A stretch of 39,820 nt of DNA. Origin: an uncultured Lachnospiraceae bacterium. Lineage in GTDB: Bacteria > Bacillota > Clostridia > Lachnospirales > Lachnospiraceae. Below the pieces are notes generated by a model. That model was not told the origin of the DNA, did no database searches, and saw nothing but the letters and a program-made list of their open reading frames with translations. Positions 1-39,820 of this stretch are shown piece after piece (positions within the stretch are counted from its first letter, which is position 1; each line of letters opens with the position of its first letter). Location: positions 1 to 39,820 of the forward strand of contig CAMUYQ010000015.1 of the NCBI GenBank assembly GCA_947165025.1. The letters are read 5' to 3'. A program made the translations under genes and the position numbers.

Positions 1-306
<306 letters not shown>

Positions 307-477
307 AAAAATGGTTAAACCATTGCTGGCTTTGTTTCGTTTCCGAATAAAAATAATAAAGGAATTATTTTCGGGTTTGGTTGGTTGTACTATTTCATTT
401 TCAAGGTGCTTCGGGACACCGTCCCCACTCAAACGGCGTTCCGCCTGTCACGATTGCTTCGCAATCCTGACAACTAC
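307..477 (-). other. rRNA leader with three short hairpins
   Basis: This is the spacer between the tRNA-Ser(GGA) gene and the 16S 5' end. On the minus strand it holds three consecutive hairpins: 447-471 (GTCA then GATTGC, GAA loop, GCAATC, TGAC, with one mismatch), 435-445 (GGCG, GAA loop, CGCC) and 413-425 (GGGAC, GGT loop, GTCCC). Then comes CACCTTGAAAATGAAATAG, like the conserved sequence found in Firmicutes rRNA leaders and spacers, followed by an A/T-rich run into the 16S. These hairpins are likely processing or antitermination sites; that role is inferred. I see no protein gene or second strong promoter. Confidence 0.6.
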
Positions 478-566
478 GGAGAAGGAGGGATTTGAACCCT
501 CGCGCCGCTGTTAACGACCTACTCCCTTTCCAGGGGAGCCCCTTCGGCCAGCTTGGGTACTTCTCC
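478..566 (-). tRNA. tRNA-Ser (anticodon GGA)
   Basis: An 89-nt class II tRNA. The acceptor arm pairs GGAGAAG with CTTCTCC. The T arm contains GGTTCAAATCC. The anticodon stem is CTCCC/GGGAG with loop CTGGAAA, giving anticodon GGA, and a long variable arm is typical of tRNA-Ser. The CCA end is not encoded. It lies 42 nt downstream of another tRNA-Ser and upstream of the 16S gene. Confidence 0.96.
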
Positions 567-607
567 ATGGTCGAAAATAAGAAAAATACCCGCCGGTTGC
601 GGGTAAC

Positions 608-692
608 GGAGAGGATGGGATTCGAACCCATGTGCCCGTGAAGGCAAACGGTTTTCAAGACCGCCTCGTTATGACCACTTCGATACCTCTCC
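608..692 (-). tRNA. tRNA-Ser (anticodon UGA)
   Basis: An 85-nt class II tRNA. The acceptor arm pairs GGAGAGG with CCTCTCC. The T loop is GGTTCGAATCC. The anticodon stem is GCGGT/ACCGT with loop CTTGAAA, giving anticodon UGA. It has a long variable arm. CCA is not encoded. It is the first gene after the strong promoter at 745-773. Confidence 0.96.
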
Positions 693-744
693 ATGTCAAT
701 TACTTGCACAAAAAATACGTGCTCCGATTGTCAGCGCAAGAAGT

Positions 745-773
745 ATTCTAACAAACCTGCGTTATGGTGTCAA
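745..773 (-). promoter_or_regulatory. Strong sigma-A promoter for the tRNA-Ser/16S unit
   Basis: On the minus strand there is a perfect -35 box TTGACA (768-773), a 17-bp spacer and a near-perfect -10 box TAGAAT (745-750). An A-rich stretch upstream of the -35 (774-790) resembles an UP element. It lies about 55 nt before tRNA-Ser(UGA). No comparably good promoter is visible between the tRNAs and the 16S gene, so this probably drives the whole stable-RNA transcript. Confidence 0.85.
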
Positions 774-816
774 TTGTTTTTTACAGTATTTTCTGACAAA
801 TCTTACCCGAAAACCA

Positions 817-846
817 AAGACTGCCCGGCTCATGCCCGGCAGTCTT
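817..846 (-). terminator. Hairpin terminator after the double-glycine peptide gene
   Basis: The stem AAGACTGCC/GGCAGTCTT continues after one G-G mismatch with GGC/GCC around an ATGA loop. On the minus strand it is followed by TTTGGTTTTC, an imperfect T tract. It lies 26 nt past the stop of the 74-aa peptide gene and insulates it from the stable-RNA promoter downstream. Confidence 0.75.
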
Positions 847-871
847 CAAAAGGTATCATCGTATCGACGGA

Positions 872-1096
872 TCAGATCGTCTTACAATTACTTAAAAACG
901 TCCTGGCATCAGGCTTGAATCCGGCCTCCTGCCACTGTGTGTACAGATCCTCGAGTTCTGTTCCGGTAAGACCCTTTGCTTCCATATTAAGTCCGTACCA
1001 TGCCTGTTCGAACTCGCTTTTTCTGTCCGACTGAACATTTCCGGCACCGCCTGTAACCTTTTCAAGCGATTTTTCGTTTATGATCTTTTCATCCAT
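872..1096 (-). CDS. Putative double-glycine leader peptide (bacteriocin-type precursor)
   Basis: A 74-residue protein. Residues 1-17 form a classic double-glycine leader: an acidic, hydrophilic start, then LEKVTGG. That motif is the recognition and cleavage signal of C39-peptidase ABC exporters in known systems. The predicted core is residues 18-74, mainly hydrophilic and acidic, with two tryptophans and one cysteine near the C-terminus, so it is not a disulfide-rich class II bacteriocin. A good ribosome site (AAAGGAGG, 9 nt before the ATG), its own promoter and a terminator make it a self-contained gene. No exporter, peptidase, immunity gene or modification enzyme is adjacent. It could be a bacteriocin, a signalling peptide or a Nif11-like precursor; the leader is clear but the function is unknown. 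Confidence 0.75.
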   Translation of the reverse strand: MDEKIINEKSLEKVTGGAGNVQSDRKSEFEQAWYGLNMEAKGLTGTELEDLYTQWQEAGFKPDARTFLSNCKTI

Positions 1097-1119
1097 CTCT
1101 TAATTCCTCCTTTGATGGT

Positions 1120-1148
1120 CTTATACTAGCAAAGCAACTGTCACACAA
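1120..1148 (-). promoter_or_regulatory. Promoter of the double-glycine peptide gene
   Basis: On the minus strand the -35 box is TTGTGT (1143-1148), the spacer is 17 bp and the -10 box is TATAAG (1120-1125), about 24 nt upstream of the start codon. The -35 region lies inside two near-direct repeats (TGTGACG then TGTGACA, 1140-1158), which could be a regulator site; that is inference. Confidence 0.7.
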
Positions 1149-1182
1149 ACGTCACAGAAGCCGGTACGTCTCAGGTATGATC

Positions 1183-2160
1183 TTACCCGACAAACTGGAA
1201 TGCGACAAATGACGCATATATTATCAGAAGGACCACGCCCTGGACCCTCGACAGTTTTCCGCGAATGAGCGCCGGGACCGTCAGGATTCCCATAACGAGA
1301 AACATCAGCGGGATATCGATCACAAATGATGCGGGATATGCGCCTATCCTCTTTCCGACCGGGACCGCAAACGGCGACAGCGTAACTGATGCGCCGCTCA
1401 CAAGCACTAAATTGAAAAGGTTCGCACCGATCACGTTTCCGAGCGAGAGTGCACCGTAACCTTTTGCAAGCGAAGTGATGGCCGTAACAAGCTCAGGAAG
1501 CGACGTTCCGAGTGCCACGAACGTAAGCGCGATGACGGATTCCGGAACTCCCATGTACTGAGCGATAATAGTGCCGTTATCCACAAGAAGATCCGCTCCG
1601 ATAGCGATAAGCGCAGCCCCTACGATAAGGAGCACGATAAGAAGCCACATCGGCTTTTCCTTTTCGGCACCTTCTTCAGGCTCCGGCTCGCTTTTTTCAT
1701 CGCCCGGGGATTTTACCGCCTGACGGATCGTAAGGATCATGTATATCACAAAGATCAGCAGGAGCATTATCCCTGTAAGCCTTGAAAAAAAGCCGAAGAA
1801 ATACGCAATGGCACTGTAGAAGACCGCTGATACAAAGAAAAAGAACGTAGGCATAACGAGTGTTTTACGCTCAATGTTTGAAGGCCGTACAGATATCGTG
1901 ATTGCAGCGATCAGTGCGGTATTGCATATGATCGATCCGATCGCGTTTCCGTATGCGATCTCGCCGTGCCCCGAAACAGCTGAGGATGCCGATACCATGA
2001 CTTCCGGAAGCGTTGTTCCGATCGATACGACCGTGGCTCCCACAAGGATCTGTGGCATGTTGAATCTCTTTGCGATGCCGGCCGCACCGTCAACAAACCA
2101 GTCTCCGCCCTTGATAAGGCAGACAAGACCTACTATGAACAACAGAACGGGAACGAGCAC
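1183..2160 (-). CDS. Calcium/sodium (CaCA family) antiporter
   Basis: A 325-residue inner-membrane exchanger of the YrbG type. It has about ten hydrophobic segments in two homologous halves. Each half carries the alpha-repeat signature: GTTLPE then GNAIGS in the first (about residues 48-80) and GTSLPE then GNVIGA in the second (about residues 218-245). An acidic, hydrophilic loop (about residues 150-170, rich in Glu and Pro) joins the halves. The family exchanges Na+ (some with K+) for Ca2+. The start is GTG at 2160, with AGGAGG placed at the end of ispD, 3 nt away, so it is the last gene of the long tsa-ispD run and probably translationally coupled. Ion specificity cannot be read from sequence alone. 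Confidence 0.92.
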   Translation of the reverse strand: MLVPVLLFIVGLVCLIKGGDWFVDGAAGIAKRFNMPQILVGATVVSIGTTLPEVMVSASSAVSGHGEIAYGNAIGSIICNTALIAAITISVRPSNIERKTLVMPTFFFFVSAVFYSAIAYFFGFFSRLTGIMLLLIFVIYMILTIRQAVKSPGDEKSEPEPEEGAEKEKPMWLLIVLLIVGAALIAIGADLLVDNGTIIAQYMGVPESVIALTFVALGTSLPELVTAITSLAKGYGALSLGNVIGANLFNLVLVSGASVTLSPFAVPVGKRIGAYPASFVIDIPLMFLVMGILTVPALIRGKLSRVQGVVLLIIYASFVAFQFVG

Positions 2161-2163
2161 TTT

Positions 2164-2919
2164 CTACACCTCCTGTATCTTACGCGAATGATCCAGGTAA
2201 AATTTCATAAGTTCCGGGTCTTCCGGCCCGGTAACCTTGATGTTTTTCGGATCTCCCATGACAAACTTCACTCTTCTTTCGGAGAAGAGTTCAAGCACCA
2301 TCGCATCGTCAGTCACGACTATGCCACTTTCAAGAATGCTTGCCTCCGACTCTATAAGCTTGCTGTAAGCTTCGTATATTTCGTAAAAATCAAATGCCTG
2401 CGGTGTCTGCATCATCCACACGAGATCGCGGCGAAGAGTTTCGGTCGCAAAGCCCTCCGTATCGGCCATCTTGACGGTATCCTTGGAAGGGATCGCTGCA
2501 ACGGCGGCATGATTTTCGGCTGCACCGTCATATACACGTCTGATGACATCCTGGGAAACAAGAGGTCTTGCCCCGTCGTGGATCATGACGATGTCACAGG
2601 GATCGCGCATATCACCCTCAGCCACGCATCTGAGCGCCTTGATACCGTTGTAAACCGAATGGTAACGCTCTCTTCCGCCGGGAACCACGCTCTTGACCTT
2701 GGTAAAACCGTATTTTTCAACAATCTCCTCGGAGCAGCGGTCCACATCACCATCAGCGCACACAAGGATGATCTCATCGACGAAACTGTCCTGGAATGCC
2801 TTCAGACTGTACCAGATAAGAGGATATCCTCCGATCTCCATGTACTGTTTGGGGGTATCGGATCCCATCCTTGTACCCCTGCCGCCCGCAAGGACTATTG
2901 CTGCTGTTCTCTTTTTCAT
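2164..2919 (-). CDS. ispD: 2-C-methyl-D-erythritol 4-phosphate cytidylyltransferase
   Basis: 251 residues. It transfers CMP from CTP to MEP in the non-mevalonate isoprenoid pathway (cytosol). The N-terminus has the nucleotidyltransferase loop VLAGGRGTRMGS (about residues 10-21) followed by PKQY, where the lysine is catalytic in the family. Mid-protein DGARPLV (about residues 115-121) and the C-terminal VTDDAMVLE are typical of IspD rather than other cytidylyltransferases such as TarI; the two families are close, but no tarJ neighbour is present. GAGG lies 7 nt upstream of the ATG. It sits between tsaD and the antiporter in the same operon. Confidence 0.92.
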   Translation of the reverse strand: MKKRTAAIVLAGGRGTRMGSDTPKQYMEIGGYPLIWYSLKAFQDSFVDEIILVCADGDVDRCSEEIVEKYGFTKVKSVVPGGRERYHSVYNGIKALRCVAEGDMRDPCDIVMIHDGARPLVSQDVIRRVYDGAAENHAAVAAIPSKDTVKMADTEGFATETLRRDLVWMMQTPQAFDFYEIYEAYSKLIESEASILESGIVVTDDAMVLELFSERRVKFVMGDPKNIKVTGPEDPELMKFYLDHSRKIQEV

Positions 2920-2927
2920 GGCTTACC

Positions 2928-3938
2928 TCATAAACTAAGATTGGGTATGGCATTAAGCGAATAATCCGCAAAGTTTCCTTTTGTATACTCATGATACGCT
3001 GCAACACCAATCATCGCGGCATTGTCCGTGCAGTACACGGGTGAGGGGCAGTAAAATCTGACGCCTTCCTTATCACACGCATCTGCTATGCTCGCTCTTA
3101 AGGCGGAATTACTCGCTACACCGCCTGCAAGCGCCATGTCTTTTACGTTAAACTGCCTTATCGCCATAACGGCGTGCTCTGTCAGAACATCAACGACCGC
3201 TTTCTGGAAAGATGCAGCAAGATCATCCGGATTTACCGTATCGCCCTTCATTTCCGCATGATTCAGAAAATTGAGCACCGCACTTTTGAGCCCGGAAAAG
3301 CTGAAATCATACTCGCTGTCATCAACCTTTGCCTTGGGAAACGGGATCGCGTCCGCATTACCGCGTTTTGCGGCCGCATCAATCTTCGGGCCGCCCGGAT
3401 ATCCGAGTCCTATCGCGCGCGCGACCTTGTCAAATGCCTCGCCGGCCGCATCATCACGGGTTCTTCCGATCACCTCGTACTTACCGAAATCCGCCACCCT
3501 CACAAGATGCGTATGCCCGCCGGATACGACAAGGCACATGTACGGAGGCTTAAGATCAGGATGTTCTATGTAATTGGCGCAGATATGGCCCTGAATGTGG
3601 TGTACCCCGATAAGCGGCAGTCCTGTTGCAAAAGCGATCGCCTTTGCTTCGGCAACTCCGACAAGGAGGGGGCCAACCAGACCCGGGCCGTATGTCACCG
3701 CAACGGCGGAAAGGTCCGACAGCTTACATCCCGCTTCCTTGAGCGCTGCCTCGATCACGGGATTTATCTTTTCTATATGTTTTCTCGATGCGATCTCGGG
3801 AACGACGCCCCCGTAGATCGTATGAAGGTCTATCTGCGAATATATGATGTTTGAGAGCACTTTACGGCCGTCTTCGACAACGGCTGCGGCCGTCTCATCA
3901 CAGGAGCTCTCAATGGCCAGTATCCTTACTTCACCCAT
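2928..3938 (-). CDS. tsaD: tRNA N6-adenosine threonylcarbamoyltransferase TsaD
   Basis: 336 residues with the start at ATG 3938. It transfers the threonylcarbamoyl group to A37 of ANN-decoding tRNAs to form t6A, working with TsaB and TsaE, both encoded in this window. The ASKHA fold shows [14 protein letters not shown] at the N-terminus, the metal-binding HHIQGH (about residues 108-113), VSGGHTHL, and late GGVASN. In-frame starts at 3944 (ATG) and 3947 (GTG) are also possible; the TsaD family usually begins just before the ILAIESS segment, which favours 3938. Any of these overlaps the stop of the upstream gene (3931), indicating coupling. Confidence 0.95.
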
Positions 3939-4518
3939 TCTCATCACCCGGCTTCACAAGTTCCCATCCGAGGATCTTCCAGTGTCCCTTCGCATCTTTT
4001 CTCATAATGAAGTGTTCCTGGACGGGTGCCACGTTTGTTCCCATCCTGACCGAATATATGCAGTAAAGCTGGGCCCATTCAAACCCGCCGTACGAGTATT
4101 CCTGAACATCGGTACTGCTTGATACCGAATAGCTCGAGATGACCTTCTTGTCATTCTTCCAGCTCTGTATGTCAAACTTCAGTGCGCTGAGATAGTCCGA
4201 CTCGCTCTGGTTGGCCACAAGTTCGTCATCAAAGAGCTTTCTTGAAAGATTTGCCAGCTTAACAAGCTCCTCATCCGTGTATTCTTCGCCATAGTAACAT
4301 CTCGTGATCTCGCTGTAGAACTTCAGCACTTCCTTAGGAGTCGGCGGGTAATTGGTCTCGAGATTTCTCGAAAGCACCTCCTGAACCGGTGTCATCTGCG
4401 CTACCTTGCCGTCCGCAATGGCCTTCTGCCTGTTTGAGATATAGAAAAACAGGCCCACAACCGCGATCGCGAGCACAACGAAAACTATTAGGATTCTTGC
4501 GGGATTTTTACGTCGCAT
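3931..4518 (-). CDS. Membrane-anchored hypothetical protein (possible DUF6715)
   Basis: 195 residues. A short basic start and one transmembrane segment (about residues 8-27) are followed by an extracytoplasmic domain of about 165 residues. There is no lipobox. The domain has a helical first half ([33 protein letters not shown]) and a beta-rich second half ending [17 protein letters not shown], which resembles an NTF2-like fold. It reminds me of the Lachnospiraceae family annotated DUF6715; I cannot verify this. It lies between rnz and tsaD and overlaps the tsaD start. Function is unknown. Confidence 0.75.
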
Positions 4519-4526
4519 TCCTTTGG

Positions 4527-5441
4527 TCAGTCCTCGAACATAATATCCAAACTGCGGCCGTCCTTGGCCACATGAGTGTTTTTAAATATCTTGCGTACCT
4601 CTTTTTCATACTCCTTGGGATACGAAAGAGACGGTGAATAATGGGTCAGCCACATCTCGCGAGGTGCAGGGGATGCGTCTGCAGCCAGTCTTGCAGCTTC
4701 GTAGAAAGTCATATGACGGTGCTCTTTGGCCTTCTCCTCCATGCCCGGCTCTCCGTACATACCTTCACATATGAAAAGGTCGGCATCGGCGGCCATCTCC
4801 GAGATAACGGGTACAGGCCTTGAATCCGTACAGTAAGTGACCTTGAGGCCGCGCCTGTCAGGACCTATCACCATATCAGGGGTGTACGTCCTTCCGCCCT
4901 CGGTTATCGTCTCGCCTTTCTGAAGCCTGTTCCAGTAAGGGAGCGGTATCTCAAGCTCTTTTGCCTTATCGGCATCAAAACGGCCGGTTCTCGGTATCCT
5001 GAGCGTATAGCCATAGCAGGTAACGTTATGGCTGACCTTGAAAGCCTCTATCTCATACCCGGGAAACGAAAATACCTGTCTGGGCTCTTCTATCTCCAGA
5101 AAATGCAGCTCGAACGGAAGCTCCGGTGCTATGACCCTGAGCGCATTCACAACCCTTGACAGCCCCTTCGGCCCTATCATCGTGATAGGGGCAACCCTTT
5201 CGCTATTACCGATACTCAGGAGCAGTCCCGGAAGACCGCTTATATGATCCGCATGATAATGGGTAAAACAGATCACATCGATCGGATTGGGGCTCCAGCC
5301 CTTCTCCTTGATGGCTATCTGAGTTCCCTCGCCGCAATCTATCAGTATGTTGCTGCCGTTGTATCTCATCATGAGCGACGTCAGCCATCTGTAAGGAAGC
5401 GGCATCATTCCGCCGGTTCCGAGTAAACAAACATCAAGCAT
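4527..5441 (-). CDS. rnz: Ribonuclease Z / metallo-beta-lactamase fold tRNA 3' processing nuclease
   Basis: 304 residues. The family cuts tRNA precursors on the 3' side of the discriminator base, needed where CCA is not encoded, as for both tRNA-Ser genes here. The zinc-binding HxHxDH motif is HYHADH at residues 61-66. Other metal ligands are in SHN (about 139), CTDS (about 210) and the late HxS of LTHYSPSL. The N-terminal LLGTGG and the DCGEGTQ segment are typical of RNase Z. The length matches the family. It lies between rimI and a hypothetical gene in the t6A operon. Confidence 0.9.
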   Translation of the reverse strand: MLDVCLLGTGGMMPLPYRWLTSLMMRYNGSNILIDCGEGTQIAIKEKGWSPNPIDVICFTHYHADHISGLPGLLLSIGNSERVAPITMIGPKGLSRVVNALRVIAPELPFELHFLEIEEPRQVFSFPGYEIEAFKVSHNVTCYGYTLRIPRTGRFDADKAKELEIPLPYWNRLQKGETITEGGRTYTPDMVIGPDRRGLKVTYCTDSRPVPVISEMAADADLFICEGMYGEPGMEEKAKEHRHMTFYEAARLAADASPAPREMWLTHYSPSLSYPKEYEKEVRKIFKNTHVAKDGRSLDIMFED

Positions 5442-5468
5442 TAAATACCACCTGTTGTGTATCGCATG

Positions 5469-5933
5469 TTATTGTATACCGTCTCTGAGCCAGTATATAA
5501 CCGCATCTTCTTTCGGGTTGTTATAAAACCCGGGCCGTACTCCCTCGCTCACAAACCCAAGGCTTTCATACAGCTTTATGGCCGGCTCATTGCTTATCCG
5601 AACCTCAAGGGTAAAATCATATGCCCCGAGCTTTCTGCCTCTTTCGAGAAGTTCCTCCAGCATCCGCCGTGCGATCTTCCTGCCCCGGTGATCCGGATGA
5701 ACCATAACATTTGTTATCTCACCGGTGCCTACGATGTTCCTGACACCTGCAGCTCCGATGATACTCTCTTTTGGATCTGCATCCGCATCAACTGCCACGA
5801 CATATTCGACATCCGGCAGTTCAAACGTCTCCCTGTACACCTTCTCCGACCACGGGTCCGAAAAGACCATCTTCTCGAGGGCGGCCACGCGCGGGATATC
5901 AGTTTCTGTCATCTGTCTTATAATTATATTCAT
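5469..5933 (-). CDS. rimI: Ribosomal protein S18-alanine N-acetyltransferase-like (GNAT)
   Basis: 154 residues of a GNAT fold. The acetyl-CoA loop is VHPDHRGRKIARRML (about residues 77-91), preceded by the strand EITNVMV. The C-terminal RISNEPAIKLYESLGF is the RimI signature. The enzyme acetylates the N-terminal alanine of S18 in E. coli; here that role is assigned by family and by the common tsaE-tsaB-rimI-tsaD gene order. No good ribosome site precedes ATG 5933. The upstream DNA instead holds the structured element at 5956-6082, and the bases just before the start codon can form a 9-bp hairpin with that element's left arm. Confidence 0.9.
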   Translation of the reverse strand: MNIIIRQMTETDIPRVAALEKMVFSDPWSEKVYRETFELPDVEYVVAVDADADPKESIIGAAGVRNIVGTGEITNVMVHPDHRGRKIARRMLEELLERGRKLGAYDFTLEVRISNEPAIKLYESLGFVSEGVRPGFYNNPKEDAVIYWLRDGIQ

Positions 5934-5964
5934 AAATACTTCAAACGTAACCGAAGAAGTATTT
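5934..5964. promoter_or_regulatory. Alternative hairpin at the rimI start
   Basis: AAATACTTC (5934-5942) pairs perfectly with GAAGTATTT (5956-5964) across a 13-nt loop. The first arm ends directly at the rimI start codon. The second arm is also the outer left arm of the 5956-6082 element, so the two pairings exclude each other. This is what a translation or processing switch looks like, but no function is shown. Confidence 0.5.
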
Positions 5965-6082
5965 ACTGTTTGCGAAAAAAGCTTTGGAGGACGTTGTTAC
6001 TTGACGAGGTTTTTCACGAGTCTAGTAACGTGACGTCCGGAAAGGAGCGAAAGCGCCTTTTTGAGCAAATTGTAAATGCTTC
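5956..6082. repeat. Structured dispersed element, copy 1 (tsaB-rimI gap)
   Basis: One long imperfect hairpin, written on the plus strand. Outer arms pair 5956-5981 with about 6054-6082 (GAAG, ATTTAC, TTTGC and AAAAAG blocks). GGACGT (5989-5994) pairs with ACGTCC (6033-6038). GTTACT (5996-6001) pairs with AGTAAC (6024-6029). After a T-T mismatch, GAC (6003-6005) pairs with GTC (6020-6022). The loop is GAGGTTTTTCACGA. The right side carries a GTG bulge (6030-6032) and a side hairpin with a GCGAAAGC core. Copy 2 is at 25833-25976. It begins 23 nt after the tsaB stop. The acting strand is unknown. Confidence 0.8.
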
Positions 6083-6105
6083 GAGGTATATTACATTAAG
6101 ATTAA

Positions 6106-6807
6106 CTATGGATTTGAGTTCCTCTCGCGCTCCGCCTGGCTCGGTCTCAGATAGTCCGGCTTGTGGTCGGCTGCGGTCACCGTCCGCCCTTCGCGCATAT
6201 AGCGCATAGCAAGGAAAGCAAGTGCTCCGGCTCTCTGGCGGTTCATGTGAATCGGCGCAAACCTGTAAGGGACGGTCATCTCAGTTTCGATCCTGTCCTT
6301 GTATACAGGGACGGCGTCTCCGAGAAATACAACTCTTCTGCCCGTCTCATTGAGCATCTTTACAACGGTCGATATATCCTCGGCAAACCGCTCATGAATA
6401 ACTGAGAGTTCATCGTTGACATCAAACTCATAAAACCCCGTATATACCTGATCACGTCTGGCATCCATGATAGGACAGATAAGATCGTCTGTTCCCCACA
6501 TGTTCATTGCCAGTGCATCAACGGTACAGACCTCGATTATCGGCTTATCAAGCGCAAGGCCGAGACCCTTGGCCGTTGCCGACCCGATACGAAGTCCCGT
6601 GAACGATCCGGGGCCTGCCGCAATCGCCACGGCATCTATGCTCCCAAGATCAAGCTCGGTCATCTTCTTTATCTCATCAAGCATCGGGAGCAGTGTCTGG
6701 GAATGAGTCTTCTTAAAATTGACCGTATATTCGGCAACGAGCGTATCTTCTGTCGCTATCGCCACGGTTGCCACAAGTCCCGATGAATCAATCGCAATTA
6801 TCTTCAT
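6106..6807 (-). CDS. tsaB: tRNA threonylcarbamoyladenosine biosynthesis protein TsaB
   Basis: 233 residues, ASKHA fold, paralogue of TsaD that scaffolds the t6A-forming complex. N-terminal IIAIDSS, the helix start KTHSQTLLPMLDEI (about residues 33-46) and AAGPGSFTGLRIG (about residues 63-75) are the TsaB signature. It lacks the HxxxH metal site of TsaD, as expected. The start overlaps the tsaE stop by 4 nt (ATGA), indicating coupled translation. Downstream, copy 1 of the structured element separates it from rimI. Confidence 0.95.
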   Translation of the reverse strand: MKIIAIDSSGLVATVAIATEDTLVAEYTVNFKKTHSQTLLPMLDEIKKMTELDLGSIDAVAIAAGPGSFTGLRIGSATAKGLGLALDKPIIEVCTVDALAMNMWGTDDLICPIMDARRDQVYTGFYEFDVNDELSVIHERFAEDISTVVKMLNETGRRVVFLGDAVPVYKDRIETEMTVPYRFAPIHMNRQRAGALAFLAMRYMREGRTVTAADHKPDYLRPSQAERERNSNP

Positions 6808-7232
6808 ATGTTACCGTCAATCTCTATCCTTCTGTAATCCGTCCCCTTGGACAGGTCCTTTGAAATTCGGACCTTTATGGTCTCATCCGGCAGGATCGGC
6901 TCCACAAGATCGGCCCATTCCATCACGGACACCCCTTCTCCGAAGAAGTAATCCTCGTATCCTATCTCATCCATCTCCGAGATATCCCCGATCCTGTAAA
7001 CATCGAAATGGTACAGCGGGAGGCGTCCTGTCTCATATACCTGTACAAACGTAAATGTGGGACTTGTGATCGGCTCATTTATCCCGAGACCCTTTGCAAA
7101 ACCTTTGGTAAATGCGGTCTTTCCTACCCCCAGATCTCCTACCAGAGCGAAAACATCGCCTTTTTTTGCCTTTTGGGCAAGCGAAGCAGCCAGATCATAT
7201 GTATCTTTTTCGCAGAATGATTCGGATATCAC
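6804..7232 (-). CDS. tsaE: tRNA threonylcarbamoyladenosine biosynthesis ATPase TsaE
   Basis: 142 residues from GTG 7232. It is the ATPase that resets the TsaB-TsaD complex in t6A synthesis. The Walker A is GDLGVGKT (residues 32-39), followed by TSPTFTFVQVYE and YHFDVYRI, both typical of TsaE, and VMEWADLV near the end. The open frame extends further upstream to 7394, but that part lies in another frame of the YcxB-like gene and does not look like TsaE. The GTG start shares GTGA with the upstream stop (7229), and the resulting length fits the family. Confidence 0.92.
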   Translation of the reverse strand: MISESFCEKDTYDLAASLAQKAKKGDVFALVGDLGVGKTAFTKGFAKGLGINEPITSPTFTFVQVYETGRLPLYHFDVYRIGDISEMDEIGYEDYFFGEGVSVMEWADLVEPILPDETIKVRISKDLSKGTDYRRIEIDGNI

Positions 7233-7705
7233 CTGATGTTTACCTGTTTCGGGTCCATATGGGCACTGATGATCCTGATGACCTCGTCTTTCTGATCTTT
7301 CATATCTTCCTTCGGGAAGATGCAGGCATTGATCCTTCCCGTATACAGGATAACGGATCTTGATGTCGAAACAGCCTTGTACATCTTGTCCCATTCAAGG
7401 CTTTCGGTATTTTCCCCGCTCGTAACGCTGACTCCGTTGTCGTCAACAACGTATTTGAGCGGCTCTTTAAATGCCTCGTTATTCTTTACCTGCCTTCTTG
7501 AGCGAAGATACAGTGCCACCGGCTGATAGAACACGCATACGATCCCGGCTGCAAGGTATATCCACTGCCCGTACATGAAAAATCCTGCCACGAGAAGAAT
7601 CCCGAGCAGTTCACCTACTATTCCCGCAAAGGAAGTGAATGTATGGCGCATCATGTAATCGTACATTTTGCCCGTTGTCATCTTTACTTCAAACTCGGCT
7701 CTCAT
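7229..7705 (-). CDS. YcxB-like membrane protein
   Basis: 158 residues. Two adjacent transmembrane segments (about residues 22-67) are followed by a soluble C-terminal domain with the pattern YVVDDNGVSVTSGE...LEWDKMYKAVSTSRSVILYT, which matches the YcxB-like C-terminal domain (structurally PH-like). Molecular function of the family is unknown. The start overlaps the DUF975 stop by 4 nt (ATGA) and its stop overlaps the tsaE start, so the three genes are tightly coupled. Confidence 0.8.
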   Translation of the reverse strand: MRAEFEVKMTTGKMYDYMMRHTFTSFAGIVGELLGILLVAGFFMYGQWIYLAAGIVCVFYQPVALYLRSRRQVKNNEAFKEPLKYVVDDNGVSVTSGENTESLEWDKMYKAVSTSRSVILYTGRINACIFPKEDMKDQKDEVIRIISAHMDPKQVNIR

Positions 7706-8487
7706 AGGCTCTCAACCTCTGCGTATTCCGCCGATGTGCCTTCCTTCAGGTCCAGATAGAACTCAACCAGCGTCATCGTCTGATAGGGCATAACCCACAG
7801 CATTGCGATACCAAAGCTTAAGATCACAAGAAATGCATATCCGATAAAGGACAGCAGCATGTAAAAGTACCTGAACTTGTTGCCCTTCATCATCGTAATG
7901 CTTCCTCTGATGATACTCATGACATCCATATCCGGATCATCAAGATATATCAGATAGGTCATGGCAAGCATCAGATCGATGATGAACGACACGATCAGGC
8001 CTGCCAGGTAAAGAACAATGTAAAGAAGAAACTTTTTGCCATCCGAGAGCATGTTCTGCCCCGGAGCGTATGAGTATCCGATAAGCGTTGAAGGCAGAAG
8101 CAGTACAAACTGCAGGCCTATCATGATAAAACCGATTATTATGATCTTATCGGGATGATGTCTGAATACAAAGAAAAGATCCGATATGCGCGCATCCCGG
8201 CCTGTTGCAATATTGCTGATTATCCGGATATATCCGACCGAGAAGAGCATTGCTATAAGGGAAATGACCATGCTCAGTGCCTGAAGCTTGAACTCTTCCA
8301 AATAACCGATGGTTCCCGTAACCCTGGCATCCTGCATCATGGACATTGTGACCGGCGTCATTATGATACTGTTTATCGTCATGATGAGCGCAAAAAGAAG
8401 AGCAAAGGAACCGACGGCTATTCCGTAATTGCCAAGTAACTGATCCTTTGCCTTCGCCTTCAAATCAGATATCGATGTTCTGTTCAT
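7702..8487 (-). CDS. DUF975 family membrane protein
   Basis: 261 residues with about five to six hydrophobic segments. The N-terminus (NRTSISDLKAKAKDQLLGNY) is the typical DUF975 opening, and the pattern of long hydrophobic helices with a mid-protein MAMTYLIYLDDPDMDVMSIIRGSITMM is also typical: a conserved acidic segment followed by a helix. AGGAG precedes the ATG by about 10 nt. Function is unknown; the family is widespread in Firmicutes. Confidence 0.85.
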   Translation of the reverse strand: MNRTSISDLKAKAKDQLLGNYGIAVGSFALLFALIMTINSIIMTPVTMSMMQDARVTGTIGYLEEFKLQALSMVISLIAMLFSVGYIRIISNIATGRDARISDLFFVFRHHPDKIIIIGFIMIGLQFVLLLPSTLIGYSYAPGQNMLSDGKKFLLYIVLYLAGLIVSFIIDLMLAMTYLIYLDDPDMDVMSIIRGSITMMKGNKFRYFYMLLSFIGYAFLVILSFGIAMLWVMPYQTMTLVEFYLDLKEGTSAEYAEVESL

Positions 8488-8517
8488 CAGAAAACTACTC
8501 CTAAAGCTTCAGTATGA

Positions 8518-9000
8518 TCAACCCGCAAGATCGATGTTCTGACCAACCAGACCCATGGCATCGTTTGCCTTTTTGTTCTGTGTGTACGGGTTACTCTCGT
8601 TGTTGTACTTGATCATCGTGCTCGTCGTGCCTCCCGAAACATACGTCCTGCCGCACTCCGGGCATACTGCCGTATGGATGGAAACGCTCGCATTGATGAC
8701 CTTGCCGCCCTTCTGGGCAGCCTTTGAATACGCGTTTGCCACGTGCTCCTGCTCATGTCCGCGCACTCTTGCAGCGGCGGCCTCGGGAGAGATGTGCTGT
8801 GCCGACTTGAATGACACGTTCTCGTCCGATCCGTCCTGATACTTCCTCTCTTTGCAGGTCTGGCACTCCGCAGGGGATGATCTTCGCCCCGGGGCGACTC
8901 GCGTTGATTCACCGGGGTTTTTGATCACCTCGGGCTCAGCCTTGCCGTATATGTATCCTGATAAAGGAATGTTGCCGTATCCGCTTATTCCACCGATCAT
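8518..9000 (-). CDS. Putative SprA-like zinc metallopeptidase
   Basis: 160 residues from ATG 9000, chosen because AGGAGG lies 6 nt upstream; the longer frame to 9036 would overlap the preceding gene. It holds a gluzincin-type HExxH motif, HEQEH, at residues 82-86, preceded by the signature CQTCKERKYQDGSD (C46, C49) and FKSAQHISPEAAAARVR. A second pair, CPECG (C113, C116), could form a zinc ribbon. This matches the catalytic region of proteins annotated SprA-related metalloprotease. There is no signal peptide, so it is probably cytoplasmic. Substrate unknown. Confidence 0.8.
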   Translation of the reverse strand: MIGGISGYGNIPLSGYIYGKAEPEVIKNPGESTRVAPGRRSSPAECQTCKERKYQDGSDENVSFKSAQHISPEAAAARVRGHEQEHVANAYSKAAQKGGKVINASVSIHTAVCPECGRTYVSGGTTSTMIKYNNESNPYTQNKKANDAMGLVGQNIDLAG

Positions 9001-9013
9001 AGGATTCCTCCTG

Positions 9014-9451
9014 TTACAAGGATCCGTCCTTATCAATAGATTCCTTCATCTTATCCACGAAATCATCTCCGTAGATCTTTCTGAACAATTCCTCATCCTG
9101 TTCCATCGATTGGTTCATCTGGTCACGAAGTATGGGATTGCCCTCGATGTATCTGAAATATTCAGGATTGTTCCTGACCGTGAATATCGAATATACTACG
9201 GTCAGCACAACGATGACCACCGATATCACCAGTCCTATCACCGAAAGGATGAGTCCTGTCTTTGCTCTCGGCCGAAGTGCCTTCTCCGCTCCCTTTGACA
9301 GCAGTGCGAGCACTATACCGATCGCCGAAAAAATGAAGGGACAGCAGCAGAGCGTTGAAACAAGCGATACGATCCCGAGTATGAGGGATGCAGTCGCAAG
9401 CCTTTCTGCAGCTGCTTCGCGTTTATTGTACTGTGTTGATTCAAAGTCCAT
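9014..9451 (-). CDS. Two-TM membrane protein of unknown function (DUF4190-like)
   Basis: 145 residues. Two transmembrane segments (about residues 18-52 and 65-92) are joined by a short basic loop (KGAEKALRPRAKTG), an arrangement seen in DUF4190-type proteins. The first segment contains three adjacent cysteines. The C-terminal 50 residues are charged and acidic and probably face one side of the membrane. It is the first gene after the terminator of lysC and heads the long run toward the t6A genes. The ribosome site is weak. No function can be assigned. Confidence 0.7.
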   Translation of the reverse strand: MDFESTQYNKREAAAERLATASLILGIVSLVSTLCCCPFIFSAIGIVLALLSKGAEKALRPRAKTGLILSVIGLVISVVIVVLTVVYSIFTVRNNPEYFRYIEGNPILRDQMNQSMEQDEELFRKIYGDDFVDKMKESIDKDGSL

Positions 9452-9498
9452 CGGAATGATCCGTTTCCGTCATGTCGACATAGTTATAGTTACTATAG

Positions 9499-9504
9499 AT
9501 TATA
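9499..9504 (-). promoter_or_regulatory. Possible -10 box for the 9451-1183 gene run
   Basis: A TATAAT hexamer on the minus strand, 48 nt before the start codon and just after the lysC terminator. A good -35 box is missing at the right distance (the hexamer there is TACACG), so this is only a candidate. The flanking GTTATA/TATAAC inverted pair (9483-9506) could be an operator. Confidence 0.4.
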
Positions 9505-9510
9505 ACACAA

Positions 9511-9538
9511 AAAAGACAGGGCGTGTACCCTGTCTTTT
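9511..9538 (-). terminator. Terminator of the prfB-hom-lysC operon
   Basis: The stem AAAAGACAGGG pairs with CCCTGTCTTTT around a short loop. On the minus strand it is followed by a T run (CTTTTTTG). It lies 24 nt past the lysC stop. Confidence 0.92.
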
Positions 9539-9561
9539 CCTTATGACTGCGCCAAATTTGA

Positions 9562-10770
9562 TCAGTCTTCGAGGCCGAACATGTCGTGAATGACATTCAT
9601 TGCCTTCTCGACTTCCTTCTCATCGATCAGGACCGTAACCCTGATCTCGGATGTTGATATCATTCTGATATTGATGTTTGCGTTGTACAGGCACTCGAAC
9701 ATCTTCGATGCAACACCGGGATTGCTCATCATGCCGGCTCCGACGATGGAAACCTTGGCAACCTTTGAGTTGGTGTTGATATCCTGCATATTAAGAGTAT
9801 CTTTAATTTTCTCAAGAGCATCAAGTGCATCCTTTTCCATATCCCTCGGGATCGTGAACGTGATATCCTTTGTATTGTCACGTCCGATCGACTGAAGGAT
9901 CATGTCCACGTTGATGTTCGCTTTTGCGAGCGCATCAAACAGGCGGAACGCAACACCGGGCTTATCCTCAAGTCCGACAACTGATATCCTTGTAACGTTT
10001 TTATCGGCTGCAACGCCGCTGACAAGCATTCTTTCCACTTTAACAACCTCCTTAATGACCGTACCCTCAGCTTCCGACATACTCGAGCGTACAACAAGTC
10101 TGACACCGTATTTTCTGGCAAGTTCCACGCTCCGGTTGTGAAGTACTCCCGCACCGAGCGTAGCCAGATCGAGCATTTCGTCGTATGTGATCTCCTTGAG
10201 CTTTCTGGCATTTTTGACAACTCTCGGATCTGCCGTGTAAACACCTTCAACGTCGGTGAATATCTCGCATTTATCGGCATGAAGTGCCGCAGCGAGCGCA
10301 ACCGCAGTCGTATCCGATCCGCCGCGTCCGAGCGTCGTATAATCATCGTATTTGTTCACACCCTGGAATCCCGTAATGATAACGATCTTTTTAAGATCAA
10401 GCTCATTTCTGATCCTCTCGGTATCGATCCTCTTAAGTCTTGCATTTCCGTAAACACTCGTGGTATGCATTGCCACCTGGTAGGCATTGAGCGATACACA
10501 GGGTACCCCGAGATAATCCATCGCCATGGCCATCATCGCAACACTCACCTGCTCACCCGTTGTCATGAGCATGTCAAGCTCACGCCTGGGAGGGTTAGGG
10601 TTGATGTCCTTTGCCATGTCGATCAGAACGTCCGTCTGTTTTCCCATCGCGGACAGAACGACCACAACATCATTTCCCGCTTTGTAGTCGGCTATGCACC
10701 GCTTCGCAACGTTCATGATGCGTTCCTTGTCGGCAACCGATGTGCCGCCGAACTTCTTTACAACCAGCAT
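9562..10770 (-). CDS. lysC: Aspartate kinase
   Basis: 402 residues. It phosphorylates L-aspartate, the first step toward lysine, threonine and methionine. The catalytic domain opens with VVKKFGGTSVAD (residues 3-14) and includes TLGRGGSDTTA (about residues 147-157) and the ADKCEIFTDVEGVYTADPR segment. Two ACT domains occupy about residues 265-400, so allosteric feedback by a pathway amino acid is likely; the effector cannot be read. AGGAG lies 6 nt before the ATG. It follows hom, giving a prfB-hom-lysC order, and ends at a strong terminator. Confidence 0.95.
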   Translation of the reverse strand: MLVVKKFGGTSVADKERIMNVAKRCIADYKAGNDVVVVLSAMGKQTDVLIDMAKDINPNPPRRELDMLMTTGEQVSVAMMAMAMDYLGVPCVSLNAYQVAMHTTSVYGNARLKRIDTERIRNELDLKKIVIITGFQGVNKYDDYTTLGRGGSDTTAVALAAALHADKCEIFTDVEGVYTADPRVVKNARKLKEITYDEMLDLATLGAGVLHNRSVELARKYGVRLVVRSSMSEAEGTVIKEVVKVERMLVSGVAADKNVTRISVVGLEDKPGVAFRLFDALAKANINVDMILQSIGRDNTKDITFTIPRDMEKDALDALEKIKDTLNMQDINTNSKVAKVSIVGAGMMSNPGVASKMFECLYNANINIRMISTSEIRVTVLIDEKEVEKAMNVIHDMFGLED

Positions 10771-10806
10771 TTTCTCACTCCTCTTAAAACACTTATATTA
10801 TTCCCA

Positions 10807-12030
10807 TCAGATCCTGCTCTCAAGCCTGATGCTCTGGCAGACATCCGGGATGTTCTTAAGCTTTTCGTTGAACGATCCCTCAGTAACGGGAGTCGTCACA
10901 AATCCGAACTCACCTGAAACATCGTCCAGTTCTATGAACTTTACATCTCCAAACGTATCTTTTATAAGCTTTTCGCAAGATGCCCTGTCCTTTTTGACAC
11001 GTACGAAGAACTTTCTCGTAGCATTCTCCGTTCCTGTAAGCTGAAGGTTTTCCTCCGACCAGAACGTGTATATATGCTTGTCGAGATGCTTTGCGGCATC
11101 CACGATATCGGCAACGACTGCGCATGCCGTCGGAAGCTTACCTGCACCGCTTCCGTAGAACATAACATCCCCGATCTGGCTGCCCCGTACGAAAATCGCA
11201 TTGTACACTCCGCTGACGCTGTAAAGCGGATGAGATGATCTTACGATAAAGGGTGCCACCATCGCATAATACTTCCCGTCCTCATAAGTGCATGAGGCAA
11301 GGAGCTTTATAGCACTTTTCATCTTCTTGGCATATCTGATGTCGGTCGCCGTGATCTTTGAGATGCCTTCCGTGTATATGTTCTCGTAATTAACGTTATG
11401 TCCGAATGCAAGTGATGACAGGATCGCGATCTTCCTGCATGCATCATATCCTTCGATGTCAGCCTCGGGATTGCGCTCCGCATAGCCAAGATCCTGCGCC
11501 GTCCTGAGTGCCTTATCAAAATCCCAGCCCTCGACATCCATCTGTGTCAGTATATAGTTCGTTGTTCCGTTGAGGATACCCTTTATCTCAAGTATCCTGT
11601 CGGCAGTAAGCGACGAATTGATCGGACGGATGACCGGAATGGCCCCGCCTACGCTTGCCTCAAACAGGAAGTTGATGCTGTTCTCTCTTGCGATCCTTAT
11701 AAGCTCGGGACCGTGAGCGGCAACAAGCTCCTTGTTTGACGTACATACACTCTTTCCCGCCAGAAGGCTCTTTCTGACGAACGTGTATGCAGGCTCGACT
11801 CCGCCCATTACCTCGACAACTATCTTTACTTCGGGATCGTTTAAGATCACGTCAAAATCATGCACGAGGACCGATTCTACCCGGTCACCCGGAAAATCAC
11901 GAAGATCCAGTACATATTTGATCCTTATCTTATCGCCTGATTTCATGTCGATGGCTTCGTTGTTCTTGTCAATTACCTCAACAACACCCGAACCCACCGT
12001 ACCGTATCCCAGTACTGCTATATTTATCAT
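10807..12030 (-). CDS. hom: Homoserine dehydrogenase
   Basis: 407 residues. It reduces aspartate semialdehyde to homoserine with NAD(P)H. The Rossmann loop is VLGYGTVGSGVV (residues 5-16). The substrate-binding region contains GGVEPA, TSNKELVA and the catalytic-domain signature GILNGTTNYIL. A C-terminal ACT-like domain (about residues 330-400) suggests feedback by threonine, as in Gram-positive homologues. The start overlaps the prfB stop by 4 nt (ATGA), with GGAGG inside the prfB end, so translation is coupled to that of release factor 2. Confidence 0.95.
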   Translation of the reverse strand: MINIAVLGYGTVGSGVVEVIDKNNEAIDMKSGDKIRIKYVLDLRDFPGDRVESVLVHDFDVILNDPEVKIVVEVMGGVEPAYTFVRKSLLAGKSVCTSNKELVAAHGPELIRIARENSINFLFEASVGGAIPVIRPINSSLTADRILEIKGILNGTTNYILTQMDVEGWDFDKALRTAQDLGYAERNPEADIEGYDACRKIAILSSLAFGHNVNYENIYTEGISKITATDIRYAKKMKSAIKLLASCTYEDGKYYAMVAPFIVRSSHPLYSVSGVYNAIFVRGSQIGDVMFYGSGAGKLPTACAVVADIVDAAKHLDKHIYTFWSEENLQLTGTENATRKFFVRVKKDRASCEKLIKDTFGDVKFIELDDVSGEFGFVTTPVTEGSFNEKLKNIPDVCQSIRLESRI

Positions 12031-13142
12031 TGGTTTCCTCCGTTAGAGATCCACTTAAGATACGCATTGACGAACGGATCGAGATAACCGTCCAGAACCG
12101 CATCAGCCTGCGCGACCTCCTGATTCGTTCTTGTATCCTTTACCATCGTGTACGGCTGCAGCACGTATGAACGTATCTGGCTGCCCCACGCGATATCCTT
12201 GACTTCTCCCCTGATATCCGAGAGTTTTTCGGCATTCTCCTCTTTCTTCAGAAGATAAAGCTTTGCCTTGAGCATCTGCATGGCCTTGTCCTTGTTCTGG
12301 AACTGGCTTCGCTCGTTTTGGCACTGAACAACGATACCGGTCGGGATATGCGTGATACGTATCGCGGAACTGGTCTTGTTGATATGCTGTCCGCCGGCTC
12401 CCGACGAGCGGTATGTATCTATACGAAGATCATCTTCATTGATGTCAACGTCAAGGTCTTCTTCAATATCCGGCATAACGTCAAGCGACACAAAACTTGT
12501 CTGGCGCTTGCCCTGCGCATTGAACGGCGATATGCGTACAAGCCTGTGGACACCCTTTTCACCCTTAAGATAGCCGTATGCGTTCGTGCCGTTTATCTGG
12601 AATGTAACGGATTTGATGCCCGCTTCATCACCATCAAGCATATCGAGCACTTCCACCGAAAATCCCTTCTTCTCGGCGTACCGGCTGTACATTCTAAACA
12701 GCATCCCCGCCCAGTCACAGCTCTCGGTTCCGCCCGCACCCGCATTGAGTCGCAGGATAGCGTTATTGGCATCGTATTCGCCCGAAAGCAGCGTGCTTAT
12801 GCGAAGATCGTCCAGCTTCTGAGTGAACTCATTGAACTCTGCCTGTATATCGGGGATCATGGCCTCGTCATTTTCCTCATAGGCCATCGAGATAAGCTCG
12901 CCTATGTCTGAATGCTGGGTCTTGAGCTCATTGATCATTCCCACGGTGTCCTCAAGGTCCTTAAGTTCCTTGGACAGCTTCTGGGCTCTTTCGTTATCGT
13001 CCCAGAACGTGGGAACCTCCATCTCACGGCGAAGCTCCTCTATCCTCTGCTCCTTGTCGTTCACCCCGAGGCTCGCCTCGAGCTCCTTCAGGGGCTCGGC
13101 AAGGTTTCCTAATTCACTTTTTATCTGATCTAACTCTACCAT
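12027..13142 (-). CDS. prfB: Peptide chain release factor 2 (no programmed frameshift)
   Basis: 371 residues. It terminates translation at UGA and UAA. The stop-codon recognition tripeptide SPF is in VRISPFNAQG, and the catalytic GGQ is in SSGAGGQHINKT. In many bacteria prfB is interrupted by an in-frame UGA near codon 26 read by a +1 shift. Here the reading frame passes through the equivalent place (ASLGVNDKEQ) with no stop and no CTTTGA slip site, so autoregulation by frameshift is absent. The ATG has no clear ribosome site; the sequence just before it is a 36-bp tandem duplication of the secA end. Confidence 0.95.
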   Translation of the reverse strand: MVELDQIKSELGNLAEPLKELEASLGVNDKEQRIEELRREMEVPTFWDDNERAQKLSKELKDLEDTVGMINELKTQHSDIGELISMAYEENDEAMIPDIQAEFNEFTQKLDDLRISTLLSGEYDANNAILRLNAGAGGTESCDWAGMLFRMYSRYAEKKGFSVEVLDMLDGDEAGIKSVTFQINGTNAYGYLKGEKGVHRLVRISPFNAQGKRQTSFVSLDVMPDIEEDLDVDINEDDLRIDTYRSSGAGGQHINKTSSAIRITHIPTGIVVQCQNERSQFQNKDKAMQMLKAKLYLLKKEENAEKLSDIRGEVKDIAWGSQIRSYVLQPYTMVKDTRTNQEVAQADAVLDGYLDPFVNAYLKWISNGGNQ

Positions 13143-13153
13143 AATTCTTATCT

Positions 13154-13225
13154 AAGGTCGCTCACCCATTAGACCTACCTGCTTCTTCCAAGGTCGCTCA
13201 CCCATCAGACCTACCTGCTTCTTCC
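13154..13225. repeat. Tandem 36-bp duplication at the secA end
   Basis: Two adjacent copies (13154-13189 and 13190-13225) differ at one base. The second copy contains the last codons of secA (GRSR and the stop, 13211-13225). The first is a non-coding duplicate between secA and prfB. Each copy contains AAGGTCGCTC, also found at the edge of the 99-bp repeats near 24257, so both may come from one repeat family. Confidence 0.9.
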
Positions 13226-15778
13226 ACAGCATTGCTTGTATTTCTTGCCTGAGCCGCACGGACACGGATCGTTCGGATACACTTTGTCGGATTCGCGCTT
13301 CACGCTCTTCTTCGGACCCGAATCGTCCTTATTTGTGCCTGTGATCTTGGCAACTTCCTCACGTTCAACCTTCTGCTCGACGCGGATATGGAAGAGCATC
13401 CTGACCGTCTCTTCGCTGATGGCATCCGTCATCGCATTGAACATGTCATAACCCATCATCTTGTACTCAACAAGCGGATCTCTCTGGCCGTATGCCTGCA
13501 GGCCGATACCCTGGCGCAGCTGATCCATATCGTCGATGTGATCCATCCACTTTCTGTCTATGACCTTCAGAAGGATGACACGCTCGATCTCTCTGATCTG
13601 CTCGGGTGACGGGAACTCCGCTTCCTTTGCCTCGTATATCTTGACAACCTCTTCCTTGAGCTTGTGGATGAGCTGTTCTTTCTTCATATCCCTGACATCG
13701 GGAGTCTTGAGTTCCTCAACGGGAACCGTTGCGCGAAGGTGCTGGTTGAGCTCGACAAGATCCCAGTCTTCGGGATTTGACACATCTCCGATGCACATCT
13801 CAACCGTGCCCTCAACAAACTCGGTAGCCATCTTGAATATGACGTCACGCATGCTCTCTCCGTCAAGAACACGCCTTCTCTCGGCATAGATGATCTCTCT
13901 CTGCTCGTTCATTACCTGGTCGTATTCGAGAAGGTTCTTTCTGACACCGAAGTTATTGCCCTCTATTCTCTTCTGGGCCTTCTCTATCGCATTGGTGAGC
14001 ATCTTGTGCTCGATCTGCTCGTTTTCGGGAACACCGAGTGCATTGAATACCGACATGAGCCTGTCGGATCCGAACAGTCTCATCAGATCATCCTCAAGTG
14101 AAATGAAGAATCTTGATTCACCGGGATCTCCCTGACGACCTGAACGGCCTCGCAGCTGGTTATCGATACGTCTTGATTCGTGACGCTCGGTTCCTATGAT
14201 CTTCAGACCGCCTGCTGCCCTTGATTCTTCATCAAGCTTGATATCGGTACCACGGCCGGCCATGTTCGTTGCGATCGTGACTGCTCCGTGAATACCTGCT
14301 TCTGCGACGATCGCAGCCTCAAGTTCGTGGAACTTGGCGTTCAGCACTTTATGTTCTATACCCCTCTTTGTAAGGAGCTTTGAAAGCTCTTCAGATGCCT
14401 CGATCGTGATCGTACCGACAAGGATCGGCTGTCCTGTCTTGTGGGCTTCCTCGATCTCATTGCATATCGCAAAGAGCTTCTCTTTTTTCGTCTTGTATAC
14501 GGCATCCTGAAGGTCGATCCTCATAACGGGTTTGTTTGTCGGGATCTCTATAACGTCCATTCCGTAAATGTCACGGAATTCCTTTTCCTCGGTAAGTGCC
14601 GTACCGGTCATACCGCACTTCTTCTCAAATTTGTTGAAGAAGTTCTGGAACGTGATCGTGGCAAGCGTCTTGCTCTCGCGCTTAACCTTGACATGCTCTT
14701 TTGCCTCGATGGCCTGATGAAGTCCGTCGGAATAACGTCTTCCGGGCATAATACGTCCGGTGAACTCATCAACGATAAGAACTTCATCATCCTTTACTAC
14801 ATAGTCCTGATCCCTGAACATCAGGTTATGCGCACGAAGCGCCAGGATCACGTTGTTCTGTATCTCAACGTTTTCGGAATCCGCAAGGTTTTCTATCTGG
14901 AAGAACTTCTCGACCTTAGCCACACCCTGTGCGGTAAGTGTTACGAACTTGTCCTTCTCGTTAACGATAAAATCACCTGTCTCTTCTCTTTCGACACCCA
15001 TGATGGCATCCATCTTCGACAGGTCTTCCATATCCTCGCCCCTCTTTAACTGGCGGGCCAGGACATCACATACTTCATAGAGCTTTGTGGATTTTCCGCT
15101 CTGTCCGGAAATGATAAGAGGGGTCCTTGCTTCATCGATAAGGACCGAGTCAACCTCATCGATGATCGCATACGCGAGATCACGCAGAACGAGCTGTTCC
15201 TTATATATGACCATGTTGTCACGAAGGTAATCGAAACCGAGTTCATTGTTCGTGACATACGTAATATCGCAGTTATAAGCGGCGCGGCGCTCTTCGGGCT
15301 TCATTGAGTTGAGGACGACACCGACCGTCATCCCGAGGAACTCATGAACCTGACCCATCCACTCCGCGTCACGGTTTGCCAGGTAATCGTTGACGGTAAC
15401 GACATGCACGCCGCGTCCCGTCAGTGCGTTCAGATATGCAGGCAGTGTAGCGACAAGCGTCTTACCTTCACCTGTTCTCATCTCGGCTATTCTGCCCTGG
15501 TGAAGGATGATACCGCCGATAAGCTGAACCGGATAATGCTCCATATTAAGAACACGTCTGGCAGCTTCCCTTACCGTTGCATACGCCTCGGGAAGAAGGC
15601 TGTCAAGGCTCTCACCCTCGTTGTAACGCTTCTTGTACTCGATCGTAAGTGCACGCAGCTGGGAATCCGACATCTCCATCATCTTCGGGCGCAGTGCCTC
15701 TATCTTTTCCACAAGCGGCATTACAAGCTTTACTTCACGCTCACTGTGAGTACCAAATATCTTTTCTATAATGTTCAT
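13211..15778 (-). CDS. secA: Protein translocase ATPase SecA
   Basis: 855 residues. It drives preprotein export through SecYEG. Walker A is MRTGEGKT (about residues 101-108), with the DEAD-type [17 protein letters not shown] downstream. [12 protein letters not shown] and [25 protein letters not shown] are the helicase motifs of NBD2. The C-terminal zinc tail [13 protein letters not shown] binds SecB or ribosomes in homologues. Length is normal for Firmicutes. AAGGAG lies 8 nt before the ATG. It follows a methyltransferase gene and precedes prfB. Confidence 0.97.
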
Positions 15779-15811
15779 TTGAAAAACTCCTTGAGTCTTA
15801 TGTTACTCTTA

Positions 15812-16843
15812 TTATTTACGCTTCAGGATGAAATGCAGTTCCGATGAGAATTCACTCTTATCTATCACCTGCTGGAGTTCATCCATGAGCGGCACGAACC
15901 TGTCTGAGAAGTATGTCGAGAATTCCTGGTTATTGTTCTTCTGCATCGATACCATCAGGAATCTGTACAGGTCGTTGATATCCGATCCGAACCGCCATTC
16001 GTATGCGATCTCAAATCCCATCTTATCGGCCATTGTCTGCACCGATTCATTCGTAAACAGATGCGTGTGTGTTCCGCCCGTATGACGGTTGTATCCGTTC
16101 GCGAACGCTACCTCGAAGCAGCTTGAAAACGAGAACATCGGAACGGACGCAAAAACAAACTTTATATTATGATTTTCTCTTATCGCATCAATGTTCTCAT
16201 CAAGATGTACAAGGTGCTCAAGCACACCGATCGCACTCAGCGTGTTCGCATCCGTTTTCCTGATGTATTCGATGGAGTCGGTCAGTCCGATGTGCGTAAG
16301 ACACTCTTCTTCATTCATGGCATTTCCGTATGCCACTTCGCTGTCGGATACTTCGATCCCGACCGCGCTCATCCCGAGCTGTTTTGCCGCGGATACAAAA
16401 TAACCGCAGCCCGCACCGATATCAAGAATGTTGATATCCTCAGCATTCAGCATCTCGTTCTTCAGACAGTCCCTCAGGTACTCGGCCTTTGGGATGTATA
16501 TCATGTCGCGCCTTCTGATGTAGCTTTCCTTATCGGCTGCGCTGTAGTTTTTGGAATAATCATCCTCGATATATACTTTGCTCGCAAAATCGTCGGTATC
16601 CTCACACTCGCTGTTGAGGTGACCGCACTTTTCGCACTCGATATATCCGATCCTGTGGCTCGTAAAGAGCGGTTTTTTCAGCGGCTCACCGCAGATCTTG
16701 CATGTTTTGCGCTTCGGCTGCATCAGCAGGACATCCGCCATGCCGTCCGCCATATCGAGCATTCCGTCATTGTTATCGAAAAAACTTGTCTTTAATGTGT
16801 TAAGATCGCCAAACGGCTTACTGTATTTTTTCTTAATGCTCAT
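15812..16843 (-). CDS. Class I SAM-dependent methyltransferase with N-terminal zinc ribbon
   Basis: 343 residues. An N-terminal zinc-binding module has CKICG (about residue 47) and CEKCGH (about residue 74). The methyltransferase fold follows, with the SAM-binding loop ILDIGAGCGYFVSAA (about residues 139-153), VGIEVSD, and GVLEHLVHLDENI. This layout is common in methyltransferases acting on sugar-linked or small-molecule substrates (Methyltransf_23-like with an N-terminal zinc ribbon). It precedes secA by 33 nt. Substrate unknown; the flanking 134-aa gene could be a partner. Confidence 0.8.
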   Translation of the reverse strand: MSIKKKYSKPFGDLNTLKTSFFDNNDGMLDMADGMADVLLMQPKRKTCKICGEPLKKPLFTSHRIGYIECEKCGHLNSECEDTDDFASKVYIEDDYSKNYSAADKESYIRRRDMIYIPKAEYLRDCLKNEMLNAEDINILDIGAGCGYFVSAAKQLGMSAVGIEVSDSEVAYGNAMNEEECLTHIGLTDSIEYIRKTDANTLSAIGVLEHLVHLDENIDAIRENHNIKFVFASVPMFSFSSCFEVAFANGYNRHTGGTHTHLFTNESVQTMADKMGFEIAYEWRFGSDINDLYRFLMVSMQKNNNQEFSTYFSDRFVPLMDELQQVIDKSEFSSELHFILKRK

Positions 16844-16864
16844 ATCAAGATCACCTGAAAATCA

Positions 16865-17269
16865 TCAGAATCCCATTTCCTCAAACCACTTCAGTCCCTC
16901 GTACTGCGTAGGGAAATAGCGGTTCTGGGTAAGGGGCGTATTGCTCATCTGTTTGTGCTTATATGACTGTACCGATACTTCGTATGAATTGCCCTCGATA
17001 TATGCGATGTATTTGCATCCGCATGCCTCGAGATTTCGGTGAAGTTCGACATACTGAATGCTTCCCTTGGGGCTTACCTGCTCGAGCTCCTCGATGAATG
17101 CCATATACACAAAACCTTTGTCATCGTGCCATTCCTCTGAAAATTCGACCAGTGTTTCATAGAGCCATGCTATCTCATGGGCGTGCGCGATCCCGCGGCC
17201 CCTTGAGTAGACTATCCTGCGGCCCCCTTCATCAGTCCATATCTTAAAACATCCGACTTCCTTTTCCAT
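16865..17269 (-). CDS. Conserved hypothetical protein
   Basis: 134 residues, soluble, no signal peptide. Charged and aromatic-rich (MEKEVGCFKIWTDEGGRRIVYSRG). The pattern of short strands and helices with FVYMAFIEELEQVSP in the middle recalls STAS/SpoIIAA-like folds, but the match is weak. GGAGAGG lies about 5 nt before the ATG. It is followed by the methyltransferase gene at 21 nt and probably shares its transcript. I do not recognise the family. Confidence 0.65.
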   Translation of the reverse strand: MEKEVGCFKIWTDEGGRRIVYSRGRGIAHAHEIAWLYETLVEFSEEWHDDKGFVYMAFIEELEQVSPKGSIQYVELHRNLEACGCKYIAYIEGNSYEVSVQSYKHKQMSNTPLTQNRYFPTQYEGLKWFEEMGF

Positions 17270-17371
17270 TCGTAACCTCTCCTGAAAATATTAGAGAAAT
17301 ACATTGATACCCAACATAAGAGTATATATGATTTTCTCCCTTAAGGCAATGAATAGATTTAGATACAATTT

Positions 17372-17400
17372 AAAAGGATGAGCATACTGCCCATCCTTTT
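17372..17400 (-). terminator. Terminator of the butyrate operon
   Basis: The stem AAAAGGATG pairs with CATCCTTTT around a loop of about 11 nt. It lies 21 nt after the buk stop, and the minus strand continues with TTTTAAATTG. The remaining gap to 17270 is A/T-rich and may hold the promoter of the 134-aa gene, but no good box pair stands out. Confidence 0.85.
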
Positions 17401-17421
17401 ATCATATGGTGCAAACGCCTG

Positions 17422-18489
17422 TTAATAAGGCTTTGCTTCCTCTTCTTTGTTCATGACGCGAAGACCGCCCTGGGCAAGTGCCAGAAGCTCGTCCTCTCCG
17501 GGATAAACAGTGAACGGTGCGATCCATTCGCATCTTTCCTTAAGTCCCGCAACAACGGCCTTGTCGTATGCGATACCGCCGGTAACGATGATCTGGTCGA
17601 CCTTACCGTTAAGCACGCATGCCATTGAGCCGATATCCTTGGACATCTGAAGGATGAACGCATCCCTGTATTCTTTTGCCTTGGCATCTCCGTCTTCGAC
17701 CATCTTATCGACGTCACGCATATCGTTTGTGCCAAGGTATGCGTTGAATCCGCCCTCACCTACAAGCATTTTGTATACTTCCTTCTCGGAATACTTTCCG
17801 GAGAAACACATCTTAACAAGTGCTCCGGGAGGTACGGCACCGGCACGCTCCGGTGAAAATGCTCCGTCACCGTCAAGTGCGTTGAAGATGTCTATTACCT
17901 TTCCGTTCTTATGAGGTCCGACCGAGCATCCGCCGCCCATGTGGACAACGATCAGGTTGAGGTCCTCGTACTTCTTTCCGGCTTCCTTCGCATAACGCTT
18001 TGCTACGGCCTTCTGGTTGAGGGCATGGAACTTGCTCACTCTCGGAAGAGCCGGGCATCCCGAAAATCTTGCGATGTCTTCCATTTCGTCAACAACGACC
18101 GGATCCACGATATATGACGGGATCGAAAGGCTGTCGCCGATCTCGCGGGCAAGGATACCGCCGAGGTTTGAAGCATGCTGTCCCTGTACACCTACCTTGA
18201 GGTCTTCAAGGAGTGCATCCGTTACTTCGTATGTACCGCCGGGGATAGGCTTTAACATGCCGCCTCGTCCGACAACAAAATCAAGTGAATTGATATCGAA
18301 GTTCTTCTCTTTCAGGAAGTTCAGGATGATGTTCTTTCTGAAATCCTTCTGGGCAAAGATCGATTCGTAGGAATTGATCTCTTCCGTAGTATGTCTGAGT
18401 GTCTCGTCAAACAGAAGGTTTTCATCCTCGAAAATACCGATCTTTGTCGATGTGGAACCCGGATTTATGATCAAACTTTTTAAACCCAT
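17422..18489 (-). CDS. buk: Butyrate kinase
   Basis: 355 residues of the acetate/butyrate kinase fold. It converts butyryl phosphate and ADP to butyrate and ATP, the energy-yielding last step. The N-terminal phosphate loop is [11 protein letters not shown] (residues 8-18). [17 protein letters not shown] (about residues 175-191) and the late VTGGIAYD are typical of Buk rather than AckA, as is the shorter length. AAGGAG precedes the ATG. It follows ptb at 10 nt and is the last gene before a terminator. Confidence 0.95.
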
Positions 18490-18499
18490 ACTGTCTCCT

Positions 18500-19417
18500 T
18501 TATTTCTTCAGTTCATGTGCAACGATGGCTGCGAGTGCGATCGAATTGACCTTTGTCTCGAATGTGTCTGCACGTGATGTCAGAACTACAGGAGCCTTTG
18601 TACCGGTGAGGATACATCCGTTCTTCATGTTCTCGACAACCTGTGTCATGCACTTGTATACGAGATTTCCTGCGTGAAGATCAGGGAAGATGAGGATGTC
18701 CGCATCTCCAGCAACCTTACGGCCCATTGCGCCCTTCTCTTCGGCAGCAGCCGGGAAGAGGGCGATATCAAGAGAAAGAGGTCCTTCAACAGTGCAGCCC
18801 TTTATCTCTCCGTTGTCCTGCATCTTGGAAAGCTCATCCGCTTCTACCGTGATCGGCATCTTCGGATTGACTGTCTCCGTGCAGCATACAACTGCAGCCT
18901 TGGGATTTTCCACTCCGCATGCTCTTGCCACATCGGCAGTGTATTCGATGATGCACTTCTTCTCCTCAAGTGTCGGGTAAGGCATGAATGCAACGTCCGA
19001 TAAGAACAGCACTCTGTCCACCTTCGGCACTTCGATAACGCAGACATGTGAAAGAGGCTTACCTGTACGAAGTCCGACTTCCTTGTTGAGAACGCTCTTA
19101 AGGAACGTACCTGTAGGAAGAAGACCTTTCATGTAAATGTCAGCCTTTCCTTCCGAAACGATCGAAACTGCCTTTGTTGCAGCCTCAGCCTCGTCCTCGA
19201 CATTGATGATCTCATACTCATCCATGTTCATGCCGAGTTCCGCACCGATGGCACGGATCTCAGCTTCGTTACCGACAAGGATCGCATCAGCGATATCCCT
19301 TTCCTTCGCAGCTTTGGCAGCCTCAAGGACTGCCTTATCCTGCGCAACAGCTATAGCAACCTTCTTTTTGCTTATCGTTTTGATCTTCGCAAGAAGGTCA
19401 TCAAAATTCTTAACCAT
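18500..19417 (-). CDS. ptb: Phosphate butyryltransferase
   Basis: 305 residues. It converts butyryl-CoA and phosphate to butyryl phosphate. It belongs to the phosphotransacetylase family: [16 protein letters not shown] (about residues 245-260), [17 protein letters not shown] and [10 protein letters not shown] are typical of Ptb rather than Pta. It follows etfA after 26 nt without any terminator, so the phosphotransbutyrylase-kinase route is expressed with the upstream pathway. AGGAG lies about 9 nt before the ATG. Confidence 0.93.
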
Positions 19418-19443
19418 TTTATTCCACTCCTAATCCTTTTATA

Positions 19444-20508
19444 TTACTTGGCAGCGATAGCAGCCTTTACTTCTTCCGTAAGCTTCGGAACGATCTTGTT
19501 AAGGTCGCCTACGATACCGAAGTCTGCAACATCAAAGATGGGAGCGTCTTCGTCTTTGTTGATAGCGATGATGATATCGCTCTCTTCCATACCTGCAACG
19601 TGCTGGATCGCACCTGAGATACCGATAGCAAAGTAAACATTGGGACGAACGGTCTTACCTGTCTGTCCAACCTGCATTTCCTTCGGCTTCCAGCCTGAAT
19701 CAACAACCGCACGTGAGCATGAAACCTGTCCGCCGATAGCAGCTGCAAGGTCCTCAAGGATCTTGAAGTTCTCGGGAGAACCTACACCACGTCCGCCTGA
19801 AACAAGGATCTTGGCATCCATGATATCCTTGATATCCGAAACAGCCTTAACAACTTCCTTGATCTCAACATAACGGTTATTCTTTGTAAATCCGGGATTG
19901 TACTCGATAACCTCAGCCTTTGCACCCTTCTTCGGCTCGATCTTCTGCATAACGCCGGGACGTACTGTTGCCATCTGAGGACGGTTGTACGGGCAGGCGA
20001 TCGTAGCGATCGTGTTACCGCCGAATGCGGGACGTGTCATGAGGAGCTGGTTATGAAGCTGCTCATTCTCTTTTCCGGGAATCGGCTGAAGAGGGAAATC
20101 ACCTATATCAAGTACTGTACAGTCTGCCGTAAGACCTGTAGCAACTCTTGCGGAAACTGTAGGACCAAGGTCACGGCCGATGGCTGTTGCACCTACGAGC
20201 ATGATCTCGGGCTTGTACTCGTTGATTACAGATGCAAGTGCATGTGCGTAAGGCTCTGTTCTGTAATCCTTAAGTTCGGGATCATCAACAACGATAACCT
20301 TGTCTGCTCCGTACTCTGCAAGCTTGTCGGCAAGATCCTTAACACCTGATCCGATAAGAACTGCCGTAACATCTGTCTTTAAGGGCTCGGCAAGTTCTCT
20401 TGCCTTTCCCAGAAGTTCGTAAGCGATACCGCTTACCTCGTTATCTACCTGCTGCGCAAATACGTAAACACCTTTGTACTGCGCTATTGTTTCTGGACTC
20501 ATATTCAT
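19444..20508 (-). CDS. etfA: Electron transfer flavoprotein alpha subunit
   Basis: 354 residues. With EtfB and Bcd it forms the flavin-based bifurcating complex that couples crotonyl-CoA reduction to ferredoxin reduction in butyrate formers. The C-terminal FAD domain contains SGGRGVGSPENF (about residues 238-249), SRAVVDSGW, QVGQTGKTVRPNVYFAIGISGAIQH and the IAINKDEDAPIF segment. A second in-frame start at 20502 (MSPETIAQ) is possible. It lies 30 nt downstream of etfB. Confidence 0.95.
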   Translation of the reverse strand: MNMSPETIAQYKGVYVFAQQVDNEVSGIAYELLGKARELAEPLKTDVTAVLIGSGVKDLADKLAEYGADKVIVVDDPELKDYRTEPYAHALASVINEYKPEIMLVGATAIGRDLGPTVSARVATGLTADCTVLDIGDFPLQPIPGKENEQLHNQLLMTRPAFGGNTIATIACPYNRPQMATVRPGVMQKIEPKKGAKAEVIEYNPGFTKNNRYVEIKEVVKAVSDIKDIMDAKILVSGGRGVGSPENFKILEDLAAAIGGQVSCSRAVVDSGWKPKEMQVGQTGKTVRPNVYFAIGISGAIQHVAGMEESDIIIAINKDEDAPIFDVADFGIVGDLNKIVPKLTEEVKAAIAAK

Positions 20509-20538
20509 AATCTTTCACCACTTTCCCTTCACAATATG

Positions 20539-21324
20539 TTAGATTACATGCTTCTCTTTTAACTTACCTACGATGTAGCTGACTGCATCTTCGGGTGAAT
20601 CGGGAACAACCTTTTCACCTGCTCCCTTACGAACCTTATCGGAAGCCTTTGCGATCTTTGTGGGTGAACCCATAAGACCGAGGTTGCCATCCTCAACGTC
20701 CTTGAGGTCTGCTCTTCCCCATGTGGTGATGTCAGCCTTGCATGCATCGAAGATGCCGCCGGGTGTCATGTATCTGGGATCGTTAAGTTCGGAAAGTGCC
20801 GTGATAAGGCAGGGCATCTTTACCTCAACCATGTGATATCTGTCATCGTACTGACGCTTAACGGTAACCTTGTCTTTGTCAACCTTGATCTCCTGAGCAT
20901 ATGAGATCACGGGAATTCCGAGATGCTCTGCGATCTGGGGACCAACCTGAGCCGTATCACCGTCGATAGCCTGACGTCCCGTGATGATGAGATCATACTC
21001 GAGATTTCTGAGTGCTCCGGCAAGTGTTGTTGATGTTGCCCATGTGTCGGCACCTCCGAGTACTCTGTCTGTTACGAGAACTGCTTTGTCAGCTCCCATT
21101 GCAAGTGCTTCACGAAGAACGTCTGACGCCTTGGGAAGACCCATTGTAAGAACCGTTACTTCAGCACCGTACTGATCTTTTAAACGAAGTGCTGCCTCAA
21201 GACCTGCTTTATCATCAGGATTCATGATGGCAAGCATTGCACCTCTGTCAAGTGTTCCGTCGGGATTGAACTTAACTCCGCCCTTTGTATCCGGAACCTG
21301 TTTGATACAAACTACAACTTTCAT
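20539..21324 (-). CDS. etfB: Electron transfer flavoprotein beta subunit
   Basis: 261 residues. It binds the second flavin in bifurcating Etf complexes. KQVPDTKG near the N-terminus, MNPDDKAGLEAALRLKDQYGAEVTVLTMG and GRQAIDGDTAQVGPQIAEHLGIP are the EtfB signature. The adjacency to bcd and etfA supports the clostridial butyryl-CoA dehydrogenase type. GGAGGACACATAG precedes the ATG. It sits 17 nt after bcd. Confidence 0.95.
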   Translation of the reverse strand: MKVVVCIKQVPDTKGGVKFNPDGTLDRGAMLAIMNPDDKAGLEAALRLKDQYGAEVTVLTMGLPKASDVLREALAMGADKAVLVTDRVLGGADTWATSTTLAGALRNLEYDLIITGRQAIDGDTAQVGPQIAEHLGIPVISYAQEIKVDKDKVTVKRQYDDRYHMVEVKMPCLITALSELNDPRYMTPGGIFDACKADITTWGRADLKDVEDGNLGLMGSPTKIAKASDKVRKGAGEKVVPDSPEDAVSYIVGKLKEKHVI

Positions 21325-21341
21325 CTATGTGTCCTCCTAAT

Positions 21342-22508
21342 TTACTTAAGTAATGCAGCGCTGATGACCATACGCTGAACTTCGCTTGTTCCTTCGTAGA
21401 TCTCGGTGATCTTGGCATCACGCATCATACGCTCAACATCATACTCTTTGATGTAACCGTAACCACCGTGAAGCTGAACGCACTTCGTGGTAACTTCCAT
21501 TGCGATCTCTGCAGCAGCAAGCTTAGCCTGAGCAGCTTCAACCGAATAAGAGATCTTGGAATTCTTCGTGTATTCATCCTTCTTGCATGCAGCCTTGTAA
21601 ACAAGGAGCTTTGCACATTCAACCTTTGTTGCAAGATCGGCAAGAACGAACTGTGTGTTCTGGAATGCGCCGATCGAACGGCCGAACTGCTTTCTTTCCT
21701 TAACGTACTGGATCGTTGTCTCAAGAGCACCCTCTGCAAGGCCGAGAGCCTGTGCAGCGATACCGATACGTCCGCCGTCAAGTGTATGCATCGCGATGTT
21801 AAAGCCCTTACCCTGCTGTCCGAGGAGGTTTTCCTTCGGGATACGGCAGTCAGTAAAGATAAGCTCATATGTCGAAGATGCGCAGATACCCATCTTGTTT
21901 TCCTTTGTACCGAATGTGAATCCGGGAGTTCCCTTCTCAACGATAAATGCTGAGATCTCCTTCATCATCTTTCCGCGCTTCTCAACTTTTCCCGTAACCG
22001 CGAAAATCACATAGACGTCAGCTTCCTTACCGTTTGTAATGAAGCACTTGCTTCCGTTAAGTACCCACTCATCACCGTCAAGAACAGCCTTTGTCTGCTG
22101 ACCCTGGGCGTCTGTTCCTGCACCGGGCTCTGTAAGACCGAAAGCACCGAGCTTCTCACCCTTTGCAAGGGGTACAACATATTTCTGCTTCTGCTCATCA
22201 GTACCGAATGTCATGATCGGGTCTACACAAAGAGATGTGTGAGCCGATACGATAACGCCTGTGGTACCGCAAACCTTTGACATTTCTTCTACGCACATTG
22301 CATACGTAAGAACGTCACAACCCTGTCCGCCGAGCTCCTTGGGAACGGGTATTCCGAGGAATCCGTACTTTGCGAGTTTCTCAACAGTCTCTCTCGGAAA
22401 TCTGTGTTCCTGGTCGATCTCCTGTGCAAGAGGCTTTACTTCTGTTTCGGCAAAATCTTTGAAAAGCTGTCTTGCCATTTCATGTTCTTTTGATAAAGAA
22501 AAATCCAT
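21342..22508 (-). CDS. bcd: Butyryl-CoA dehydrogenase
   Basis: 388 residues, acyl-CoA dehydrogenase fold. It reduces crotonyl-CoA to butyryl-CoA, the electron-accepting step. [12 protein letters not shown] (about residues 126-137) is the FAD/substrate motif. The catalytic base is the glutamate of [15 protein letters not shown] (about residues 367-381). [23 protein letters not shown] is also typical. GGAGG precedes the ATG. It lies between hbd and etfB. Confidence 0.96.
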
Positions 22509-22547
22509 GATATATTTCCTCCATTTATTATTATTCTTTTCCCAACA

Positions 22548-23417
22548 TTAAGCGTCGATCGCTGTCTTTGTACGATCCTCGTTGTAGATGTAGAAGCCCT
22601 TACCGCTCTTAACACCGAGATTTCCGCCTCTTACCATCTTTCTGATGAGAGGACATGCCCTGTACTTGGAATCACCTGTCTCGTTGTAAAGAACATCCAT
22701 GATGGCAAGGCAGATATCAAGGCCGATGAAATCACCGAGCTCAAGGGGTCCCATGGGATGATTGGCACCGAGCTTCATTGCTGCATCGATACCTTCAACA
22801 TTCGAAACACCTTCCATCTTGATGAATGCTGCTTCGTTGATCATAGGGATGAGGATACGGTTAACAACAAAGCCTGCTGCCTCATTAACCTGAACTGCTG
22901 TCTTACCGATCTCTGCAGAGATCTTCTTGATCGTCTCAACAGTCTCATTGGGTGTGTTAACACCTGCAATGACCTCAACAAGCTTCATGCGGTCTGCGGG
23001 ATTGAAGAAATGCATACCGATCATCGGACGTGAAAGACCGTTTCCGATCTCTGTGATCGAAAGAGATGATGTATTTGAAGCAAATACACATCCGCTCTTG
23101 CATATCTCATCAAGCTCCTTGAAAGTAGTCTTCTTTACTTCCATATTCTCAAATGCAGCTTCCACGATAAGATCGCAGTCCTTGCAGAGATTTTCCTTAA
23201 GACCCGGTGTGATCCTGTTAACGATCGCATCAGCTGCTTCCTTTGTCATCTTCTCTTTGGCAACAAGCTTGTCATATCCTTTGATGATCTTGTCCTTGCC
23301 GCCTTCAGCCCACTCCTGCTTGATATCGCAGAGCATAACCTCATAGCCGTCAACCTGTGCAAAAGCCTTTGCGATGCCCTGGCCCATTGTGCCGGCACCA
23401 ATGATTCCAACCTTCAT
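22548..23417 (-). CDS. hbd: 3-hydroxybutyryl-CoA dehydrogenase
   Basis: 289 residues. It reduces acetoacetyl-CoA to 3-hydroxybutyryl-CoA with NAD(P)H. The Rossmann loop is IIGAGTMGQGIA (residues 4-15). The HCDH signature HFFNPADRMKLVEVI (about residues 139-153) includes the catalytic histidine. GFVVNRILIPMINEA and the C-terminal GKGFYIYN are also typical. GGAGG precedes the ATG. Confidence 0.96.
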   Translation of the reverse strand: MKVGIIGAGTMGQGIAKAFAQVDGYEVMLCDIKQEWAEGGKDKIIKGYDKLVAKEKMTKEAADAIVNRITPGLKENLCKDCDLIVEAAFENMEVKKTTFKELDEICKSGCVFASNTSSLSITEIGNGLSRPMIGMHFFNPADRMKLVEVIAGVNTPNETVETIKKISAEIGKTAVQVNEAAGFVVNRILIPMINEAAFIKMEGVSNVEGIDAAMKLGANHPMGPLELGDFIGLDICLAIMDVLYNETGDSKYRACPLIRKMVRGGNLGVKSGKGFYIYNEDRTKTAIDA

Positions 23418-23439
23418 TTTGTTTCCTCCACTTCTTTAA

Positions 23440-24231
23440 TTAACAGTTCTTAAACGGAACTACTTTTAACTTCTTCTCTTTGTCCTTCTCAAGGAAGTTT
23501 GCCATTGCTGCCTTCTGGTCTTCTGTCTCGAAGCAGTCACCGAAAAGCTTTTCTTCTATAACAATGGCCTTGTCCATATCAACCTGCAGTCCGTCGTTTA
23601 TAGCCTTCTTGCAGTTTCTGACAGCGATAGGTGCGTTTGCCGCAATACCTGATGCCATCTTAAGTGCCTCGTCCATAAGTTCCTCAGCACTTACAACCTT
23701 GTTTACAAGTCCGATCCTGTATGCTTCGTCAGCCTTGATGTTTCTTGCCGTGTATATAAGCTGCTTAGCCATTCCGGGTGAAACAAGACGTGCAAGTCTC
23801 TGTGTTCCGCCGAATCCCGGTGTGATACCAAGTCCTACCTCGGGCTGTCCGAATACTGCATTATCGGAACAGATCCTGATGTCGCAGCTCATTGAGATCT
23901 CGCATCCGCCGCCAAGTGCGAATCCGTTAACCGCAGCGATAACGGGAAGAGGGAATGTCTCGATCTTACGGAACAGATCGTTACCCTTCTTACCGAATGC
24001 TTCGCCTTCTGCCTTTGAAAGGCTGCTCATCTCGCCTATGTCGGCACCTGCAACAAATGATTTTTCGCCTGCGCCTGTTAAGATGATGCATCTGATCTCG
24101 TTCTGGTCAACGCCGTCAAATGCCTCGTTCAGTTCTTCAAGAACCTGGGAATTAAGCGCGTTCAGAGCCTTTTCCCTGCTGATCGTGATTATTCCGACAC
24201 GATCTTTTACTTCGTATGTTACGAATTCCAT
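23440..24231 (-). CDS. crt: 3-hydroxybutyryl-CoA dehydratase (crotonase)
   Basis: 263 residues from ATG 24231, chosen because AAGGAGA precedes it and the family starts here; the open frame continues upstream into the 99-bp repeat and gives 31 extra residues with no crotonase similarity. It dehydrates 3-hydroxybutyryl-CoA to crotonyl-CoA. SFVAGADIGEM (about residues 61-71) and ALGGGCEISMSCDIRI (oxyanion hole, about residues 105-120) with GLGITPGFGGTQRL are the enoyl-CoA hydratase signature. The catalytic glutamates are in the CEIS and PEVGLG segments. Confidence 0.95.
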   Translation of the reverse strand: MEFVTYEVKDRVGIITISREKALNALNSQVLEELNEAFDGVDQNEIRCIILTGAGEKSFVAGADIGEMSSLSKAEGEAFGKKGNDLFRKIETFPLPVIAAVNGFALGGGCEISMSCDIRICSDNAVFGQPEVGLGITPGFGGTQRLARLVSPGMAKQLIYTARNIKADEAYRIGLVNKVVSAEELMDEALKMASGIAANAPIAVRNCKKAINDGLQVDMDKAIVIEEKLFGDCFETEDQKAAMANFLEKDKEKKLKVVPFKNC

Positions 24232-24256
24232 TTTTCCTATTCTCCTTACATTTTTT

Positions 24257-24454
24257 AAGGTCGCTCGGCCATTATAACCGACTTCGTCGATGAGGCCTCG
24301 CGGTGTAGTAAGGGATCTTCCCACTTCGTGGGCCCCTCCTTCCTACATTTCACAAAAGGTCGCTCGGCCATTATAATCGACTTCGTCGATGAGGCCTCGC
24401 GGTGTAGTAAGGGATCTTCCCACTTCGTGGGCCCCTCCTTCCTACATATCACAA
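24257..24454. repeat. Tandem 99-bp repeat between thl and crt
   Basis: Two head-to-tail copies (24257-24355 and 24356-24454) are nearly identical. On the minus strand each has three features: a hairpin CCCAC-GAA-GTGGG with an outer GTAG/CTAC pairing, a hairpin CGAC-GAA-GTCG, and an AAGGAGGGG stretch. Each also holds a TATAAT hexamer without a fitting -35 box. The unit is 33 codons long, so frames stay open across both copies, which is chance and not a gene. A shorter relative lies at 29073-29114. Confidence 0.92.
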
Positions 24455-24460
24455 AAAGCA

Positions 24461-24484
24461 TCAGCGTTTAATTCTAAACGCTGA
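24461..24484 (-). terminator. Intrinsic terminator between thl and crt
   Basis: The stem TCAGCGTTTA pairs perfectly with TAAACGCTGA around GAAT. On the minus strand it is followed by TGCTTTTTG. It starts 15 nt after the thl stop. It should separate much of the thl transcript from the other butyrate genes unless there is read-through. Confidence 0.88.
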
Positions 24485-24498
24485 CGCCATGATTTTTA

Positions 24499-25680
24499 TC
24501 AATCCATTTCGACTATCGTTGCACAGCCCATGCCGCCGCCGATACAAAGTGTTGCAAGACCTTTCTTGGCACCCTTCTTCTGCATCTCGTGAAGAAGTGT
24601 AACAAGGATCCTGGCACCTGATGCTCCGACGGGATGTCCGAGTGCGATCGCACCACCGTTAGGATTGAGCTGCTTGTCAACATCGATTCCGAGATCCTTT
24701 CCGACTGCAACCGACTGAGCGGCAAATGCCTCGTTTGCTTCGATGATATCAAAGTCTTCGATCTTGTAACCGGTCTTGGCCATAACCTTCTTCGTAGCAG
24801 CAACAGGTCCGATACCCATGATCGAAGGATCAACGCCTGCAAGTGCTCCTGCAACGAATGTAGCCATAGGCTTAACGCCGAGCTCTTTTGCCTTCTCTTC
24901 AGACATTACTACGATAGCTGCTGCGCCGTCGTTGATACCCGATGCGTTACCAGCTGTAACATAACCATCGGGATTGATCGGACGAAGCTTTGCAAGACCT
25001 TCCATAGTAGATGTGGGACGGGGGCCTTCATCTGTATCGAAGATGATCGTCTCTTTCTTCTTCTTAACTTCAACGGGGATTATCTCATCCTTGAAAGCAC
25101 CTGTTTCGATAGCTTTGCTTGCCTTCTGCTGGCTCTTGAGCGCGAACTCATCGAGTTCCTCACGTGTAAGGTGCCACTGCTCAGCAACATTGTCCGCTGT
25201 CTTGATCATATGATAATCATTGAACGCATCCCAAAGAGCATCCTTGACCATCGTATCAACAAGTACGCCGTTGTTCATTCTGTAACCGTAACGTCCCTGA
25301 GGGATAGCGTAGGGAGCCATTGACATGTTCTCCATACCGCCTGCAACAACGACATCGGCATCGCCTGCCATGATCATCTGTGCAGCCTGGTTAACACAGT
25401 TAAGACCTGATCCGCATACAACGTTCATTGTAACCGCGGGTGTCTCGATGGGAAGTCCTGCCTTGATGGAAGCCTGACGTGCCACGTTCTGTCCGAGTCC
25501 TGCCTGGATAACGCAGCCCATGTAAACCTGATCAACATCCGTAGGCTTGATGCCTGCTCTTTCAACTGCATTCTTGATAACGATTGCACCAAGTTCCGCT
25601 GCGGGAGTTGTTGAAAGACTTCCTCCCATTGTTCCGATCGCTGTACGGCAAGCGCCGGCCAATACTACTTTTTTAGCCAT
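24499..25680 (-). CDS. thl: Acetyl-CoA acetyltransferase (thiolase)
   Basis: 393 residues. It condenses two acetyl-CoA to acetoacetyl-CoA, the entry step of butyrate synthesis. The active-site cysteine is in [13 protein letters not shown] (about residues 86-98). [11 protein letters not shown] (about residues 315-325) and [19 protein letters not shown] (about residues 343-361) and the C-terminal [11 protein letters not shown] complete the thiolase signature; these hold the catalytic His and second Cys. GGAGG precedes the ATG and a strong promoter lies upstream. An intrinsic terminator follows directly. Confidence 0.96.
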
Positions 25681-25732
25681 GAAATTACCTCCGAAAAAGA
25701 TTGTTAATTATTTGACAAATAACGCAACTTCA

Positions 25733-25761
25733 ATTATACCAAATTCGGGGGGTTTATACAA
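25733..25761 (-). promoter_or_regulatory. Promoter of thl
   Basis: On the minus strand the -35 box is TTGTAT (25756-25761), the spacer is 17 bp and the -10 box is TATAAT (25733-25738). It lies 53 nt upstream of the thl start and drives at least thl, probably the whole butyrate cluster by read-through. Confidence 0.8.
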
Positions 25762-25832
25762 CACAAGATATAGGGAATTTATATGTGACACACACTAGTG
25801 AGGCAGAAGAGATGCGAGCCTCTATTTATGAG

Positions 25833-25976
25833 GCAGGGAAGAAGGCAGTGTATATATTTTACGGGCATTCCGCAGGCTCGTTACTTAGCGAGGTTTCTCA
25901 CGAGCTTAGTAACGTGAGCACCGAGGACAATGAGCGGGAGCGTCCCGGAAAATATATACACTGACTTATTCCCTGC
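25833..25976. repeat. Structured dispersed element, copy 2 (mtnA-thl gap)
   Basis: A long hairpin. Outer arms: GCAGGGAA (25833-25840) with TTCCCTGC (25969-25976), AAG/CTT, a perfect 15-bp CAGTGTATATATTTT helix (25846-25860 with 25949-25963) and CGGG/CCCG. Inner helix: GTTACT (25880-25885) with AGTAAC (25908-25913), a T-T mismatch, then AGC/GCT where copy 1 has GAC/GTC. The loop is GAGGTTTCTCACGA, differing by one base from copy 1. A GTG bulge and GNRA-like side hairpin (GCGGGAGC) recur on the right side. It begins 19 nt after the mtnA stop. The rest of the 315-nt gap (25762-25832) holds only a small GAGGC/GCCTC hairpin. Confidence 0.85.
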
Positions 25977-25995
25977 TTTAAGAAAGCACATATGC

Positions 25996-27054
25996 TCATC
26001 TTTGCCCGAACGAGAAAGGAGGATAGTATATCCCTGTCTCGGTAATTATCGCAGTGATCAGCGAATGATCCGTAACATCAAATGCGGGATTGAACACCTT
26101 GATGCCTTCGGGCGCCATCCTCTTCTCATACCACATTGTCGTGACCTCATCGCCGTCGCGCTGCTCGATCGGAATGTCGGCACCGCTTTTGATGGAAGGA
26201 TCGATAGTTGACATCGGACCGCAGACATAGAATGGAATGCCGTAGTGCTTTGCAAGCGTTGCCACGACACTTGTCCCGATCTTGTTGGCGGTGTCTCCGT
26301 TTGCGGCAACCCTGTCGCATCCGACAAGAACCGCATCTATCTTACCGGATGCCATAAGAGCTCCTGCCATGTTGTCGCACTGCAGCGTTACATCCATGCC
26401 CGCTGCGGCAAGTTCATATGCGGTAAGCCTTGCCCCCTGAAGGAGCGGCCTTGTTTCATCACAGAATATGTGAAAATCATACCCGCGCTCGTGTCCGAGA
26501 TACATCGCAGCTGTTGCCGTGCCGTACTTTGATGTGGCAAGCTGCCCTGCGTTGCAGTGGGTCAGGAGTCCGTATCCCGGCTTTAAAAGTGTCAGCGCAT
26601 TTTCGCCGATCGCCCTGCAGGCATCCTCATCCTGCTGTCTGATAAGGAGTGCTTCGGCGCGCATCGCATCAAGTATCTCTGAAACAGGCTTTCCTGCATT
26701 ATCCTTAACTACACGGTCCATTCTGTTAAGCGCCCAGCTTAAGTTAACAGCAGTCGGCCTTGAACTGTTAAGGTAGTCCCTGTCCTTTGAAAACGCGCTG
26801 TAGAACTTATCATGATCAGTCTCTTTGATCCTGCACGCACAAAGGTAAGCCGCGAACGCAGCAAACACACCGATCGCCGGCGCGCCTCTTACCTCCAGAC
26901 GCTTTATCGCATTATAGAATTCCTCAGGCAAAGACAGACGAAGCATCCGTCTTGTTCCGGGAAGCTTCGTCTGGTCTATTATCACTATCTCTTTTGCCGC
27001 ATCATCAAGTGATACGGTTTCGTCAATCTCAAAATTCCGGCTCGATGAGTCCAT
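25996..27054 (-). CDS. mtnA: S-methyl-5-thioribose-1-phosphate isomerase
   Basis: 352 residues from ATG 27054, which has AAAAGGA 6 nt upstream; the longer frame to 27156 lies inside hpf and is unlike MtnA. It isomerises methylthioribose-1-phosphate to the ribulose form in methionine salvage. EVRGAPAIGVFAA, the catalytic cysteine in LLTHCNAGQLATSKYGTA, and the acid in VGCDRVAANGDTANKIGT are the family signature, also shared by eIF2B-like proteins. No mtnK or other salvage gene is adjacent, so a role in 5-deoxyribose disposal is also possible. It overlaps the hpf end by 26 nt. Confidence 0.93.
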   Translation of the reverse strand: MDSSSRNFEIDETVSLDDAAKEIVIIDQTKLPGTRRMLRLSLPEEFYNAIKRLEVRGAPAIGVFAAFAAYLCACRIKETDHDKFYSAFSKDRDYLNSSRPTAVNLSWALNRMDRVVKDNAGKPVSEILDAMRAEALLIRQQDEDACRAIGENALTLLKPGYGLLTHCNAGQLATSKYGTATAAMYLGHERGYDFHIFCDETRPLLQGARLTAYELAAAGMDVTLQCDNMAGALMASGKIDAVLVGCDRVAANGDTANKIGTSVVATLAKHYGIPFYVCGPMSTIDPSIKSGADIPIEQRDGDEVTTMWYEKRMAPEGIKVFNPAFDVTDHSLITAIITETGIYYPPFSFGQR

Positions 27055-27556
27055 ATGTGTTTCCTTTTCTCTTGTACACAACGCTCGTCTGACCGTTCTC
27101 GGCATTTGTGAACACATAGAAGCTGTGTCCGCAAAGCTCCATCTGAACGCATGCATCTTCGGGATACATCGGCTTCATATCGATCCTCTTTGTACGGACG
27201 ATCTTGATCTCGTCATCGTCGTTGTAATCCTTATCAAGGAAATCCTGACGGAAGTTTTCCGTCGCATGCTTGGCGTCGATGATCTTGTTCTTGTACTTCT
27301 TGAGCTGACGCTCGATGATCTCCTCAACAAGATCGATCGAAACATACATATCGTTACTTACCTGTTCCGAACGGATGACCGAGCCCTTAACGGGGATCGT
27401 AACCTCTATCTTCTGTCTGTCCTTTTCCACGCTTAAAGTAACGTGTATCTGAGTGTTAGGAGTAAAATAACGCTCAAGCTTTCCTATCTTGTCCTCCACT
27501 GCCTGTCTTAAGCCCGGTGTGACATCAATGTTCTTGCCTACGATTACAAATTCCAT
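27029..27556 (-). CDS. hpf: Ribosome hibernation promoting factor (long form)
   Basis: 175 residues. It dimerises idle ribosomes to 100S particles in stationary phase. The N-terminal HPF/YfiA domain (about residues 1-100) starts EFVIVGKNIDVTPGLR and has the Y-box-like KLERYFTP. A linker follows, then the C-terminal dimerisation domain KPMYPEDACVQMELCGHSFYVFTNAENGQTSVVYKRKGNTYGLIEP, which marks the long form. It lies 21 nt after the NlpC/P60 gene and overlaps mtnA. Confidence 0.95.
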   Translation of the reverse strand: MEFVIVGKNIDVTPGLRQAVEDKIGKLERYFTPNTQIHVTLSVEKDRQKIEVTIPVKGSVIRSEQVSNDMYVSIDLVEEIIERQLKKYKNKIIDAKHATENFRQDFLDKDYNDDDEIKIVRTKRIDMKPMYPEDACVQMELCGHSFYVFTNAENGQTSVVYKRKGNTYGLIEPEF

Positions 27557-27577
27557 TTCTGCTCACTCCTTTCTCTT

Positions 27578-29026
27578 TTAGAATATTCTTCGGATAGCCA
27601 GGATGTTACGGTATGAAGCGTTCGAAACTTTGATACCCGTCTTGGCTGTCGATGCATGGACGATCTGGCCGCCGCCGATGTAGATACCTACGTGACCCGA
27701 GTAACATACGATGTCACCGGCCTGTGCCTCGGCAAGGCTTCCTACGCCGTAACCCATTGCACGCTGTGCACCCGATGAGTGCGGCAGGGATACACCGAAG
27801 TTTCTGTAAACACCCATTGTAAATCCTGAACAGTCTGTTCCGTTTGTAAGGCTGGTGCCGCCATATACGTAAGGATTTCCGACAAACTGGAGCGCATAGT
27901 TCGCAACGCTTGCTCCGAGTCCGCTTCCGCTGGCCGCGTATGATCCGCCGCCACCGCCGCTTGACGTCTTGCCGCTGCCCTTCTTGCCGGCAGCCTTTGC
28001 TGCTGCCTGCTGGGCACGCTTACGTTCCGCAGCTTCCTTCTTAAGTCTTGCTTCCTCTTCAGCCTTTGATTCGGCCTGCGGGAAGAGTGTGGCGATGCTG
28101 ACGTATTCCTTGGAAACCCAGCCGTCACCTTCCTCGATATTAACCTTGACCCATTCATCCGTTTCCTCGATGACGGTCAGCTGGTCCTCGTTTGCAACAA
28201 GTCCGAGAACGATCGAATCGGCACTTGCTTCTTCTCTTATCTTAAGAGTTGTCGTATGAACGGTAGCCGTTCTCTGTCCGACCTCTGCGGCAAGCTTGAC
28301 AGCTGCCTGTCCGGTCTTGACATACTCACCTTTAACGAAACCGACAACGTTTCCGGATTCGATCTTGTACCAGTCGCCCTGCTTATCAAGCCACGTACCT
28401 GCGGAATGATTGTAGAGCTTACCTACGATCTCACTGTTCTCATCCGGTTCAGAACGGACATTTACATATCCGTCAACAACGGCGATGACCTGATCCGAGA
28501 GATCCTCTTCACCCTCCTCGACATCCTGAGCTTCAGGCTTGATATCGATCGTGGGATTTGCTTCCTCGGCAGCCTTCTGCTCCTCGGTCTTTTCCTCTTC
28601 GGCTTTTTCACCTTCGGCAAGTTCGGTATCGTCTCCGCCGTTCTTGTCATTCTTGCTGCCGGTGTTGTTATCCGTGGATGTTATCTCGATCGTGGCACCT
28701 TCCGATGCGGAACCGACAACGGCAACACCGTTTATCGTGGTGCCTTCGTTAACGGCTTTGGATGAAGGTGTTTCAACCTTTGCCACAACCGTTGAATCGC
28801 CTTTTGTTATCTTTTCGTGATTTGCAATTGTTGACTGCTTTGCCGCATTACGTGCAACATCTGCACGGATATCCTTGATGGAACGACCGTTACCTGCAGC
28901 AAGAGCTACTCCTGCAGCAGGAAATACAAGCGATGTGGCAGCCTGCACGTCATTTATCGGAAAGCACGTTACCACAACAGCCATAAGTACGACGACTGCT
29001 GTAGCCTTCAGTACGCTTTTCTTCAT
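27578..29026 (-). CDS. Secreted SH3-domain NlpC/P60 cell-wall hydrolase
   Basis: 482 residues. A signal peptide ends near VQAA (about residue 30). A threonine-, acid- and glycine-rich linker (about residues 60-175) is followed by two SH3b domains (about 178-242 and 250-312; both end WVS or FVK-type strands). A K/A/R-rich stretch and a Gly-Ser linker lead to the NlpC/P60 endopeptidase domain (about 372-482). The catalytic Cys is in NGTDCSGF, the His in SGHVGIY and a third polar residue in IVHAS. It cleaves D-gamma-Glu-diamino acid bonds in the family. GGAGG lies 6 nt before the ATG. A hairpin repeat lies upstream. Confidence 0.93.
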   Translation of the reverse strand: MKKSVLKATAVVVLMAVVVTCFPINDVQAATSLVFPAAGVALAAGNGRSIKDIRADVARNAAKQSTIANHEKITKGDSTVVAKVETPSSKAVNEGTTINGVAVVGSASEGATIEITSTDNNTGSKNDKNGGDDTELAEGEKAEEEKTEEQKAAEEANPTIDIKPEAQDVEEGEEDLSDQVIAVVDGYVNVRSEPDENSEIVGKLYNHSAGTWLDKQGDWYKIESGNVVGFVKGEYVKTGQAAVKLAAEVGQRTATVHTTTLKIREEASADSIVLGLVANEDQLTVIEETDEWVKVNIEEGDGWVSKEYVSIATLFPQAESKAEEEARLKKEAAERKRAQQAAAKAAGKKGSGKTSSGGGGGSYAASGSGLGASVANYALQFVGNPYVYGGTSLTNGTDCSGFTMGVYRNFGVSLPHSSGAQRAMGYGVGSLAEAQAGDIVCYSGHVGIYIGGGQIVHASTAKTGIKVSNASYRNILAIRRIF

Positions 29027-29072
29027 GAAACCTCCGTATTTATACGATAGCCCCCTCGTTAACCTTCAAACA

Positions 29073-29114
29073 GCAGTCAGGAATCCTCCCGCTTCGCGGG
29101 TCCCTCCTTCCTGC
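29073..29114. repeat. Diverged copy of the GAA-loop hairpin repeat, upstream of the NlpC/P60 gene
   Basis: It matches about 40 nt of the 99-bp repeat units at 24257-24454. On the minus strand the hairpin CCCGC-GAA-GCGGG (29088-29100) replaces CCCAC-GAA-GTGGG, and the outer GCAG/CTGC replaces GTAG/CTAC. Both are compensated changes. AGGAAGGAGGG upstream of the hairpin is kept. It sits in the 5' untranslated region of the hydrolase gene. Confidence 0.8.
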
Positions 29115-29159
29115 ATTTAGCGCATACATTCGATAGGATAACAAAATATGCCCTGCCTG

Positions 29160-30074
29160 TCAAATCAGGAAGGCCTGAGCGGAGTATACTGCGTTGGCTC
29201 CGTCGGCCACTGCGGTCGATACCTGGCGCAGTTTTTTGGACCTGATATCGCCGGCTGCGAACACACCCGGAAGGGATGTTGCGCATGTCTCGTCGGCAAT
29301 GATGTATCCGTTCTCATCCTTGTCTACGGCATCTGTATATGAAGAATTCGGGTTGTTGCCCGTCGCTATGAACACTCCTGCTACGTCCAGCACGCTCCTG
29401 TCGCCGGTCTTGACGTTTTCGATCTCAAGTCCTGCGACCATTCCCTCGTCAGCTCCCTTTATCTCCTTCGGGATGCTGTCCCAGACGACCTCCACATTCG
29501 GAAGCTCAAACAGTGCATTCTGAAGTATCTTCGCCGCTCTGAGCTCATCGCGTCTGTGAACGAGATAGACCTTCTCGCATCCGCGTGCCAAGAAGATCGC
29601 GTCCTCCACGGCAACATCTCCGCCGCCTATGACCGCGACCGTACGCTTTTTGAAGAATGCCCCGTCGCATGTTGCACAGTAGCTGACTCCCGCTCCGGTC
29701 AGTTCCTCTTCACCCGGGATCCCGAGCTTTCTCGGGGAATTGCCGGTGGCAAGGATGACGCACTTGCCGACAAAAGTTCCGTTATCCGTCTTGACCCTGT
29801 TATTCTTCTCTTCAAAATCAATGCCCTCGACCTCACACATCTCGGTCGTGACATCGTATTTATCAAGGTGCTCCTGCATCTTCATTCCAAGCTCCGCACC
29901 CGTGATCCCGGGAAGTCCCGGATAATTGTCCACTTCATATGTATTGAGTATCTGCCCGCCGGCACCGTACCTTTCTATAAGAAGAGTCTTAAGGCCTGCC
30001 CTTGCCGCATATATACCTGCCGTAAGCCCCGCGGGGCCCGCTCCTACGATGATGACGTCGTACTGTTGCTCCAT
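29160..30074 (-). CDS. trxB: Thioredoxin reductase
   Basis: 304 residues. It reduces thioredoxin with NADPH. FAD loop GAGPAG (residues 11-16), redox-active CATC (C133, C136) followed by DG, and the NADPH loop GGGDVAVE (about 150-157) are standard, as is the C-terminal GVFAAGDI. It is divergent from the SDR gene across a 77-bp shared region. Confidence 0.96.
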
Positions 30075-30111
30075 GATTTTCTCCCTGTAATGTGATATAA
30101 TTATTATGATA

Positions 30112-30139
30112 ATTATACCATAAAATCCTTGTTACACAA
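30112..30139 (-). promoter_or_regulatory. Promoter of trxB in the divergent trxB/SDR region
   Basis: On the minus strand the -35 box is TTGTGT (30134-30139), the spacer 16 bp and the -10 box TATAAT (30112-30117), 37 nt before the trxB start. The -35 overlaps the AAAGGAGG ribosome site of the plus-strand SDR gene. A plus-strand TATAAT at 30095-30100 may serve that gene, with a poor -35. Confidence 0.7.
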
Positions 30140-30151
30140 AGGAGGTACATC

Positions 30152-30871
30152 ATGGGAAAGAACGCACTGATCACGGGAGCTTCACGCGGGATAGGCCGCG
30201 CGATCGCGATAGAATTTGCACGCGCAGGCTATGACCTGACACTGTGCTGCATCAAGAACATAGACAGCCTCGAGAGCCTTGCGAAGGACCTGACGGACAC
30301 ATACAAGGTCAAATGTGTGGCATACCGGGCGGACGTCTCGGATCCGAAGGCCGTTAAGGAACTGTTTGAGAAGGTCGATCCGCCGACGGTTCTCATAAAC
30401 AACGCGGGGGTCTCTTACGTCGGACTCATCACGGATATGACCGACGAGGACTGGGCAAAGACGATCAACACAAACCTAAGCTCCGTCTTCTATATGTGCA
30501 GGGCCGCGATCCCTCACATGCTGTCGGAGTTCTCCGGAAAGATCATCAACGTTTCGAGTGTCTGGGGTGAAAGCGGAGCCTCGATGGAGGTCGCGTATTC
30601 CGCATCAAAGGGCGGTCTCGACGCATTTACAAAAGCGCTTGCCAAAGAGCTTGCACCGAGCGGGATAAGTGTCAACGCCGTTGCGTGCGGACTGATAGAT
30701 ACGGACATGAACTCAAGACTGTCCGATGAAGAACTGGCAGAAGTTGTCGCCGATATACCTGCGGACCGTATCGGAAAGCCCGCCGAGGTTGCATCTGTCA
30801 TACTGTCCCTGGCAGAATCAACGAACTACCTTACCGGACAGGTGATAGCGGTCGACGGCGGCTGGATATAA
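30152..30871 (+). CDS. SDR family oxidoreductase (FabG-like 3-oxoacyl reductase)
   Basis: 239 residues, classical short-chain dehydrogenase. The NADP-binding loop is GASRGIGRAIA (residues 8-18), followed by NNAG (about 86-89). The catalytic Ser is in INVSSVWGE, and YSASK (about 150) supplies Tyr and Lys. It ends TGQVIAVDGGWI. FabG is the closest well-known relative, but it stands alone, not in a fab cluster, so the substrate is open. AAAGGAGG precedes the ATG by 6 nt. Its stop is 2 nt from the stop of convergent mobA. Confidence 0.88.
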   Translation: MGKNALITGASRGIGRAIAIEFARAGYDLTLCCIKNIDSLESLAKDLTDTYKVKCVAYRADVSDPKAVKELFEKVDPPTVLINNAGVSYVGLITDMTDEDWAKTINTNLSSVFYMCRAAIPHMLSEFSGKIINVSSVWGESGASMEVAYSASKGGLDAFTKALAKELAPSGISVNAVACGLIDTDMNSRLSDEELAEVVADIPADRIGKPAEVASVILSLAESTNYLTGQVIAVDGGWI

Positions 30872-30873
30872 AA

Positions 30874-31467
30874 TCATGTGAACGGCGTATTCTGGTTCCT
30901 GTATATCGACCTTCTGTTTGAATCATAATATGAAATGTTTGAAAGAGTGCCGGAAAGATCCCTTATCCTGTACTCTTTTTTCTTTATCTGTTCGATAATG
31001 CCGCCAATGACTGTGACAGAGTATATGCTCGCAAGCGGCTGGACATCGATCTTGCCAGTTCTTGCAAACAGTATATCCTCACCGGCATAGGCAGCGCATA
31101 TGGCCTCAATCTCTTTATGATCATACTCCGTCATGTCGCATGCAAGAACAAGGACGGCATCGTATCCGTCTTCCCTGGCCCTCACAAGAGACGCATGTAT
31201 CCCGCCAAGCGGACCTACCCTTTCAAAAATATCGATCACGCTCTCATAACCTTCGCGTGCGAGGATCCTGTCCGATCTTACCGATAGATATCTTCCTTTG
31301 ATCACGTCCGGATAAGTTATGTCAACCTCTTCGCATATCTTATCAAGAAACGTCCTTCCGTCATTGGGGATCACAACCGAATCCTTCGGCATGCCCATCC
31401 GTCTTGAGAGTCCTCCGACAAGAACGACGGCGGCGATATTATACTTTGTCTTCATATCAGTACTCAT
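30874..31467 (-). CDS. mobA: Molybdenum cofactor guanylyltransferase-like (MobA)
   Basis: 197 residues of the NTP-transferase fold. The N-terminal LVGGLSRRMGMPKD (about residues 17-30) is the GTP-binding loop; the lysine is conserved. GPLGGIHASL (about residues 85-94) and VLACDMT (about 107-113) with its metal-binding aspartate are typical of MobA. MobA adds GMP to molybdopterin for Mo-enzymes such as the formate dehydrogenase in this window. The start is ATG 31467 (alternative 31455); no clear ribosome site is visible. It is divergent from the riboswitch-controlled unit. Confidence 0.88.
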   Translation of the reverse strand: MSTDMKTKYNIAAVVLVGGLSRRMGMPKDSVVIPNDGRTFLDKICEEVDITYPDVIKGRYLSVRSDRILAREGYESVIDIFERVGPLGGIHASLVRAREDGYDAVLVLACDMTEYDHKEIEAICAAYAGEDILFARTGKIDVQPLASIYSVTVIGGIIEQIKKKEYRIRDLSGTLSNISYYDSNRRSIYRNQNTPFT

Positions 31468-31510
31468 ATTATTCAGTATAGCGGTTATATTCCGGTTATG
31501 CTATACTTGA

Positions 31511-31612
31511 TGCCGAAAAATCTCCGAGCCCACCGGCCTACAGCAGAAGCCATGGTCCTTGGGCCGCAAGAATATCTTGCCGGGGTACGGAAGGAAACAA
31601 CCGTGCCTTCCC
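31511..31612 (+). promoter_or_regulatory. Candidate Moco (molybdenum cofactor) riboswitch
   Basis: A structured leader upstream of the ECF S-component. It contains CTCCGAGCC (31522-31530), the hairpin GCAAGA-ATA-TCTTGC (31566-31580) and GGAAGGAAACAACC followed by GTGCCTTCC (31589-31611), all resembling the Moco RNA motif as I remember it. GGAAGG/CCTTCC is followed by CTTTTTG, a terminator-like end. CCTTTT (31611-31616) could also pair with AAAAGG at the ribosome site (31619-31624), so control of translation is another option. The nearby mobA and formate dehydrogenase genes support a molybdenum role. Assignment by memory of the motif, not by search. A possible -10 box TATACT lies at 31502-31507. 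Confidence 0.68.
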
Positions 31613-31632
31613 TTTTTGAAAAGGAGTACACA

Positions 31633-32190
31633 TTGAAAAGACTCGATCTTGAGCACTTGATCTTCGCAGCTCTTTGCTGCGATTGTGGTTTGATTGCAAA
31701 AAAACTCATAGGTCCCGCGGCAAACTTTGTCACGGAACTGCTTCATATACCCGGCGGTATTGCAACATCATTCTCTCTGATGTTCCTTGTGGTTGCTGCC
31801 GCGACGATCAGACGCTTTGGCTGTGCCACGATAATGGGCATTGTCCAGAGTCTTCTGGCTTTCACATTCGGAATGACGGGAAGTATGGGGGCACTTGCTC
31901 CGATAGGTTATATCCTTCCCGGCATCGTCATCGATGTGATCCTCTATATCTCTTACAAAAAAAATCCCATACCGACAGCGGGAATAGTCGCATCATCGAT
32001 AGCGTCTTCGATATGCGCCTGTCTTGTAGCAAACATACTGGTATTTAACCTTGGCGGGATTGTTCTTCTTGTATACGCATCTGTTGCGGCAACAAGCGGG
32101 GCGATATGCTCGCTTCCTGCCTTTACGCTAACAGAGCGTCTTATCCCCATATTACAAAAAGGTGTTCATACAGAAAGGAAACAAACATGA
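31633..32190 (+). CDS. ECF transporter S component-like membrane protein
   Basis: 185 residues from TTG 31633, chosen for AAGGAG 6 nt upstream; the open frame extends back to 31498 through the riboswitch but that part is non-coding. It has five to six hydrophobic helices, small-residue rich, with a short basic N-terminus (KRLDLEHL) and TSFSLMFLVVAAATIRRFGCATIMGIVQ. This is the pattern of ECF substrate-binding (S) subunits, which use a shared energising module encoded elsewhere. Control by a Moco-type riboswitch suggests a substrate linked to molybdenum or pterin metabolism; this is inference. The next gene overlaps by ATGA. Confidence 0.75.
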   Translation: MKRLDLEHLIFAALCCDCGLIAKKLIGPAANFVTELLHIPGGIATSFSLMFLVVAAATIRRFGCATIMGIVQSLLAFTFGMTGSMGALAPIGYILPGIVIDVILYISYKKNPIPTAGIVASSIASSICACLVANILVFNLGGIVLLVYASVAATSGAICSLPAFTLTERLIPILQKGVHTERKQT

Positions 32191-32630
32191 AAAAGAAGAT
32201 CATTCTCATCATCTCAGTCCTCGCAGTTCTGACTGCGATCGTCACCTGCATTTACCTTAGCGGACGCGATAAAGTCGCAGCCGGAAATGTCCTGATCAAG
32301 ACCGCCTCTTCGGAAGTTACGGTAAGCATAAACGACCTCACACTGTCCAAAGTATCAGGGGAGACAGTCAACAAAAAGGGGGAGACCAAAAAGATCGAAG
32401 CGGAAGGATTTTCTCTTTCCGACGTTCCCTCTCTTGCGGGTGTTTCCGATTATTCCGAAGTGAGCGTTTTCTCGGATGATGAATACAATGCGACCGTCAC
32501 TTCGGATGAGCTTAAAGACAAAGAAAGAGCCTGGCTTATTTCCGAAGAGAACAGTGTCAGGCTCATAGTATTTGATGATCCGGATTCAAAACGAAACGTT
32601 AAGAATGTTGTCCGTATAGAGATCAGGTAA
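32187..32630 (+). CDS. Small membrane-anchored protein, possible sulfite-oxidase-like fragment
   Basis: 147 residues from ATG 32187, preceded by AAAGGA and overlapping the S-component stop by ATGA, so coupled. One N-terminal transmembrane segment (about residues 4-22) anchors an extracytoplasmic domain. The segment GFSLSDVPSLAGVSDYSEVSVFSDDEY (start about residue 74) resembles the LxDVLxLAGV...V.F.S.DGY pattern in Moco-binding sulfite-oxidase-type domains, but the protein lacks an obvious cofactor cysteine. It could be a diverged or partner protein. The co-transcription with a Moco riboswitch is the main context. Low certainty on function. Confidence 0.6.
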   Translation: MKKKIILIISVLAVLTAIVTCIYLSGRDKVAAGNVLIKTASSEVTVSINDLTLSKVSGETVNKKGETKKIEAEGFSLSDVPSLAGVSDYSEVSVFSDDEYNATVTSDELKDKERAWLISEENSVRLIVFDDPDSKRNVKNVVRIEIR

Positions 32631-32641
32631 GTCCTGTCTTA

Positions 32642-35341
32642 TCAGATCTTCTCCACCCTTACCGCGCATACCTTGTATTCGGGTATCCTTGCAAAATCAT
32701 CGAGCGCTGCGTTCGTCAGAACATTTGCCGGTGAATCCGGGAAGTGGAACGGCATCCATGTTTCACCTTCCGAAACCTTTCTGCCGACTCTTGCCCTTGC
32801 GGTGATCTCACCTCTGCGGCTGATGACCTTGACAGTCTCACCGTTTGCGATTCCGAGTCTGTCGGCATCCGCAAAGTTGATCTCGATAAATCCTTCTCCC
32901 GCGATCTCCATAAGACCAGGTGCCCTTGCAGTCATTGCTGCGGCATTGTACTGATAAAGGATACGTCCGGTCATCATGATGAGCGGGTATTCGTCATCCG
33001 GAAGCTCCTGCGAAGGCCTGTATTTTGCAAGATATAACAGCGCACGTCCGCGTACCGGACCGTTTGCATGCATGATCGGCGTTCCGGGATGATTCTTGTC
33101 CGGACAGGGCCACTGCAGGCTCTCGCCGGCATCAAGTCTTGCATGGCTGATGCCACCGAAGCTCGGTGTGACCGACGCGATCTCATCCATGATCTGTGCG
33201 CTTGTAAGGCGCGGCTGATCATATCCCATCGCGTTCATAAGATCAGTGATTATATCCGTATCAAGTCTTGCCTCACCTCTCGGCTCGACTGCTTTTCTGA
33301 TCCTCTGTACCCTTCTCTCGGTATTTGAGAATGTTCCTTCCTTTTCGGCGTAACTGACACCGGGCAGGATAACGTCCGCATACTCGGCGGTCTTTGTCAT
33401 GAACAGTTCCTGGATAACGAAGAATTCAAGACTCTCCAGAGCTTTGATGATGTGATGAGTATCCGGATCCGAAACCACGGGATCCTCACCGCATATGTAC
33501 AGACCCTTTATCTTTCCTTCTATCGCTGCAGGGAACACATCCGTTGCCTTAAGACCCGGATTCGGGTTGAGCTTGACACCCCATGCCTTTTCAAACTTCT
33601 GTCTTACCTCTTCGTTATCGACCTTCTGGTAACCCGGAAAATCTGTCGGAAGAGCACCCATGTCACATGCACCCTGAACATTGTTCTGTCCGCGAAGCGG
33701 ATTGACACCACAGCCGCTCTTTCCGATCTTACCGCAGATCGCCGCCATGTCGGACATACACATAACGCCCTCTGTTCCGGTCGAATGCTCGGTAACTCCG
33801 AGACAGTAAATGATCGGTGCTTTCTTTGCTGTCGCATACATGCGCGCTGCCTCGATCAACCTGTCGGGATCGATATGACATATCTCTCCTACCTTTTCGG
33901 GTGTGTACTCTTTTACAAGCTCCTTCAGTTCCTCAAAGCCTTCCGTATATTTATCGATATAGTCGTGATCGACAAGATCTTCCTCGATCATGACATGCAT
34001 CATTCCGTTTGCAAATGCAACGTTCGTTCCCGGCCTTATCTTCAGGTGAATATCCGCGTGCTTTGAAAGGCCTATATCTCTCGGATCAACGACGATCAGA
34101 CGAGTGCCGTCCTTGACCGCTCTTCTTATCTGCATTCCGACAACGGGATGAGCTTCTTCCGGGTTTGATCCGACAAGCAGTATACAGTCAACATCATGGG
34201 TGATGTCATGTATCGGATTGGTCATCGCTCCCGAACCGAGTGTCTTTGCCAGTCCCGCAACAGTCGCGGAATGACACACCCTCGCACAGTTATCGGTGTT
34301 GTTGTTCTCAAAGCACGTCCTGACCATCTTCTGGACCATGTAAACGTCCTCGTTGGCCGAACGCGAGCATGCAAATCCGGCAAGCGCTTCTTTTCCGTAC
34401 TTCTCCTTTATCTCCATAAGGCGCCCGGCAGTGTAGCTTATCGCCTCTTCCCATGTCGCCTCTTTAAACTTACCTGTCGCGCGGTCCTTAATGAGCGGCT
34501 TGGTCAGACGGTCCTTTGCTCCGACAAAATCAAAGCTTCCGCTTCTTCCTTTAACACAGAGTCTCTTGTGGTTCGAAGGACCTGCTGCCGGCTCGACATT
34601 CACTATCTCGTTATCCCGTACGACAAGATAATACTGGCATCCCGTAGCGCAGTGCGGACAGGTCGTGAGTACCTTTCTGACTTCCCAGTCCCTGTAATGC
34701 GTCTCACGCTTAAGCGTGAGTGCTCCTGTCGGACAGACACTCGCGCAGTTACCGCATGTCTCGCATCCTCTTTCCCTGTAATCGCTCCCAAACGGTGCAT
34801 CAACCACGTGGAACGTACCCGAGCGGCTGTTGGAAAGAGCTCCGTTACATGCTATGTTATGACATACACTTATACAGCGCATGCAATGGATACACTTACT
34901 CGGATCGTAAGTGATGTACGGATTGGCATCAAGTACCGGAACCTTTCTGTCTACGTTATTCCTGGAGCCCTCATGATCCGCATGTTCCACTTCGTAACGG
35001 TTACAAAGGTTCTGAAGTTCGCACGTACCGTTTGCGGGACAGCTCATACAGTCCTGGTTGTGATTTGACAGAATGAGCTTTAACATGTCCTTTCTGTATT
35101 TTGCGATATCTTCGGATTCGGTCGTGATCACCATGCCATCCTTTGCCTTTGTGCGGCATGCGGGAAGAAATCTCCTGAATCCTTCCACTTCGACTACGCA
35201 CAGACGGCAGCTTCCGATATCACTCACGCCTTCAAGGAAACAGAGTGTCGGTATGTTAATGCCGTTTGCTCTTGCGATATCAAGTATTGTTGCACCTTCC
35301 TTTGCAGAACAGGCAGTGCCGTTAATATTAACGTTTATCAT
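32642..35341 (-). CDS. fdhA: Formate dehydrogenase catalytic subunit with NuoG-like N-terminus
   Basis: 899 residues from ATG 35341 (ATGA overlap with the upstream gene). It oxidises formate to CO2 at a molybdopterin site. N-terminal [2Fe-2S] ligands are C34, C45, C48 and C62. A His-Cys3 cluster follows (H94, C98, C101, C107). Two ferredoxin-type [4Fe-4S] sets are C150-C160 and C193-C203. The FdhA [4Fe-4S] is C228, C231, C235 and C262. The catalytic residue is cysteine C356, followed by H357, so this is a non-selenium type. The C-terminal molybdopterin-dinucleotide domain includes MMTGRILYQYN. No NuoE partner is present. Confidence 0.92.
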   Translation of the reverse strand: MINVNINGTACSAKEGATILDIARANGINIPTLCFLEGVSDIGSCRLCVVEVEGFRRFLPACRTKAKDGMVITTESEDIAKYRKDMLKLILSNHNQDCMSCPANGTCELQNLCNRYEVEHADHEGSRNNVDRKVPVLDANPYITYDPSKCIHCMRCISVCHNIACNGALSNSRSGTFHVVDAPFGSDYRERGCETCGNCASVCPTGALTLKRETHYRDWEVRKVLTTCPHCATGCQYYLVVRDNEIVNVEPAAGPSNHKRLCVKGRSGSFDFVGAKDRLTKPLIKDRATGKFKEATWEEAISYTAGRLMEIKEKYGKEALAGFACSRSANEDVYMVQKMVRTCFENNNTDNCARVCHSATVAGLAKTLGSGAMTNPIHDITHDVDCILLVGSNPEEAHPVVGMQIRRAVKDGTRLIVVDPRDIGLSKHADIHLKIRPGTNVAFANGMMHVMIEEDLVDHDYIDKYTEGFEELKELVKEYTPEKVGEICHIDPDRLIEAARMYATAKKAPIIYCLGVTEHSTGTEGVMCMSDMAAICGKIGKSGCGVNPLRGQNNVQGACDMGALPTDFPGYQKVDNEEVRQKFEKAWGVKLNPNPGLKATDVFPAAIEGKIKGLYICGEDPVVSDPDTHHIIKALESLEFFVIQELFMTKTAEYADVILPGVSYAEKEGTFSNTERRVQRIRKAVEPRGEARLDTDIITDLMNAMGYDQPRLTSAQIMDEIASVTPSFGGISHARLDAGESLQWPCPDKNHPGTPIMHANGPVRGRALLYLAKYRPSQELPDDEYPLIMMTGRILYQYNAAAMTARAPGLMEIAGEGFIEINFADADRLGIANGETVKVISRRGEITARARVGRKVSEGETWMPFHFPDSPANVLTNAALDDFARIPEYKVCAVRVEKI

Positions 35342-37170
35342 TCGCCTCTGCCTCCTTCCATGGCGCCGCAACCGTAATGATCGCACCGCAGGCACCTTCC
35401 GGCCTCGCGCATCGCTTCCTCATAAGTCATCGATAATTCAACATGATCAAAATTATCCTTTCTTTCGAACGGATCCTTTTCCTCTATCTCTGCCCTTCCG
35501 GTGGCAACGCACGGATTAGGATACGACGGCGGTATCGCCGGCTTTCCTCCGATCTTGTGATGGTATCCGAGATACTCGTCGATATTGTGCGCAGCAACCT
35601 GTCCGGCTGCTATAGCGTTTATCGCCGTTGACGGTCCTGTCACGCAGTCGCCTCCCGAGAACACACCGTCCATTTCAGACACCTGACACATCTCATCCGC
35701 AATAATGCGTCCGCGGTTAACGGGAACGCCTTCTTTCTCAAAATCGGCAATGTCGCTTCTCTGGCCAACCGCGATGATCAGATAATCGCACGTGAAACGG
35801 TAAGGATACTCACTCGAATCCTCCGTTGTCATCATGCCGTATTCGTCATACTCCGCAACGATCTCAGGCTGCAGCCACACTGATCTGACCTCGTTCGTTT
35901 CCTTATCGGCTTCTATGTGAAGGAATGACAGGAGTGTTCTGAACCTTACGCCTTCCTGCATGGCACCTTCGATCTCTTCGGCAAGTGCCGTGTAATCATC
36001 CCTCTTTCTCGTGAACACATGGATCGATTCTGCGCCAAGCCTTACAGCAGTACGCGCCGCATCCATTGCAACATTTCCGCCGCCGATGAGCGCTACTTTT
36101 TTACCCTTAATATCAGGCGCATTACCGTTTGCCACAAGCTGGAGAAAATCAGCCGCGGCAATTACATTTTTCGCATCGGCATTTTCCATCGGCATCAGAT
36201 TACCAAGCTGTGCGCCAAGGCCGAGGAAGACGGCGTCATAATCTTCGCGAAGCGCTGAAAAAGTGATGTCTCGTCCTACCTTGGTGTTGTAGTGCATGGT
36301 GATATCGCCTGAATTTATTATCGCTGTGATGTCCTGATCGAGTCTGTCTTTGGGAAGGCGGTACTCGGGGATACCGTAACGGAGCATGCCTCCGCCCTTG
36401 TCGTGTTCCTCGTAGACATCGACAGTATGTCCCATAAGTGCAAGATAGTAAGCAGCCGTCATTCCGGAAGGTCCCGCACCGATAACAGCGATCTTCTTAC
36501 CTGTCTTAACATTCGCAACGGGGGTTTCCACCGTATCCGCATTTGCGTTGTCAACGGCATACTTTTTAAGACCCCTGATATTGATCGGATCGTCAACAAG
36601 CGTTCTTCTGCATTTTCTCTCACACGGATGCTCGCATACAAATGCGCATGCGGTCGGGAACGGATTCTTATCCCTTATGACCTTCACCGCATCAGCGTAG
36701 TTTTCCTCCTTAATGAGTGCAATGTATCCAGGAACATCAACATGTGCCGGACACAGGGTTATACACGGAGTCGTCTGGATAACGTTCTCCACGCACTTTC
36801 TGTTTTTTATGTGACTCTCATACTCGTCGGCAAAATCCATAAGCGAATCGAGGATCAGATTTGCGCCGACAACACCTACCGCACAGTCTGCAGTACGTGC
36901 GATCATGATGCACTTTTCCTCCATTAGCTTAAGTGTGGACTCATCGGCATCACCGTTAAGTATGGACTTGAGATAATAGTCCACCTCACCGAGACCATCG
37001 CGGCAAGGCACACACTTTCCGCACGACTGGTTCATCGAAATGTGAAGGAGCGACCGGTACAGTGCAAGCGGGCACATCCCCGGCGGATACGATGTCATCC
37101 TCGATCGGAACTTTCTGAGAACCACATCAAACCTTTCATTCATGTTTCCTCTTTTGGCAAGTTTCTGCAT
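35338..37170 (-). CDS. NuoF-tail/GltD-like flavoprotein, electron-transfer partner of FdhA
   Basis: 610 residues. The N-terminal part (about 1-115) has C50, C53, C56 and C96, the [4Fe-4S] site of NuoF without its FMN domain. The rest resembles the glutamate synthase small chain or NfnB: Cys-rich PCITLCP (about 135-141) and CAFVCEHPCERKC (175-187), FAD loop GAGPSG (231-236) and NAD(P) loop GGGNVAMDAA (about 355). It ends with CLRCDHYGC. A start at 37143 is also possible. Electrons would pass from FdhA through this subunit to NAD(P); inference. Overlaps fdhA by ATGA. Confidence 0.85.
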   Translation of the reverse strand: MQKLAKRGNMNERFDVVLRKFRSRMTSYPPGMCPLALYRSLLHISMNQSCGKCVPCRDGLGEVDYYLKSILNGDADESTLKLMEEKCIMIARTADCAVGVVGANLILDSLMDFADEYESHIKNRKCVENVIQTTPCITLCPAHVDVPGYIALIKEENYADAVKVIRDKNPFPTACAFVCEHPCERKCRRTLVDDPINIRGLKKYAVDNANADTVETPVANVKTGKKIAVIGAGPSGMTAAYYLALMGHTVDVYEEHDKGGGMLRYGIPEYRLPKDRLDQDITAIINSGDITMHYNTKVGRDITFSALREDYDAVFLGLGAQLGNLMPMENADAKNVIAAADFLQLVANGNAPDIKGKKVALIGGGNVAMDAARTAVRLGAESIHVFTRKRDDYTALAEEIEGAMQEGVRFRTLLSFLHIEADKETNEVRSVWLQPEIVAEYDEYGMMTTEDSSEYPYRFTCDYLIIAVGQRSDIADFEKEGVPVNRGRIIADEMCQVSEMDGVFSGGDCVTGPSTAINAIAAGQVAAHNIDEYLGYHHKIGGKPAIPPSYPNPCVATGRAEIEEKDPFERKDNFDHVELSMTYEEAMREAGRCLRCDHYGCGAMEGGRGE

Positions 37171-37194
37171 TTCTTCCCTCCGGATGAAGATCCT

Positions 37195-39411
37195 TTATTT
37201 GATCCAGATGCCCGTCAGCGCGCACTGGTCTCCCGTGAGCGCAACAAATATCCTGTCGTCATCGTTGTTGATAATTGCTGTGTTCTTAAGAACTATACCT
37301 GCATTCTCGGTACGTATCGTAACCTTGTTATCATGACGCTCAAATCTGACTGTGCAGTCAAATCCGGCTTTGTTGTATGCCTTCCATGCATCCCAGCCTT
37401 CAAAGTCATCACTCCTGTTCAGCGAAGGAATGAGCGAGCATTCCGGATGACCTTCCCAGCACTCGCCGTCAAGACGCATAAGCATATAATCCTTGTAGCC
37501 GGGGCCGTATACTTTTCCGTCGTCCGACGTAAAGATGTTCAGGTACGCCGTATGCCATACAAGCCTTGCGGTCGGAAGGCTGCGGGTATGGAACGTTATC
37601 GTCATACCGTCCTTTACGGCTATTCCGTCCGTTGAGGCGGTACGGTAACCGTCTATCTGAACATTCGGGATGTCTCCCGCCGGCGCTGTGATATAACTTA
37701 TCTCCTCGGCTATCCTCGGGATGTAATCCTTTGCGATCTCTTCTTCCGCCTTCTCCATGCGCACATGCGAAATATGGCAGTGCTCTCCGGTAAGGCCGAT
37801 GTAAGCAAATCTCGAGCAGTCGGGAAGTGCGATGATAAGCTCACTTGTCTCTTTGCTGTCTGCGATCCTGATAAGAGCATGATCCCTCATCCTGACGGCA
37901 TCTATTCTGTATTCGTTTGCTTTAAGCTCTTCCTTTGTTTCGCTTCTGTCGGTCACTATCCTTCTGGCACCGCGAAGGTCGCTGCTTCCATCAAATCTGA
38001 TATCGGCATATTCAAAATACACGAGCTCCTTGCGGTTTCTCTCGTCATCATGATAATGTCCGTCAAGTGAATCAAACAGCACGAGCGAAGGCTTCGGCGT
38101 CTTTCCGGGAGTGTCCTCGTTCCTGCCGACTGACATGTAGATAGTCGTCATATTGGGAGTCAGAAGAATACCGTCTGAGACCGCATCCCTGTAACTGCCG
38201 ATGACAAGCTCATCCTTACCGGCAAGTTCCTTGATCTCCTCACGCTCCTTCATGTCATACTCACTGTCCATGTCAAGCAGATGGATCATGATCCTTGCAA
38301 ATTCAGGATCGAACTGTGTGCCGGAACCTTTTACTATCTCCTCACGAACCTGCTGCTGAGGGATCGGATCACGGTAACTTCTCTTTGAAGTCATCGCGTC
38401 GTAAGCATCGGCAACTGAAATGATCCTCGCGTATTCCGGTATATCGGTTCCTTTAAGACCTTCGGGATATCCTCTTCCGTCATAACGCTCATGATGGTAC
38501 TGGGCACCGCTGCTGATATAAGGTATCTCCTTGATACTCTTTAATATCTGCGCTCCAAGAACAGGGTGCTGCTTGATTATCTCAAATTCCTCTTTTGAAA
38601 GCTTTCCCTCTTTGTTGATGATATGCTCGGGAATACCGATCTTTCCAACATCATGAAGAAGTGCAACATAATAAATATCGTCGCACTCTCTCTCACTCTT
38701 TCCGTACTTCTTCGCGATCTTTCTCGAATACTCGGCAACACGGGATGAATGACCATGCGTGTACTTGTCCTTCGCATCGATCGCGTTTACGAGAGCAGTC
38801 GCTGTCTGTTCGAAAAGCCTTCTTAAGTTCTTTTCCTGCTCTTCTCTTTTGGAGATATTAAGTTGGAAAGTTATAAGGGAAAAAACAACCCAGCTGACTA
38901 TGACAAGAGCGGCAACCGTATCGAAGTAGTTGCCCCAGCGGGAATATTCGGTGATAAGATCCGGGTAATAATAACCTATCGTGAAATACAGGATCATCAT
39001 CAACATGTCGACAACGAGCATCACATACTTGGTGATCCCTTCAAGGATCATCGCGATATAGATCGCTCCGAGAAGAAGCCAGACAGGTGTTCCTCCGTAT
39101 ACTCCTCCGTTCGTGAAGAACATCGCGGGGAAAAATACGAACACCAGCAGGATAGATATGGTGATCCTTGCACGATCGAGCTTTTTTAGTCTGGCTGCAA
39201 TACCGACGTATATCGTAAAAGCAACGGCGCCGACAAATGTCGATATCGTTGCCGTCAGAGGTTCATGCATTATGATACCGCACGGTATCGCAATAAAAAG
39301 TGCGATAAGAACCGTGACTGAGAAAGCTATGAACGCTCTGTCCTTTATACCTATAGAGTCATCATAGATATATCTCTTAAGCCTGTTGGACTCTTCCTTG
39401 AAACTCCACAT
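37195..39411 (-). CDS. Membrane HD-GYP cyclic-di-GMP phosphodiesterase with novel C-terminal region
   Basis: 738 residues. Six transmembrane segments (about 27-184) are followed by an HD-GYP domain (about 195-395). The HD pair is at 253-254 in LLHDVGKIGIP, and YHHERYDGRGYPEGLKG supplies the GYP motif. The C-terminal 340 residues are beta-rich and soluble; they may be a sensory or sugar-binding-like (LamG-type) domain, but no family is recognised. The gene ends 24 nt before the fdh flavoprotein start with no terminator, so the two are probably co-transcribed. Confidence 0.85.
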   Translation of the reverse strand: MWSFKEESNRLKRYIYDDSIGIKDRAFIAFSVTVLIALFIAIPCGIIMHEPLTATISTFVGAVAFTIYVGIAARLKKLDRARITISILLVFVFFPAMFFTNGGVYGGTPVWLLLGAIYIAMILEGITKYVMLVVDMLMMILYFTIGYYYPDLITEYSRWGNYFDTVAALVIVSWVVFSLITFQLNISKREEQEKNLRRLFEQTATALVNAIDAKDKYTHGHSSRVAEYSRKIAKKYGKSERECDDIYYVALLHDVGKIGIPEHIINKEGKLSKEEFEIIKQHPVLGAQILKSIKEIPYISSGAQYHHERYDGRGYPEGLKGTDIPEYARIISVADAYDAMTSKRSYRDPIPQQQVREEIVKGSGTQFDPEFARIMIHLLDMDSEYDMKEREEIKELAGKDELVIGSYRDAVSDGILLTPNMTTIYMSVGRNEDTPGKTPKPSLVLFDSLDGHYHDDERNRKELVYFEYADIRFDGSSDLRGARRIVTDRSETKEELKANEYRIDAVRMRDHALIRIADSKETSELIIALPDCSRFAYIGLTGEHCHISHVRMEKAEEEIAKDYIPRIAEEISYITAPAGDIPNVQIDGYRTASTDGIAVKDGMTITFHTRSLPTARLVWHTAYLNIFTSDDGKVYGPGYKDYMLMRLDGECWEGHPECSLIPSLNRSDDFEGWDAWKAYNKAGFDCTVRFERHDNKVTIRTENAGIVLKNTAIINNDDDRIFVALTGDQCALTGIWIK

Positions 39412-39433
39412 TACATAAATCCTTTCGGTATGT

Positions 39434-39467
39434 CATATAAACATAGAAAAAATATACCACAATGTGG
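39434..39467 (-). promoter_or_regulatory. Candidate promoter with palindromic site for the HD-GYP/fdh operon
   Basis: On the minus strand a -35 TTGTGG (39457-39462), 17-bp spacer and -10 TATATG (39434-39439). The perfect palindrome CCACA-A-TGTGG (39457-39467) overlaps the -35 and could be an operator. It lies 23-56 nt upstream of the HD-GYP start. Confidence 0.5.
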
Positions 39468-39505
39468 AGAATTACGATAGAATGAATGCAAAAAAGGTCT
39501 TTAAA

Positions 39506-39757
39506 TCAGTCTCCGACTTTTCTTATGAACAGTTCGTATGTACCGTCCCCGTTCTCCCGAAGATCAAGAACCTTATGACCTTCTTCCTTTATGCTTCTGG
39601 GAACGTTCTCGACAGGCTCGCCGTCATTTAAATGAACCTGAAGTATCTGCCCTTCATCCATCTCCTCGATCGCCACTTTGGTCTTAACGAATGTAATGGG
39701 GCAGGTAACATCGGTAATATCAATTATCTCATCTGCTTTAAAAGCATTATCTGCCAT
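39506..39757 (-). CDS. TusA/YedF-family sulfur carrier-like protein
   Basis: 83 residues. The TusA signature is DVTCPITFVKTKVAI (about residues 16-30), with the conserved CP motif whose cysteine carries persulfide in the family. The C-terminal segment is beta-alpha-beta. Sulfur carriers of this type supply sulfur for tRNA thiolation, Moco or selenium pathways; the last two are attractive given the local Mo genes, but unproven. GAGGGAT precedes the ATG. The DNA after it (39758-39820) holds the possible C-terminus of another minus-strand gene but is too short to call. Confidence 0.85.
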   Translation of the reverse strand: MADNAFKADEIIDITDVTCPITFVKTKVAIEEMDEGQILQVHLNDGEPVENVPRSIKEEGHKVLDLRENGDGTYELFIRKVGD

Positions 39758-39820
39758 TTTTTATCCCTCGTATTATATAGTCATACCCATTCTTTACCTT
39801 CTCTATAGGTATCGGGTATG

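Follow-up and report, generated by a model that had tools for sequence, protein, structure and literature searches.

ERIC sequences are palindromic and are found in both orientations. They are described as short intergenic repeats that occur in tens to hundreds of copies, with a copy number that depends on the taxon (PMC10969869), and REPs are given as 20–40 bp long (PMC3733652). The repeat analyzed here is of a kind already known, the interspersed palindromic repeat of MITE-like character. Like ERIC, it is short, intergenic and multicopy, a likeness of description rather than of compared sequences; unlike ERIC, it resides in another bacterial family, its core appears to be exchanged and flipped inside locus-specific arms, and it can adopt a three-way junction with a GNRA hairpin. 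It resembles bacterial MITEs (e.g. Correia elements and QMITE2) in being non-coding and, for the version found in one genome, G331, in having terminal repeats and target duplications. However, its centre rather than its ends is most conserved, and the copies in its own genus have no duplication beyond the control level. With the REP/REPIN sequences associated with RAYT it shares the form of interspersed extragenic hairpins, but it is ~140 nt long, has a branched fold, and its own genome lacks a Y1 gene. It is new within its kind because the centre is conserved instead of the ends, and because the cores are shared within genomes and invertible inside locus-specific arms. No name for the repeat was found in Rfam, or, as judged by titles and the beginnings of abstracts, among the papers on such repeats that were listed; the words Lachnospiraceae, Butyrivibrio and Clostridi- are absent from the main text of the RepRanger paper, and the matches listed by a literature search with sequence letters included no bacterial-repeat paper by title.

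The window, that is the whole stretch of 39,820 nucleotides that was analyzed, contains two copies of the repeat. The outer limits of the arms were set by eye. The features are as follows.

5950..6087, + strand: copy 1, full extent including arms, antisense to the two genes that flank it, rimI and tsaB
5950..5967, + strand: copy 1, left outer arm, locus-specific
5968..6070, + strand: copy 1, core of type A, matching structure model R1 with 92.9 bits
6006..6019, + strand: copy 1, apical loop GAGGTTTTTCACGA, in which tandem G.A pairs may form
6045..6055, + strand: copy 1, GNRA side hairpin
6071..6087, + strand: copy 1, right outer arm
5469..5933, - strand: rimI (TIGR01575)
6106..6807, - strand: tsaB (TIGR03725)
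25833..25976, + strand: copy 2, full extent including arms, antisense to the two genes that flank it, a thiolase-like gene and mtnA
25833..25851, + strand: copy 2, left outer arm
25852..25957, + strand: copy 2, core of type C, matching model R1 with 75.4 bits
25890..25903, + strand: copy 2, apical loop GAGGTTTCTCACGA
25932..25942, + strand: copy 2, GNRA side hairpin
25958..25976, + strand: copy 2, right outer arm
25996..27156, - strand: mtnA (TIGR00512), start codon uncertain, 343 of 386 aa searched

Each copy is a ~140-nt quasi-palindrome with a conserved core inside locus-specific arms. An earlier note, made from the sequence alone, had described two copies with this anatomy; both are present at the places given, and their shared features were found again, namely the loop, a U.U mismatch, a 2-nt bulge, the GNRA side hairpin and three covarying base pairs that differ between the copies while remaining paired. 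The outer arms, as also described there, are unrelated in sequence between the copies and each is self-complementary. The core can be folded on one strand into a three-way junction, in which an apical hairpin with the U.U mismatch and a GAG...CGA loop stands beside the GNRA side hairpin. The elements do lie past the minus-strand stops of tsaB and mtnA; the spacing, given earlier as 19–23 nt, is 18 nt for copy 1 and 19 nt for copy 2 with the arms as placed here. An Rfam scan of the window yielded four matches, none of them at copy 1 or copy 2, where the gathering thresholds were not reached, and when six loci were scanned permissively (E up to 5), the two hits obtained were weak and lay away from the element. 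This agrees with the earlier note, in which the element was not recognized as a named RNA family. Elsewhere in the window, at 31510-31642, an Rfam scan places a molybdenum/tungsten cofactor riboswitch with 92 bits.

The two copies are members of an abundant family. The exact loop occurs six times in the genome of the window, against one occurrence of a reversed control pattern, and was found in 7 of 61 genomes in a search of relatives, all of the same genus and with the own genome counted. Model R1 identified 45 copies in the own genome, 24 matches in G023, and matches, some of them weak, in 28 of 37 genomes of the genus (E up to 0.01 in each case), so that the search for many intergenic copies in relatives proposed in the earlier note came out positive. 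A scan of 295 genomes sampled from the order, with stricter filters and at most 13 scored candidates per genome, yielded R1 matches (E up to 1e-4) in 34, all of the same family: 34 of 48 genomes of this family compared with 0 of 247 of other families, where the total of 48 presumes, in line with the order of the listing, that none of the 241 unlisted genomes is from this family. At least 117 stretches matching the 26-base apical hairpin were found in a scan of named genomes; those listed came from Lachnospiraceae, from other Clostridia-like names (Butyrivibrio, Clostridium symbiosum, Hungatella and others) or from unplaced bacteria. The GNRA side hairpin stands at the expected place in 86 of the 117 loci and is absent from 31. 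Viral contigs contained no exact match to the 26-base apical pattern, and phages and plasmids contained nothing similar to copy 1. The repeat family is thus abundant, in a family of bacteria common in gut and rumen, and is confined to that one family as far as sampled. The 14-nt loop, proposed as conserved, holds for both copies of the window but is one variant among several: of the 45 own-genome copies, 12 have the 14-nt form, 27 a 13-nt GAGG...CGA loop and 6 another apical part.

The pairing is strongly supported by covariation. The alignment on which model R1 is based comprised 44 class-1 members of less than 85% identity, out of 101 that fitted. In these 44 non-redundant relatives 85.9% of the cells of the named structure are paired, compared with 67.5% after shuffling, and 312 cells changed on both sides, compared with 99.9 (sd 11.0). 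Changes on both sides occurred at 28 of the 32 pairs, and the covariation score of 0.547 exceeds both the shuffled score (0.210) and those of slid versions (0.105–0.149), over which the structure is favored by having been named from folds of the same sequences. Compensatory changes between related copies, e.g. L144/L146 and G014/G018, were also read by eye. The covarying helices noticed in the two copies are thus borne out in the wider family. Nonetheless, a hairpin may covary very strongly without having an RNA function, because upkeep of a palindrome at the DNA level could yield the same signal.

The G-U pairs, counted against RNA controls, provide a simple test that is applicable to other candidate RNAs. 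Over the 20 variable pairs of the 44 core sequences, G-U accounts for 23 of 877 cells (2.6%) and A.C for 13. The SAM riboswitch of these bacteria, with a structure from RNAalifold, which credits G-U, has 26 of 270 (9.6%) and no A.C (10 variable pairs, 27 distinct sequences), and the acceptor and T stems of 32 tRNAs, all of them used and placed in register by their Watson-Crick pairs alone, have 27 of 384 (7.0%) and one A.C. Fisher tests of the core G-U count against Watson-Crick pairs gave p values of 1e-5 with respect to SAM and 9e-4 with respect to tRNA, the controls being imperfectly matched. The TPP riboswitch, with seven predicted pairs of which three were variable, was unusable as a control. 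In the arms outside the core (94 of 99 copies) G-U accounts for 42 of 1769 cells (2.4%), a count that leans low because the arm alignment gave G-U no credit, and A.C for 33. Other mismatches are common as well (37 in the core and 141 in the arms), so that part of the G-U and A.C counts may reflect misregister. An apparent strong G-U bias of the arms was rejected: the ratio of 118:39 obtained when bases shared with the core were counted fell to 42:33 without them. A bias is seen over all named core pairs (G-U 34, A.C 20, p=0.04), and the arms read relative to the host transcript show a weak one (34 and 23, p=0.09; 74 of 99 copies, with gene orientations typed by hand and some rows omitted). The scarcity of G-U is the firm point, and the absence of a strand bias is less firm. 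The scarcity fits upkeep of a palindrome by templated correction, without proving it. Template switching is reported to even out the arms of inverted repeats and to invert their spacers (PMC8604942). It has also been proposed for RNA stems, as a process that can create and maintain RNA hairpins (PMC8794818), and that report is by itself no argument for a function in DNA because it applies template switching to RNA genes.

Core and arms evolve largely apart, as judged by comparisons within a genus set of 99 copies, in which paralogues are the fetched copies only. In the own genome 49 of 990 copy pairs have an inner-core identity of at least 0.94, and the mean left-arm identity of these pairs is 0.405, compared with 0.338 over all pairs. 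For 59 of the 99 copies the nearest core lies within the same genome (26 expected, maximum of 40 in 1000 shuffles). Copies from two species that adjoin a shared gene form 23 pairs: in 13 the two cores resemble each other less than each resembles its best paralogue, in 7 they resemble each other more, and 3 are mixed. Cores across species versus their paralogues show identities of 0.69 versus 0.97 and 0.87 in a cobB-like gap, 0.56 versus 0.91 and 0.97 in an oxidoreductase gap (L172/L206), and 0.75 versus 0.97 and 0.86 in the scpA-scpB gap. Counter-examples, in which the core follows the locus, are L144/L146, L147/L231, L232/L148, L182/L149, L149/L220, L195/L229 and L195/L012. The arms at a common site were more alike than 95% of the control pairs in 9 cases out of 25 and than 99% in 6, and were not beyond the 95% control in 16. 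The counts for cores and for arms both retain L196/L139 and L189/L217, whose copies have a gene in common but flank it on opposite sides, as well as the pairs at purF, clpB and buk, which apparently have one common neighbor only. The copies L230 and L224 have nearly identical arms (0.85) and cores with an identity of merely 0.66. The arms are specific to the locus, and the cores tend toward other cores of the same genome.

The copies occupy the gaps between genes in either orientation. By crude ORF calls, which assign copy 1 to divergent genes although it actually lies between co-directional ones, 39 of the 99 copies are sense and 39 antisense to two co-directional neighbors; the neighbors are convergent for 13 copies and divergent for 5, and for 3 a neighbor is missing. 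By the same crude calls no preference for the 3' ends of genes was apparent, and the location past 3' ends noted for the two window copies does not seem to generalize. At one shared site the core, as judged by alignment, is inverted between species. The cores of L195, in the own genome, and L012 are 0.63 identical as read and 0.92 with one of them inverted; against both L195 and L229, which share the site, the L012 core matches at 0.92–0.93 inverted and at 0.63–0.65 as read. Read in the direction of the gene, the L012 site agrees with those of L195 and L229 at 43 of 59 and at 45 of 55 aligned bases over left flank and arm, and at fewer, 34 of 55 and 35 of 57, over the right flank. The inverted stretch at this one site spans ~100 bases, whereas the published spacer inversions involve 2 to 5 substitutions (PMC8604942).

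Filled and empty states were compared in the pgk-tpi gap of 28 genomes, of which 6 have the element in sense, 4 in antisense and 18 have none. The states require 8 changes on the tpi tree, a number as low as which arose in 24 of 200 shuffles. The gap is filled in G024 and empty in its sister G035, and the 144 extra bases of G024 include the arms. Since G014 and G018 carry the element too, G035 may have lost it by deletion rather than be ancestrally empty. In another genome (G008), an antisense copy in this gap (L269) has ~70 extra bases within its apical loop, perhaps a nested insertion. At a site 3' of thyA (L235), where in the own genome a complete element separates this gene from a DHFR-like gene, G023 has what by eye seem to be remnants of the arms.

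In G331 (the genome of L023, record CAJTEN010000011.1) the core is carried by a miniature transposon. Core and arms lie inside a unit that measures 189 bp, or 158 bp in a single copy, and is bounded by terminal repeats of about 18–20 bp. Of the 10 flanking bases, 9 or more agree in register in 16 of 19 copies; of the other three copies, two show a 9-bp duplication displaced by one base and one shows none. L042, one of the 20 CAJTEN copies, lacks the left terminal repeat and was left out of this count. The target duplications are thus 9–10 bp long. Mismatched flank pairs, which are often alike because the targets resemble each other, reach 8 of 10 in 96 of 930 control pairs. This 6.1-Mb genome contains 266 matches to the terminal repeat (up to 2 mismatches). 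A mobilizing IS was not found among the terminal-repeat places listed, where one wide-spaced pair of terminal repeats proved to be two elements flanking an SDR-like gene. The unit (L023, L036, L037 and others), read by eye, often lies in hairpin-like sites of the GTTAC.RTTC type. In the own genus the target duplication is not above control, with a repeat of at least 5 bases in 1 of 45, 0 of 23 and 0 of 31 copies. The element had earlier been set against transposons on the ground that a transposon would conserve its ends; that contrast is not supported, given the largely separate core and arms, the inverted core and the G331 transposon that carries the same core.

Mobilization of REP elements by a RAYT (Y1) transposase was rejected and is highly improbable here. 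The copies are short interspersed intergenic hairpins, and Y1 proteins (PF01797) occur in 27 of 48 genomes of the family. However, the own genome has none despite its 45 copies, and a loose apical-hairpin pattern gave nothing in the 8 long-Y1 loci examined (6–8 kb each; 8 of the 10 genomes with a long Y1). The RAYT-like Y1 proteins of L321, L322, L325, L326, L327 and L328 have about 250–285 aa, and their genes are flanked by other short repeats, of the GGGGAC/GTCCC type.

The evidence is best explained, with a probability of roughly 60%, by both copies being an ERIC/MITE-like interspersed palindromic DNA repeat that is kept and flipped at the DNA level and has a conserved fold. A genuine structured RNA family, with a transcribed element strand, a protein-binding core and arms that drift by compensation, appears unlikely. 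It would account for the covariation, the compensatory changes, the GNRA tetraloop with the conserved bulge and possible tandem G.A pairs, and the excess of G-U over A.C in the core. The element strand as a classical structured RNA is nonetheless argued against by the scarcity of G-U relative to SAM and tRNA, by the equal orientations and by the inverted core at an occupied site, as well as by the lack of an Rfam hit at the copies. The earlier proposal of a structured RNA or protein-bound hairpin therefore keeps its conserved pairing, and its RNA reading is weakened. The copies could instead act in mRNA as a REP/ERIC-like intercistronic element, a stable hairpin that sets decay or processing of the operon transcript and works in either orientation. 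The location of 78 of the 99 copies between co-directional genes (by the crude ORF calls), the filling of the pgk-tpi gap in 10 genomes on the tree and the weak transcript-strand G-U trend point that way. This explanation is possible but doubtful, as the strand-specific conservation of loop and GNRA hairpin is left unexplained and the pgk-tpi gap is empty in 18 of the 28 genomes.

That conservation also weighs against the preferred reading of a DNA repeat: loop, bulge and GNRA hairpin are conserved on one strand, and upkeep of a palindrome alone needs none of this. Both RNA and single-stranded DNA can form stable tandem G.A pairs, U.U mismatches and GCGNRAGC hairpins. Tentatively, and at somewhat less than even odds, a recombination or processing enzyme would recognize the fold in single-stranded DNA, and intercistronic mRNA may be affected as a by-product. 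A further explanation is independent insertion of the core into pre-existing hairpins, so that the arms would be host sequence. Near-identical cores between unrelated arms and the hairpin-like targets of the G331 transposon speak for it. It is quite improbable, however: the arms of the G178 copies look related to one another by eye, and it is disfavored at pgk-tpi, where the empty G035 site, possibly a deletion, lacks the arms too.

In the proposed mechanism of the DNA repeat, replication would switch templates between the inverted arms, which would keep the arms complementary and would also flip the core. Cores would be exchanged between copies by conversion or by repeated movement limited to the core, and a mobilizing or DNA-processing protein would recognize the one-strand fold, probably in the form of a hairpin of single-stranded DNA. 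If it is part of an operon transcript, the element would form a strong intercistronic hairpin in either orientation and may tune mRNA processing. A more speculative extension, rather doubtful at present, is that the spreading unit is the core alone, copied between resident palindromes and flipped there through ectopic template switching, with a folded single strand as the substrate. If true, this would be a mobile element that multiplies by conversion between palindromes and not by transposition, each locus keeping its own arms.

Several variants accompany the family. Simple hairpins that share the apical loop but lack the GNRA side hairpin, a number of them arranged in tandem (L044, L045, L050, L070, L090, L116 and L134), lie directly 3' of an extended -10-like box, TGRTATAAT, as read by eye. 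This class, separate from the GNRA-bearing one, may start a transcript. An antitermination hairpin of the LoaP system was weighed because these hairpins follow promoter-like boxes; it was rejected, since the LoaP-binding hairpin is described as of the UNCG type (PMC12691694), a tetraloop from which the loops here differ. In L196, L197, L177, L185, L170 and L216 a second type of apical hairpin (GGTACTTAG...CTTATGTACC) tops an otherwise similar core and looks as if the apical part had been swapped as a module. Paired elements lie side by side in opposite orientation in L175, L199 and L200 and in tandem in L170, with a core-to-core distance of 46–61 bases.
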